From NCBI GenBank assembly GCA_963576565.1, contig OY755038.1, forward strand, positions 140,794,206 through 140,858,205: 64,000 nt of DNA, in the 5' to 3' direction. The notes beneath the pieces were generated by a model. It worked only from the letters and a program-made list of their open reading frames with translations, was not told the DNA's origin and did no database searches. This DNA comes from Aspidapion aeneum. Taxonomy: Eukaryota; Arthropoda; Insecta; Coleoptera; Brentidae. Numbering within the stretch: position 1 is the first letter of the stretch; each line of letters starts with the position of its first letter. This document shows positions 1-64,000 of the stretch, piece after piece. A program made the translations under genes and the position numbers.

Positions 1-371
1 TAACCTGGGGTAACAAAGGCTGTATATTCTTTTGATGACTCTTCCATTTCCACTTGCCAATATCCACTAAATAAATCTAGAGTTGAAAAATATTTAGAGT
101 CTCCAAAGTAAGTTAACATTTCTTCTATATTACTTAATGAATAACTTGATTTTTTTGTAAAAAGGTTAATTTTTGAATAATTTACACAAAATCTTGTTTT
201 TTCCTCCCCTTGATCCCCCTTTTTCTTTACTAGGACAATAGGGCTGGAAAACGGTGAACTTGAAGGCCGAATTATATTGGCATCTAACATTTCGTTTACC
301 TGTTTTTCAATTATTTCTCTCTCTTTTGGGAAAACTTTATACGGTTTACTCCTGAATGGCTTGTTTAGCTC
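1..371 (-). pseudogene. reverse transcriptase N-terminal portion (Ty3/gypsy)
   Basis: The minus-strand frame from 371 to 1 is open throughout and in frame with the linker across the TAG at 372-374. It shows the RT fingers (SSPIVLVKKKGD), the RFCVNYSKIN block equivalent to the RxxVDYR motif, and motif A as FSTLDLFSGYWQVEM, which contains the first catalytic Asp. The YxDD box would lie beyond the window. These motifs assign the element to Ty3/gypsy rather than to BEL/Pao or Ty1/copia. Confidence 0.85.
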
Positions 372-856
372 CTATGTTTCTTGAGTCTGTTGAAAAACAT
401 CGCTGTATTGTTTGATTAACTGCTTAAGTTGCATTTCCTCGCTTTTTGTTAATTCAGCACCCATTTTGTACAAGCTTTCCAATAACGTTTCTTCACTCGG
501 CCCTTTTTTAATTATGAATAACTCCTTTTTAAGACAATTATCTTCTTTTAAAAATGCAATAGTAGTTCCTTTATACACCATCTGCGGTAAACTCGAACTG
601 TTTATTATTGAAACCATGTCTTTTCTTTGCACTCCTGTAATGGTGGTTGTAAAAATTTTCCTCTTTTTACCAAAAATTCTTCATTTGGACAAAATACATT
701 TTTAAGTGGCCGCTGTTCCTTATTTTGTATGGACACAGTAAACTTTTTCTCCTCGAATGGCATTAAAAAATCTGTTTGTGACACACAAACTTTAGAGTAC
801 CTACACTGATTATCTTCATACAGTTTCTCTTGTTGAACGTAAAACATCTCTTCCAA
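372..856 (-). pseudogene. protease-to-RT linker of the same retrotransposon
   Basis: Two open frames (605-856 and 372-632) overlap by a frameshift near 610. Together they read as the beta-rich segment that usually precedes gypsy reverse transcriptase, with VYKGTTIAFLKED in the place of the family's KGTxIA-like strand, followed by a helical segment ending LIKQYSDVFQQ, typical of the boundary just upstream of RT. A TAG at 372-374 then interrupts an otherwise open frame that runs directly into the RT. No catalytic role is expected. Confidence 0.65.
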
Positions 857-899
857 GTTCTTTCTTTTAACTGCTTGACTTTTGTCTTCATCTAAGAAA

Positions 900-1327
900 T
901 TGAGTCTTTCAATTAACTCATAGTGCCCATTTTTTGGTCTCCACTAAATAGCAGGTTTACAGTATTGGCGTGATCCTTCGTGACTATCAAAATTGGCTTT
1001 TTTCTTAAAATTTCGGAAAGATTCTTTTTTCAGAAACGAAAATTTTTAGTTAATATGGTATATTACTCCCAAAGCTATGCATTCCACATAGGTCCCATAA
1101 ACGCCATCTTTCTTAATATTTCTGCAATATTCTTCTTTAGAATGGTATATTATTTTATCTGAGGTAAGGCTTTCTTCAAAAATATATGGTTGAAATTTTT
1201 CCCAGTTTTTTAAAATATGCCCTGACGTAGCGCTTCTCAAAAGTCTGTGTTTTTCCTGAGTTTTAAATAAAGCAAGACTAACAGCGCGGTATAAACAGTT
1301 TCCATCTTTTTTAATTTTGTATTTTTC
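900..1327 (-). pseudogene. OTU-family cysteine protease domain inside retrotransposon pol
   Basis: In the frame adjoining the macro domain, minus-strand codons 1306-1295 give DGNC, the OTU catalytic-cysteine motif (Cys codon 1297-1295), continuing CLYRAVSLALF. About 45 residues later comes KKDGVYGTYVECIALGVIY, which matches the OTU helix that follows the GxWG-like turn. In the same frame GHYEL (His codon 925-923) supplies the C-terminal catalytic histidine. Two stops interrupt the frame: TAA at 1046-1048 and TAG at 944-946. OTU proteases cleave ubiquitin or ubiquitin-like proteins. Here the domain lies between the macro domain and the RT linker. A role in polyprotein processing or in removing host ubiquitin are both possible; neither is shown. 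Confidence 0.75.
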
Positions 1328-1380
1328 ATAATTTTATTTTTATGTAATAGCCGTTTTTCTTTTTGTGCCTTTTCTTTTTG

Positions 1381-1800
1381 AGGGTTAAACGTGTATACTA
1401 ATATTTCTATCTCTATTTTCTTGAAAATAAACAAAATCATATTTTTAACGATGCTCCATTCCAAACCATCTAAGCCGCAACCCATTCTCGAAATCGCCAG
1501 TTTATTAACTTTATGCAGTTTGATCTGATTACGTAATTTAATAAATGCGTACCATAATATTTCATAACTTGGCTTGCCAAAAAATCTTTCTTTTATTACT
1601 AAATAATAGATAAAACGACTTTTTTATTTAAAAATGCAAGTCCCTGTTAATTGGTTTTGATTCACCAATTTATCAATGTCTCCAAAGTTATTTCTAAAAT
1701 GTAAAGCTATTCCCCTCGACATGACCATGTCTTCCGACACACAATGAGCCAGAGGGTACTGCGAGTCAGATGTAAATATGTCCTTATATTGCTCCCAAAT
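1381..1800 (-). pseudogene. macro domain of TARG1/OARD1 type inside retrotransposon pol
   Basis: Read on the minus strand from 1800 to 1381, one frame holds the hallmarks of the ALC1-like/TARG1 (OARD1) macro-domain class. LAHCVSED lies at 1752-1729, followed by MSRGIALHFRNNFG. Further on come FIYYLVIKERFFGKPSYE and ISRMGCGLDGLEW, then a terminal strand ending VYTF. In the family these segments line the ADP-ribose pocket, and the enzymes remove ADP-ribose from proteins or small molecules. A single in-frame TAA (1624-1626) interrupts the frame between the two halves. The N-terminal strand appears to lie in another frame beyond 1800. The domain sits between protease and OTU domain, in the same direction as gag-pol. 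Family assignment is by motif recognition only; activity is unproven and this copy is broken. Confidence 0.75.
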
Positions 1801-1895
1801 TTAATTTTTAAGTTTCGTTTTGTAAATTTATAATTACTTTGTTGAAACTGCTCAAAGCTCTCTGTTCCTTTATTTGCAAGCTGGCTTTTTGTTGT

Positions 1896-2372
1896 TTACA
1901 TAAATTCTTTATTTTTTAAATCTACTAAATTGCAAACCTTAGATTTCATCTGCAAAAATACTTGCATTTTTTCGTCACTACCCCCATTAATTAAAGACTT
2001 CTTTTGAAAATTAAATTTTTTTGATTGAATAAACTTTCTATTTTTTGAGTCAACTAATTCGCTTACCCTAGACTTAAATTTTAAAAATCTGTTCAAGCTC
2101 TCCTTGTGATTAAGAGTTTTGCGGCAATTATTCATATTTTTTGGGTACCTATTTTTTAACTTATTATTTAAAAACGGCTTAGAGTACAGCGTTTGCCTAC
2201 CATTTTTAAAAATCCCGTCTTTCATATTATGTGATTGTCTACTGAACTTACTGCTTCTTTGAATGTGTGGGGGCAGAGTATGTCTCTGCGCATTTTGTTG
2301 CGACATACGATTATGAGAATCTCTTGTAAATAAACAGTTGTTTTTTAAATTTTGATTTAAAGTTGATACCAC
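1896..2372 (-). pseudogene. basic linker segment of gag-pol, function unknown
   Basis: A 158-codon open frame lies between the protease and the macro domain. It is rich in Lys, Asn, Ser and Gln with many Arg/His and no recognisable fold or motif. It contains an approximate internal repeat: the segment around FKSRVSELVDSKNRKFIQ recurs about 40 residues later as MKSKVCNLVDLKNKEFM. Position suggests it belongs to the polyprotein, either as a spacer or a nucleic-acid-binding segment. I do not recognise the family. Confidence 0.45.
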
Positions 2373-2432
2373 TGTTTTTGTTGTTTGTTCTAATTTTTGA
2401 AAATTAATAAGTACTCTATGTGACAGAAGAAA

Positions 2433-3038
2433 TTATATCCCCAAAATGATGTCTACCGATAGCTGACTGGCCACCAAGGCCTCGCAAGAAGTCTTTAAAT
2501 TACCTATGTTTAAGAGTAATTTAGTTTTTCCAAGGAGCGGTATTTTTGCACCCCCTACCCCTATTAAATGATTTGTGATAGAGCCCCCTTCGTAGTTTTC
2601 CAAAAAATTCAAATTTACAATATTTTCGCTTGACCCAGTATCAATAACAATTTCTGACCATTTGTAATTTACAAAACCCCCAATCCTTAAAATGTTTCCA
2701 TGAGGTCCCATATTAAAAGTGCTTAAAGGGGTTAATTCTGACCTTGCTTCCTTATAATAATTAAAAGAACTGACTGGGGCATTATCGATTATTTTTGAAA
2801 ACTTTTGAAAATCGCTTAAGTCACATATTTCTTTAGAACAAGTTAACCAATTGAAGTGATATTTATTTATATCTAACAACCCCTTTTCAAAGTAGTATTT
2901 AAAATCATTAATGTCAAAATTAGGGTAAATTTCCCTGTAAAGAGACTGTAATTCATAAAAATAGGCAATCACAGACTCGTCATGTGACTGGTTAAAATGT
3001 GCAAGTCTTTTGCTCAAACATTTTCGGTAAGCTTTCAA
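2433..3038 (-). pseudogene. gag C-terminal part and retropepsin-type aspartic protease
   Basis: The open frame has about 201 codons. Residues 1-100 continue gag (motif ESVIAYFYELQSL, in the position of the gag homology region). Residues near 130-201 form a retropepsin: the active-site segment IVIDTGSSENIV holds the catalytic Asp in D-T-G-S-S, followed by a GVGGAKIPLLG flap-like segment and a C-terminal VDIILGI block that matches the usual ILG motif before the domain end. The protease core is therefore intact in its key residues. The frame ends at 2433, just after the ILG block. It is expected to cleave the element's own polyprotein. Confidence 0.8.
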
Positions 3039-3327
3039 AAAATTCCGTTAAAAAATCTTCTTTGACTTGATCCCAACTTTTACTAAGGTTTTGTATATTT
3101 TTTGCGTAAATTTTAAACCATTTAAGTGAGGCACCCCCTAAAAAATTTCTGAAATAAAATAGTTTGTAAAAAATGGTCCATCTATTTTGGTGAGCCACTT
3201 GTTCGTAATGCTTTAAAAACCCTTTGGCACTTATACTTTGAAAGGGGTAAAAAGTACAAGGTGATTTATAGTGAGGTAAAATGGCACATTTGTCACTCGC
3301 AAGTGACGTCCTAATTGTTACCTGCAT
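2992..3327 (-). pseudogene. gag, N-terminal part (retrotransposon, minus strand)
   Basis: An open stretch of about 110 codons begins with an ATG at 3327. The protein has the spacing of a gypsy capsid domain: a tryptophan and aromatic-rich helix region followed by the segment GGASLKWF and then SWDQVKEDFL, which resembles the retrotransposon gag signature of ASxWF and W..L...F. It ends by a frameshift near 3030. The next frame (2433-3038) continues the gag-like pattern, so the two were one frame in the parent element. No zinc knuckle is visible here. Assignment to gag rests on position upstream of a protease and on this signature. Confidence 0.7.
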
Positions 3328-4067
3328 ATTTTTTTTTATATCGTAGTTAATTTTTTGACGCCCAGTATACCAATCAGCTGTTTTAGAATTAATTTAAATT
3401 TAACGAAACTAGAATAAATTCCTGTAATAAAATATGTATGGTAATTTACCTTTCGCAACTACACACAAACAAACAAACGTAACTATTTTTTTTTCAAATT
3501 TACAATAAAAATCTTCTTTTTTCCTGAAAACCAACATGTACTTATTTAATTTAAGATGAACTCTATAAACAAACAATACTTCTGAGACTACAGTGACAAA
3601 TTAAAAATGTATGTGAAAAATCATTAAAAACTAACAAACTTGTAAATATTGACGAATTTACTAAAGGCAATCGATACAAAACGGCGACCTCCACCACTTT
3701 TGTCGTGATTTATTTTATCCGCAGGCTTAAAACCTAATTTTTGCTCCTAAACGGATTAAAAAATAGATTTTATCCCCGATAAAAGAAATCAACAACTATT
3801 TCCCTTTGGGGGGTAAACTCAGATGGAAGGTAAGCCAACAAGAGGTCGAACCAGTCTTCTTTAATGATTACCCTCGCAAGCGATTGTTATGTCAAGGAAA
3901 CTACCATCAATTCTACTTGCGTAAGTAACCCCGGAAACTGGTTTCCCTCCTTAATCAGTTTTTTTTATATTTTAAAGGTTTTTATTTCTAGCAAGCGATA
4001 AATGTTGTACATGTTGGAATGAAAAATAATTAAAGCTAACCTAACCTTGTCTGTGTACCCTGAACCA
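3328..4067. other. leader/possible LTR region of the minus-strand retrotransposon; no gene
   Basis: This is AT-rich DNA upstream of the gag start. By position it should contain the 5' leader and LTR of the element at 1-3327, but with no second LTR in the window its limits cannot be fixed. No open frame or conserved motif was recognised. Confidence 0.3.
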
Positions 4068-5556
4068 GGGCTATCAAAATGGACGGGCCACGATCCTCCA
4101 CTTTGTTGACGTCACATCCGGGGCTGATTTTTTTTTGATGGTCACGTTACGACACAGCTGATTGTCTTTAAAATAATGAAGTTGGAATGACAGTTCATGA
4201 ATATTTGATTTTTTTTTAAATAAAGCCGTTTTTGAGATTGTTTTTACTTTATTCTGGCAGAACAATTTTTTTTTTAATGTATGGTTATCTCTAATTTTTC
4301 ATAGCCGCTTCACTAGCTCACACAAAAATTAAGTTTAAAGCAGAAGCGAATGTGACAATCACATATGACAAAGTCAAATACATGTCAAATATAACAGTTG
4401 GCATGTCGTACATGGCGGGTAATTTGAATTCAAAATAAGGAATGCTAAATCTTGAAGATTTTAACCTTTTAATCATGTTGCTTCCTTACAAACCTTTGGT
4501 GGAATATCGGGATGGTGTCTGAGCATATTTCACTGAAATTTTGCAGAAATCTGTAGTGCCATTTTGAAAATATCATGAAAAAACATCTGACCTCCCATAA
4601 GACCCAATGTAAAATTCAGCCCCGGGAGAACAGCTGATTTTTTCAGGGTCGTGGCCTCTATTTTTGTGTTGGCCTTGCCTGAACTAATAATATTAAATAC
4701 TGCTTACATTAATAAACTTGGAGGGAGCACTTTCGGCTCCCATCACATGTAACTTTCACCAAACCCAAAAAAACTCTCCCGTCGAAGCTCCCATTTGCAC
4801 TGTCCTCGATTTAATTTTATTATTAAATCAAGCACTGTTTTTGTAAGCTTACAACTGCTTATGAAATTGACTATACAGGGTGCTTCATAACAATATTCTC
4901 ATTGATCTTCTTATTGCATCCATTTCGACACTTTCCATTTGGATTTTATCATTTAAACTAATGGAAATATGTCATGACGTAACCGCCAAAATAAAAAAAA
5001 ATTAACTATATATGTAACGCGCTATACATTTCGCACTGTCGTTTGACCCCATGTTGACCTTTTAGGTCTAAGGAACAATTGTGCAAAGTTTGTTGCTTTT
5101 ATCACAAAACGAGACTTTGATTTGTTTAGCTTTACAACTATAAACAATGAATTTTGGCTAACATAACTGTAGATATTTTCATAAAATTTTGTTCTGCAGT
5201 GTAACAGGAATTAACCCTTTAAATCGATTTTGTCATATTTTAGATGATCTACCTGATCACTATAGCTCTAATCTTACTCACGTAAATTTGAGACGAGAGT
5301 AAGCTCTAAGTTTCCCTTATACAATCCTAAAAATGCAAAAAGTTTTTGCGCTTTAACACACAAAGTACTAACAAAATGTATCTTTTTTAGGTGGAACACC
5401 AGCTACTGCAGGCTATCTAACGCAAGGTTCAAGCAACACTCAGTCATTTGTTAATCCTCCCCCAATTAACAAACAATCGGAGGAAAGAAATTTTGACACT
5501 TTTTAATTTTAGTTTCCATTATTATTTTAGTGATATTTAAACCTATTGTTTTTTTA
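4068..5556. other. no gene seen; possible TIR element remnant 4068-4673
   Basis: Around 4075-4097 and, inverted, 4640-4662 there is a loose match (CAAAAT...GGCCACGATCCT against CAAAAATAGAGGCCACGACCCT) that could be the ends of a 600-bp non-autonomous element. TATACAGGGTGCTTCATAAC near 4873 resembles the outer end of another short TIR element. Nothing coding was recognised. Confidence 0.3.
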
Positions 5557-5558
5557 TA

Positions 5559-6233
5559 CAGGGTAAGTCATAAGTAGGTGAACAAATAAAGGGTGGCGAT
5601 TTTTTCGCTTATTTTAAAACTAAAAGTGTCATGGACAGAGATCCGCAAATGCTTAGTGACGGAGCTACAGAGTGTTAGAGTTTTTTTTAAATAATCCTGC
5701 AGTTTTTGAGATATTTAGCTTAAATTTGACAAACTTATTATCCCATAAGGTTTACATGAATAAAGAAGCCAACTAATTTTAAAAACTTACTCGGTGTTTT
5801 TTTTTTTAGTTTTTGTCCCATGAACTTTTTTGAGGTGCGCTACTAGTGAATTCCAAAATACAAAATAAATTCTTTATTTTATCCGTTTGTTTTTTGTAGT
5901 TTTTTTGTACCTGCTACCGTTATCGAGCAAAAAACTAAAAAACGATTCGCTTAATGAATGATGTTAATGAAGTTAACAAAAATTTATTTTTTTCTATAAC
6001 GATACCAGATACAAAAATACCAGAAATCAAAAAGTTTCTTAACAAAACATGATAATTTTTTTGTATTCTAGAATCCATCAGCAGCACGTCATAAAAACTT
6101 CAGAAAAAATTTAGCGCCCTGTATTTCCGTAACTAAGCGTTTGCGGACCTATGGTCATATAAACTTTTAGACCTAAAATGAGCCAAGCAATCACCCTTCT
6201 TCATTTGTCCACCTACTTAAGACTCAGCCTGTG
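5559..6233. mobile_element. non-autonomous TIR element (MITE-like), about 675 bp
   Basis: The left end CAGGGTAAGTCATAAGTAGG is matched, inverted, by the right end near 6233 (GACTCAGCCTGTG preceded by the inverse of TAAGTAGGTG). The similarity continues inward for about 120 bp (for example TCCGCAAATGCTTAGTGACG at the left and its inverse near 6130). TA dinucleotides flank both ends (5557-5558 and 6234-6235), as expected for Tc1/mariner-type insertion. There is no open frame inside. Confidence 0.7.
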
Positions 6234-6977
6234 TAAAAAAAGAATAGTCTGAATTAAGCAATATGAATGCGTAAAAAAGGGAAATCATGAAATCTCACTC
6301 TTATCTAGAAAGCTTTATGCCCTATTCAGAAATATAAAATATGAACTAAACATGATCGAATTAACTATCTGACCTGTAACTTCTTTATAAAATGTTTTTT
6401 GGCTCGGCGTAAAAGATAAATTTTAAAATAATCTTTATTATTTTTTAAAAAATCAAAGTTTGTTATAATATTAGGTATTTGTATTCTCAAAATTCAACTA
6501 GGGCGTAGGCGTCTCCACTTAGTTACCTCCTGAGTCTGAGTCACTCTGACACCCCTTTTTATTCCTCTGGGGCTAAAAGAGGGATAGTGGTGTTAGGAAG
6601 TGACTGAATGAGCGGATTAACATGGGGGAAAGTGGGATAGGTTGAAACAAAAAATACTTTTTTAATACTGATACTACAAAAGTAAAGCGCTGAAAATGTT
6701 TTCGTTTTTCGTTACGTAGACATCTAATGCGCGAAACACCATGTGAAGTCAATTAAATTTATTTATTTATATTAAAAAGGATATATTATTGTTGTCATGT
6801 TTACTGTTTCAACCCCTCCTTTGTGGTAGGTTAGAATAACACAAACATCTAAAATTTTTGTTAATCTTACAAATTTACAAAATATAAATTACTTAGTAGT
6901 AGTAAAATTTATTTGCATTGATACGGATAATTACATTATTTACAAAAGAAGTTTACGTTAACCGGGGTAATTTTTCT
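6234..6977. other. no recognised feature
   Basis: This is AT-rich sequence without a convincing open frame. I see no repeat pairing with the flanks. Confidence 0.4.
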
Positions 6978-7301
6978 TTAAAAAAAACTAAGTAACTGAA
7001 GTTTAAATATCCTGACCACGTTTCTAGATACTAAGTTCTTCAAGTAAAGTGGCTTTGAATAGTAGTAATCGCCTTTCGCCTGAATCCAACAAAGTGGAGT
7101 ATAGAAATCAGCAATTTTGCTTATCAGTCGAAGATCATTGTATTCTTTAGAATTGTTCTTTTTTGGTAGGGGTTGTACTTTTGCTACTTGCCACACCGAA
7201 GGGAATGCATTTTTAAGAGTGTTTATTATATTACTGAGAAAAGGTAATATTCGAAGACAACACAATCTGATCTGATCGTACGGCAAGTGTTTTAATACCA
7301 A
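6978..7301 (-). pseudogene. Jockey-like LINE reverse transcriptase fragment
   Basis: The 107-codon frame contains LPFLSNIINTLKNAFPSVW followed by KVQPLPKKNN and then EYNDLRLIS. This matches the block before RT motif 1 of Jockey/CR1-type LINEs (the P-x-x-W-K...V.PIPKK...RPIS pattern). The similarity stops after about 60 residues and the rest is unrelated. No endonuclease or YADD box lies nearby on this strand, so it is a short scrap of an old insertion. It lies upstream of, and in the same orientation as, the Penelope remnant but is from a different class. Confidence 0.6.
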
Positions 7302-7463
7302 ACTATTATTTGCAACTATACTTTTATTTGAAAGAAAGAGCCATTCAGATTAAAGCTTGTAAACGAATTTCAAAAGGATATAAACTAATAAATAGCGCAC
7401 GTTAATCTTTAAAAAATTGACAGCAAAAAACTCTATCTCTGAAACTTGTAGACAATGAGTAGA

Positions 7464-8600
7464 AATAAAATTTCGGACTTCCGTTGTCCTTATTGATTTT
7501 AAACATGACGTTTCGGTTAGTAACTATCTCTAACCGTTTTCAAGTGTAAACTAAACAATCCCGTCTACAGGCTACTACTTATACTACTTGTTGTGCAGTC
7601 AGGTGTGACCCTTTTTAGTTCTAAGACTTGTTTTCCTTAAGAAACGGTTTTTATATGTTTGGTATGTTCATGCATAGTTGAATGAAAACTTTTTTATTCT
7701 GCAATATAAACGCAGCTTCAATAAATTTTTGTTTTCCTCAATGCGACTCCTTATGCAAAACCTTAGTTCCGACCATTGAATCCTGTATTTGCATAATCCT
7801 CTAAACCAGATTTTTCAATATTCCCTTATTGGGTACTTTTTAGATGTTTATTTACTCTAACCTGAAATGGGCGTTTCGTTTCACCTACATATGATGTACG
7901 ACACTCACATGGGATTTAATAAATGAATTCCTTATTATTTGAGGGATTTGCTGGTTTTCTTTTAGTTACAAAACTCCTTATCCTATTTCCCGGTGAAAAT
8001 ACTGTTTTTGTATTATAGTGTTTGGCTATTCGTCTTATGTTTTATGAAATTTCATGGAACACAACGGAATATTATTTTGAGATTTTGCTACATTGGTGTG
8101 TCATCCATATATCGTAGCCAAAGTTTTGGCTTAATTCTTGCTGTGTTTAACGCATGTTCCTCGAACCACTCCATGTAGATGTTTGCTACCACTGGCGAAA
8201 GAGACAAACCCATTGAAAGACCATCATTTTGCGAGTAAAATTTATCTTTCACTTGAAAGTAAGAGTTACGGAGCCAGATTTCCAATATATCCATCTGTTG
8301 TTCTCTCGTAAAGTGTATCATCAGTTTGTAATTTGTTTTTGATAATACAGTGACTCATTTATTTGCACGTTGGTGTAAAGACTTTCTAAATCTATCGTCG
8401 GGATCTAATTCAATCCCTTTTAAAACTATGACAAAATGTTCCGAGTTTTTGATAAAAGATTGGGACTTATCCTGTTATGGTTGAATTATATCCAACAGAA
8501 ACCTCGACAAAGTGCTGGTCGGTGAGTCCCTGGAGCTGGTAATTGGTCGCAGTGGTATCTCCTTCTTATGGATCATAAATATGTCGTGCCATACTGTGGT
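7464..8600 (-). mobile_element. Penelope-like element remnant (RT and GIY-YIG-like nuclease)
   Basis: On the minus strand, IHKKEIPLRPI and RDSPTSTLSRF (about 8585-8510), then IDLESLYTNVQINE (about 8400-8360, another frame), then DGLSMGLSLSPVVANIYMEW and LRYMDD (8088-8321) are consecutive Penelope-type RT blocks. The YMDD box is present. Further on (about 7930-7860) IPCECRTSYVGETKRPFQ matches the N-terminal part of the GIY-YIG nuclease that follows RT in endonuclease-bearing Penelope-like elements. Several frames and stops are involved, so it is dead. The stretch 7464-7550 resembles the non-coding flank of such elements. The order RT then GIY-YIG is as in the family. Confidence 0.75.
8088..8321 (-). 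pseudogene. Penelope-like reverse transcriptase, core fragment
   Basis: The 77-codon open frame includes KFYSQNDGLSMGLSLSPVVA (motif B region) and WLRYMDD (motif C, with both catalytic Asp). In Penelope-like elements these two segments are about 35 residues apart, as here. The frame is cut at both ends by frameshifts; neighbouring RT blocks continue in other frames up to 8600. Confidence 0.75.
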
Positions 8601-9480
8601 GTGGAATCAGGCAGGATCCCGAACGCCGTGAGATTGAGTTTCAACAAAGTTTATACCTTTAACCCCTTCTTTTTATTTGATCTTATCTCGAATCAGTGAC
8701 AGGAATCGTTTTTACATTGACATATTTCTATAGTCAATTTAATACATAAATATCTTTTAACCAGTCCAAACCCATCAAACGAAAAATTTTTTTTTGTTTA
8801 ATCAAAAAATTAGAAATATTAAAAATGTACTTTTCCTGCTTTAAGATTAGCAATGAGATTAACGTAGCTATCGGAGCAGCTCACCCGCTTTCCAAAATAT
8901 GAATCACACCTTTAAAATTGTGTATGTAGAGCATGAAATTTGAACTCTTTCAACGTTTCAACCTACCTCACACCTACCTCACTTTCCCCTGCATAAAAAT
9001 ATATATAAATAATAAACTTAGGACTTTTAATTTTAACCTTCACGCTTCCCCCTTCCAAGAAGGAAAATGGGGTGCTAAGACTAGGTCTAAATGAGTTAAT
9101 GGAAATGGTCTTTATTGAAATAACTAAAATTGTATAATAAACTTTGAATTTAATAAAAATCATCATATTTTAGTTTAGCGGACCAAAATACTTTGATATT
9201 GAAATGTTTTATTTCGTCAAATGTTATTACAGTGTTTTAAACCATATAACAAGATGACAAACAATTAATATTATCTCTCTGCATCTACCATCTCTGATAT
9301 GGAATTTAAAACTATTTAAGATTAATTAAAAACGAATTTAAATTAAAAGCAGAAATATATTGTTTAAAGTTTTGTATTCGATTGAAAAGTAGTCAATGTT
9401 ATTTTTATATAACCAATTAGGTAGTTAAGAATATACCATAATTTGTATAAAAAATTAAATTTTACTTAACTTTTTTTTGA
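8601..9480. other. no recognised feature
   Basis: This is AT-rich sequence with no convincing open frame and no repeat pairing that I could follow. Confidence 0.4.
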
Positions 9481-9489
9481 GATAAGGCC

Positions 9490-9990
9490 GAAAATGTTTT
9501 ATTTGGGTCCATTTTGACCTATTTTAGCAATATCGTCATGATGTCTGTCTGTGTGTGTGTGTATGTGGGTGTGTGTATATTATTTCTGTCCGTAGCACGA
9601 TAGCTCCTAAACGGCTAACCCAATTTTCATAAAATTTTCATTTAAAATAGTGTTTGACACTCTTACGAGCTAATTAGATTTTGGTCAAAATCCATTAATA
9701 CTAATGACAGTTTTTTGACAATTAATTTAATTAATTTAAATTAATCTAAATTAATTTTTTTTAAATGCTAACATTTTAACGGTTCATCGCATCAATATGC
9801 CGTTTTCGGAATATAGTAGACTACATTTTGCTCAATAATTTATGTTATAACCAAAAACTTCGTAGGAGCTTTAGTTTCCGAGATATTTATAAAAAACTGT
9901 TTTCAAGGCTGATTTTCATAGCTTCTTTTAAAGTGTGGCTATCTTGGAAGGTATCAGATCCGTCATAGATCCATTTATGTTAAATACTTC
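9490..9990 (+). repeat. dispersed repeat copy with GT microsatellite
   Basis: The block contains a GT-rich microsatellite (about 9545-9580), then CGATAGCTCCTAAACGG, TTTGGTCAAAATCCATTAA, GGTTCATCGCATCAATATGC and AACTTCGTAGGAGCTTTAG. The same order occurs inverted at 60460-60900, and part of it at 23937-24110. The copies are too diverged for a recent burst. The family has no open frame, so it is probably non-autonomous. Confidence 0.65.
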
Positions 9991-10355
9991 CGCCCTTGCA
10001 CTTTAACGTTTAAAAGTTCCTTAGGACCAATTGACAATGTGGGTCCTAAGAGCAACTGTGGAAAGTTTATTGCTTTAATCACGAAGTAAAACATTTTTAT
10101 TAAATAACCACTGTTTCTCAAAGTAGAGGTTCCGGTATTTAACATGCATAATGAGATACATATTATAAAAAAATATGTTTTTAATTAATTTTCGTATTTA
10201 ACGTATTTATTCTGCGATGTTAATAATAAGGGCTAAACTTTAATTAGATTTGAGTGAGTATAACAATATAAATAGAAAATATCAGTTAAGAATTTATTAA
10301 TATTGTTTTATATATTATATAATGTAATACATATTTTTATTTAATAATATACATA
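9991..10355. other. AT-rich spacer, no gene
   Basis: The sequence becomes strongly TA-rich towards 10355, immediately before the LTR-like start. Nothing else was recognised. Confidence 0.4.
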
Positions 10356-10650
10356 TATTATATAAAAATATCCTGCTTACACTCAGAAGAAACCAGAACA
10401 TTCTATGAAACCCGAGAACCTTCCAGATAAGAAGCTTATTCTGCTGACTTGCTTTTCCTTAAAATAAACAACACGTGCATTGAAGCCGAATCAGCACTTT
10501 ATTTCTCAGAACCTTTCACGATAAGAACACCATTCTACTGACTTGCGTCTCTCATGGAATAAACAACACGTGCATTCTTGCCGAATTGCACTTTAGTTCT
10601 AAGAAGTTCAAATCTAAAATATTAAGGAATTAGTCCATTGCTTAATCAGC
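10356..10650 (+). repeat. 5' LTR, 5' portion only
   Basis: From TATTATATAAAAATATCCTG to about 10650 the sequence matches the first roughly 290 bp of the 3' LTR (for example CATTCTATGAAACCCGAGAA and AACAACACGTGCATT, the latter twice in each LTR). The first bases are TA where the 3' copy has TG. After GCTTAATCAGCAC the two LTRs diverge completely, so the later part of this LTR is missing or replaced. Confidence 0.7.
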
Positions 10651-10677
10651 ACCAGCTCTTTAAGCTATCAAGAACCC

Positions 10678-10830
10678 ACAGCAACCAAGAAGTTACACAA
10701 GCAACAAAGAAGTTACACAGCAACCAAGAAGTTACACAAGCAACAAAGAAGTTACACAGCAACCAAGAAGTTACACAGCAACAAAGACGTTAAACAAGCA
10801 ACCAAGAAGCTAGACAGCAACCAACCAAGC
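10678..10830 (+). repeat. short tandem repeat, about 7 units of 20-21 bp
   Basis: The unit is close to AGCAACCAAGAAGTTACACA, alternating CCAAGAAG and ACAAAGAAG versions, with the last units diverging (ACGTTAAACA, GCTAGACA). It lies where the second half of the 5' LTR would be expected. There is no spacer between units, so it is not a CRISPR array. Confidence 0.85.
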
Positions 10831-11137
10831 GTCCTTGCAACCAACGGATACGGAAGGAACACCCAGTGACGCCCCTGATAGCCGAACACGTGGAGACAAA
10901 TGGTCCAGCTAAAGCTTTTGTGAGTAAGACAATTGAATCATTACGTTTTATTTTTTTCAAATAAGTTAATATTTTGAAAAATCTGTTCGATTTTCTAACC
11001 CTGACTTTTACAATTTTAAATTTTTAAGAAAATTTTTCAATTTAAAAGAAGTCAAAAATAAAATTTAGTTTTAAAAAACAAAACCTAAAAAAGTTTTAAT
11101 TTAAGTTTAAAACACAAGAAAACAAAAACCATTCAAA

Positions 11138-11566
11138 ATGACTGAACCTCGTAATAACCAACCAGCAAACGCACCAGCAAACCAACCTATGGTTGATGTT
11201 GAACCTTATCGTATATCGGAAATTTTCTCAATAATCCCTGAATACGATGGTGATCAAATATTTTTAGGAACTTTTATCAATGCTTGCGATTGTGCTTATA
11301 ACATGGCCGTCGGAGATCAACGCGATTTATTGGTTATACACATTAAAAATAAATTAAAAGGAAAAGACGCACAATTAGTTAACTCTCGAAATCCTCCTTC
11401 TTTGATTCAAATTAAACAATTATTAACAACATATTATGGAGATACGCGAGACCTTTCTTCATTAATTCAAGATCTACAAAGACTTAAACAACAAACAAAC
11501 GAATCACCTCTAATTTTTTTTAATAGATTACAAGTCATGAATTCAAAAATGCACGCTTGTATTTAA
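11138..11566 (+). pseudogene. gag, capsid region (gypsy/errantivirus-like)
   Basis: The frame starts with ATG at 11138 after an A-rich leader and runs 142 codons to TAA. After a Pro/Asn-rich N-terminus, the segment FSIIPEYDGDQIFLGTFINA and the block from ESPLIFFNRLQ onward match the capsid region of errantivirus-type gag. The frame ends prematurely. The nucleocapsid continues in another frame at about 11800-12341, so this is the first piece of a broken gag. Confidence 0.75.
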
Positions 11567-11799
11567 AAATCAAATTTAAATATGCTTCAAAAAGATGCAC
11601 AAATCCAAATTATAGATTCTATGGCATTAAATACGCTTTTAACAGGTTTAGAATAGCGCATAGGTCATATTAAGTAAGAATAAGACGCGAACTACTACTT
11701 TCATTTTTTGAAACACAGAACTATAACCCAATGTTTCAAATAATCCCATACAAAATAGACAAAATAATATTCAATCACGAAGAATACCTTCTCAACCAC

Positions 11800-12341
11800 A
11801 AAAATGTTTTAAATGTAATCGTTTAGGTCATCACGCAAGTGAATGCCGTACCTTTGTACAGAGACCCCCGGTCTACATGAATCAAAATCAACAATTTAAC
11901 CAAAATTTTCAGAGACCCAATTTTGTCCAAAATCAAAATCAACCAAGCACATCTAAAAATTTTGTACCACAAAACCAACAAAATAATTTTAGACCATCAG
12001 CAATTCAAAGGAATCCATATTACAATTCCCCACAACATAGAGCACATGTAGTAAACTCTGATAAATATTTTAACAATTTTGACAATTTTGACAATTACGA
12101 TCCTTATGATCCAAATTTTGAAAATTTTCGGTGTGAAAATCAGTTTCATTACGAAAATGAAATCTTTCAACCATCTTATGACTATACTTATTCACAAGAA
12201 TTTTCAAATAATCTTGACGAACAATATTTAAATGACATAAGTCAATATAATTTTAATCAACCCGGAGTATATCAAAATTTTGAAAATCATAATCAATATT
12301 TGCCACCAGACACCCAACATTTTCAAATTGCTTCCAATTAA
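11800..12341 (+). pseudogene. gag nucleocapsid region with one zinc knuckle
   Basis: Codons at 11805-11846 give CFKCNRLGHHASEC, a C-x2-C-x4-H-x4-C zinc knuckle that binds RNA in retroelement gag proteins. The same frame continues through an Asn/Gln/Phe/Tyr-rich tail to 12341 with an ATG at 11877. It is out of frame with the capsid part at 11138-11566, showing a frameshift between them (11570-11800). Confidence 0.75.
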
Positions 12342-12459
12342 AACCATCCACCCCAATCGATTCAAAAACGGAATCCCAATTAGAACAAACTACTACGAAA
12401 ATCCAACACATGTCAATCAATCAAACCCCAGAACAAACATTCGCGTAAATACCAATTTA

Positions 12460-12642
12460 CATAAATTAAACTCGAAAAATCTTTTTTATATTAATGACGC
12501 AACAAATAAATTTAAACTTTTAATTGACACCGACGCAGGAATTTCAGTATTTAAAGAAAAGACAGTCAAAAATTATAATAATAGTCTTGCAGAAAATGTA
12601 ATAGTACAAGGAATAACCGATGAAAAAATTCCAATCACTTAA
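12460..12642 (+). pseudogene. retropepsin-type protease with altered active site
   Basis: The open frame ending at 12642 contains FKLLIDTDAGISVF. The family active site is D-T/S-G; here the codons at 12526-12534 read GAC ACC GAC, so the Gly is Asp. A G-to-A change would explain it. This would disable the protease. The position, between nucleocapsid and RT, fits. The frame then stops with TAA at 12640-12642, and 12643-13124 holds a Gln/Asn/Lys-rich stretch with further stops. Confidence 0.65.
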
Positions 12643-13124
12643 TCAGTTTTAATCCCTTTCGCTAAAGACGATCCACTAAAAGTCTATATTTGTAATTTAG
12701 ACTCGATTTTCTTGAACATTACAATTCGAAACAACTATGCACCAATTTTAAAACAATACCTTTAATTCAAGTAACAGAAAAAACTTTTAAACAAAATCCC
12801 GAAATTATTCAAAATCAAATAAATCAAACCATACCATCAATACCTAAACCAAGATTAATTCAAAATCAAAAAACGCCAACAATACCAAAACCGCGAATAA
12901 ATATAAATCAAAATAATTTTCAAAATCAAATATCTCTAAAACCGCGAACCGAACAAGTTTTTAAATTAAAATCTAATTTAAAAAACACAGATGCAATTTG
13001 AATTAGTCAAGAAATCGAAAAAGTAAGATTACCAAACGCCTTAGTCTACATTAACGAAAATGGTGAATTTTATACATCAGTAATAAATCCCAATGCTATT
13101 CCTAAAACAATAAATTTTAACAAC

Positions 13125-14343
13125 TTGTCTGTCAAACCCATACCAAGTGTTCACAATATTTTGAATTTCAATACCAATGAAGACCAATTCATTGATAAAA
13201 TCGACCTTATTAAAAATCAATTAAGACTGGAACATCTAAATTACGAAGAAAAAGAACTAATTTCAAATCTTTGTTTTGAATTTTCTGAAACCAACAATGC
13301 TCATCCATTTTTTACTAACTCATATCGGTACCGTCAAATACACAAAGAGGAAGTAAAAACACAAATTAATAAAATGCTCGATCAGAAAATAATCCGTCCA
13401 TCAATTTCCCAGTGGTCATCACCTGTTTGGGTAGTCCCAAAAAAATCTTGACGCCTCTAACAAACAAAAATGGAGAGTAGTAATCGATTATAGAAAACTG
13501 AATGAAGTAACAGTTGACGATAAATATCCACTTCCAAATATTTCAGATTTATTAGATCAGTTAGGTAAATGTCAATATTTTACAACACTTGATTTAGCAC
13601 CCGGTTTTCACCAAATTGAAATTGATCAAAAAGATATTTAAAAAACAGCCTTTTCTGTCGAAAATGGACACTACGAATTTGTTCGTATGCCATTTGGTTT
13701 AAATAATTCACCCTCCACATTTCAACGTGTGATGGGTAACATTCTATTAGGCTTTCTAAATGAACGTTGTTTAGTTTATATGGACGACATTATTGTTTAT
13801 TCACCAACAATTCATGAACACATTTCACGTCTTTCCGAAGTTTTCCAAAGATTACGAAAATCAAATTTAAAAATTCAACCTGACAAATGCCAGTTTTTAC
13901 GAAAAGAAGTAGCATACCTCGGACATTTAAATACCGAAAATGGCCTAAAACCAAACCCTGATAAAGTAAAATGTATTCAAAACTTTCCAGATTTAAAAAA
14001 TCCTCGTGACGTAACATCATTTCTCGGACTTGCCGGATATTATCGAAGATTCATACCGAACTTCGCGAAAATCTCAAAACCCTTAACAAAACTTCTTCAA
14101 AAAGTTACAAAATTTATTTTTTCTAACGAATGTAAAGAAGCTTTCGAAACACTTGAAAATGCAATAATTTCTGATCCAATATTAATCTATCCAAATTTCG
14201 AAGAACCCTTCATTTTAACTATAGACGCGAGCGCATTTGCGATAGGAGCCGTACTTTCACAAGGTCCAATTGGTAAAGACCTTCCGATAGCTTTTGCATC
14301 GAGAACCCTTTGTAGTGCAGAAACTAAATACTCCACTATGTAA
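13125..14343 (+). pseudogene. reverse transcriptase and start of RNase H (gypsy)
   Basis: RT begins in the frame 13125-13451 ([14 protein letters not shown]), shifts frame near 13450, then continues [28 protein letters not shown] (motif A) and, after a TAA at 13639-13641, MPFGLNNSPSTFQRVM and VYMDDIIVYS (YMDD at 13777-13788). The connection region GLAGYYRRFIPNFA and the RNase H start FILTIDASAFAIGAVLSQ follow. The frame ends at YSTM then TAA at 14341. Just after, the RNase H pattern resumes in another frame (FTIVTDHRPLTW, about 14378-14413), so roughly 30 bp seem to be missing at this junction. Catalytic Asp residues are kept; the copy is dead through frame damage. Confidence 0.85.
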
Positions 14344-15029
14344 AACACTTCCGACCTTACCTTTTTGGTAGAAAATTCACTATAGTCACCGATCACAGAC
14401 CTCTAACCTGGCTACTTTCAATTAAAGACCCTGGTAGCAGATTAGCACGTTGGCGATTAAAATTGGAAGAATATAGTTTTAAAATCATTCATTAACCCGG
14501 TAAAATCAATAAAAATGCAGGCGCTTTATCGCGGATAAATTTTTTTTTGCAAATAACGAAAATAACGATCAAGAACCAGTTTTAAATGAAGTAGATGATC
14601 AAAAAATTACAGATAAATTTGAACTTTACAAGACGCGATCCCTAATTGATTATTCTAAAATCGAAACCTCGAATGATCAATTATTAGATAAATCAAATAA
14701 ATTAATAGTAACCTTTTTCCGACAAAATAAAATGGAAGATTTACATTTCAAAATCATTGACGATATTTTTGAAGAAGAATTCCACTTTCAAGAATTAAAA
14801 ATTAACATTGTTTCTAGCAAAACAGTTAAAGAACGTAAATATTTTATTATAGCCCTACCATTCGATAATGATGATTGTTCACAACACTTATTTTATTGTC
14901 TTTTTAAAGACCAAAATGAATTTGAAATTAACAAAACATACTGCATCGAAAACAATCTAGATTTACCAACTTTAGAGATGCTATCTTACATCTTTTCTGA
15001 TAAAGACATAAAATTAAAAATTTGCCAAA

Positions 15030-16017
15030 ATGACAACCCCCGACGAAGATGAAATCCCAATAATTTTAGAAAATTATCACTTAGGAAAAAGCAACCTACA
15101 CCGTGGAATAAATGAAACAGTTAGACGCATTAAAGAAAAATATAATTGGCGTGGTTTAACAAAACACGTAGAAGATTTCATTAAAAAATGTGAAACTTGC
15201 CAAAAAGTAAAAATTGTTCGTAAAAATCTAAGCAGACCCTTCGTTGTAACAGAAACACCACGGACCCCTTTTGAACGAATCAATATCGATATTTTCGAAT
15301 ACCCCACTAGAAATTACGCGTTAACAGTACGGGATGAATCACGCAATGAGTGATAAAAAAGCAAGTACAGTAGTTAGTACTATTTTACTATTTTTCCAAC
15401 ATTTCTGTGTACCCTTGCGAATACATTGCGATTATGGCAAAGAATTTGATAATACCCTTTTAAAAGATTTATGTACCCTATACGATGTTAAGTTAACATT
15501 TTCTAGCGTAGCACATCCACAGTCAAACGGTTCACTAGATCGATTTCACGCAACCCTGTGCGAAATGATTAGAATAAATAAACAAGAAAACCCTGAAGAT
15601 CATTGTTTTAGCGTTCTTCCATATGCAGTAATTTGCTATAATAATACAAAAAACAAAACACACGGATTTAGCCCTTACGAACTCGTTTTCGGACATACAT
15701 CAAGTAGACCCCCGGAAAAACTTTATAATCAAGAACAATTGATATCTAAATATGTACGCGATTTAAATAATAGAATGGACTATTTTTACAAACTAGCTAG
15801 AAGTAGAACTGATCAAGCGAAACAAAAATCGAAAGAACGATTCGACGAACACGTACGAAAGAATCTCCCTGAATTTAATGTAGGAGACAAAGTTTGGCTT
15901 AAAGAATCACAAATCAAATCAAAATCAGAAAACTTATTTAATGGTCCTTTTGAAATTTTAGAAATACATCGTAATTCTGCAACACTTAAGAACTCACAAA
16001 CAAATCAATTAAACTAA
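15030..16017 (+). pseudogene. integrase (zinc-binding and catalytic core), frameshifted
   Basis: The first frame (15030-15353) contains the H2C2 zinc-binding region, with LGKSNLHRGINETVRRIKEK leading to CETCQ, then INIDIFEYP with the first catalytic Asp. The second frame (from about 15334 to 16017) contains RIHCDYGKEFDN (second Asp) and AHPQSNGSLDRFHATLCEMI. In the family the residue before Arg in this last block is the catalytic Glu; here it is Asp. A C-terminal segment with VGDKVWLKESQ and NGPFEILEI follows, as in gypsy integrases. The frameshift near 15340 and the Glu-to-Asp change would both impair it. Confidence 0.8.
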
Positions 16018-16045
16018 GTTAATTTTGATAGGTTAAAACCGTGCT

Positions 16046-18202
16046 TTGAATAAAATAAAAATCGTTTATTTTAGATTAATGGGAATAATCTCAATCGTTT
16101 CCATTGAATATTCAACATTACCAATAAATAATACACTAGGACTATTTTATCATGAAGAATCCCTTATCAGAATTTCTAATAATGAATGGACACTTACACC
16201 AGTATTTACTAAGACCTTAAGACTTAGCATTGTAGACCGGATTTAAGTATCAAGTCTATAGACCTAGGATTGTAGGACTTAGCACTTAGCACCCTTTAGT
16301 AAATACTGGTGTTATTATTTACAAAGATCTTTTACCCTTTAAGAAAGCAATTGAGCATAATGACAAAATTTTAGATACCTTTATGGATCACTTTTCAATC
16401 AATAATAATCAAATTGCAAATTTCCAATCGCAAATTAAAACGCATGTTAGCCCTTTTAAACAAATTTTCAATTACGTTAATATTAAATACGAAGAAGTTA
16501 TCTCGGATACAAAACAATAATCATATAGGTAAAAACGTGGAATATTTAATGGCATCGGAACTATTTGGAAATCTATTACAGGGAATTTAGATGCATCAGA
16601 CGGAGAATACTTTAATGATTGTATTAATAAAGTATCGACTGATGAGAAAAATATTGAAAGATTATTGCCAAAAAAAAATTTCAGTAACACCCTCTGTTAT
16701 TAAAAGTTTTAATACGACTTTACAAAAATTACAAATTGATGAAGAAACGTTTAATCACGATATTAAATTAATTCAATATTTAGTTACTTCGATTTCTGAT
16801 AACGCTGCCTCTGCGGGAGCACAAATTAAAGTATTAGATTTATGCGAATCGCTTATGGAATGTTACACCTTTATTAAAGATTCATTAAATGACGCGTTAA
16901 ACCCAGTAACTTTTGCACGTTTAAAAATATTGCATGGTTCAATAATAAATCCATCGGATTTGGTAGATTAATTGAAAAAGATTTCTCATTTATTACAAAA
17001 AAATAATTTGCCTTTACCAATATCACCCTCAACGGTAGCCCAATACATTAATTTAATTGAACTTAGTGCTTTTCAAACTGAATCAAAAATAGTATTTGTT
17101 CTTAAAATACCTCTTATAGACCCTTCGACTTATACTTTTTACAGACTTTACCCAATACCAATATTAGATAATCGAACAGGTCTTCACCATACTATATCAA
17201 CAATCAATAAATTTATTGCGCGTGACGATGATTCAATGTTTTTCGTCACCTTTCACAACGTGGACCATTGCAAGATTATCGAAAGAAGAACGAAGCTCTG
17301 TTCCAAAGTACTTCGGTATCTCATCGACAGTGATGCTATTTGTGAAGCTCAACTATTGAAACAACAAACTCAGCTGCCGAAAACATGTCAACCAACCATT
17401 TTTTATGCACTAGGCTACAATGTTCGACCACTAGAAGAAAATCACTGGCTAGTTACTACATCAGAACCAGTACCTACCAATATTAAATGCAAGGATGAAG
17501 AAATCATTACGAAATCAATTGAAACCAATAGTTTAATTCGTTTTAAATCAACATGCAATGCTTTTATTGGAAGTCATCATAACCAGTACCTACCAATATT
17601 AAATGCAAGAATCAAGATATCATTACGAAATTATTTGAAACCAATAGTATAATTCGTTTCAAATCAACATGCAATGCTTTTATTGGAAGTACGAGGATTC
17701 ATTCTGAAGCGTACTTCAAGAAAGTACCTTCAAATAAATAAATTCACCAATAATCAATATTCCATATACTTGTTGTAAAGATATGGCTGAAATCCCCAAA
17801 ATTCAAGGCCTAAAACCACTAAAGTTAAGCAAAATAAACGTCGAAGATCTGAATATTGCACAACATAATCTCAACCAATATTCAGAAGAATGAGATAAAA
17901 TGATCAATCAACCATTCATTCAAAAACACATTGATTGGTTTACTACCATTACAATAACATTGATAGTACTACTAGTATTTCTTTACATTATTAACAAATG
18001 TCAAAGACACCGAAGAACAAGAAATGGTAATAATACTAATAACGATAATGATAATGGTAATGACTTTCCACCATTTCCAAAACCTAATCTGCAAAGAATT
18101 AGGAATTTATCGAATATCTTACCAAGAAGAAGACCAAGCATACACATCGAAGATCAAATCGAAGAAGAAATCGAACCCAATGCAAAATTAATGATCAATT
18201 AA
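16046..18202 (+). pseudogene. env-like third gene, broken (errantivirus-like glycoprotein)
   Basis: Four frames follow integrase in the same direction: 16046-16246, 16591-16971, 16972-17652 and 17900-18202. The last has a single strongly hydrophobic stretch of about 20 residues (ITITLIVLLVFLYII, near 17945-17990) followed by a short basic tail, as in a type I membrane glycoprotein. Position and topology fit the env gene of errantiviruses; sequence alone does not identify which env family. Damage includes a 17-bp inverted pair at 16196-16212/16296-16312, a stop at 16244-16246, a 116-bp tandem duplication (17466-17574 and 17582-17690) and further frameshifts. It cannot make a whole protein. Confidence 0.6.
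17466..17690 (+). repeat. 116-bp tandem duplication in env-like region
   Basis: ACCAGTACCTACCAATATTA starts at 17466 and again at 17582; both copies run to CTTTTATTGGAAGT (ends 17574 and 17690). The copies differ at about a dozen positions, so the duplication is not very recent. Confidence 0.85.
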
Positions 18203-18256
18203 TCATTTTAATAAAAGTTGCCGTATAACGCCAACTTTTTCAAAAAAGAGGGGAGC

Positions 18257-18698
18257 TGTTATATGAAAATATCCTGCCTACACTTAGAAGAAACCAGAAC
18301 CTTCTATGAAACCCGAGAACCTTCCAGATAAGAGGCTTATTCTGCTGACTTGCGTTTCCCATGAAATAAACAACACGTGCATTCAAGCCGAATCAGCACT
18401 TTATTTCTCAGAACCTTTCAAGATAAGAAGACCATTTTGCTGACTTGCGTATAAACAACACGTGCATTCCTGCCGAATTGCACTTTAGTTCTAAGAAGTT
18501 TAAATCTAGAATATTAAGGAATTATTCCATTGCTTAATCAGCACTTTTTCTTTATATAAACTAAAATCATTGTAATGTTAAGTCATTCTCTGAGAATCGT
18601 TCTTAAGTACACGTCCAATTATAACGTTTAAGTCCTATATTGTATTTAATCAAAATAAAGGTTTTTAAAAAGTTAAAAGTAAACTTTAAAGTATAACA
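18257..18698 (+). repeat. 3' LTR, 442 bp
   Basis: A purine run (AAAAAAGAGGGGAGC, 18242-18256) acts as the polypurine tract; the LTR begins TGTTATATGAAAATATCCTG and ends ATAACA at 18698. A TATATAAA box lies near 18553 and an AATAAA signal near 18654. Its first roughly 290 bp match the 5' LTR; the rest has no partner in the window. No reliable target duplication was found because both flanks are TA-rich. Confidence 0.8.
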
Positions 18699-19030
18699 TT
18701 TATATATATATATATATATAGATATCCGCTGATCGTTGTGACATCCTGGCGTAAAATTTTAGATACCTTGTGACATCCTTCGACGTCGTGACATCCAAAT
18801 TCGGATGTCACAACGTTTTTTACTGTTTTTGGTACAGTCCTGATTGGGAGGGTTCGAGTGTACCAAAATTAAATGGATGTCATAGCATACCAGGTGTATG
18901 ATGAAGAATACAGAAAATTTTTTTAAAAATTTTGAGACCATAATTTCCGTGTATATTGGCCCGAGTATATTCAAGAATGGATCTAATTGAGATTCATCAC
19001 TCTGTGGCATCCAATGTATATTTTCATCTT
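18699..19030. repeat. TA microsatellite and GTGACATCC motif cluster
   Basis: After a (TA)n run (18699-18720), GTGACATCC occurs at 18738-18746, 18770-18778 and 18788-18796, then inverted (GGATGTCAC) at 18803-18811. The same 9-mer clusters at 29141-29198 and 58949-59253. Such subterminal motif clusters are typical of DNA-transposon ends. Confidence 0.6.
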
Positions 19031-20371
19031 AATTGCACGCACTTGTAACATTTGAACAATTTTGTTAATTAAATTTGGTTTATTTCTTATTTTGTGGCGG
19101 CTGTTGCTATGTGGTCCACCGATTTACTTGACTTGCATCTTTGTAAAAATATTTAATAAAGGATAGCATAATAAATAATGTTAGCTAGCTTACTGAGAAC
19201 ATAAATATAAAATATAAATAAATATTTCTTCATGTACCTCAGAGCAAAAATAAATTAACTAACAAACTTGGATAGATACTTGATATTATTTGTGAATTGC
19301 TATCTCCACCATTCTTTTTACGACGTAGTTAAAGTCAACTATGTAAAAAGAGCGCTAAATTTTAATCTAGCTACGTCAAAACGTACTGATTTATAATAGT
19401 ATTTTTTTAACTCCACTCAGTGATTTTTTAGCAAAAAAAATCTGCTGAATTAAATTAGAATTCTTATAAATCAATCAATACATATATAAAGGAAAAGGAT
19501 TGTTTTTTGTTACCGCTAATCTCAGAAACTGCTTAACCGATTTTATTAAAATTTGAAATAGGTACATGTTCCATAAGTATTTCTGTCTGGTTAAGGCATA
19601 TTTTTTACGCTACGACTCGTTCAAGTCAGGCTAACTGACGAAGCCAGTTATTACTTGGCTAGTTATTTATAAAATAGCTTTTAATTTTGGTATGTTTGCT
19701 TAAATGTATTTTAAGTGTGTTATGGCTTTTAAAAAACAAAAAAATATTTAAAGTAAAGAAAAATTATGAACGCTAACGAAAATAAAGATATGTAGGTATT
19801 AAATATCTAAAAGAATGTCACATGGCGAGCTTTTAGGCATTGACATAAAATTTATTTTGAATTAAATTAAATAAATATTACACAATTTTTCAAAAAATCG
19901 TTCAAAATGTTTTGGATGGTGTCAAAGACCGACGGTTGAGTGACAAGAGGAAAAAAAACCCAAAAGAAAAGGTTTGAGTTTCTTTATATTATTGTTATTA
20001 TATTTAAAATATTTAAAAAAAAAGCAGGCAATTTTTTAAAAGATTAAAAATTTCCATTGCCTACAGCTTGTAGGCTCAAAAAAATTTACAGCACCATGTA
20101 AGAACCGAATTGAACCGAAAACAAATGAAGTACTTTTAGTAAAAATAGAAAATAATTTTTGCAAGGTAATAAATTGCTGAAAAATTTACAAAAAACTCGG
20201 CGCAGGCGAAAATTTTTATAATTTTTGAATAAAAATTGTGGCGTAAAAAAACTACTAGAAAATAAAAAAAAACTCGAAAAATTAGGTACTTTTCAAAAAA
20301 AGTTATACTGCATCAAAAATGTAAAAAAATAAATAGTTAAATTAATCAAATAATAAATGTGTTCAAAAATT
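19031..20371. other. no gene; degenerate repeat-like DNA
   Basis: The block at 19495-19670 (for example GCTTAACCGATTTTATTAAAATTTG followed near 19640 by GACGAAGCCAGTTATTACTT, each cited only to show the pattern) resembles the ends of common insect non-autonomous repeats. No open frame was recognised. Confidence 0.3.
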
Positions 20372-20590
20372 TCAGGGAAAAATCATCATATTATCTATCT
20401 CCCCCAATATCTTCCACTCTTCTCTGTCTGTCGCCGTGTTTATCCATCTAGATCCCGCGTGTTTCTTCAAATCGTCCGCCCATCTCATTTGGGGTCTTCC
20501 GTCACTTCTTTTATTTTTCCAAGGTCTCCAGTTTACAATACATTTGTTCCATCGATCGTCCTTCTGTCGACGAGGACAGGTGCCATCCTT
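20372..20590 (-). pseudogene. RTE/craniofacial-development-protein-2-like LINE, C-terminal scrap
   Basis: On the minus strand one frame reads DRWNKCIVNWRPW, then SDGRPQMRWADDLKKHAG, SRWINTATDREEW and KILGE before a stop near 20380. This is the C-terminal tail (R/G-RP-x-x-RW-x-DDL...A-x-DR..W) found after the RT of many insect LINEs annotated as craniofacial-development-protein-2-like. The same tail pattern appears at the end of the LINE at 30524-33390. It is only about 70 residues long, and the plus-strand Jockey-type ORF begins right next to it, so the later LINE landed at or in this scrap. Confidence 0.7.
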
Positions 20591-20610
20591 CTTTATTAAT
20601 TGACTATAAA

Positions 20611-22662
20611 ATGACCGGTGACAAAAAGGTGAGCAAACTCAAAATTAATGACATCTTTTATAATTTCAAGAAATCTGACTTGAGAAATCTATATGCGAGC
20701 TTAGCTGAGATTGACTGGCGTGTTTTGGAAACGGTTGATAACGTCAATGAGGCTGTCGAATTATTTTATTACAAATTATACTCCTGTCTAGACACCCACG
20801 TGCCAAAAACATCTAAGCGGCGTAGAAAATATCCTCCCTGGTTTACTTCCCTCATCATACGGTCGATTAAAGAAAAACATAAATACTTTCAAAAACACAA
20901 AAAAAGTCGCAGCGATAATGATTTACTTAAATTTCGAGAACTTCGTAATAAAATAAAACGCGATACAGAAACATCATACCGCGAGTATTGCGCTAGACTT
21001 GAAGCGAACCTGACAACTCAACCTGGAAATTTCTGGCGCCTAATACAATCATTGCAGTCGAATAATGGTCTGCCGCAGTGCATGACAGATCACAATGAAG
21101 AGAGTACGACGGATCCCCAGCGCATAGCTGATGCATTTGCTGATTACTTTCAGAGTTCATATACACAATCTCAGCAGCGTACCTCAGTACAAAATAATAT
21201 TCCTTCTAACCTTAACTCAAATTTCATTTCACTTAAAAGCTTCAATGAATCTGAGGTATTGCAAGCACTAAAGACCATGAAACCCAAGGCCATTGTCGGT
21301 CCCGACAAAATTCCTGCATTTTTACTGAAAGATTGTGCATACGTCTTTGCTTACCCCTTAACTGTTCTTTTTAACTTATCTTTAAAATTCTGCACATTTC
21401 CTGATACTTGGAAAAATTCTAAAATTATACCTGTCCATAAAAAACAAGAAAAAGATCGTATTGTAAATTATCGGCCAATTACCATAATAAACAATTTTTC
21501 AAAATGTTTTGAACGCGTTCTCCATACATCGCTTTACTTTCCCCTGAGCAATCAAATAGATTCCTGTCAACACGGCTTCATGAAACGCAAATCTACCACA
21601 ACCAATTTAATTACTGTTACACACCTAATAGCTGAATCCTTGGATGCGGGTGCTCAGATTGATGTTATTTACACCGACTTTTCTAAGGCCTTTGACAGAC
21701 TAGACCATAGTATTCTTCTCCGTACACTTGTAACCTTTGGCATCTCTGATGATTTATCTAAGTTTCTTTATTCATACTTAACTGAAAGGCTTCAGTATGT
21801 AGAATGCTATGGACAAACCTCCTCTACGATCAAGGCTACTTCCGGAGTTCCTCAAGGCTCTATACTAGGTCCTCTCTTCTTTATAGCTTTTATAAATAGC
21901 ATAGTTCAGGACATAGAAGTTATTTGCCTATTGTACGCTGATGACTTAAAGCTTATCTGTAGAATAAATAACATTGCTGATTGTGAAAAACTTCAAGCTG
22001 CTCTAAATAAGGTATATACTTGGTGTCTTGATAACTCTCTCCCTCTCAATCCGTCTAAATGCAATGTAGTGTCTTTCACCCTTAGAAAACAGGTAATTCA
22101 ATTCAATTACTCCATTGATACAACCGAAATACCCAGGAGTCTGGAATTTAAAGATCTCGGAGTAACATTCGATAGTGCTCTATCATTTGTTCCCCACATC
22201 CAGGATGTTGTAAAGAAAAGCTACCGAATGCTTGGGTTCATAATACGGAATTCTCAGTACCTAGAAAATATTTCTAGTATAAAATTACTCTATTTTGCTT
22301 ATGTCAGATCTAAATTGGAATACTCGTGCATAGTATGGTCTCCGTATTATGATACTCACGTTAATACTATTGAAAAAATTCAACGTAAGTTTCTGAAGTA
22401 CCTTGTTTTTAAGCTTGATGGTGTGTATCCCGAAATTGGTATTCTGAACCAGGTCCTTTGTGAAAGGTTCAGTATATCTTCATTGGAGGACCGGCGCAAG
22501 TTGGCAGAGTTGCAATTCATTTTCAAATTAATACATAATCAAATCGACTCCCAGGAATTATTGCATAAGATTAATTTTTTAGTACCCAGAACATCAGCAC
22601 GACTACTGTTCCGTTTTATCTTCCTTACCAGCGCACCAATATTTGCAAAAATTCTCCAATAA
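20611..22662 (+). pseudogene. LINE reverse transcriptase (Jockey type), long open frame
   Basis: The frame has 683 codons from ATG 20611, all open. Residues 1-190 are the endonuclease-RT spacer (RRRKYPPWFTSLIIRSIKEK). RT blocks then follow: KAIVGPDKIPAFLLKD, NYRPITIINNFSKCFE, QHGFMKRKSTTTNLI, VIYTDFSKAFDRLDHSILL (motif A), TSGVPQGSILGPLFFIAFIN (motif B) and CLLYADDLKLIC (motif C, both Asp kept). It ends at 22662 through a probable one-base loss in the A run near 22650. In the next frame the expected tail continues with SPIIRACNTCN. The start codon is simply the first ATG after 5' truncation, not a native start. RT core looks intact, but without endonuclease it cannot move itself. Confidence 0.85.
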
Positions 22663-22888
22663 TTCGGGCTTGTAACACGTGCAATCAGGCTTGCGACAGA
22701 TGTGACATATTTAATTGCAGTATCTCTACCTTAAAAAATATACGATTTTCATAATTTTTATTTCTGCTCACTCAGTGTAGATGTAGTAAATTTCTTTTAT
22801 TTTGTACTTCATTTTATCATTAGATTCTGTTCTTGTTAATCACTGTATTCTTCCCCACTTTGTAATTGGGTTAACTCCTGTTAAGTGG

Positions 22889-22941
22889 TGTAAATAAAAT
22901 AAAATAAAATAAAATAAAATAAAATAAAATAAAATAAAATA
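22889..22941 (+). repeat. (AAAAT)n tail of the LINE
   Basis: About ten tandem AAAAT units follow GGTGTAAAT at the 3' end of the element. Confidence 0.9.
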
Positions 22942-23760
22942 TTATGACAAATTTTCATTTTAATTTTGCTACTCCTCCTCTGACATCCCTTACTTTTGTT
23001 TTTTTTATCCATTCATTCCTTTTTCTTTCTGTTAGCTTTACATGTAACATTTGTCTTTCCATTGATCTTTGGGCTTTTGTTTGTTGTTTTGTTGAAAAGT
23101 GACACTAAATGCAAAAGTTTTGGTTAGTCAAATGTATAGGCGTCGCGTTTGGGGGGGGGGGGCTATATTTTGGTTTGGGAGGCTCAACAACTTAAGCCCC
23201 TCCTAGGCTGCGTCCCTGGATGACCAAAAATAAAAGGTCTTTGGTCGCCAAAAAGCCGGACCAAAAGAAAGGCGGCCGGACATTTTCATTTTGCCAAAAA
23301 AGCCGGACATGTCCGGCTTTATCCGGACGTATGGTCACCCTATATACATATATGTCCTAAAAGTCTTTACATTGAGGATACAGGGTGTCAATATTTTTCA
23401 ATAAATATATTTTTTTATTAGTATCTGTGATGCTGTTCTAGATATTTTTTGTATAATTAGGTGTACACCTTCCATTAATGAAGGGTTATCACAGATACTA
23501 ATAAAAAGGAGATTTTTGAAAAGTTTTTTGTTAAAACGGAGCCAAGAAATGCCTCCTTCAGCATTAGCATGTTTTTCAAAATTACTCCTTTGTCAATATT
23601 TAAACCTAGTGATCAAAATTATAAGAAATACATTAATAAAAATTAACATTTATTTTTCACTTTATAGAGCTGGCGGTGAGCTACTTTTAACAGCTACCTC
23701 TCTGGATCCGCCACTGATTCTATGTATAAAAAACTTGACTTGATCTTAACTTTTTCCATT
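22942..23760. repeat. short TIR remnants and hairpin, no gene
   Basis: At 23260-23345 the minus strand reads AGGGTGACCATACGTCCGG and then GGACATGTCCGGCTTTTTTG, resembling one end of a hAT-like non-autonomous element; no partner end was found. A G-run lies near 23150-23162. At 23411-23430 TTTTATTAGTATCTGTGAT pairs with ATCACAGATACTAATAAAA at 23489-23508, giving a hairpin of about 100 bp. No coding signal was seen. Confidence 0.4.
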
Positions 23761-23789
23761 TAAAATTTTTGACGAAACTTCTTTCAGAT

Positions 23790-24115
23790 CGTTACAATGT
23801 CGAAGCCTAACTTTCATGAAAATCGGTTCAGCGGACATACACACACACATATGGATAGATGTTAGGACAAAAATTGCTAGGATAAGTCCTAATACATCAA
23901 ATAATTTATTAAATAAATGAATACATGATATCACCTTTCTAGCCCATTAACATACTCCAAGTAAACTCCACGGTATACATAAGCTTTAAAAACATTTTTT
24001 GTAAATATCTTAGAAAAAAAAGCTCCTACGAAGTTTTTGGCTACAACACAAGGTATTGAAAACAATTTGTTCTACTACCGCACAATGGGTTATATGGCGG
24101 AGCTAGCACGACATT
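23790..24115 (-). repeat. second copy of the dispersed repeat (short, decayed)
   Basis: TTTCATGAAAATCGGTTCAG with a short CA run (23812-23850) and, after it, CCAAGTAAACTCCACGG and AAGCTCCTACGAAGTTTTTG (23950-24045) match the copy at 60460-60900 in the same strand orientation. The order of the two blocks differs from the other copies, so parts may come from two insertions. Confidence 0.5.
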
Positions 24116-25059
24116 AGCCCTGTATATGTTTTTTAAATTATGATACCCAAACCCACACAAATGAATTGCAGATAGGCCAGTTAATAAAAAAAATGCAATT
24201 GATAAAAAAAGTTAAAGTTAAAAAATATTTTGGGAAAAAAATTAATGTATTTTTACAGTATTTTTAAATGAAAAAAATTTCAAAACAAACAGCACTTTTT
24301 GGGTATATGGGTATAAAGTGGGCATAATCAGTAACTGCACTTTTAAAAACTACTAATAATTTCCTAATTCCAAAACCCTTTTTATGGTTGAAATTTTTTG
24401 AAATATATTACATTTATTTTCGTCTCTATTTTTCTTTGTGAAGCCTGCAGAAACAAGCTTAGCAAGGCTTAGTAAAATCTCCACCAAAATATTAGAGAGA
24501 AGGGTCTATTTGACTAAAAAAACAAAAAATTTGCTGCTCCTAGCTGCCCTTTTTTTTCGGGGGTAGCCCTAAACACTGTGTACGTGGTCTTTATACAGTC
24601 AGTGTATCAGCTAAATGGAATAAATTCAACAGCGGATTGAATTTAGGTTATTCTGAAAAATGCAGAAGTACGTCGACTGAGATTTTTAACGAGCAATGTT
24701 TCTGTTCGAAATTTTTTTGTATAGACCCCCTGCAAAGGGTCTACTTGCATAAAACTTTTTTTTTCAAATTAGAAAACCCCATTTATGGCACCTTGTTCGA
24801 AAGCTTATCAAAAAAGAAAAACGATGAACTACTTTTTTTTTGACACCTGTCAAATATTAAAAAGAGCTAACCTTTACTTTTTTGTAATTTTTAGACAATA
24901 AAAAATATCCTTTTAAGTAAAATTTATAATTTAATTAAAAAACTTAAGTAAAAAGTTAGTAACATCCAACCTCTTTTGCAACTGGTAGACCCAACTTTTG
25001 AAAACTTGTTCGAAAGCTTATTAAATAAGAAAAATATGGTGCGTGATCCTAAACCTCGA
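24116..25059. other. no recognised gene
   Basis: This is AT-rich and homopolymer-rich DNA; a 68-codon frame at 24637-24843 has no recognisable similarity or unusual composition. Confidence 0.4.
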
Positions 25060-25735
25060 AAACCCCTCCACTATCCTTAAAGGTGGAGAGTTTCCAACTT
25101 TAGAGCTTTATAATATTGTATTGTCGCTGTAACTATAAGTCCATACCAAATTTGATATTGATCGGATATGTACAAGTTGGTCAAAATTGACTTACAAGAG
25201 GGACAAGGGTGGCGTTAATTTCACAGTTTTAAAAATATAATTAAAAATTCGTGATCTCTATCCCCAAAAGTCCCTACTACCAATTTTGAACGAAATCGGA
25301 CATACTTAGATGATCTCTTTCCACCCTCTTCAAAGGGGTGGGGGGTTGCCAACTTTAAAGCATTATAATATTGTATTGTATTGGCACTGTAACTTATAAT
25401 AACTATAAGTCAACAACAAATTTGATGTTGATCGGATTTGGACAAGTTGATCAAAATTGTCCAAGGGGGAGGGGGGCGACACTTTCACAATTTTAAAAAT
25501 CTAATTAAAAATTCTTGATCCCCAAAAGTCCCTGCATACCAATTTTGAACGATATCGTACATACTTAGATAGTAGCCCCTCCTCCAGCATATTTAAAGGG
25601 GGGGGGGAGCTGTGAACTTAATATCAGTATATTGTATTGTCATCGGAACTTTAAGTGTGTACCAAATTTGAAGTTGATCCGATGTCTAGAAGTGGGTTAA
25701 AACTGAGTTAAAATTGAGTGTCGCCGCGCTAGCCT
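25060..25735. repeat. tandem repeat, about 2.7 units of roughly 260 bp
   Basis: The segment AAATTTGATATTGATCGGAT near 25148 recurs as AAATTTGATGTTGATCGGAT near 25417 and again near 25663. The segment CCCCAAAAGTCCCT recurs near 25261 and 25519. Units are diverged by perhaps 15-20%. No open frame spans them. Confidence 0.7.
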
Positions 25736-25890
25736 CTCATTTAACCCATTGTGTACCGGGGGTGGCTCTGATTAAGTTACTATTGCTAACTTTGTTATTA
25801 TTAAAGGTAAACAAAGATTTAAATTTGGTCAAATTAAAAAACAATCATGCTCGCGTTTTCAAGTTTTTTTGAAAAACATATTTTTTTTTT

Positions 25891-26170
25891 AATTGAACAG
25901 CCTGTATTTTATAAGTTTTTACAAAAGGTCTAAAGAAAAATGGGTTTCTAAATTTTTTTCCTAAAGTTATAAACAAAGATAATCCAAATTTAAAATTACG
26001 TTTGGACTCGAGTTTGGACTATTTCTATTAAATAAAATTTTAATACTTGCCTTGGCGTAATTTTGAATTTAAAATATCTTCGTTATCTTTAACTTTAGGA
26101 AAAAAATGGAAAAACCATGTTTGTTTAGAATATCTATCAGAAAAACTTATGAAATACAGGGTGTTCAATT
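25891..26170. mobile_element. fold-back MITE, about 280 bp
   Basis: AATTGAACAGCCTGTATTTT (25891-25910) pairs with the inverted AAATACAGGGTGTTCAATT (26152-26170). The pairing continues inward for about 110 bp per arm, including CCTAAAGTTAT at the left and its inverse near 26090. The short spacer holds no gene. Confidence 0.7.
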
Positions 26171-26964
26171 TTTTTGCTGGATTGTTTTTTTAATAAGACC
26201 ATCTTACAGAGCGACAAAAATTCTACTAGTTTCCTCTTTAAAACTTTTTTCCATCTTTAATAATAACAAAGTTCGCAAGAGTCAATCTCATAAATATTGG
26301 TCTAGCGATTCCGGAGCCATCGTGGACTGGATAGACATACACGCAAACAAACAGATGTCACAAAATATTTCTAAGTTATCTCAAAAAATTCCGTCGAACA
26401 TAATACCTTTCCTAGCTTTTGCTGCACGGCCTAGGAAAGTAAAAATTGGGACTGATAAAAACTTAAGAGTCCAAAAAAACAATGGGAGTTACATACAAAA
26501 ACGGACAACTTTTATGTAATTTGACCTACAAACTGTGAATATTGGGTACAAAAATTAATAATAGGCTGATTATTTTTCAACTAAATTTAACTAAAGTTAA
26601 GTTAAATAGAAAAGGAATGTTTAAATCTAGTCCGATAAAATTTAATCTGATGAGTTTCTTTAACGTCAAAGGAACTACAAATTTATTTACATATATTTTT
26701 TTTTCACTAAACGTTGAAAGAGTAATTTTTTTTTTGAATTATAGAAGATACACCCATCATGTATATGTAGAAATTTGACGTGTAAAAAGCCCACCACAAA
26801 ACTTTATTTGATCATATGCTTATTTTTTACAAAACAATATATAAAAAGCAATACTAAGAGTAGAATAGGTACTAAACTTTTTTTATAAAAAAAAAACAAA
26901 AAAAGGTCCCACTTAGCCCTTTTTAAAAATGAGCTTTTTATTGCAGTCGATGGCACTTGAAAGC
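26171..26964. other. repeat remnants, no gene
   Basis: At 26290-26445 there is a copy of a terminal module (TCCGTCGAACATAATACC, then CCTAGC...GCCTAGGAAAG) that also ends repeats at 29850-29908 and 60908-60955. The rest is AT-rich without recognised features. Confidence 0.4.
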
Positions 26965-27305
26965 TGCTTCGTTCCAATAGCACACAGAAAAAAAAATGTC
27001 TTCAGTCAATGCAAATTGCTTTGATCCAAGGACAAATCTGCTTTCCTATGCACGAAGACGATATTTTCTTAACAAAAAAAAACTATTTTCTTGAACTGCT
27101 GGTTTCCGTTGAAAATAAAAGTTGCCTTTATCCAAGAAAATTGATTTGTTTTGAATGGAAGCGCAAACCTTCTTGTTTTCTAGTATTATACCAAGACATA
27201 ATTGAAGAAAAAATATCTTTGTTTAAAACAATATGTTTGCGATAACCTCTTGCACCAAAAACATTGTTATCTTGTTTTAATAAATAATTTTTCATCCGAA
27301 GAAAA

Positions 27306-27857
27306 TGAGAAAAATAAGTTTTCTTGATTGAATTATAGTTTGTTTTGCTTTAAATAATCTTATTTTTTCAAGAAAACAATTAAATGCAATGAGTCAAAAG
27401 GATTTTAAAGTCTCAAGTCAAGGCGAAATTAAAGAAATCTTTTGATTCATAAAAACTTTTAGATACATTTTTTTTATTTCAAAATAATTATTTGTTTAAA
27501 ATAACACTCATTTTCGGAGTTCCATTGTCATTATTTGATTTTATACACAAGGTTTCGACCATTGTAGCTCTGATTGTCTTCAGGTGGTAGTTAATTTACA
27601 CCTCAAGACAATCCAAGATATACTGATCTACACTGGGTCGAAACGTAGTTTATAAAATGAAACAATGACAAATAATTATTTTGAAATACAAAAATGTATC
27701 TACAAGTTTTTAGAATCAAAAGATTATTTCTTTAATTTCGTCTTGACTTGAGACATTAAGATCCTTTTGACTCGATGCATTTAATTGTTTTCTTTAAAAA
27801 AAAATAATTCAAAGCAAAACAAACTATAATTCAACCAAGAAAATCTATTTTTCTAAC
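27306..27857. repeat. 550-bp near-perfect palindrome (fold-back)
   Basis: The left arm (AAGTTTTCTTGATTGAATTA and onward) is matched inverted by the right arm ending near 27857. Other paired segments are CAATTAAATGCAATGAGTC against its inverse near 27785, and the central GATTGTCTTCAGGTG against CACCTCAAGACAATC around 27570-27615. Pairing runs almost to the centre, with only a short loop. A GTTTCGACC block lies in both arms. No coding frame. Confidence 0.8.
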
Positions 27858-28082
27858 TAAATGTAATAAGTCAACAATATTTTCCAGTTTCTTTTTTGTT
27901 TTAAGCTTTTATTTAGCATTTTTGCTACAATGTTTTCTTAAATTAACTTAAAATTACACTTCATATTCAAATTTACAAAACAAATAAATAAATAGGTATA
28001 AACTAACACTATATTAATAAAATTTAATAACTTTATATACATTTTTATATAAACACAAATTTTTTTTTAAACATGCACTCAC

Positions 28083-28274
28083 TTTTTTTTAGCAAGGCGA
28101 TGAAGTCAAGATATTTTGACATATTTATGCTCCCATAACGTAGGGAATGTAAATATGTCATGACGAAGAAATTATCTTTAGCAAAGTACGTATTAAAAAA
28201 ATAGCCGACATTGACACGCGTTCGCCGAAAGGTCTGAACTTGTCCATTTTCATTTAAGAGATTTACTACTTTCA
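28083..28274 (-). other. exon-like open block with splice sites, gene unknown
   Basis: On the minus strand, a pyrimidine-rich TATTTTCTTCAG ends at 28275, giving an AG acceptor. The next 192 bases are open in one frame (it includes VNLLNENGQVQTFRRTRVNV and later LHSLRYGSINMSKYLDFIAL), and at 28082 a GTGAGT donor begins. Introns on both sides would be phase 1, so the block is a symmetric 1-1 exon. Base composition is less AT-rich than the surroundings. I do not recognise the protein, and no neighbouring exon on the same strand was found. It could be a host exon, an exon of an old transposon, or chance. Confidence 0.4.
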
Positions 28275-28845
28275 CTGAAGAAAATATTGATACCCTTGTC
28301 TTGTTTTAAAAACTTAATGCGCCTGTTTTTTTAGTGCAAGAAATTAGTATTATAGTTATTTTGATTTAAAGCACATTGTTTCCATATTATTTAAAGCGTT
28401 CAAGATAATATTTATTTACATATCTTAATTCGAGAATAAGTCCCCGATTTTCTTTTCGTTTTGAGAATTATCTATTTGCATTTTCTTAAGTTAAAATAAA
28501 TTAACTTTTCATTGGAATAAATCGCAATTTTCGTTTTGAAATGCCGGATATTTTGATTAAAAAAATTAAAAGTCTTTAGGCAAAGTAAAGCTTTATTTGT
28601 GTTAAGATATTAGTAAGACATATTATATCTTGCTTCAAAACCACTTTTTTTTCGCTAAAGGCAGTATGTTTTAAACCAAAACAATTTACCAAGACAATTA
28701 TTTTTTTTTCCTAAACAAGCGGTTTGCTTAGATGAAAAGAAAACATTTTGTTCAGAGACTTTTGCTTTTGGGTCAAGATAATTTTTTCAAGAAAACTACT
28801 TTTCTTAACTAAAGAACTTCTTTTTTTCTGTGCAGCTATTAAAAA

Positions 28846-29260
28846 ACAACTTACTATAGCATACAAGTGCATCATCCCTATCGCGGTTGTTTATTTCAGT
28901 TGGTACAATTTGTCTCCCCATGACCACTGCTGTATATTCAACGTGTTTGCATATTTGATTTTTTATTTGTTTCCTCGTAAAATCTAGTATAAACTTACCT
29001 TATTTACGTACCTATGCTTATAACTATAGAGATATATAACATCCGTACTTTTTTTAGTCCTTGTCGTATATTCATCTTGTTAGGATATTATGACATCAAT
29101 AACGTGCTTGCATATTATTTTATTTGATATTTTCTTCCCCGTGACATCCAGTGTTTATTTTTCTTATTTGCATATACTTGTAACATGTTGTGACATCCAT
29201 AACGTGTTTGTATATTTTATTTGTTATTTGCATCAAAATAGAATAAAGAGGAGATGACAT
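28846..29260. repeat. GTGACATCC-containing repeat, no gene
   Basis: GTGACATCC occurs at 29141-29149 and 29190-29198, in the context CGTGACATCCAGTGT that also occurs at 58948-58962. Phrases such as AACGTGTTTGCATATTT recur with small changes near 28940, 29101 and 29202, so this is a diverged internal tandem repeat. Confidence 0.55.
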
Positions 29261-29413
29261 CACGAGTCTTACCTGTACCCCCTTCGGCCATATTGTTCAG
29301 ACCCTTCTGTCAATAGTCTGTCATCGCGAGCGATTTGATTGATCGAGCGTTATTTTCGTTTAAATTTTGTTTTTTTAAAGTTTCGGGCGACATTTTTGCT
29401 AGTTTTTATTAGA

Positions 29414-29499
29414 ATGAGTATGGTGTCTTGTGCTCTACATAGTTGTGGTAGCAGAAGCAGAGTAGATCAGAAGATATCAAAAGGAATAACGTTTCATCG
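29414..29499 (+). CDS. first exon of a THAP-domain gene (partial)
   Basis: ATG at 29414 opens a frame whose protein MSMVSCALHSCGSRS has the N-terminal signature of a THAP zinc-binding DNA-binding domain (C-x4-C near the start, then basic residues). It goes on to ISKGITFHR, the position of the family's F-[HF]-R-[FL]-P segment. The exon ends at 29499 and is followed at once by the donor GTGAGT (29500-29505), which splits a codon after 86 nt. THAP proteins often start with a short exon and bind DNA as transcription factors, or are fused to P-element-like transposases. The remaining THAP residues (the C-x-H pair and the AVPTIF box) should be in a downstream exon, which I could not find before 30251. 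A less AT-rich stretch upstream (29270-29350) could be its promoter. It may be a host gene or a mobile THAP gene. Confidence 0.5.
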
Positions 29500-29505
29500 G
29501 TGAGT

Positions 29506-30250
29506 ACAAACAAGAAACAGAACCGTACTTAATGTTTTTTATGCCACAGAAATTATAAAAAATAATTCGTAAACTCTTGCTAGCTTAAGCTTTCAGCCTC
29601 TACACGTTCTTCACTACTCTACAACCAAACTTTTTTCTTTGGCGATGGCGCCCCCCTTTTGAATTAATGAATTGATGAATGAATCCTTCCCCCAAATATA
29701 GAAACACAAATTGTATTTTTACTACAATAAATAATATTTTATTTAAAAAAAAACAAATTATAAGGACTTATGCGCCCCCCCCCCTCCCCCAAGATTGGGC
29801 GGCGTCCCACAATTTGAGAACCAAACTGCTCTAGTTGAAAGTACTTTTGCACACATGTCGTCGAAAACAATACCTTCTCTAGCCATTGCTGCGCCGGCTA
29901 GGAAGGTAATAAAAACACCCCTAAATGATTATCCAAAATCTAGATTTTTTTAATTTAACCAGCTCATAAAAATTAAGTTTTAAAAAATTTACAAATATAT
30001 TACCTATTGCAAAAGTCATTTGACCACACTGTATCTCCTTAACCTATAATTTTATGGAATTCCCCACGCTTCAAACTTGACAAATGATATAACTTGGAAA
30101 CAAATTTTATATGAACTTTTTATCTACTATTATTGACCTTCCCTTAAAGTTATACAGCCTGTATATCTGAAGACACGGCAGTTCCCGGCCAAGTTCGCGC
30201 GACTGCTCTACTATCTTTTCTTGAAACATTTTAGCCTATATTTTATCCCT
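29506..30250. other. intron or intergenic DNA with repeat fragment
   Basis: At 29850-29908 lies the repeat terminal module (GTCGTCGAAAACAATACC, then CTAGCCATTGC and GGCTAGGAAGG). A C-run (29774-29788) is present. No exon completing the THAP domain was identified. Confidence 0.4.
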
Positions 30251-30523
30251 GCTAAGCAAGAAGGTCGTATCTGACAATTTTGGCGAAAATTATTTTTTTC
30301 CGGTTTAAGTGATTCTGCGTCATTTTACACCTATCGTACTAGAAATAAATATCGTAAGATGAAAATAAGGTGTATACATGAGCTTATAAAATATGTCATA
30401 TCTGCAAAATTGCCACTGGTCCCAATGAAATATGTTGTATGTATCATACATAAAAAGCCTAAACAAAGCCTCGGAGCAATAGATGGAAATTCTCAAAGAC
30501 GAAAAAAGCAAAGACAAAGGACT

Positions 30524-31444
30524 ATGAATATAGCTACATGGAACGTACAGGGAGTGAATCAAAAATTGGACCTTATTGCAACCGAAGTGCAGAATTGTAA
30601 GATCGATATCATTGCACTTACAGAGACAAAAAAGAAAGGAACAGGTACGAATAGTGTCGGCAATTTCGTCCATATATTCACTGGAGTCCCAAAAGAAAGA
30701 AGAGCAGCCAGAGGGGTATCCTTATTAATAAAGAAAAACCTAAAAAATAAGATTACCGACTACGATTGCATTAGTGAAAACATACTTCGAGTGAACATGA
30801 AGATGCTTGGTCATAATATAAGCATAATAGCAGTCTACGCACCATCAGATGACGAAAAAGTAGCTACAAAACAACTGTTCTTTGACCAACTTGATGAGAC
30901 TATCACCAAAATCGGTAATACCAGAGAAATAATTATGCTTGGCGATTTTAATAGCCGAACTGGTAGACACACCCAGAGTACAGTGATAGGACCATTTGGA
31001 GAGGAAGTAACAAATGATAATGGCTTAAGACTGATGCAATTGTGTGAAACCCACAACCTAAAAATCAATAATGGTTTTTTTAAACATAAGGATATTCATC
31101 GATATACCTGGATTCAGCCAACAAGAAATCTTAAATCAATCATTGATTATGCTATAGGTGGACAACACTCGCAATTAAAGTGGTATGATGTGCGAGCACT
31201 TCGTGGTGTTACCTGTGGATCTGACCACCATCTGGTAAAAGCAAAAATATTATTCCCTTTAAGAAAAACAAATAAGGACGAAAGTATTAGAGAAAATGAA
31301 AACCTAGAGTGCATCGAAGACAACCAAAAATACAACTTTAGAAGTCTAGAAATCGAAAGTACTCAAAGATTGCATCAGAACCGATTAGATCAAAAATTAA
31401 TAAACACAAATCACTCATTTGAAGAGATATATATACAAACATAA
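30524..31444 (+). pseudogene. LINE apurinic-like endonuclease domain (RTE/CFDP2-like)
   Basis: The frame is open from 30359, but the native start is probably ATG at 30524, giving MNIATWNVQGVN, the first block of exonuclease-endonuclease-phosphatase endonucleases. Later blocks are ALTETKKKG (catalytic Glu), IIAVYAPSDDE, IIMLGDFNSRTGR (D-x-N) and, near the end, GSDHHLVKAKI (the S-D-H box). All main catalytic residues are visible. It nicks target DNA for target-primed reverse transcription. A one-base loss near 31440 puts a stop before the RT part, which follows in another frame at 31447. Confidence 0.85.
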
Positions 31445-31446
31445 TA

Positions 31447-33390
31447 AAAAGCTTGAAGGAAGCAAGCAACGAAGCTGCTGGATACCAAGATAATAGAAAT
31501 AATAGGAAGATGTGGTGGACGGAGAAAATACAGGAAATGATCAAAGAGAAAAAACGCACATACTTGAAATGGCTCAGTACTAAAGAACAAAGAGACCTAG
31601 AAATCTACAGGGAAACCAGAAGACAGCTAAGAAATTTGATACGCACAGAAAAAAATGAACTGTTCGAGCGCAAATGCCACGATATCAATACACACGTAGG
31701 AGGTAGGCAGAGTTCTGAAGTATGGAAATTCATTTCTACAGTAAAAAACCCAACAAAAGAAAAAGTAAACATCCAGAGCATCAAACTAGAACAATGGACA
31801 GAACACTACAAGGGACTGCTGCAGGAAACGAGACCCGAATATCTGGCAGCCTCTCCGAGGAAAGACATAGAAGTACACGGAGAGGAAGTAATCATCGAAA
31901 AAGAAATGATAAAAAATAGTATTAAAAAGCTTAAATCCGGAAAAGCTAGCGGACCTGGAGGAATATATGCTGAAATGCTCAAATATGGATCAGAGAAACT
32001 AATCGAAAATCTCACATATATTATCAATCAATGCATAAACGGACATCCAGTACCTGATGATTGGAAAATTGCATTCATATCCTTAATACACAAAAAAGGA
32101 AACAAGCTGGATGGCAACAATTACAGAGGAATTTCAGTAACCAGTACTCTCAGTAGATTGTACGGTAGGATTCTTAGAGATCTAATAGAGAAGGATTTTC
32201 ATGAACAAGAAGAAGAAGAGCAAAGTGGGTTTCGTGCAGGCAGATCTTGTAGTGATAATGTTATTTGTCTTAAACAAGTAATTGAGAAAAGGAGCGCCAG
32301 AAATATAGAGACTCATGTTACCTTTGTGGACCTACAAAAAGCATATGATACCGTTCCAGTAGAAAAACTATGGACAGTGCTAGAGCAGACTAATATCAAT
32401 CATACATACATAAAAACGATAAAAGAACTATACAAAGGGTCAAAATCTAAAATTAAAATTGGAAATCGACTTTCAAAAGAATTCCTGGTAACAAAAGGCT
32501 TAAGACAGGAATGTTGTATTTCTCCAACTCTTTTTAAAATATATATCGCAGTAGCTCTAAAAAACTGGAAACGGAAAGTGCACGGCATGGGAATACAACT
32601 TAACGACCGATTTACCATATACACACTACAGTTTGCTGACGACCAAGTAATTGTAGCTAATGATAAAGAGGATATGGAGTATATGATGAGAAAGTTAATG
32701 GAAGAATACCAAAAGTGGGGATTAACAGTGAACGTGGACAAGACACAGTACTTATGTATTGGAAACGAATCCAGTGAGTTAGAACTAGACAATGGACAAG
32801 TAATATCTCCATGCAATGAGTATGTATACTTGGGTGTCACATTTGATAAGACAGGAACAGACTGTAAAGAACTGGAAAAAAGAATAGTAAAAGCAAAAAA
32901 GGTTATTGGATGTCTTAACAGTATTTTATGGAGCAGAGAGATAAAAAAGAATGTAAAATTTAACATATATGAAACAATGGTAAAAAGCACGCTGTTGTAT
33001 GGAATAGAGACTTGTCGCATAACAGAAAAATACAAAACAAAAATGGAAAGTGTCGAAATGGATGCAATAAGAAGATCAATGAGAATATCTAGAACAGATC
33101 ACATAAGAAATGAGATCATAAAAGAAAGAATGGGAATCGAAGGAAGCATAACGGATGACATCACTAAAAGACAACTGATATGGTACGGCCATGTACAACG
33201 GATGAACGACGAAAGATTACCAAAGCAGGTCCTAGAATGGCAACCAATAGGGCGCAGAAAAAGGGGGCGTCCTAAACTAGAATGGCAACAGTCAATCCAA
33301 AGATCAATGAGTCAAAAATATCTGACAGATGATTGTCAGGATCGAAGGAGGTGGAGAATAGGCGTCGGACAACGTAGAAAAACGTTCTAA
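31447..33390 (+). pseudogene. LINE reverse transcriptase with C-terminal tail (RTE/CFDP2-like)
   Basis: The open frame has about 645 codons, the continuation of the endonuclease after a frameshift. RT blocks are KSGKASGPGGIYAEMLKYG, NNYRGISVTSTLSRLY, SGFRAGRSCSDNVICL, VTFVDLQKAYDTVPVEKL (motif A Asp), KGLRQECCISPTLFKIYIAV (motif B; the usual G-V-R-Q-G has E for G) and LQFADDQVIVA (motif C FADD, both Asp kept). The tail KRGRPKLEWQQSIQRSM matches the C-terminal pattern of these LINEs. Apart from the single frameshift, the element is nearly complete, so it is young relative to its neighbours. Confidence 0.85.
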
Positions 33391-33899
33391 ACCGACTAAA
33401 TAAAAATTAAAAAAAATCATATGCTAAGAAAAAGTGTCGTATAAGAGAGATACGACTAATTCTTTTAATGTGATAAAAAAAGATGTGTCTGATTCCAATA
33501 CAATTGGTCGTATCTCACTCACAAACCGAGCATGCAGTTGATTTAGAATAATCAGAATTAAGTGAATAACAAAATTTCAAGTTAAGTTTATTTTTACCTC
33601 ACTAATCATGTTTAATTTGCATTATATTTTGAGGGTAAAATACATTACTTTGACAGATATGACGATTTTTATTTGCATAAGAATAAATAAAACTAAAGAG
33701 AAATGTCGTATCTGCATTCGGCTAGCTCTGTGACCTTAAAAACACTTAAAAAATAATAATTTCAAACTATTTTCGTCATGTTAAACACACATGGTGCTAA
33801 GTGCAGTTTTACAGAAAAAACTCTATTTTTTTTTAAAAAACCTGATAAACAAAATATGCAGATACGACCTTCTTGCTTAGCACGGCATATTTGACCTAT

Positions 33900-34601
33900 C
33901 TAAAACTCTACTTCGGAATGAGCTACGAAACTCAAACTTTGCACAGTAGATCTTTATAGAGTTAACAACCCCACCAAGTTTCATGGACTTCCATAAAGTA
34001 TTGAAGCAGTTACAAAATATCAAAAAACGTCGAAATCAAATAAAAAACGTCGAAATTACTCACTCATGTATAGATCATCAAAATTCTATTGTACTTTAAG
34101 ACATGCTCCAAAGCTGAAATTTGGTAGACTGATAGAAATTATCACCAAACCCTTGAAAAAACCAAAAAACACAAATTCTAATTTACTCCCCTTCCCTATA
34201 ACATGTAAAGTTATGTAAAAGTATTTGCCCACTTCCAGGAACGCTAGAGAGCTGAGCTTTGGCAAACTGATAGGAACTATGATAAAGTATAGGAAAAGTT
34301 TAAAAACCCCAAAATTTTAATTTACTTCTCTTCCCTATAAATCTAAAGTTATGTAAAAGTAACAGTACCCACTTCCAGAAACGCTAAAGAGCTGAGCTTT
34401 GGCAGACCGATCGGAGCTATGATAAAACTATAGAAAAAAATTAAAAAACCCTAAAATTTTAATTAAATTCCCTCCCCTATAAATGTAAAATTATGTAAAA
34501 ATTAACATTGCCCACTTTCAGAAACGCTAGAGAGCTTAGCTTTGGAAGACTGATAGGAACTATGATAAAACCAAAGGAAAAAATTTAAAAACACTAACAT
34601 T
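33900..34601. repeat. tandem repeat of about 130 bp, left of the Polinton-like insertion
   Basis: Segments such as GAGAGCTGAGCTTTGG and GGAACTATGATAAA recur at about 34249, 34385 and 34530, giving three or more diverged units. The repeat resumes at 57644 on the other side of the large insertion (57719: GAGAGCTGAGCTTC, then GGAACTATGATAAAACC). This lets the insertion site be defined exactly. Confidence 0.8.
34596..34601. repeat. target site duplication AACATT, left copy
   Basis: AACATT at 34596-34601 precedes the element terminus AGTAGTTAAT and is repeated at 57644-57649 after ATTAACTACT. Six base pairs is the duplication size of Polinton/Maverick elements. Confidence 0.8.
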
Positions 34602-35417
34602 AGTAGTTAATATATATAGGTTTTGGACCACATTTTCCATGTAAATCTCCATAAGACGAAAAGGTGGTCATTTTTTGAATATGTCACAGAATATTCAGCT
34701 AGAGACAGTAATTTTTATATGAGTTATCTTTTACTGTCCAGTCTAACACTTTAAAGGTTTTTAAATTCGTAAGGAGCCCGTGAATTTTCACAATCTGTAG
34801 AATAATTATTAAACTGCTCTGACATCTTATGCTTGTTGCAGAAATGTATTTAACTGAAACAGTGGACTAGTTAAATCTGATCATAATACTTTGATGACTA
34901 TGGTTTAGTCATGCAATTTTAACACCCAATTGTTTTTCAGAAAATATTTTATTACTTTTCATTACTCTTTATGAGTTCTATATTGTTTCTGTTTTTAAAT
35001 TTTAGGTACTACTAAATCAATGTAAATAATAATAACACAAGATTAATTTATATTTATTTATTGTAAAATGTATGTAATAGGACTACAGTCAATCATTATT
35101 ACTAATTTTGGTTGCTATAGCTATACCTATGCTCAAAAATAATTATACTTTAGCAGTTATATTATAATAATTATAATAACATTATGGATAATATGACTAT
35201 TACTATGGAGGTGTATATATTAATGTTTACATTAAAATACTAGGTGTTACCCTACGCATATGATATCACTACATATTTTATATAATAATATATAAATATA
35301 ATTTTTATTCTTAGGCAAAACAAAGATTAAATTCAGGTTTAGAACTAAGATAAGATACATAAACAAACACTATGTAAGCAAACAACACATTACTAAGCTT
35401 AAATTAAAACTATATGT

Positions 35418-37091
35418 TCACTTAATATTATAGTGCCCCCACGGCAACGTTTCATAAGACTCTTTTGAAATAGACCGTTTGTCATCCAGGGGACTCAATC
35501 CGATTTTCGTCTGTTTTACTGAGTATAGGCGGTGCTTTTCGGATCTTATAAGATTTTGCGTAACTATTTTTTCTTGAAAAGTATTTAGGCAGTCAACATA
35601 GTCCTCAAATGATATTTTTGTTTTTACAACATTTTGCTTTACACCCTTGGCTTTCTTAGTCACTCTTGCAGCTTTACTTTTAGTATCCGCTACTTTTGTA
35701 GCGTACATTTTAGCTCTAAGGCCAATAAAATGCCTCATTATTTCCCCATTGTTTTCATCTTTCATCATTCCTAGAACCTTTTTATTAACCCTCGGAATTT
35801 TATGTACGTTGTCTTCAGCATAATCCGAGGTATCAAAATACTTGTGGCAGTCCCGCCGTATTGAATCATAAATGTCGTGATTTTGGTTGTTATAAACTAA
35901 ACTGTCAGTATCTGTATATGCAACAGTACAATCCTTACCAAAAGCGGATACCATGTAGTTATAGTGAAAATCATATATAGTTGTTTTGGCAATGTCCAAA
36001 ATACACATTCCCACATATATCGGTTTATTGAAATATATTTCTGTTTTTTCAAGTTCAACAGCAACCAAATTTTCATTAAATATGGTTATACTTTTAAACT
36101 CTGGTCGAGAAATCAGAGCTTCAGCTCCAAATCGTCCGTCCCATTTCTTGATTAATTTGACAACACTATGATTTCTAATATTTTCCATGGTTTTTCCAAA
36201 CACGGCGTTGTTCATTAATTTGAAAAGGTTTTTCTCAAATTCATTTTTAGCATTCTGTCTTAATCGTGTATTTAAGTCAATATATGGTTTCAGCCATGCG
36301 GATTGCTCAAAACATAAAATTCTATGAATTGTTTTAAGTTTTATACCAAGTCTCAAAGCTTGTTTTAAATTTGTATAGTGAATTACATAATCCTTTTTAT
36401 TATGCAGTGTAGCCATAAGTTTTTTATTTTTTGGGTTCTTGTCTTTACCAGGCGGACACTGATGTTCAGGGCATAAAGGTAAGTCTGAAAAATAGTCGTG
36501 TAATTCAACCGGAATGAACAAGTCGACTTCTAGAATGTATCCCTCATTTGAGTCATCCTCAATTTTGGAAACATCAAAATAAGTAATTTTGTCACTTTCT
36601 AACCAACTAAATTTACCATAAGGCAATAACTGACTCATACTAAATCCATACTGATTATTAATGTCAAAATACATCAAAAAAGATGTTTCTTTGTATGAGT
36701 CATAGTTAGCCATGTATTTGTTGTTGGCCTCGACGTATCTTTTTGAACATTGGCTCAACCCTCCTCTAATACCGCGCTCTATAAAAGTGACCATATTATA
36801 GTCCGTCAAAAGCTCTAATTTTTGTTGCGTATGGTATAGCATACAATCCCATGTGTAACCAGGAAGGGTGAAATAGTTCTCAGGGTCCAAACCATACGTT
36901 TTATGACAACTTTCCCTAAATTGCTGAAATACCTGCATTAAGAGGACTATGTCAATTTGCATATAAAATTCCATATAATCTTGTAGGGTTTCACAACCAA
37001 AACTTTCCCATACATCCAGTGCATGCTCATAATCAATTGACGAAATTTCTTTATTTTCCAGGGTGTTAAAGAAATGACGTTTTTCAGGCAA
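35418..37091 (-). pseudogene. DNA polymerase B, C-terminal half (left arm copy)
   Basis: The 557-codon open frame contains Exo III (YMQID in EFYMQIDIVLLMQ), a YFTLPGYTWD block typical of virus/organelle-type protein-primed PolB, GGLSQCSKRYVEANNKYM, motif A (YFDINNQYGFSMSQLLPYG), motif B (KLMNNAVFGKTMENIR) and motif C (YTDTDSLVY). It lies on the minus strand, directed towards the left terminus. Upstream it is cut by a frameshift in an A run near 37100, and further by the stop at 37316-37318. It retains the GLSQCSKRYVE block that the right copy lacks. Catalytic Asp residues are intact, so damage is by frame loss only. Confidence 0.85.
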
Positions 37092-37315
37092 AGACGTCTC
37101 TTTTAATTTTTTTCAACCATCCATGTAGTCATAACAAAAAATTCCCTTTTTGAAAATAATTTTATATTGTTCGTCAGACAAGTGATGAAATTCATTTTTG
37201 ATCAGCGGATACTCCTCAAGATATGAAGCAAGCTTATCCAAGCTGCTGGCCATAAAGCGAAAAGAATCGATAAATCTAAATTCAATTAAATTTCCGTTAA
37301 TTTTTTTGGTAAATG

Positions 37316-38584
37316 CTATATATTTTCTTTGTTAACTGGCAGCAAATTTATTGAGCCATCCAAATTGGCGATATTTTCAATTATCAAATGTCCATCATAA
37401 GAGCTAAGGTTGTGAAATACTACAGGGACAGTATGACTATCCTGAAAATTTAGATTACAACTTTCATGCGCAGGGCCACGGTACTCTGAAGTAAGGTGAC
37501 AGTGGTCGCGTATTTTCTTGTCACCAACTGAAAAATTTTGTTCACAAATATGACATTTTTTAGCTTTATTAAAGTTAAGTTTTTGTTTCTTACTTAAAAG
37601 TTCCATGGGCATGTCACAGAGAAATACAGTTTCTAAGTTTTCAGCGAACTCCAGTAATTGTTTACTAAACCATTCCATACAGTCAGGCCCCGTGTACGAC
37701 CGATAAAATGAAAGGGAATCATCATAAGCACATTTTACGTAGTACCCCACTGAACAAGGCACATGCTGCTGATATTTTTGAGTTCTTTTACTACTATTTT
37801 TTACCATAGGCATCAGTAAGCATTCGATGTCGCAATAAATAATGAAGGATGCAAATTGTTTATTTTTAAAGTTTTTAAATTCTACAATGTTGTTCTCTTT
37901 ATTTGGTAATTTCGGAACCACGATACTGCCAATAATTTGGCAGTCTTTTATATGTTGGTCGTGTCCATCCTTCGAATAAAAATAATGCAGGCATCTGTCG
38001 CAAATGTATTTAACTTTTGAGAATTTGCTAAGTTGTCTACTCACGAGCCTTGAAAGATTTTTTATCCATACAAAGTGGTAAGTTGGTGCAGAAAGATCTT
38101 TTATCTCTTCATTCTCTAAATAATAGTTATTTTGTACTAATAACAAATTAACATGTTTTTCGTACTTTTCCCCGGTAATATAAGCAGGCAGTACTTTAAA
38201 ACTGTTTTCATTATGTTTTTGCAGGCGATATATATTAATAGATATATTATTTTGCTTTTCAAAGCGAGCAACTTGGTTTAAAGTCATTGGAAACTTTATT
38301 CCTTTTAAATTTAACACCTCTTGAGGATGCGGATAGGATGAGACTCTATTTGAGTGGTTTTCAACAGGAAACATTGCTGACATAATCGCCCAGCCAAAGC
38401 AGAATTCATCAGTATTTTGTACAGTTACACATGCTTTTTTATTTAAAATAAATTTAGGCATTTTTAAATGATAACCTGCGCGAAGCATATTAAATTTATT
38501 CATAGCAATAATAAGATTATTTATTTTTATAAGAGACCATCCAGATTGATTTTGCTGAAATTCTTCCAAATTTGTTAAAAGCAA
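37316..38584 (-). pseudogene. DNA polymerase B, exonuclease half (left arm copy)
   Basis: The 422-codon frame contains a cysteine-rich zinc-finger-like segment (KYICDRCLHYFYSKDGHDQH, C-x2-C...H-x3-H), then Exo I (FIIYCDIECLL, D-x-E near residue 250). An endonuclease-VII-like Cys/His cluster follows (CHICEQNF...DHCHLT...ESCNLNF), then Exo II (FHNLSSYDGHLI). It stops at TAG 37316-37318, where one base appears to be missing; the reading continues in another frame on the far side. The right arm has the same lesion at the same place. In Polinton-type PolB this half carries the proofreading exonuclease. Confidence 0.8.
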
Positions 38585-38605
38585 ATCCTTAACATTCTTA
38601 TCAAA

Positions 38606-39115
38606 CTAGTTTTGATTATCTCCACTTAAGACAGTGTTTACCCTAATCATGTTCTCTTTCTTTAAAACATTTTGAATTCTACGTTTAAATAAACTGAAGC
38701 TATCCGTCAGAAATTGCTGCGCATCAGTGTGTTTTAAATTTGTAATTACACCACTTCTTACCCTACTGTTAAAGGCTGACCTTACATCTTCCCATTGTAC
38801 ACGGTGTTTCGCAGTTTTAATGGTGATGACATTACCACCACCCTGCTTTATGTTTGACTTCAAGCGATGCTTAAAGCCTTTCACTTCTCCAAGACAGGCA
38901 GTTAGATGGGCTTTTTCATAAACCATCCGGGACTTCTTTAGGGCAATGCTTATTCTTCGACTAGCGTTGGCACAGTCCTTCAAGATCTTTGATATTTTTG
39001 TAGCTTGATTAACACTTTCTAATTGGCATTTTATTTCATGGACTAATTTACTTGCAAAACTCATCTTCAGATCGATCTGACGTAATAACACTACAGAGAG
39101 TTCGGATTTTTCCAA
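38606..39115 (-). pseudogene. N-terminal domain of the PolB protein (left arm copy)
   Basis: The open frame upstream of the polymerase on the same strand probably starts at ATG 39064-39062 (MSFASKLVHEIK). It is basic and helical with VQWEDVRSAFNSRVRSGVIT and AQQFLTDSFSLFKRRIQNVL, a domain I associate with the N-termini of insect PolB-bearing element proteins. The frame ends at TAG 38606-38608, which lies at the same place in the right arm (53684-53686). About 31 residues present before the stop in the right arm are deleted here. The function is unknown; a DNA or terminal-protein role is possible. Confidence 0.6.
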
Positions 39116-42100
39116 CTAGCAATTTAGTTAACAAATGCAAGTTTTTAAATGCTTATGGTAATTAACGATTAACAGATTTTTTAATAAACACTACACTTTG
39201 TTTAAAATTCACTAAACGCAAACTAGCAGAGGAAGAATCGTTCTTTAACTCGCACGTTTAGTTATAGACTGACAGAAAAACGACTTGCAGGAGCTTTTGT
39301 AAATGGGATGCCCCTTTTTTAGGCACAGTGTTGCCAATGTTTTTACATGGTTTATAAAAGCTATTTTGTTAGAACCCAAAGTCGAAGTATTTACAGGACA
39401 TTTTAATAAATAATTAAATAATTTCCCGCTTTCAGTATTTTCAATACGGATTATTAGAACCAGTGTCTATAGAAGTAAACTGAAAACTTTTTTAAGAAAT
39501 TGCTTCAGTCACCTTCTTTAATATAATATAAATGTTGAGCAGCTATTTATTACAACCTTAAATTTAATTACATTAGTTTTATTAAAATTAAATTAAATAT
39601 TCTTACAAATTAGTTTTTTTTGTTTTGTAATGTTCTATTAATGCCAGCTGAAGAATTATTTTATAACTAGCTCTGTGGTGAAAAGAATCCTAAATAAGGA
39701 AGCATGGGGTAGCCAAAGAGGAAAGAAATGGAAAGAAAGACGGAAAAGGCAGAAATAAGCTTGATTTAATAAATTAACCAAATAGCTAACAGACAGAGAA
39801 CTAGAAGTTAAACGAATTAAAAATTGAAATTAAAATGAGATAAGCATACTAAACAGAAATGCTTTAAAGCGCTCTAGTTATAGATGTTTATTATCGTAAA
39901 ACTAAGTATACAAAATAAAATCAGGCCTTATGCCTAGTTTGCCAACCATGTTTTTCCTTAACCCGAATGGCGAACAGACACGTGAAGACCAGCAATTTTA
40001 CCCTTTTTTTTTCAGGTTTTAACAAGTTAAGAAAAGCAGATGTTTTCCTTGGCTTTACCTACTTTATGTAATATTTAACATAAAGTTTTTAGAGTTTTGA
40101 AGTGATTATAAAAAGAATTACTAAGATTAAATATTAAATATCTACGTATTACATTTTTATAGATTGCATGTACTTATATTTTTTATTTGTTGAGTTTTTG
40201 TACATAGGTATAACAGAAAACTATCACAAAGCCTATTTATTTAAATTATCTCATGTTATAACCCTTGCGGGTGTTTACAGCGACCTGTAGGACTGTACAT
40301 ATTTTTCTTCGAATCGCAGACTTTTAACTACTTATATTCTATATTTTCTGGTTCTAATCACACAGAAAAATTGTATCCGTATGTGCTTGTGAGCTTAGTC
40401 ATCAAGTTATGCGTACATTTTCTACTAGTATTTATCCCAAGTAGGCATCAGGTAAGTGCGCGACTAACGTAATGGGTCATTTTTATACCTAGGTTAACCC
40501 AATTCTTACAGGACAGACAGCATGTGCCGCCATTTCACTTTTGTGTACACACAAGTTCCCACTTTTCATTAAAATAACTACATTTAATTCACATTTTTAT
40601 TTTTCTTCAATATTACATATTATGTACTCGTTTTAGTCAAAGTCAATATTTAATTTTAATAATGTTTTACCATTGCTTCTTCTTATGTTTCTTTTTTAGC
40701 GATTACAAATAGTACTAACTGTTCATAGTATTGTAAGTTTTATATTAATCCATCCACACGTGCCCATGTCAAATTCAGATAAGCCGAATCTTGGGGAATC
40801 ACCAGAAGCTAATATTAATATTAAGTATTAAGATTTCAAAAACCAAATAGAAATTTGTATTTTGTTTTAGAGATTTAGTAATAAAAGCAAGTATTTCATA
40901 AATTAAATAGACTCAGAACCGGTCTCTATTTTTCTCTCTGTTCATAATTTTTGCATGTAGTATCATTTTTCGAATATGCTCCGCAACCCTCCTTATACAC
41001 ACACTCTATTAAGTTGATTATTTAGATACCACCTGTGCGCGAATAGGCACAAAAAGACATATACCTGACACATTTTTATTTCATCAGCTTAGTTCATGAC
41101 CAGTTTAAAACTTATGTACTAAAAATGCTATTTATCATTTACTACTTGCCTTAGAAGCCGTAGGTGTTTCCCTTGAAACTAACCTGACCTTACAGGTCGT
41201 TTCGATCCAATTTTTTAACAATACATATTTATATGTAGGTGTTTAAGTTTTTTCTTAAACTAGGCGTCAGAATGCGTACGCACTTGGGCACTGCGTGAAT
41301 AATGATCCACATTTGGATCCAAGACAATTTTTTACCTTGACGCAAAGCCTCCCCTAATTAAAAATGAGTTAATGGGGTTTGTACTCTATAAGCAATAACA
41401 TTGATCATTTTGTATCAATATTTCAAGTTTTTAGCCTAGAACACATATTTTTAAGCACTTAACGGAGTTTAAACCATAAACTAGTTTTGCTATTTAGTAC
41501 ACTTATAGAAGTTACGGTTTAAATATGTATTTTTAAAAGACATTTTTCACAGAATAGATTAGCTGGGAGACGTTTAGAGCTAATCAAACGTTGTCAAGCC
41601 CTTTAGACAGGGTAATAAGCACACTCACCAAAGATATAGGTCATAGGTCGAAGGATATAGGACATTAAACAAATGCCAGTGGACATAAGCCAAATGCCAG
41701 TGGACATACGCCGAATGTCATAGAGCATAGTTCGAGTGTCATAGGCCATTTAAAACGCGTGCAATTCTCTGCACGGGGGGAGCCTTAGCTAGCCCAAATA
41801 ATAGCTAATTGGTAACACGACATTGCTGATTTGACGCATATATTCGCTGATCGAAGGGGAGCTTTAGATAGCTAGCGAGAGGGGTATACGGAAGTAAAGG
41901 TATTTAAATCCAGAATTATTCGTTTTTTTATTTAAAGAGAAACAATTAAAAAATTTGTACATATCAAGTTTTTAACATTTAGAATATACGAGTAAATCAT
42001 TTTTAATTTTCGACCATTTTAACTCGATCTTTTAGTTTTTAGTAAACATCTTATATTTTCTTCTTTTCCTTGCGTGCGTTAATAGGATGTGTATTAACGA

Positions 42101-42837
42101 ATAAATTTAGCTTTTCAAGGGGATTACGTGTTACAGGTCAAAATTTCAGGTAACACACATTTTTATTTCACTTTATCTAAAAGTTTCTTAACATTTAGAA
42201 TATACGTGTAAACCCTGTATAATTGTTCTAGGTATTTTATTTTTTTCTTGCATTAATAGGATACCTATTAATGAATAAATTTAGATTTTCAAGGGGAAAA
42301 ACACACACTTTTATTTTAATTCACTTAATCTAAAAGGCTTTATAAAGAAAATAATTTCAGAATGCTATAACACTAAATTCAAATTTTTATTAACTCCTTA
42401 TTAAATTTGAGAGAAACCAGTTCTAGAGTAGTTGATCTTTACTATGTTGGGCTGTGTATTAAATGCAATTTGTAGGTCTATATGATACTTTAAAATCGTA
42501 ATTCCGGATAGTTTATGTCCATACCTAACTATATTTAATTTTCCACGGACAAATATGCATTGTGAACGTCTGTATGTACGTAATATTTTCTAGATAACAA
42601 CACAAAGTATCAAACTTTGTGATTGCACCTTAAAAGTTATCGGACTTCTAACGGTTTATAATTTCTTCCAACCGTTCATCCTTTTGTGTGAATGACAAAC
42701 GCTGCAGTATGCTTGGGATCTGCCGGGGGCTGCTGTTTAGAACCGCTTAACAACTATACAAATGTTTAATTATTTTAAAAATGTAATCTATTTTAAGGGA
42801 TAACAAAGGAGATTAGTAGGGATAATTTACAGATTTG

Positions 42838-43490
42838 CTTAGATTCTAAACACTTTTGGACCAAAGTTTTCGCTTTATTCCGAGTCGATTTTGCAAAAAC
42901 AATCTTTTAAGTAGCAGGATGGACTTTACAAAATTGCCTGTTTTAAAGCCAAACAAGACGGTCTCTAAACAAAAAAAAATTGCAAAGTAAATTACTTTTA
43001 CAGTACAAATGCATTGCCAGAGCAAGACAAAAATCACCTAGACTGCGGGAGAGAAGAAGACAAAAACGCCAAAACTGTATGTATTTCTTTATTAAGAAGA
43101 TAGGAAAGGCCACAGTATTGGCATAACAGAAATGGTCACAGTATTGACCAGACAGAAAGGGTTCACGAATGCCAGGCATTAATATAAAACTTTGTTTTAT
43201 TATTATAAGCTTTTTCGATTATTTAAAGATGAAATTATTAAATAATTAAAAATTGCAAAGTGAATACGCAGTACTTTTTCAGGAAAGTACCAACGCATTG
43301 CCAGAGCAATGCAATAAATGCTAAAATCATCTAAACTGCGGGAGAGCAGAGACAACAACACTAAAATTGTATGATTTAGTTCGTTAAGAAGATAGGAAAT
43401 GCCACAGTATTGACATAATAAAAATGGCCACAGTATTGGCCAGACAGGAAGGGCTTACGAATGCCCGGTATTAATTTAAAAAAGCCCGTT
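42838..43490. repeat. about 285-bp tandem repeat in left arm, two units
   Basis: Units share CGAATGCC(A/C)GGTA/CATTA ends, a CTGCGGGAGAG segment and a GCATTGCCAGAGCAA segment. The matching region of the right arm (48463-49369) has three units starting near 48463, 48753 and 49037. Confidence 0.75.
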
Positions 43491-43800
43491 TTACCACTAC
43501 CACTAAACAATTTTGGTACCTAATATTTTACTATTACATGTTCAAAGTTATTTAACCCCACTTTATCATCAAAAAAGTTTTAAACCCAATATGAAGAATT
43601 TCCTAAATATTTAACTAATAAATTGAATTTAAATAACAAAATTTATTAGGATTATCTAATAAACTTTCCAGTGACAGCTATTTTGAATTAAATTAACCTT
43701 AAAATTGGACTATCAATAAAAAAAATTATTCATGTAGACACAAATATATAGGTTTAGGTGCTAAATGGAATCAGCACGTTACATTAAAATATTTTATATA

Positions 43801-44096
43801 CTTCTAAAACGTAACCATATTTTCTATAAATTTACTTTAAGTCACATTATTTTTAAAGCAAGTGCTGTTCTGTGTATGTCTTCGCATCTGTATGCACGGT
43901 CTTTCTTATCCCTTTAGTTAGCACCGTCTTAGTTGCGGTAGGCTGGCGAACTCAACAGAGCTGTTTGCTAACGGTATAACTCTGGCATAACTCGACTCGG
44001 TGCATACAGATGCGAAGACATACACAGAAAAGCACTTGCTTTAAAAATAATGTGACTTAAAGTAAATTTATAGAAAATATGGTTACGTTTTAGAAG
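43801..44096. mobile_element. 296-bp fold-back element nested at the palindrome centre
   Basis: CTTCTAAAACGTAACCATAT at 43801 pairs with ATATGGTTACGTTTTAGAAG ending at 44096; arms are about 100 bp and include GCATCTGTATGCAC and its inverse. TA flanks both ends (43799-43800, 44097-44098). It begins exactly where the left arm of the large palindrome ends. Confidence 0.7.
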
Positions 44097-44098
44097 TA

Positions 44099-44837
44099 TA
44101 AATAAATGTGTATGTTACTAAAAAATAAGCAACTGTTTAAATAATTAGCATGAAATATATCAAATCCATAATCAACTCTATCCCTAAATCATAATTTTTA
44201 ATTGATGACTCTTTTTGGATTGTTTATTATAAGTAAAAATCGAGCTAAAGTTGTTGTTGTTTTAAAAAGTTTGTTAATCTTTGAAATGTAGCGTATTTTT
44301 CAGTAATACACGTAAAAATAATCGTGCTAATCTCAACTTAAGCTCAATATCAAATATAAATGACCTCATGAAACTGTAGTATGTAATTAAGTAAAAAGTT
44401 ACAAGCACTTTAATAAACACATGGTTTTAACCAGGCACTGGTTTTTTTTAGAAACTTTTTTAATTAGTTGGTTTTTTGAACTATTAGGAAATAAATACGT
44501 TAAACATGTATTAAAATAGCTGTTAGCTGCTTGGTTTTTAGTATATTCACAGCATTTATGCTGTGTTGACTTCAATTTTGTATGCATTTTATACTGAAGG
44601 ATTGCCTTAAGATTAAACAAGTAGGCCGCCTCATAGGCCTTTGTGTCAGGCCTCCGGCTTACCGCTTAATCTCTAATTTTCCTATTCCGTTTCTCTATGT
44701 GTTGACAATGATATTTGAAACAAAACAATTTGTAGTGTTAAAAATAATTTAGGTCCTGCTTCTTTAAGATGGAATGACATAAAATATTAGATTTTAAATT
44801 TGACCAAATTAATGTACACCTAATATTTGTAGCATTA
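44099..44837. other. unique centre of the palindrome, no gene recognised
   Basis: About 740 bp have no inverted partner. A short GC-richer patch (44622-44665, with AGGCCGCCTCATAGGCCT) stands out. A 73-codon frame at 44399-44620 has no recognisable similarity. Confidence 0.5.
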
Positions 44838-45012
44838 AAGTATATAAAATATTTTAATGTAACGTGCTGATTCCATTTAGCACCTAAACCTATATATTTG
44901 TGTCTACATGAATAATTTTTTTTTATTGATAGTCCAATTTTAAGGTTAATTTAATTCAAAATAGCTGTCACTGGAAAGTTTATTAGATAATCCTAATAAA
45001 TTTTGTTATTTA

Positions 45013-48000
45013 GGGGGCAATTCTTCAAAATTTGAAATAATTTGAAATAATCTGACGAAATTTGAAACAACAGAATTTAGGTGTAAATCTTGACAACACT
45101 GCAATTTCAGCTTTGTGTAAAACGTCTTACACCACACGGTAATGGGCCAACTTAGGAAATTATGAAAACCCCAAAAATTTAAAATATGCGGGAAAATTTA
45201 ATCTAAAACCTACCTTGAAACTCGGCTACTGATAATCTACAAGTTCTTGATAAATTGTATTTTTCCGAGCACCTCATCATACAACGGTTTTTCTATCTGG
45301 CAAATTTGACAACTGTCAGTCACAGATCACCAAGGGGACTGTCAGTTACGAAATACTGCCGCTGTTGCCAATTCATTGTTTCCAAGTGAAACCAATAAAG
45401 GTACCGTTCACAAGTTGGATTCACTTTTTAAATATGTTGTTAAAATATTTTTACGAAAAACTCTTACAACGTAAGGTGCAAGGTGGTACCTAAGGGGGGA
45501 TCAATCTCCCCCCGATATTTTTAGGAATAAAAAGTAATCAAACATTTAGTAGTGATAATAATAGTAGAGATATGGATAATTCGCATTTTTTACGGCGGAA
45601 TTGATTCTGATTTTTGAGATTTTTGCTTATAATAGCTGAAAACTTGCTCAAACTAAAGTTTGGTTAAGTATTTTGTTTTCTAAAAAATTTAAATCTTAAA
45701 GGTATTTTTTTATACCTAAATGCATGGAGAGTGGAAAAAAAAATTGTTTTCTAAATCTCATAATTTTATTCATAAACATTTGTGTGTTTTAAATAATATT
45801 ACTTGACTTGACTGCAAAATCAATGCAAGATTTGAGCAGCTGCTAAAAAATTGTTTTTCTTTGTCGTGTTTTTGAACTTGATTTTAAAATAAATTTGAAT
45901 GAAAAAGGAAGCTTGGCTGACTTATTTTTTAGCCACTCATAGGTAGGAAGGCTATTGGGGACCGTCAAAAAAAACCTTTTTATTTTTGCTCAAAATAAGT
46001 TTGGGCCAAAAAAATCAAAATGGCTGTCTGTCTTTATTCATAGTTTTTTTAAAAATAAAACCAAATAATTTAAATAATTAGGCACTTTGTCTGCAAGTTT
46101 AATGAAAATTTTTCCTTGGTTTTATTTTTATAAGTTTAAAAAAAAACGAATTCAATTTTTTTTTACCCTTATTATATTTGTTATAATCAAAACCTTAAAA
46201 ACTATTTTATTTTTTTTTATTACTTTTTCAAATTAGGTAGCTATTCAATGAACCTACAGAGTAAATAATTTTGCACTGGAATTTATTCTTTAGCTTTTTA
46301 ATTATTTCTTCAATTTCAATATATTTTAATTATAGTATCTAAGGTTTTAAACCCGTTATATTTTGTTTGTGTATTTTATTCCGGGATTAACATTAATATT
46401 GATAAAGGTACACAATTGACAGGGTGCAAAATTTTTTGCCGACTTTTTTGGACGATAGCTTTTCTAAAAGGTTCGATGTCATCACATTTCATGCATTTCC
46501 TAATACAAAAAGCAAATTTTGCATTTTTTTTTTATTAAACCAAACCTCACCTTTGTCGATTGATGGCAAACTTATCCTAACCTGTTAATTCAACTCTGGT
46601 TAATTGATCGAAAACGTGACCTAACCGGTCCATTGGACACTTTTTTTTTGATGGAAAAGGGGCGTGTATGGACAGGTAATGATAAGTTTGCGATCAATTG
46701 AAGGGGCGACGGACGAAACATCGAAACACAAAATGTCGAAAGTACAAAATGTCGAAGAAACAAAAATACCAATGGTTGAAAAATTTAAAAGACAGAAAAT
46801 AAAACCTAACCAGGTCAGGTTAGGTTTTAAAGTATATTACAAAAAAAAGGTACCTGATCTGGTCAGGTTAGTTTCTATTAATATATCTAATAACCCAAGC
46901 TTTCGACATTCTGGACTTTCAACATTTTGTAATTCTTCTTCATTCGCATACACAGTTTCCAATAGAATCTACATTTATTTTTATTTTAATATTTATTTTT
47001 ATCCTTATAAACCCAACAGTAACGTCTTTTAGACGAAAATTGTTCGTAGCACCCCTGTAATCTTCCGCCGGCGGCGACTGTAGCAAGCATTTCTGATTAC
47101 CCTATCCAAAACCTCATGGGCCGTCACTGAATAACAGCAGTTTCTATATGGGAGGACCCCCCAGAATAAAAAACTATATACGTGCCTAGCTTTGATAAGA
47201 AAAGTAAAAAAATAATAACCACTTCAATAATTTGACCAGTATCCACATTTATTTTTATTTTAATATTTATTTTTATCCTTATAAACCCAACAGTAACGTC
47301 TTTTAGACGAAAATTGTTCGTAGCACCCCTGTAATCTTCCGCCGGCGGCGACTGTAGCAAGTATTTCTAATTACCCTATCCAAAACCTCATGGGCCGTCA
47401 CTGAATAACAGCAGTTTCTATATGGGAGGACCCCCAGAATAAAAAACTATATACGTGCCTAGCTTTGATAAGAAAAGTAAAAAAATAATAACCACTTCAA
47501 TAATTTGACCAGTATCCACATTTATTTTTATTTTAATATTTATTTTTATCCTTATAAACCCAACAGTAACGTCTTTTAGACGAAAATTGTTCGTAGCACC
47601 CCTGTAATCTTCCGCCGGCGGCGACTGTAGCAAGTATTTCTGATTACCCTATCCAAAACCTCATGGGCCGTCACTGAATAACAGCAGTTTCTATATGGGA
47701 GGACCCCCCAGAATAAAAAACTATATACGTGCCTAGCTTTGATAAGAAAAGTAAAAAAATAATAACCACTTCAATAATTTGACCAGTATCCCACTTAGTC
47801 AGATTTTTCTGGCAGATTTTAAAGAAATAATTTGACATTCCCTTAAAAATCCGTTCAAATATAACGGTGGCAACAGCGTAGAGCTAATTTTGTAGCGACC
47901 CTTCCACGACATGCAGTTAGTCCCTCTTTGTTAATTTTACCGTGAAAAACAAAGAAAGAAAGTAAACTTAGCTGACCTCATAAAGAAAACGAATAGGACT

Positions 48001-48292
48001 CATAAATTTGAAAGAAATGTGACGAAATCTGACATTTCAGTTTGTGTGGTTAATGGTTATCTGCTTTGAATTTATTTACAATTTTTAAATTAAAAATTTT
48101 TAATAAATTAGGCGTTTTTAATTAAAAAAATATATTATATCGTGAAGCTACATCTATCAAAAAGTGAGAAATGGCCTTTTAAGTAAGTTTTTAAGTTTAA
48201 AATTGCCTTTTAAACGAGAAATCTTAAGCGCCAGATTATGTCACATTTTTTCAAATTTCGTCAAATTTTTTGAAATGTAAAGAATTGACCCC
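45013..48292. mobile_element. nested 3.28-kb TIR element with TTA duplications
   Basis: The left end GGGGGCAATTCTTCAAAATT and the right end, inverted as GGGGTCAATTCTTTACATTT, are similar, with GACGAAATTTGAAA following in both. TTA flanks both ends (45010-45012 and 48293-48295). The empty site is preserved in the left arm of the palindrome. A 3-bp TTA duplication and a G-run end fit PIF/Harbinger-type elements. No transposase frame was recognised; the interior holds a tandem repeat at 46971-47790 and AT-rich DNA. Confidence 0.75.
46971..47790. repeat. three tandem units of about 273 bp
   Basis: Units start near 46971, 47245 and 47518 with ACATTTATTTTTATTTTAAT and contain ACGTCTTTTAGACGAAAATT and TCTTCCGCCGGCGGCGACTG. 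They are nearly identical, so the expansion is recent. Each unit has two small palindromes (CCGCCGGCGG and GTCTTTTAGAC). Confidence 0.9.
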
Positions 48293-48462
48293 TTAAATTC
48301 AATTTATTAGTTAAATATTTAGGAAATTCTTCATATTGTGTTTAAAACTTTTTTGATGATAAAGTGGGGTAAAAGAACTTTGAACATGTAATAGTAAAAT
48401 ATTAGGTACCAAAATTGTTTAGTGGTAGTGGTAAAACGGGCTTTTTTAAATTAATACCGGGC

Positions 48463-49369
48463 ATTCGTAAGCCCTTCCTGTCTGGCCAATACTGTGGCCA
48501 TTTTTATTATGTCAATACTGTGGCATTTCCTATCTTCTTAACGAACTAAATCATACAATTTTAGTGTTGTTGTCTCTTCTCTCCCGCAGTTTAGATGATT
48601 TTAGCATTTATTGCATTGCTCTGGCAATGCGTTGGTACTTTCCTGAAAAAGTACTGCGTATTCACTTTGCAATTTTTAATTATTTAATAATTTCATCTTT
48701 AAATAATCGAAAAAGCTTATAATAATAAAACAAAGTTTTATATTAATGCCTGGCATTCGTGAACCCTTTCTGTCTGGTCAATACAGTGACCATTTCTGTT
48801 ATGCCAATACTGTGGCCTTTCCTATCTTCTTAATAAAGTAATACATACGATTTTGGCGTTCTTGTCTTCTTCTCTCCCGCAGTCTAGGTAATATTTGTCT
48901 TGCTCTGGCAATGCGTTGGTACTCTCCTGGAAAAGTACTGCGTATTCACTTTGTAATTTTTAAATATTTAATACTTTCAATCTTAAATATTCAAAAAAAG
49001 CTTATATTGGTAAAACAGGGTTTTATATTAATGCCTGGCATTCGTAAACCCTTTCTGCCTGGTCAATACTGTGACCATTTCTGTTATGCCAATACTGTGG
49101 CCTTTCCTATCTTCTTAATAAAGAAATACAAACAGTTTTGGTGTTTTTGTCTTCTTCTCTCCCGCAGTCTAGGTGATTTTTGTCTTGCTCTGGCAATGCA
49201 TTTGTACTCTCCTGTAAAAGTAATTTACTTTGCATTTTTTTTTTGTTTAGAGACCGTCTTGTTTGGCTTTAAAACAGGCAATTTTGTAAAGTCCATCCTG
49301 CTACTTAAAAGATTGTTTTTGCAAAATCGACTCGGAATAAAGCGAAAACTTTGGTCCAAAAGTGTTTAG
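48463..49369. repeat. about 285-bp tandem repeat in right arm, three units
   Basis: GGCATTCGT(A/G)A(A/G)CCCTT occurs near 48463, 48753 and 49037. Each unit also has CTCTCCCGCAGT and GCTCTGGCAATGC. A 152-codon frame across units 2-3 is a by-product of the repeat. Confidence 0.8.
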
Positions 49370-52300
49370 AATCTAAGCAAATCTGTAAATTATCCCTACT
49401 AATCTCCTTTGTTATCCCTTAAAATAGATTACATTTTTAAAATAATTAAACATTTGTATAGTTGTTAAGCGGTTCTAAACAGCAGCCCTCGCAGATCCCA
49501 AGCATACTGCAGCGTTTGTCATTCACACAAAAGGATGAACGGTTGGAAGAAATTATAAACCGTTAGAAGTCCGATAACTTTTAAGGTGCAATCACAAAGT
49601 TTGATACTTTGTGTTGTTATCTAGAAAATATTACGTACATACAGACGTTCACAATGCATATTTGTCCGTGGAAAATTAAATATAGTTAGGTATGGACATA
49701 AACTATCCGGAATTACGATTTTAAAGTATCATATAGACCTACAAATTGCATTTAATACACAGCCCAACATAGTAAAGATCAACTACTCTAGAACTAGTTT
49801 CTCTCAAATTTAATAAGGAGTTAATAAAAATTTGAATTTAGTGTTATAGCATTCTGAAATTATGTTCTTTAGAAAGCCTTTTAGATTAAGTGAATTAAAA
49901 TAAAAGTGTGTGTTTTTCCCCTTGAAAATCTAAATTTATTCATTAATAGGTATCCTATTAATGCAAGAAAAAAATAAAATACCTAGAACAATTATACAGG
50001 GTTTACACGTATATTCTAAATGTTAAGAAACTTTTAGATAAAGTGAAATAAAAATGTGTGTTACCTGAAATTTTGACCTGTAACACGTAATCCCCTTGAA
50101 AAGCTAAATTTATTGGTTAATACACGTCCTATTAACGCACGCAAGGAAAAGAAGAAAATATAAGATGTTTACTAAAAACTAAAAGATCGAGTTAAAATGG
50201 TCGAAAATTAAAAATGATTTACTCGTATATTCTAAATGTTAAAAACTTGATATGTACAAATTTTTTAATTGTTTCTCTTTAAATAAAAAAACGAATAATT
50301 CTGGATTTAAATACCTTTACTTCCGTATACCCCTCTCGCTAGCTATCTAAAGCTCCCCTTCGATCAGCGAATATATGCGTCAAATCAGCAATGTCGTGTT
50401 ACCAATTAGCTATTATTTGGGCTAGCTAAGGCTCCCCCCGTGCAGAGAATTGCACGCGTTTTAAATGGCCTATGACACTCGAACTATGCTCTATGACATT
50501 CGGCGTATGTCCACTGGCATTTGGCTTATGTCCACTGGCATTTGTTTAATGTCCTATATCCTTCGACCTATGACCTATATCTTTGGTGAGTGTGCTTATT
50601 ACCCTGTATAAAGGGCTTGACAACGTTTGATTAGCTCTAAACGTCTCCCAGCTAATCTATTCTGTGAAAAATGTCTTTTAAAAAATACATATTTAAACCG
50701 TAACTTCTATAAGTGTACTAAATAGCAAAACTAGTTTATGGTTTAAACTCCGTTAAGTGCTTAAAAATATGTGTTCTAGGCTAAAAACTTGAAATATTGA
50801 TAAAAAATGATCAATGTTATTGCTTATAGAGTACAACCCCATTAACTTATTTTTAATTAGGGGAGGCTTTGCGTCAAGGTAAAAAATTGTCTTGGATCCA
50901 AATGTGGATCATTATTCACGCAGTGCCCATGTGCGTACGCATTCTGACGCCTAGTTTAAGAAAAAACTTAAACACCTACATATAAATATGTATTGTTAAA
51001 AAATTGGATCGAAACGACCTGTAAGGTCAGGTTAGTTTCAAGGGAAACACCTACGGCTTCTAAGGCAAGTAGTAAATGATAAATAGCATTTTTAGTACAT
51101 AAGTTTTAAACTGGTCATGAACTAAGCTGATGAAATAAAAATGTGTCAGGTATATGTCTTTTTGTGCCTATTCGCGCACAGGTGGTATCTAAATAATCAA
51201 CTTAATAGAGTGTGTGTATAAGGAGTGTTGCGGAGCATATTCGAAAAATGATACTACATGCAAAAATTATAAACAGAGAGAAAAATAGAGACCGGTTCTG
51301 AGTCTATTTAATTTATGAAATACTTGCTTTTATTACTAAATCTCTAAAACAAAATACAAATTTCTATTTGGTTCATTGAAATCTTAATACTTAATATTAA
51401 TATTAGCTTCTGGTGATTCCCCAAGATTCGGCTTATCTGAATTTGACATGGGCACGTGTGGATGGATTAATATAAAACTTACAATACTATGAACAATTAG
51501 TACTATTTGTAATCGCTAAAAAAGAAACATAAGAAGAAGCAATGGTAAAACATTATTAAAATTAAATATTGACTTTGACTAAAACGAGTACATAATATGT
51601 AATATTGAAGAAAAATAAAAATGTGAATTAAATGTAGTTATTTTAATGAAAAGTGGGAACTTGTGTGTACACAAAGGTGAAATGGCGGCACATGCTGTCT
51701 GTCCTGTAAGAATTGGGTTAACCTAGGTATAAAAATGACCCATTACGTTAGTCGCGCACTTACCTGATGCCTACTTGGGATAAATACTAGTAGAAAATGT
51801 ACGCATAACTTGATGACTAAGCTCACAATCACATACAGATACAATTTTTCTGTGTGATTAGAACCAGAAAATATAGAATATAAGTATTTAGAAGTCTGCG
51901 ATTCGATGAAAAATATGTACAGTCCTACAGGTCGCTGTAAACACCCGCAAGGGTTATAACATGAGATAATTTAAATAAATAGGCTTTGTGATAGTTTTCT
52001 GTTATACCTATGTACAAAAACTCAACAAATAAAAAATATAAGTACATGCAATCTATAAAAATGTAATACGTAGATATTTAATATTTAATCTTAGTAATTC
52101 TTTTTATAATCACTTGTGATCAAAACTCTAAAAACTTTATGTTAAATATTACATAAAGTAGGTAAAGCCACGGAAAACATCTGCTTTTCTTAACTTGTTA
52201 AAACCTGAAAAAAAAAGGGTAAAATTGCTAGTCTTCACGTGTCTGTTCGCCATTCGGGTTAAGGAAAAACATGGTTGGCAAACTAGGCATAAGGTCTGAT

Positions 52301-53143
52301 TTTATTTTGAATACTTACTTTTACGATAATAAACATCTATAACTAGAGCGCTTTAAAGCATTTCTTTTTATAGTATGCTTATCTCATTTTGATTTCAGTT
52401 TTTAATTCGTTTAACTTCTAGTTCTCTGTCTGTTAGCTATTTGGTTAATTTATTAAATCAAGCTTATTTCTGCCTTTTCCGTCTTTCTTTCCCTTTGGCT
52501 ACCCCATGCTTCCTTATTTAGGATTCTTTTCACCACAGAGCTAGTTATAAAATAATTCTTCAGCTGGCATTAATAGAACATTACAAAACAAAAAAAAACT
52601 AATTTGTAAGAATATTTAATTTAATTTTAATAAAATTAATGTAATTAAATTTAAGGTTGTAATAAATAGCTGCTCAACATTTATATTATATTAAAGAAGG
52701 TGACTGAAGCAATTTCTTAAAAAAGTTTTCAGTTTACTTCTATAGACACTGGTTCTAATAATCCGTATTGAAAATACTGAAAGCGGGAAATTATTTAATT
52801 ATTTATTAAAATGTCCTGTAAATACTTTGACCGGGTTCTAACAAAATAGCTTTTAAAAACCATGTAAAAACATTGGCAACACTGTGCCTAAAAAAGGGGC
52901 ATCCCATTTACAAAAGCTCCTGCAAGTCGTTTTTCTGTCAGTCTATAACTAAACGTGCGAGTTAAAGAACGATTCTTCCTCTGCTAGTTCGTTTAGTGAA
53001 TTTTAAACAAAGTGTAGTGTTTATTAAAAAATCTGTTAATCGTTAATTACCATAAGCATTTAAAAACTTGCATTTGTTAACTAAATTGCTAGTTGGAAAA
53101 ATCCGAACTCTCTGTAGTGTTATTACGTCAGATCGATCTGAAG

Positions 53144-53686
53144 ATGAGTTTTGCAAGTTAATTAGTCCATGAAATAAAATGCCAATTAGAAAGTGTTAAT
53201 CAAGCTACAAAAATATCAAAAATCTTGAAGGACTGTGCCAACGCTAGTCGAAGAATAAGCATTGCCCTAAAGAAGTCCCGGATGGTTTATGAAAAAGCCC
53301 ATCTAACTGCCTGACTTGGAGAAGTGAAAGGCTTTAAGCATCGCTTGAAGTCAAACATAAAGCAAGGAGGTGGTAATGTCATCACCATTAAAACTGCGAA
53401 ACACCGTGTACAATGGGAAGATGTAAGGTCAGCCTTTAACAGTAGGGTAAGAAGTGGTGTAATTACAAATTTAAAACACACTGATGCGCAGCAATTTCTG
53501 ACGGATAGCTTCAGTTTATTTAAACGTAGAATTCAAAATGTTTTAAAGAAAGAGAACATGATTAGGGTAAACACTGTCTTAAGTGGAGATTTTCAAATTA
53601 CAAAGCAAAAGGAATTAATTACGGAAACTAAACATTTTAGTACTGCCAATGCTGTAATTGACAATAATACCAATTTGAAAAACTAG
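53144..53686 (+). pseudogene. N-terminal domain of the PolB protein (right arm copy)
   Basis: This is the counterpart of 38606-39064. ATG at 53144 is followed by TAA at 53159-53161 and TGA at 53312-53314 in the same frame; the left copy has sense codons at both places. After the second stop the frame is open from 53324 to TAG 53684-53686, which is shared with the left arm. This copy keeps about 31 residues before the TAG that the left arm has lost. Confidence 0.6.
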
Positions 53687-53707
53687 TTTGATAAGAATGT
53701 TAAGGAT

Positions 53708-54976
53708 TTGTTTTTAACAAATTTGGAAGAATTTCAGCAAAATCAATCTGGATGGTCTCTTATAAAAATAAATAATCTTATTATTGCTATGAATAAATTT
53801 AATATGCTTCGCGCAGGTTATCATTTAAAAATGCCTAAATTTATTTTAAATAAAAAAGCATGTGTAACTGTACAAAATACTGATGAATTCTGCTTTGGCT
53901 GGGCGATTATGTCAGCAATGTTTCCTGTTGAAAACCACTCAAATAGAGTCTCATCCTATCCGCATCCTCAAGAGGTGTTAAATTTAAAAGGAATAAAGTT
54001 TCCAATGACTTTAAACCAAGTTGCTCGCTTTGAAAAGCAAAATAATATATCTATTAATATATATCGCCTGCAAAAACATAATGAAAACAGTTTTAAAGTA
54101 CTGCCTGCTTATATTACCGGGGAAAAGTACGAAAAACATGTTAATTTGTTATTAGTACAAAATAACTATTATTTAGAGAATGAAGAGATAAAAGATCTTT
54201 CTGCACCAACTTACCACTTTGTATGGATAAAAAATCTTTCAAGGCTCGTGAGTAGACAACTTAGGAAATTCTCAAAAGTTAAATACATTTGCGACAGATG
54301 CCTGCATTATTTTTATTCGAAGGATGGACACGACCAACATATAAAAGACTGCCAAATTATTGGCAGTATCGTGGTTCCGAAATTACCAAATAAAGAGAAC
54401 AACATTGTAGAATTTAAAAACTTTAAAAATAAGCAATTTGCATCCTTCATTATTTATTGCGACATCGAATGCTTACTGATGCCTATGGTAAAAAATAGTA
54501 GTAAAAGAACTCAAAAATATCAGCAGCATGTGCCTTGTTCAGTGGGGTACTACGTAAAATGTGCTTATGATGATTCCCTTTCATTTTATCGGTCGTACAC
54601 GGGGCCTGACTATATGGAATGGTTTAGTAAACAATTACTGGAGTTCGCTGAAAACTTAGAAACTGGATTTCTCTGTGACATGCCCATGGAACTATTAAGT
54701 AAGAAACAAAAACTTAACTTTAATAAAGCTAAAAAATGTCATATTTGTGAACAAAATTTTTCAGTTGGTGACAAGAAAATACGCGACCACTGTCACCTTA
54801 CTTCAGAGTCCCGTGGCCCTGCGCATGAAAGTTGTAATCTAAATTTTCAGGATAGTCATACTGTCCCTGTAGTATTTCACAACCTTAGCTCTTATGATGG
54901 ACATTTGATAATTGAAAATATCGCCAATTTGGATGGCTCAATAAATTTGCTGCCAGTTAACAAAGAAAATATATAG
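53708..54976 (+). pseudogene. DNA polymerase B, exonuclease half (right arm copy)
   Basis: The 422-codon frame is nearly identical to 37316-38584, with the same Exo I (YCDIECLL), Cys/His cluster and Exo II (NLSSYDGHLI) and a handful of substitutions, such as SESRGP for SEYRGP and DYMEWF for DCMEWF. The frame ends at the same TAG (54974-54976); beyond it the pattern resumes one frame over as TKKINGNLIEFRFID, showing a one-base loss common to both arms. Upstream it is separated from the N-terminal domain by the shared TAG at 53684. Confidence 0.8.
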
Positions 54977-55038
54977 CATTTACCAAAAAAATTAACGGAA
55001 ATTTAATTGAATTTAGATTTATCGATTCTTTTCGCTTT

Positions 55039-56823
55039 ATGGCCAGCAGCTTGGATAAGCTTGCTTCATATCTTGAGAAGTATCCGCTGATCAAAAATGA
55101 ATTTCCTCACTTGTCTGACGAACAATATAAACTTATTTTCAAAAAGGGAATTTTTTGTTATGACTACATGGATAGTTGGTCTTTGCCTGAAAAACGTCAT
55201 TTCTTTAACACCCTGGAAAATAAAGAAATTTCGTCAATTGATTATGAGCATGCACTGGATGTATGGGAAAGTTTTGGTTGTGAAACCCTACAAGATTATA
55301 TGGAATTTTATATGCAAATTGACATAGTCCTCTTAATGCAGGTATTTCAGCAATTCAGGGAAAGTTGTCATAAAACGTATGGTTTGGACCCTGCGAACTA
55401 TTTTACCCTTCCTGGTTACACATGGGATTGTATGCTATACCATACGCAACAAAAATTAGAGCTTTTGACGGACTATAATATGGTCACTTTTATAGAACGC
55501 GGTATTAGAGGAGCCAACAACAAATACATGGCTAACTATGACTCATACAAAGAAACATCTTTTTTGATGTATTTTGACATTAATAATCAGTATGGATTTA
55601 GTATGAGTCAGTTATTGCCTTATGGTAAATTTAGTTGGTTAGAAAGTGACAAAATTACTTATTTTGATGTTTCCAAAATTGAGGATGACTCAAATGAGGG
55701 ATACATTCTAGAAGTCGACTTGTTCATTCCGGTTGAATTACACGACTATTTCTCAGACTTACCTTTATGCCCTGAACATCAGTGTCCGCCTGGTGAAGAC
55801 AAGAACCCAAAAAATAAAAAACTTATGGCTACACTGCATAATAAAAAGGATTATGTAATTCACTATACAAATTTAAAACAAGCTTTGAGACTTGGTATAA
55901 AACTTAAAACAATTCATAGAATTTTATGTTTTGAGCAATCCGCATGGCTGAAACCATATATTGACTTAAATACACGATTAAGACAGAATGCTAAAAATGA
56001 ATTTGAGAAAAACCTTTTCAAATTAATGAACAACGCCGTGTTTGGAAAAACCATGGAAAATATTAGAAATCATAGTGTTGTCAAATTAATCAAGAAATGG
56101 GACGGACGATTTGGAGCTGAAGCTCTGATTTCTCGACCAGAGTTTAAAAGTATAACCATATTTAATGAAAATTTGGTTGCTGTTGAACTTGAAAAAACAG
56201 AAATATATTTCAATAAACCGATATATGTGGGAATGTGTATTTTGGACATTGCCAAAACAACTATATATGATTTTCACTATAACTACATGGTATCCGCTTT
56301 TGGTAAGGATTGTACTGTTGCATATACAGATACTGACAGTTTAGTTTATAACATCCAAAATCACGACATTTATGATTCAATACGGCGGGACTGCCACAAG
56401 TATTTTGACACCTCGGATTATGCTGAAGACAACATACATAAAATTCCGAGGGTTAATAAAAAGGTTCTAGGAATGATGAAAGATGAAAACAATGGGGAAA
56501 TAATGACGCATTTTATTGGCCTTAGAGCTAAAATGTACGCTACAAAAGTAGCGGATACTAAAAGTAAAGCTGCAAGAGTGACTAAGAAAGCCAAAGGTGT
56601 AAAGCAAAATGTTGTAAAAACGAAAATATCATTTGAGGACTATGTTGACTGCCTAAATACTTTTCAAGAAAAAATAGTTACGCAAAATCTTATAAGATCC
56701 GAAAAGCACCGCCTATACTCAGTAAAACAGACGAAAATCGGATTGAGTCCCCTGGATGACAAACGGTCTATTTCAAAAGAGTCTTATGAAACGTTGCCGT
56801 GGGGGCACTATAATATTAAGTGA
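55039..56823 (+). pseudogene. DNA polymerase B, catalytic half (right arm copy)
   Basis: The open frame has 594 codons. Exo III YMQID falls at residues 91-95, motif A D-I-N-N-Q-Y-G at 180-186, motif B KLMNNAVFGK at 328-337 and motif C DTDS at 431-434, with a basic tail (RVTKKAKGVKQNVVKTK) and WGHYNIK end. Compared with the left copy it lacks 11 residues (33 bp) between RGIRG and ANNKYM (near 55510), a conserved block in the left arm. It also has an 18-bp in-frame shortening near residue 46, so it has no frameshift there. Transcription would run out to the right terminus, about 0.8 kb away. Confidence 0.85.
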
Positions 56824-57643
56824 ACATATAGTTTTAATTTAAGCTTAGTAATGTGTTGTTTGCTTACATAGTGTTTGTTTATGTATCTTATCTTAGTTCT
56901 AAACCTGAATTTAATCTTTGTTTTGCCTAAGAATAAAAATTATATTTATATATTATTATATAAAATATGTAGTGATATCATATGCGTAGGGTAACACCTA
57001 GTATTTTAATGTAAACATTAATATATACACCTCCATAGTAATAGTTATATTATCCATAATGTTATTATAATTATTATAATATAACTGCTAAAGTATAATT
57101 ATTTTTGAGCATAGGTATAGCTATAGCAACCAAAATTAGTAATAATGATTGACTGTAGTCCTATTACATACATTTTACAATAAATAAATATAAATTAATC
57201 TTGTGTTATTATTATTTACATTGATTTAGTAGTACCTAAAATTTAAAAACAGAAACAATATAGAACTCATAAAGAGTAATGAAAAGTAATAAAATATTTT
57301 CTGAAAAACAATTGGGTGTTAAAATTGCATGACTAAACCATAGTCATCAAAGTATTATGATCAGATTTAACTAGTCCACTGTTTCAGTTAAATACATTTC
57401 TGTAACAAGCATAAGATGTCAGAGCAGTTTAATAATTATTCTACAGATTGTGAAAATTCACGGGCTCCTTGAGAATTTAAAAACCTTTAAAGTGTTAGAC
57501 TGGACAGTAAAAGATAACTCATATAAAAATTACTGTCTGTCTCTAGCTGAATATTCTGTGACATATTCAAAAAATGACCACCTTTTCATCTTATGGAGAT
57601 TTACATGGAAAATGTGGTCCAAAACCTATATATATTAACTACT

Positions 57644-57649
57644 AACATT
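57644..57649. repeat. target site duplication AACATT, right copy
   Basis: It follows the right terminus ATTAACTACT and matches 34596-34601. The following bases continue the 130-bp tandem repeat interrupted at 34601. Confidence 0.8.
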
Positions 57650-57856
57650 TTAATTAATTTTTCTCCCCTATTAATGTAAAGTTATGTAAAATTAACATTG
57701 TCCACTTCTAGGAACGGTAGAGAGCTGAGCTTCAAAAGGCTGATTGGAACTATGATAAAACCATAGGAAAACATTTAAAAAGTTTTGGACAATTCGTAGT
57801 AAAATTATTATTTTATTATTAAATTAAATATTATCCAAATCCTTTAAAAAAGGAGT
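57650..57856. repeat. remaining 130-bp tandem repeat unit, right of the insertion
   Basis: TTTCTCCCCTATTAATGTAA and GAGAGCTGAGCTTC...GGAACTATGATAAAACC continue the unit seen at 34450-34590. Confidence 0.7.
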
Positions 57857-58195
57857 GAAATCATAACAAGAACATTTTATGTAAACAAAAGCCAAGTACG
57901 TGAAAATGGCATTCCGTAAAAAGAATTGAGATAAAAGTAAAAGCCAAGTTCTCCAATACAAATTTATAAATGAAAGGTTCTTACTAGTTTAGGAACAGTG
58001 GTAAATTGAACATAAAGAAGTTTGGCTGTAATAGCAAAGTTTAAAAAACATTTCTAAACTAGTAAGAGCCTTTCATTTTAAAATTTGTATTGCAGAACTT
58101 ATCTTTACTTTTATCTTAATTGTTTTTACAGAATATCATTTTTGCATACTTGGCTTTTTTTACATGAAATGTTTTTGTTATGATTACTATTTCCT
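57857..58195. mobile_element. fold-back element, about 340 bp
   Basis: The left arm (ATAACAAGAACATTTTATGT, then AAAAGCCAAGTACGTG) pairs with the right arm (inverse of ACATGAAATGTTTTTGTTAT), and TTCTTACTAGTTTAG near 57980 pairs with CTAAACTAGTAAGA near 58053. Arms are about 140 bp, diverged by perhaps 15%. No gene. Confidence 0.7.
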
Positions 58196-58930
58196 CATCA
58201 CACGATAAATATTAGAATAATTTATTTAAGTAAAAGTAATCCAAAAAAACAAATTAGTATAAGACATTTCAATAGCAAGATTGTATTTTTTAAAGGACAA
58301 TAAATAAAAAGGTTGTATAAATTCAGTTTTTTTAATAACCCTCTCATATTGATTGCTGTCAAAAATTTTATGTTACCTGTATAATAAGAGTTTTATTCAA
58401 CAACTATCGAAAATAGCACTTTTACAGGTCTAGGCATTTTGATCTCATACAATCAAGAAAAAATTATTTTAACTGTGCTGCACCCTGCTCTTCAATAACC
58501 GCATCGATTTCATAATGATAGAAGCTGCTGTTACTTTTCAAAACGAAATATTACCGCGGTAAAATAAAAGTTTATACGGCACATTTTGTTTAGGAAAGTG
58601 ACTGTATGTGTTTACGCTTAAACGTATAGTTATAAGAAAGCAACTTTCCTTTTTCTATGCTTTTTCAAAATATATTGGACATAATTTTTTATTAATTCAA
58701 AATTTTCATCACTAGACCAATACAATTTTTGACAAACTTAAATATTACCCTTCTCCATATCCCTTAAAGACAAGAAGCTGTCAACTTGTATTAAAAATAA
58801 ATATAAACAAATCTATTAAGTGCGGTCCTGTTAAGCAGCCATATTGGTGTGACTCTAAGCCCTGCCTAGGGGTGCCACTTTCTGTTGCATTATACAAATG
58901 GTTGGAGCGGCTCCCTTATATTGTACCTCG
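58196..58930. other. no recognised feature
   Basis: This is AT-rich DNA without a convincing open frame or repeat partner in the window. Confidence 0.4.
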
Positions 58931-59262
58931 ATGGTTATTTGTTTCCTCGTGACATCCAGTGTATATTTCTTATTATCATAGAGGTACTTGTGACATCCGT
59001 TATTTTTATGAAACATTGGCAACAGCGCTGGATGTCACAAGTTTTTAGAGATGTTACAAAATGAAAATATTTGTATATACAATGGATACCATAAAGATAT
59101 GAAAAATTTGATTACTAAATTTGTGAGTTTATACAAATATTTTTATGGAATTAAAAATAAAATATTTTTTATTACATTTCATATTTTTTATTTTTGGATC
59201 ACACTAGGTTTTAAAGTGGATGTCACAAAAACCGACTTTTTGCTGGATGTCACATGATACAA
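58931..59262. repeat. GTGACATCC/GGATGTCAC motif cluster
   Basis: Direct copies lie at 58949-58957 and 58990-58998; inverted copies at 59030-59038, 59218-59226 and 59245-59253. The direct and inverted sets face each other as in the two ends of a small DNA transposon. Confidence 0.6.
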
Positions 59263-59272
59263 CGGTCGAGTA

Positions 59273-60216
59273 CCCACATAGCACAATTACGTGTTTAACA
59301 CGTAAAAAAGGCGTGAGAAAAGGAAACGTTGATTTTAAAAGCTGCTAGAAAAAAACGTTTATTTCATATATGAAAACAAGCGTTGTAATAACGCCATTAT
59401 CAAATTAAAACAGCACTGTTTTTACGTTAGTTTCAAGTGATTTTTATCAACGTTAAAATCACATTAGATTCACGTCTTTCCTACACGAATTTTAAAACAC
59501 GACTTGCATGGCTTTTCTACCGAATAATTTTGAGATTTTAATAGCAGCAGCGCCACCTATTGTCGGCATTTTTCACTTTGACAAAATCTATCAGGCAGTG
59601 CTTTTGCCTCTAAACTCCAAAAACCTGTTAAGAAACTGATCCCTGATCCTTTACGATCACCATCAGTCATTTAACCTGATAAAGACACATTAATATTCTG
59701 TGAAAGTGTTTACTGTTAAAAATCTTCTTTAGCTTTTAAAAAAACATAATGTATAGATAGATATATAGATATTTTGTCTTGCCTTGAGCGCCATCTTTAA
59801 AATTGTCTTGAAGTGTTGTAGTCTTAAACTAGTGAACTTTTATAACTTCATTTCGCGTCTCTTTTAGGTTAAAAAAATGTTAATAAAAAACGTGACCAAA
59901 AAAGACGCAGAAAGTTAGTAGGTTTTAGAAGTCTTAATCTAGTGGCGTTTTAAAACATATTGTGGAGGACTTTTCAAGTGTGAATTTGGTACATGAAAAT
60001 AACGAGGGTAAAAAACACGTTATATACACAGCACCAGAAACTTCAGCAAAAAGTGGATTTTTATAGCTTGATTTCTCCTTGTTTTTAAGTTATCTTTAGG
60101 CATGTAGATTTAACAAAATAAATACTACATGGTATGAGGTTTTTTTCAAGTAAAAAAAAACTTTGTTATTTTTGTTCACGTTAATTTAATGTTGATGTGA
60201 TTTTCTGCTATGTGGG
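59273..60216. mobile_element. TA-flanked TIR element, about 944 bp
   Basis: CCCACATAGCA at 59273 and TGCTATGTGGG ending at 60216 are exact inverses, each next to TA (59271-59272 and 60217-60218). Beyond 11 bp the ends are only loosely similar. No transposase frame was seen. Confidence 0.55.
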
Positions 60217-60370
60217 TATATATATATATATACATTTTTGTTCACGTTAATTTAATGTTGATGTGATTTTCTGCTATGTGGGTATATATATATATATACC
60301 CACATAGCAGAAAATCACATCAACATTAAATTAACGTGAACAAAAATAACAAAGTTTTTTTTTACTTGAT
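60146..60370. repeat. triplicated TIR-element end around a TA microsatellite
   Basis: The end sequence TTGATGTGATTTTCTGCTAT occurs directly at about 60191 and 60259 and inverted at about 60303. A (TA)8 run (60283-60298) separates the second and third copies, forming a palindrome from 60234 to 60347. Confidence 0.85.
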
Positions 60371-60459
60371 ATATATATCTAGTATACTTTCCTTCTTATG
60401 AAATATGATTTTAGGGCAAGAAACATTGAAAATAAATGGATTCATGACGGATCGGATAT

Positions 60460-60955
60460 TTTACTAACCCATTAGCACACTCCAAGTAAACTCCATGCTA
60501 TATCAACATTAAAACAGTTTTTTGTAAATATCTCCGAAACGAAACCTCCTACCAAGTTTATGGTTATAACACAAATTTTTGAAAAAAACGTGCGCTACCA
60601 TATTTCGAAAACCGCATATTGATGCGACGCTCCGTTAAAAAGTAATCATTTTTTAAACTTTTTAACTGTCAAAAAAGCATTGATGAATTTTGACCAAAAT
60701 CTAATCAGCTCGTTACAGTATGGAATACTATTTTACCTAAAAATTTCATGAAAATCGGTTGAGCGGTTTAGGAGCTATCGTGTTAGGGACAGAGTTACAT
60801 ACACACAAACACACAGACACACACACACACACACAAACACAAACACACACAAACAAACACACACAGACAGACATCACGACGATACTGCCAGGGTAGGTCA
60901 AAATTTTTTCGTCGGAAACAATACCTATTCTAGCCATTGCTGTGCGGGCTAGGAA
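60460..60955 (-). repeat. third copy of the microsatellite-bearing dispersed repeat
   Basis: In minus orientation it matches 9490-9990: the CA/GT run (about 60798-60872), GAGCTATCGTG, TTTTGACCAAAATCTAATCA, GCATATTGATGCGACGC and CTCCTACCAAGTTTATGG. It carries the terminal module TTCGTCGGAAACAATACC...GGGCTAGGAA at 60908-60955. Confidence 0.65.
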
Positions 60956-61246
60956 TCCCTAATGACCTATTGTCTAAAATACCTTGTGTCATTTTTTCGT
61001 TTTAAATTAGTTTTTCCCAAAACTCCCACGTAGTTAAACAACCTTTGTAAATTTGCATGATGACCTTCACTGTTCTCTAAATAATTCCAGGTTTTAGCTG
61101 CTACTACCCGGTACTTTGTCAAAAAGTGATATTTTGTATAACGGTGCTCTAGTAATAAAATTGTTGAATTCAATTGTTTTTAAGATCTGTTTTTAAACGT
61201 TGATCATCACGTCGGATTTTAAAAACATAACAAATACCCCACTAAA

Positions 61247-61800
61247 CTATTAGTTCAGGCCCTACATCCGAGATTCAAGCCATATGCTGCGTTTAATGGT
61301 AGAAGCAACACATTTGGCATGGATAGACATAAGGCTCGCCCGAACATTTTACGAAAGGGAACCACCCTCCCACCCCTGGCAGGGGGGTGGGTCCCCGCCC
61401 TTAAACGTGTTTTTTGATAGTTTTTTGCTAATAACTCGAAAACAGTCAACTTTTTGAAGCGGATACAATTTCCTTTTCAACGATGTACCCTAGTACCCTT
61501 TACCGGCAGTGGTGCACATTCCATTAGCGTACGAAAAACGTTAGTTAACCTTCTTTAAAGTGGGGGTGGGGGGGCTGATGAAAAGTCCTCTCTAACGATG
61601 TATAACACGCCCCCCTTACATCAGTGGCGCACATTTTATAGGCATTTAAATAAATGAGAGGTGTGGAAAAAACTTGTTTTTTTTTAATTTTCTTAAATTT
61701 TACTGTCCCACATGTCCGGTTTTAAAACCCTTTTTTAAAGCTGAAGAAATTTCCTTTCCAACGATGTATATCACTCTCCCCTCAAGGCAGCGGTAGATAT
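61247..61800. repeat. diverged partial copy of the hairpin repeat
   Basis: GTAGAAGCAACACATTTGGC at 61300 and GGGAACCACCCTCCCACCCC near 61358 parallel segments of the hairpin arm at 61900-61990. The phrase TTTCCTTTTCAACGATGTA near 61470 recurs near 61750, so the region is a diverged tandem of related units. Confidence 0.55.
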
Positions 61801-62262
61801 AGCATAGACGCACCAAAAATCGTCAAATTTGGTATACACTTGAATCTTCATTTATGACAACCATGTTAGAACAGTATTAATACACACACTGCGTTCAATG
61901 AGAGAAGCAACACACTTGGTATGAATATACAGTATACTCCCCCGAAAATATAACGACGGGGAACCATCCGCCCACTCTTGGTGGGGGGTGGTCCCTACCC
62001 TAAATGTTTTTTTTTACATTTTTCGGTTTATTAGAAAAAAATTATAAAAAAAAATTTAATGGGGGGGACCACCCTCCCGCCAAGAGTAGGCGGGTGGATT
62101 TCCCTCATTATATTATTGGGGGGAGTATACTGTATATCCATACCAATTGTGTTGCTTCTCTCATTGAACGTAGTGTGTGTACTATTCCAATATGGTTGTC
62201 TTAAATGAAGATTCAAGTGTATATCAAATTTGGCCATTTTTGGTGCGTCTATGCTAGATCTC
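61797..62262. mobile_element. 465-bp fold-back element with arms of about 215 bp
   Basis: ATAGCATAGACGCACCAAAA at 61800 pairs with its inverse ending near 62258. CACTTGAATCTTCATTTA pairs with TAAATGAAGATTCAAGTG (about 62203), GAGAGAAGCAACACA with TGTTGCTTCTCTC (about 62150), and ATATACAGTATACTCCCCC with its inverse near 62120. The loop is short and AT-rich (about 62005-62060). Confidence 0.8.
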
Positions 62263-64000
62263 CCAAGTAACACAAACTGGACAATATAGTTTAAAAGCAA
62301 AAACTTTGCAGTGAAAGTGTTGTCAGGGCTTAGTTTTTGCTGTAAAACAGCTAGTTGTGGTTTAGAAATTATTTTAGCTATAGAACCTCTCTGATAGCAG
62401 GTGTTTATGGCTATTGATGTAATAATATACAGGACTTGCTCTTTTAAAGTTAAATAATTGCTAATAAGCATGCTAAAATTTAGCTAGCTAAATAACATAA
62501 ATTTTAAGCTCTTATTCCTATTATTTAGATAGAAATAGCAACAATTTAGCAATTTTGTATTTTAAGCTGTTTATTACAAAACTTTTGAACAGCCCCCAAA
62601 AATGCTTGGCCAGAAGACCAGTGCGATTATGACTGTTGAAAAAAGGAGATTTATTGTCAAATTGTGTCAAGGCCTGATCCAAGGTTCGTAAAGAAACCGG
62701 TTGTGTGGTAACTTCCAGCCAATGACGCGGCGTTTTGCCTGCTCCACGGTCAATAAAGAAAGACCTATATGTTACATTATGAGAGAAATAAAGATAGATC
62801 TATTTAAAAGCCGAAAAAATTTATTAAAAAATTAAATAATTTAAAAATTTATGATAAAAATTCCAATAGTTTTATAAATATCAGATTCAGGACACGATTA
62901 TAAATACTTTTCCTACTCTCTTGTTCAATTTAATTAAATTTTTTACGCCGAACTCTAAAGCAAACTAGCCACATATTATTGGTTTTTTTTTGGTGGGTAG
63001 GAAATAACTAAAACTAGATTTTTTTGTCTCAAATTTATTCAAAAAAATTTAAAAAAAAAGTTAAAATGACTAAAAGTCAATAAGGCAGTTGTTATATTTT
63101 AAAATAAACTATTTTTAGATGGGGTTCATCTTACCAAATAAAGAAATAAAAAAAAAGTGTTTTAAATTCAATAAATTTTATTTCACAGGAAGAATTTTCC
63201 GTAACAATATTCTTCTACAGTTTTATATTTTCACTTATTTTAAACCTCTTTTAAAAATATTCTTTTTATTCCTAATATGCGCATATTTACTAGCTAAACC
63301 TAAACCTAGCGTCGAATAAGCCTTAATTAAAATGGATCTTACTTGAAATACTAATAACCACAGTCCAGTCAAACTTTTTATCTGTACATCCAAATTTTTC
63401 CAACTATTTGTCAAGTTTCTAATTCTGAGCATAGTTCTAATTCGTCACAATCCTTAACTTGGGATTAATTCTAGTTCTTCAGAATTCTTAATTCTGTTTA
63501 TAATTCTGATACGTGAAGATTCCCTCCAGAATTATTTTGGAGACCTAAAAGAAAAACAGGTTTTTGGAACACACCTTAAGGCACCTAGGCAGAGGACTAA
63601 ATGGTTGGGTGATTGATTACTTCTAATTAATAAAAAAAACAAAAATTAAATAATTCAACTGATAAATTACTAAAATAAATGAAAATTTACTATAGTTATG
63701 CTTTAGTAATTTAATGTTCAAATTTGTCAAATAAATGGCCATTAACTATGACAATCTGCATAGCCCAACTGTCAATTAGTCAATATCATTACTATTATTA
63801 TTATTTTACCTACAAACGATTGATAAAGAAAAATAGAGATTTTGACTAGCGTGAACGCACCTTAACATATAACGAAAATTAATAATCAAAAGTGACTACA
63901 ATTTAATCCTATATATATATTTTTTTCTAAAACAAGAAGCAATAAGCTGTTTAAAGAAAAATTGGCAAAACTGAGTCGTAATTAGCTTATAGAAAATCAA
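62263..64000. other. no recognised gene or repeat
   Basis: The sequence is AT-rich. Short phrases around AATTCT(G/A) repeat loosely at 63415-63530, and a less AT-rich patch lies at 62600-62760, but neither gave a recognisable product. Small frames here have no similarity I can name. Confidence 0.4.

What the first reader, a model, noticed from the sequence alone, without database searches (positions are those of the whole stretch)
900..1800. Ty3/gypsy-type pol carrying both a TARG1-like macro domain and an OTU protease
Seen: between an intact D-T-G-S-S protease core and gypsy RT, the minus strand encodes LAHCVSED...ISRMGCGLDGLEW (TARG1/OARD1-type macro domain) followed by DGNCLYRAVS...GVYGTYVEC...GHYEL (OTU cysteine protease with Cys and His). 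Known: these two folds remove ADP-ribose and ubiquitin, both used in host DNA damage and antiviral signalling. Inferred: the parent retrotransposon encoded its own pair of reversal enzymes, perhaps to counter host modification of its particles or cDNA, or to process its polyprotein. The joint presence in one LTR element is unusual.
Basis: partly seen in the sequence, partly recalled or inferred. Interest (0 to 1): 0.9.

Follow-up and report, generated by a model that had tools for sequence, protein, structure and literature searches.

The report
Retrotransposon with ADP-ribose and ubiquitin erasers
A decayed gypsy-type jumping element carries remnants of two enzymes that remove ADP-ribose and ubiquitin, and related elements in the same genome keep the pair with its active-site residues, which suggests the element once used it to shield itself from the host cell.

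Summary
The minus strand of window 1-4892 is a decayed, LTR-bounded Ty3/gypsy element. Between its protease and RT lie a TARG1-type macro domain (1794-1369) and an OTU cysteine protease (1324-914), both broken in this copy. OTU scores 8.3e-12 in Pfam. The macro of relative L003 matches human TARG1 at 1.9e-29; Pfam's Macro model misses the window's macro pieces.

The pair recurs in three diverged families of the same genome: 28 of 55 macro rows paired had an OTU within 3 kb downstream. The TARG1 dyad (K84/D125) is kept in 19 of 19 macros aligned. OTU Cys and His stand 128 residues apart in at least one copy of each family. Copy L037 has both whole domains in one open frame.

TARG1-like macros sit at three places in Ty3 pol: protease/RT (with or without OTU), RNase H/integrase (an abundant family, env found in the one copy scanned), and after integrase. 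Ten paper searches listed no such report that I saw.

Most likely these are Pol-borne enzymes stripping ADP-ribose and ubiquitin from the element's replication complex; that function is inferred.

The parts
3697..4892 (-). 5' LTR, beginning TGTTATGAAG; carries a 612-bp insert at 4066-4677
   Evidence: Matches the 3' LTR at C1:140785914-140786468; K2P 0.025 over 562 aligned bases
2992..3393 (-). gag (capsid) fragment
   Evidence: Pfam Retrotrans_gag E=1.7e-4, 22.2 bits, curated cutoff 24.1
2433..3047 (-). aspartic protease frame with DTGSS
   Evidence: Motif read directly; no protease match in Pfam for this copy; relatives match aspartic protease models
1896..2432 (-). lysine/asparagine-rich spacer frame between protease and macro
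   Evidence: Open frame of 178 aa, no significant family match
1369..1794 (-). TARG1-type macro domain, one in-frame stop
   Evidence: Profile hit; relative L003 against TARG1 4j5r 1.9e-29; K84 and D125 positions kept
914..1324 (-). OTU cysteine protease, frame-broken; Cys codon near 1297, His codon near 925
   Evidence: Pfam OTU 8.3e-12; DGNC and GHYEL 378 nt apart
3..371 (-). N-terminal part of Ty3-type reverse transcriptase; the element runs off the window to about C1:140785914
   Evidence: Pfam RVT_1 3.2e-7; 3' LTR found outside the window

Best explanation
This is a dead copy of a Ty3/gypsy (Metaviridae) family whose pol gained two extra enzymes between protease and RT: a TARG1-type ADP-ribosyl hydrolase and an OTU deubiquitinase. 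Inferred mechanism: both are made as part of Pol, cut out or left tethered by the element's protease, and carried in the particle with RT and integrase. There the macro domain removes ADP-ribose put on the element's proteins or on free cDNA ends by host PARPs, and the OTU removes ubiquitin from the same complex, so that it is neither modified nor degraded before integration. Shown: domain identity, place, recurrence and catalytic residues; near-saturated silent sites in the macro beside far fewer amino-acid changes. Inferred: enzymatic activity, packaging, substrates and benefit to the element.
For: OTU above the Pfam cutoff in 9 of 9 relative pieces scanned, all chosen because they hit the OTU search (a tenth, with stops, was dropped). 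Macro against TARG1: 1.9e-29, 5.5e-28 and 1.3e-33 for families A, B, E. K84/D125 kept in 19 of 19 rows aligned, human TARG1 included, and in 15 of 15 family A copies. OTU Cys-His distance 384 nt in L031 (A), L037 (B), L036, L038, L039 (D). Between families A, B, D: macro pS 0.73-0.84, pN 0.27-0.43; OTU pS 0.58-0.93, pN 0.24-0.41 over 36 pairs. 28 of 55 macro rows have an OTU within 3 kb downstream on the same strand. TARG1 cleaves Glu/Asp-linked ADP-ribose and ADP-ribose on nucleic-acid ends (PMC7050489, passages). Mobile elements, many of them gypsy-type, tend to be up in parp-1 mutant flies (PMC7712786, passages).
Against: No activity is tested. Of 15 family A copies, all but L031 and the partial L032 show a stop or frame-disturbing gap in the macro-OTU stretch against L031, and L031's own 440-aa frame stops before the OTU His. 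Outside L031, family A copies show Cys-His distances of 378-385 nt, often out of frame, or no match, and L026 359; family D copies L025 and L028 give 352 and 388. L043 has lost the OTU Asp. Within family A, shared changes give omega 0.72 (macro) and 0.45 (OTU) against 1.06 and 0.86 for singletons, neither significant (Fisher p 0.54, 0.32), so selection is not shown within the family. The macro tree rejects A, B, D as one clade (p-AU 0.006). Families F and G have no detected OTU, so the pair is not obligatory. In the fly study many gypsy changes did not pass the FDR, and its authors allow an indirect cause. Host Deltex: search unanswered; host PARPs: not searched.
Confidence: 0.5

Rival explanations
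1. The macro domain is mainly a reader: it binds ADP-ribose to bring the element's replication complex to PARP-marked, broken or open chromatin, helping integration; the OTU is a separate add-on.
For: In the errantivirus-like family the macro sits directly before integrase, and in P0009 it is at the very end of the protein, after integrase (macro place; integrase place by eye), as targeting domains such as chromodomains do (recalled).
Against: The hydrolase dyad K84/D125 is kept in 19 of 19 rows; a pure reader would not need both. In A, B, D, F, G it lies before RT, far from integrase.
Confidence: 0.2
2. The OTU is a second polyprotein-processing protease, and the macro is its structural neighbour, as papain-like or OTU proteases process polyproteins of some plus-strand RNA viruses (recalled).
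For: The OTU sits inside Pol between macro and RT, and its Cys and His are kept in copies of three families.
Against: An aspartic protease is present just upstream, which should suffice; family F has no detected OTU yet keeps a 1525-aa open pol frame.
Confidence: 0.12
3. The two domains are captured host sequence carried along without function.
For: Family A singletons accumulate at near-neutral ratios.
Against: Families whose macros have near-saturated silent sites keep both active sites; 34 of the 150 rows, counted by eye, are 1444-1446-aa open frames with the macro.
Confidence: 0.06

Closest known systems
TARG1/OARD1 (C6orf130), ALC1-like macrodomain hydrolase
   Same: Element macros of this genome are 34-45% identical to human TARG1; those of A, B, D 40-42%; Lys84 and Asp125 kept
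   Different: Encoded inside a retrotransposon pol. A 2020 review calls TARG1 the only hydrolytically active ALC1-like member in animals (PMC7050489, passages)
OTU-bearing transposons: Ginger1 DNA transposons, Helitrons
   Same: OTU domain inside a transposon protein (PMC2836005, passages; PMC6431247, passages)
   Different: Those are DNA transposons, and the term macro does not occur in either paper's main text; here it is a Ty3 LTR element with the OTU next to a macro domain
Macrodomains of coronaviruses, togaviruses and hepeviruses
   Same: Virus-encoded ADP-ribosyl hydrolases; coronavirus nsp3 also joins a macro and a deubiquitinase (the second part recalled)
   Different: Those are MacroD-type (PMC7050489, section 12); these are TARG1-type, in reverse-transcribing elements
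dUTPase domains of gypsy elements and retroviruses
   Same: An accessory enzyme lodged between protease and RT (PMC6431247, passages); the RNase H/integrase place in some lentiviruses is recalled
   Different: Different enzyme; macros occupy the same kind of slot

Membership tests
TARG1-type (ALC1-like) macrodomain | Sequence homology over the whole domain | tested here: met
   L003, L037, L051 against 4j5r/4j5q: 1.9e-29, 5.5e-28, 1.3e-33
TARG1-type (ALC1-like) macrodomain | Catalytic Lys84/Asp125 dyad | tested here: met
   19 of 19 aligned rows; residue numbers from PMC9411070 passages
TARG1-type (ALC1-like) macrodomain | ADP-ribosyl hydrolase activity | not testable with these tools
   Needs an assay; no structure was predicted either
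OTU cysteine protease | Pfam OTU above curated cutoff | tested here: met
   Window 46.2 bits against 23.3; 9 of 9 relative pieces scanned
OTU cysteine protease | Catalytic Asp, Cys and His | tested here: met
   DGNC and GHxEL 384 nt apart in L031 and L036-L039; window 378 nt. L031 has a stop between them; L043 lacks the Asp; in L034, L035, L040 and L022 no GHxEL was found at that distance
OTU cysteine protease | Deubiquitinase activity | not testable with these tools
   Needs an assay
Ty3/gypsy (Metaviridae) | LTRs bounding the element | tested here: met
   Window element: LTR pair, K2P 0.025, polypurine tract before the 3' LTR by eye. No clear target-site duplication seen. Self-comparison of 17 loci of 9.9 kb found no LTR pairs, nor did L037's outer flanks
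Ty3/gypsy (Metaviridae) | Order protease-RT-RNase H-integrase | tested here: met
   L037 (family B) has protease, RT, RNase H and integrase in order, in several frames; L040 (A) has integrase downstream of RT. The window itself ends in RT

The most novel reading that the evidence does not exclude
The adjacent macro and OTU act together as a two-step eraser of the composite mark in which ubiquitin is joined by an ester to mono-ADP-ribose on Glu/Asp (MARUbylation): the OTU removes the ubiquitin chain and the macro removes the ADP-ribose anchor. This would be a natural fused eraser for that mark, the first I know of, and would imply that the host uses the mark against retroelements.
Probability: 0.15. 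Interest if true: 0.95.

Novelty: new variant of a known kind. Interest (0 to 1): 0.8.

Why it matters
As far as I know, evidence that ADP-ribosylation is a front between hosts and genomic retroelements is thin. TARG1-type hydrolases lodged at three places in Ty3 pol, in an abundant family with long open frames, and next to a deubiquitinase in three families, point to pressure from host ADP-ribosylation. That makes the question directly testable with single purified domains. It also gives a natural macro-OTU fusion against which the newly described ADP-ribose/ubiquitin ester mark can be tested.

Tried and rejected
Pfam Macro for the window pieces: no match; replaced by PDB sequence search. L018 upstream of OTU against PDB: only weak, repeat-like matches to designed proteins; no macro was found in that copy. 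Viral contigs with L037 and L051 pol pieces: nothing confirmed. First protein search (L037): one protein of unknown context, P0001. Within-family selection test: inconclusive. The OTU in the 1171-aa frame of L042 belongs to another element kind, with RVT_1 and zinc fingers; L041's OTU stretch is identical to it, L041 itself was not scanned. Chance or assembly chimera: rejected, since the pair recurs at many places. Host TARG1 gene: the best-scoring rows with human TARG1 are element-like frames, and none was verified as a host gene. Host Deltex: not completed; host PARPs: not searched. Structure prediction: not used, because its stated rule does not list loci from the genome search and the window copy is broken.

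Full report
The element. The window begins inside a minus-strand Ty3/gypsy element. Its 5' LTR is at 4892-3697, with a 612-bp insert; its 3' LTR lies outside the window at C1:140785914-140786468. The LTRs differ by K2P 0.025 over 562 aligned bases. By eye a polypurine tract precedes the 3' LTR; no clear target-site duplication was found. Between the LTRs come gag (22.2 bits against a curated cutoff of 24.1), a frame with DTGSS, a spacer, macro, OTU and RT.

The two domains. OTU is plain: 8.3e-12 in Pfam, and it scored above cutoff in 9 of 9 relative pieces scanned, all chosen from OTU hits. Pfam's Macro model misses the window's macro pieces. The relative L003/L031, 89% identical there, has macro and most of OTU in a 440-aa open frame, and its macro matches human TARG1 in PDB at 1.9e-29. 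L037, 39% identical to L031 in the macro, matches at 5.5e-28. The TARG1 dyad Lys84/Asp125 (PMC9411070 passages; PMC7050489 passages, print the second as Glu125) is kept in 15 of 15 family A copies and in 19 of 19 diverse rows, human TARG1 included. The 19 leave out near-duplicates (L054, L056) and truncated copies. In one search I first read these columns one place off; one search corrects it.

Relatives with both domains. One search scored 150 of 261 macro candidates. I transcribed 55 of those rows, leaving out mostly the abundant 37%-identical group, and 34 of the 150 OTU rows. Of the 55, 28 have an OTU within 3 kb downstream on the same strand (two of these rows are one copy); two more have one at 8.8 kb and 16.9 kb; 25 have none in the list within 25 kb. 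They fall in three families: A (the window's), B (L037, L022) and D (L036, L039 and others). Macro identity is 36-39% between A and B or D, and 54-57% between B and D. In the macro, silent differences are near saturation (pS 0.73-0.84) while pN is 0.27-0.43. In the OTU pS is 0.58-0.93 and pN 0.24-0.41 over 36 between-family pairs.

OTU active site. Cys and His stand 128 residues apart in L031, L036, L037, L038 and L039. The window and L032 give 378 nt; other family A copies give 381-385 nt, partly out of frame, 359 (L026), or no match (L034, L035, L040). L022 (B) gives no match, and L025 and L028 (D) give 352 and 388 nt. The Cys is kept in 15 of 15 family A copies and the Asp in 14.

How whole are they? 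L037 has macro and complete OTU in one 740-aa open frame that runs into RT, where the frame ends; its protease is in another frame. L031's 440-aa frame stops before the OTU His. In C1:127319790 the macro shares a 1084-aa open frame with the first part of an OTU, after which the OTU changes frame. I saw no copy with gag, protease, macro, OTU and RT in a single frame. Family A copies are decayed: singletons show omega 1.06 (macro) and 0.86 (OTU), shared changes 0.72 and 0.45, a difference that is not significant.

A wider pattern. Family F (L053) has protease, macro and RT in one open stretch of 777 aa, part of a 1525-aa frame, with no detected OTU; here Pfam Macro passes its cutoff (27.8 against 22). 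Family G (L055) is similar, with RT in the next frame. Family E is the abundant group. The one copy scanned (L052/L051) has RT, RNase H, then the macro (4j5q, 1.3e-33), then integrase in a 1446-aa frame, with a Baculo_F envelope frame overlapping: an errantivirus-like layout. Of the 150 rows, 34 are open frames of 1444-1446 aa without a stop in the match (counted by eye); the others of these were not scanned for env. In other records P0006, P0008 and P0010 carry the macro between RNase H and integrase, P0007 between a protease-like start and RT, and P0009 after integrase (Pfam lists; macro places; RT places of P0006, P0007, P0009; the other places by eye). Named beetle records P0002 (Rhamnusium bicolor) and P0003 (Pyrocoelia pectoralis) hold close macros (51% and 45%); the host is thus probably a beetle, which no call shows directly. 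P0003's start resembles an integrase end (by eye).

Origins. In the RT tree (9 rows, B a partial one) A, B, D, F, G group together (85/88), apart from E and P0006 (100/98). Two places in two pol lineages suggest at least two gains or transfers. The macro tree is weak: A, B, D as one clade are rejected (p-AU 0.006), but not with L057 added (0.117); all element macros as one clade is not rejected (0.098; 0.246 without P0010). These groups were named after a first tree had been seen, which the test warns about, and human TARG1 was the only sure cellular row. The number of captures is open.

Mechanism. Shown: identity, place, recurrence, conserved active sites. Inferred: activity, packaging with Pol, and removal of ADP-ribose and ubiquitin from the replication complex. 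Papers: TARG1 cleaves Glu/Asp-linked ADP-ribose and ADP-ribose at nucleic-acid ends (PMC7050489 passages). In parp-1 mutant flies mobile elements tend to be up, many of them gypsy-type, though many changes did not pass the FDR and the cause may be indirect (PMC7712786 passages). The boldest reading rests on MARUbylation: ubiquitin is ester-linked to ADP-ribose on Glu/Asp in human cells, TARG released it from PARP10, and the chain is K11-linked and cut by the OTU enzyme Cezanne (PMC12000418, abstract and passages). Nothing here shows that the host uses this mark.

Known or new? OTU is known in Ginger1 and Helitron elements (PMC2836005 passages; PMC6431247 passages). dUTPase is known between protease and RT of gypsy elements. 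Viral macrodomains are described as MacroD-type (PMC7050489 section 12). None of my ten paper searches listed a paper that I could see reporting a macro domain in an LTR element, or an OTU in a Ty3 element. Most listings were read as titles and abstract starts only, and the library lacks most subscription papers and all bioRxiv preprints. Hence: new variant of a known kind.

Noticed in passing
window 4066-4677: 612-bp insert in the 5' LTR, flanked by TTCAGG on both sides and absent from the 3' LTR; its ends look like imperfect inverted repeats by eye.
   Followed up: partly
window 13305-13653: A second Ty3-type RT fragment on the plus strand, 37-44% identical to the first.
   Followed up: no
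L041, L042 (C10:47684059, C4:63153147): Frames of 1189 and 1171 aa with OTU at the start; L042 also has zinc fingers and an RVT_1 domain, perhaps a LINE carrying an OTU.
   Followed up: partly
L036:4032-5218: The linker between macro and OTU is a tandem array of 66/69-nt units, lysine- and asparagine-rich.
   Followed up: partly
L038:5418-9899 (C4:54683917-54688398): A 1494-aa frame lies between macro and OTU of a family D copy; by eye it looks like a BEL/Pao element inserted there.
   Followed up: no
C3:79614677-79820584: Cluster of truncated family A copies, some in direct succession.
   Followed up: no
C9:16412571-16412975; C14:41923-42303; C45:184415-184795: Short open frames 44-47% identical to human TARG1; possible host TARG1 genes.
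   Followed up: no
P0004, P0005: Macro proteins of about 490 aa; P0004 has a weak second macro-like stretch (4e-5).
   Followed up: no
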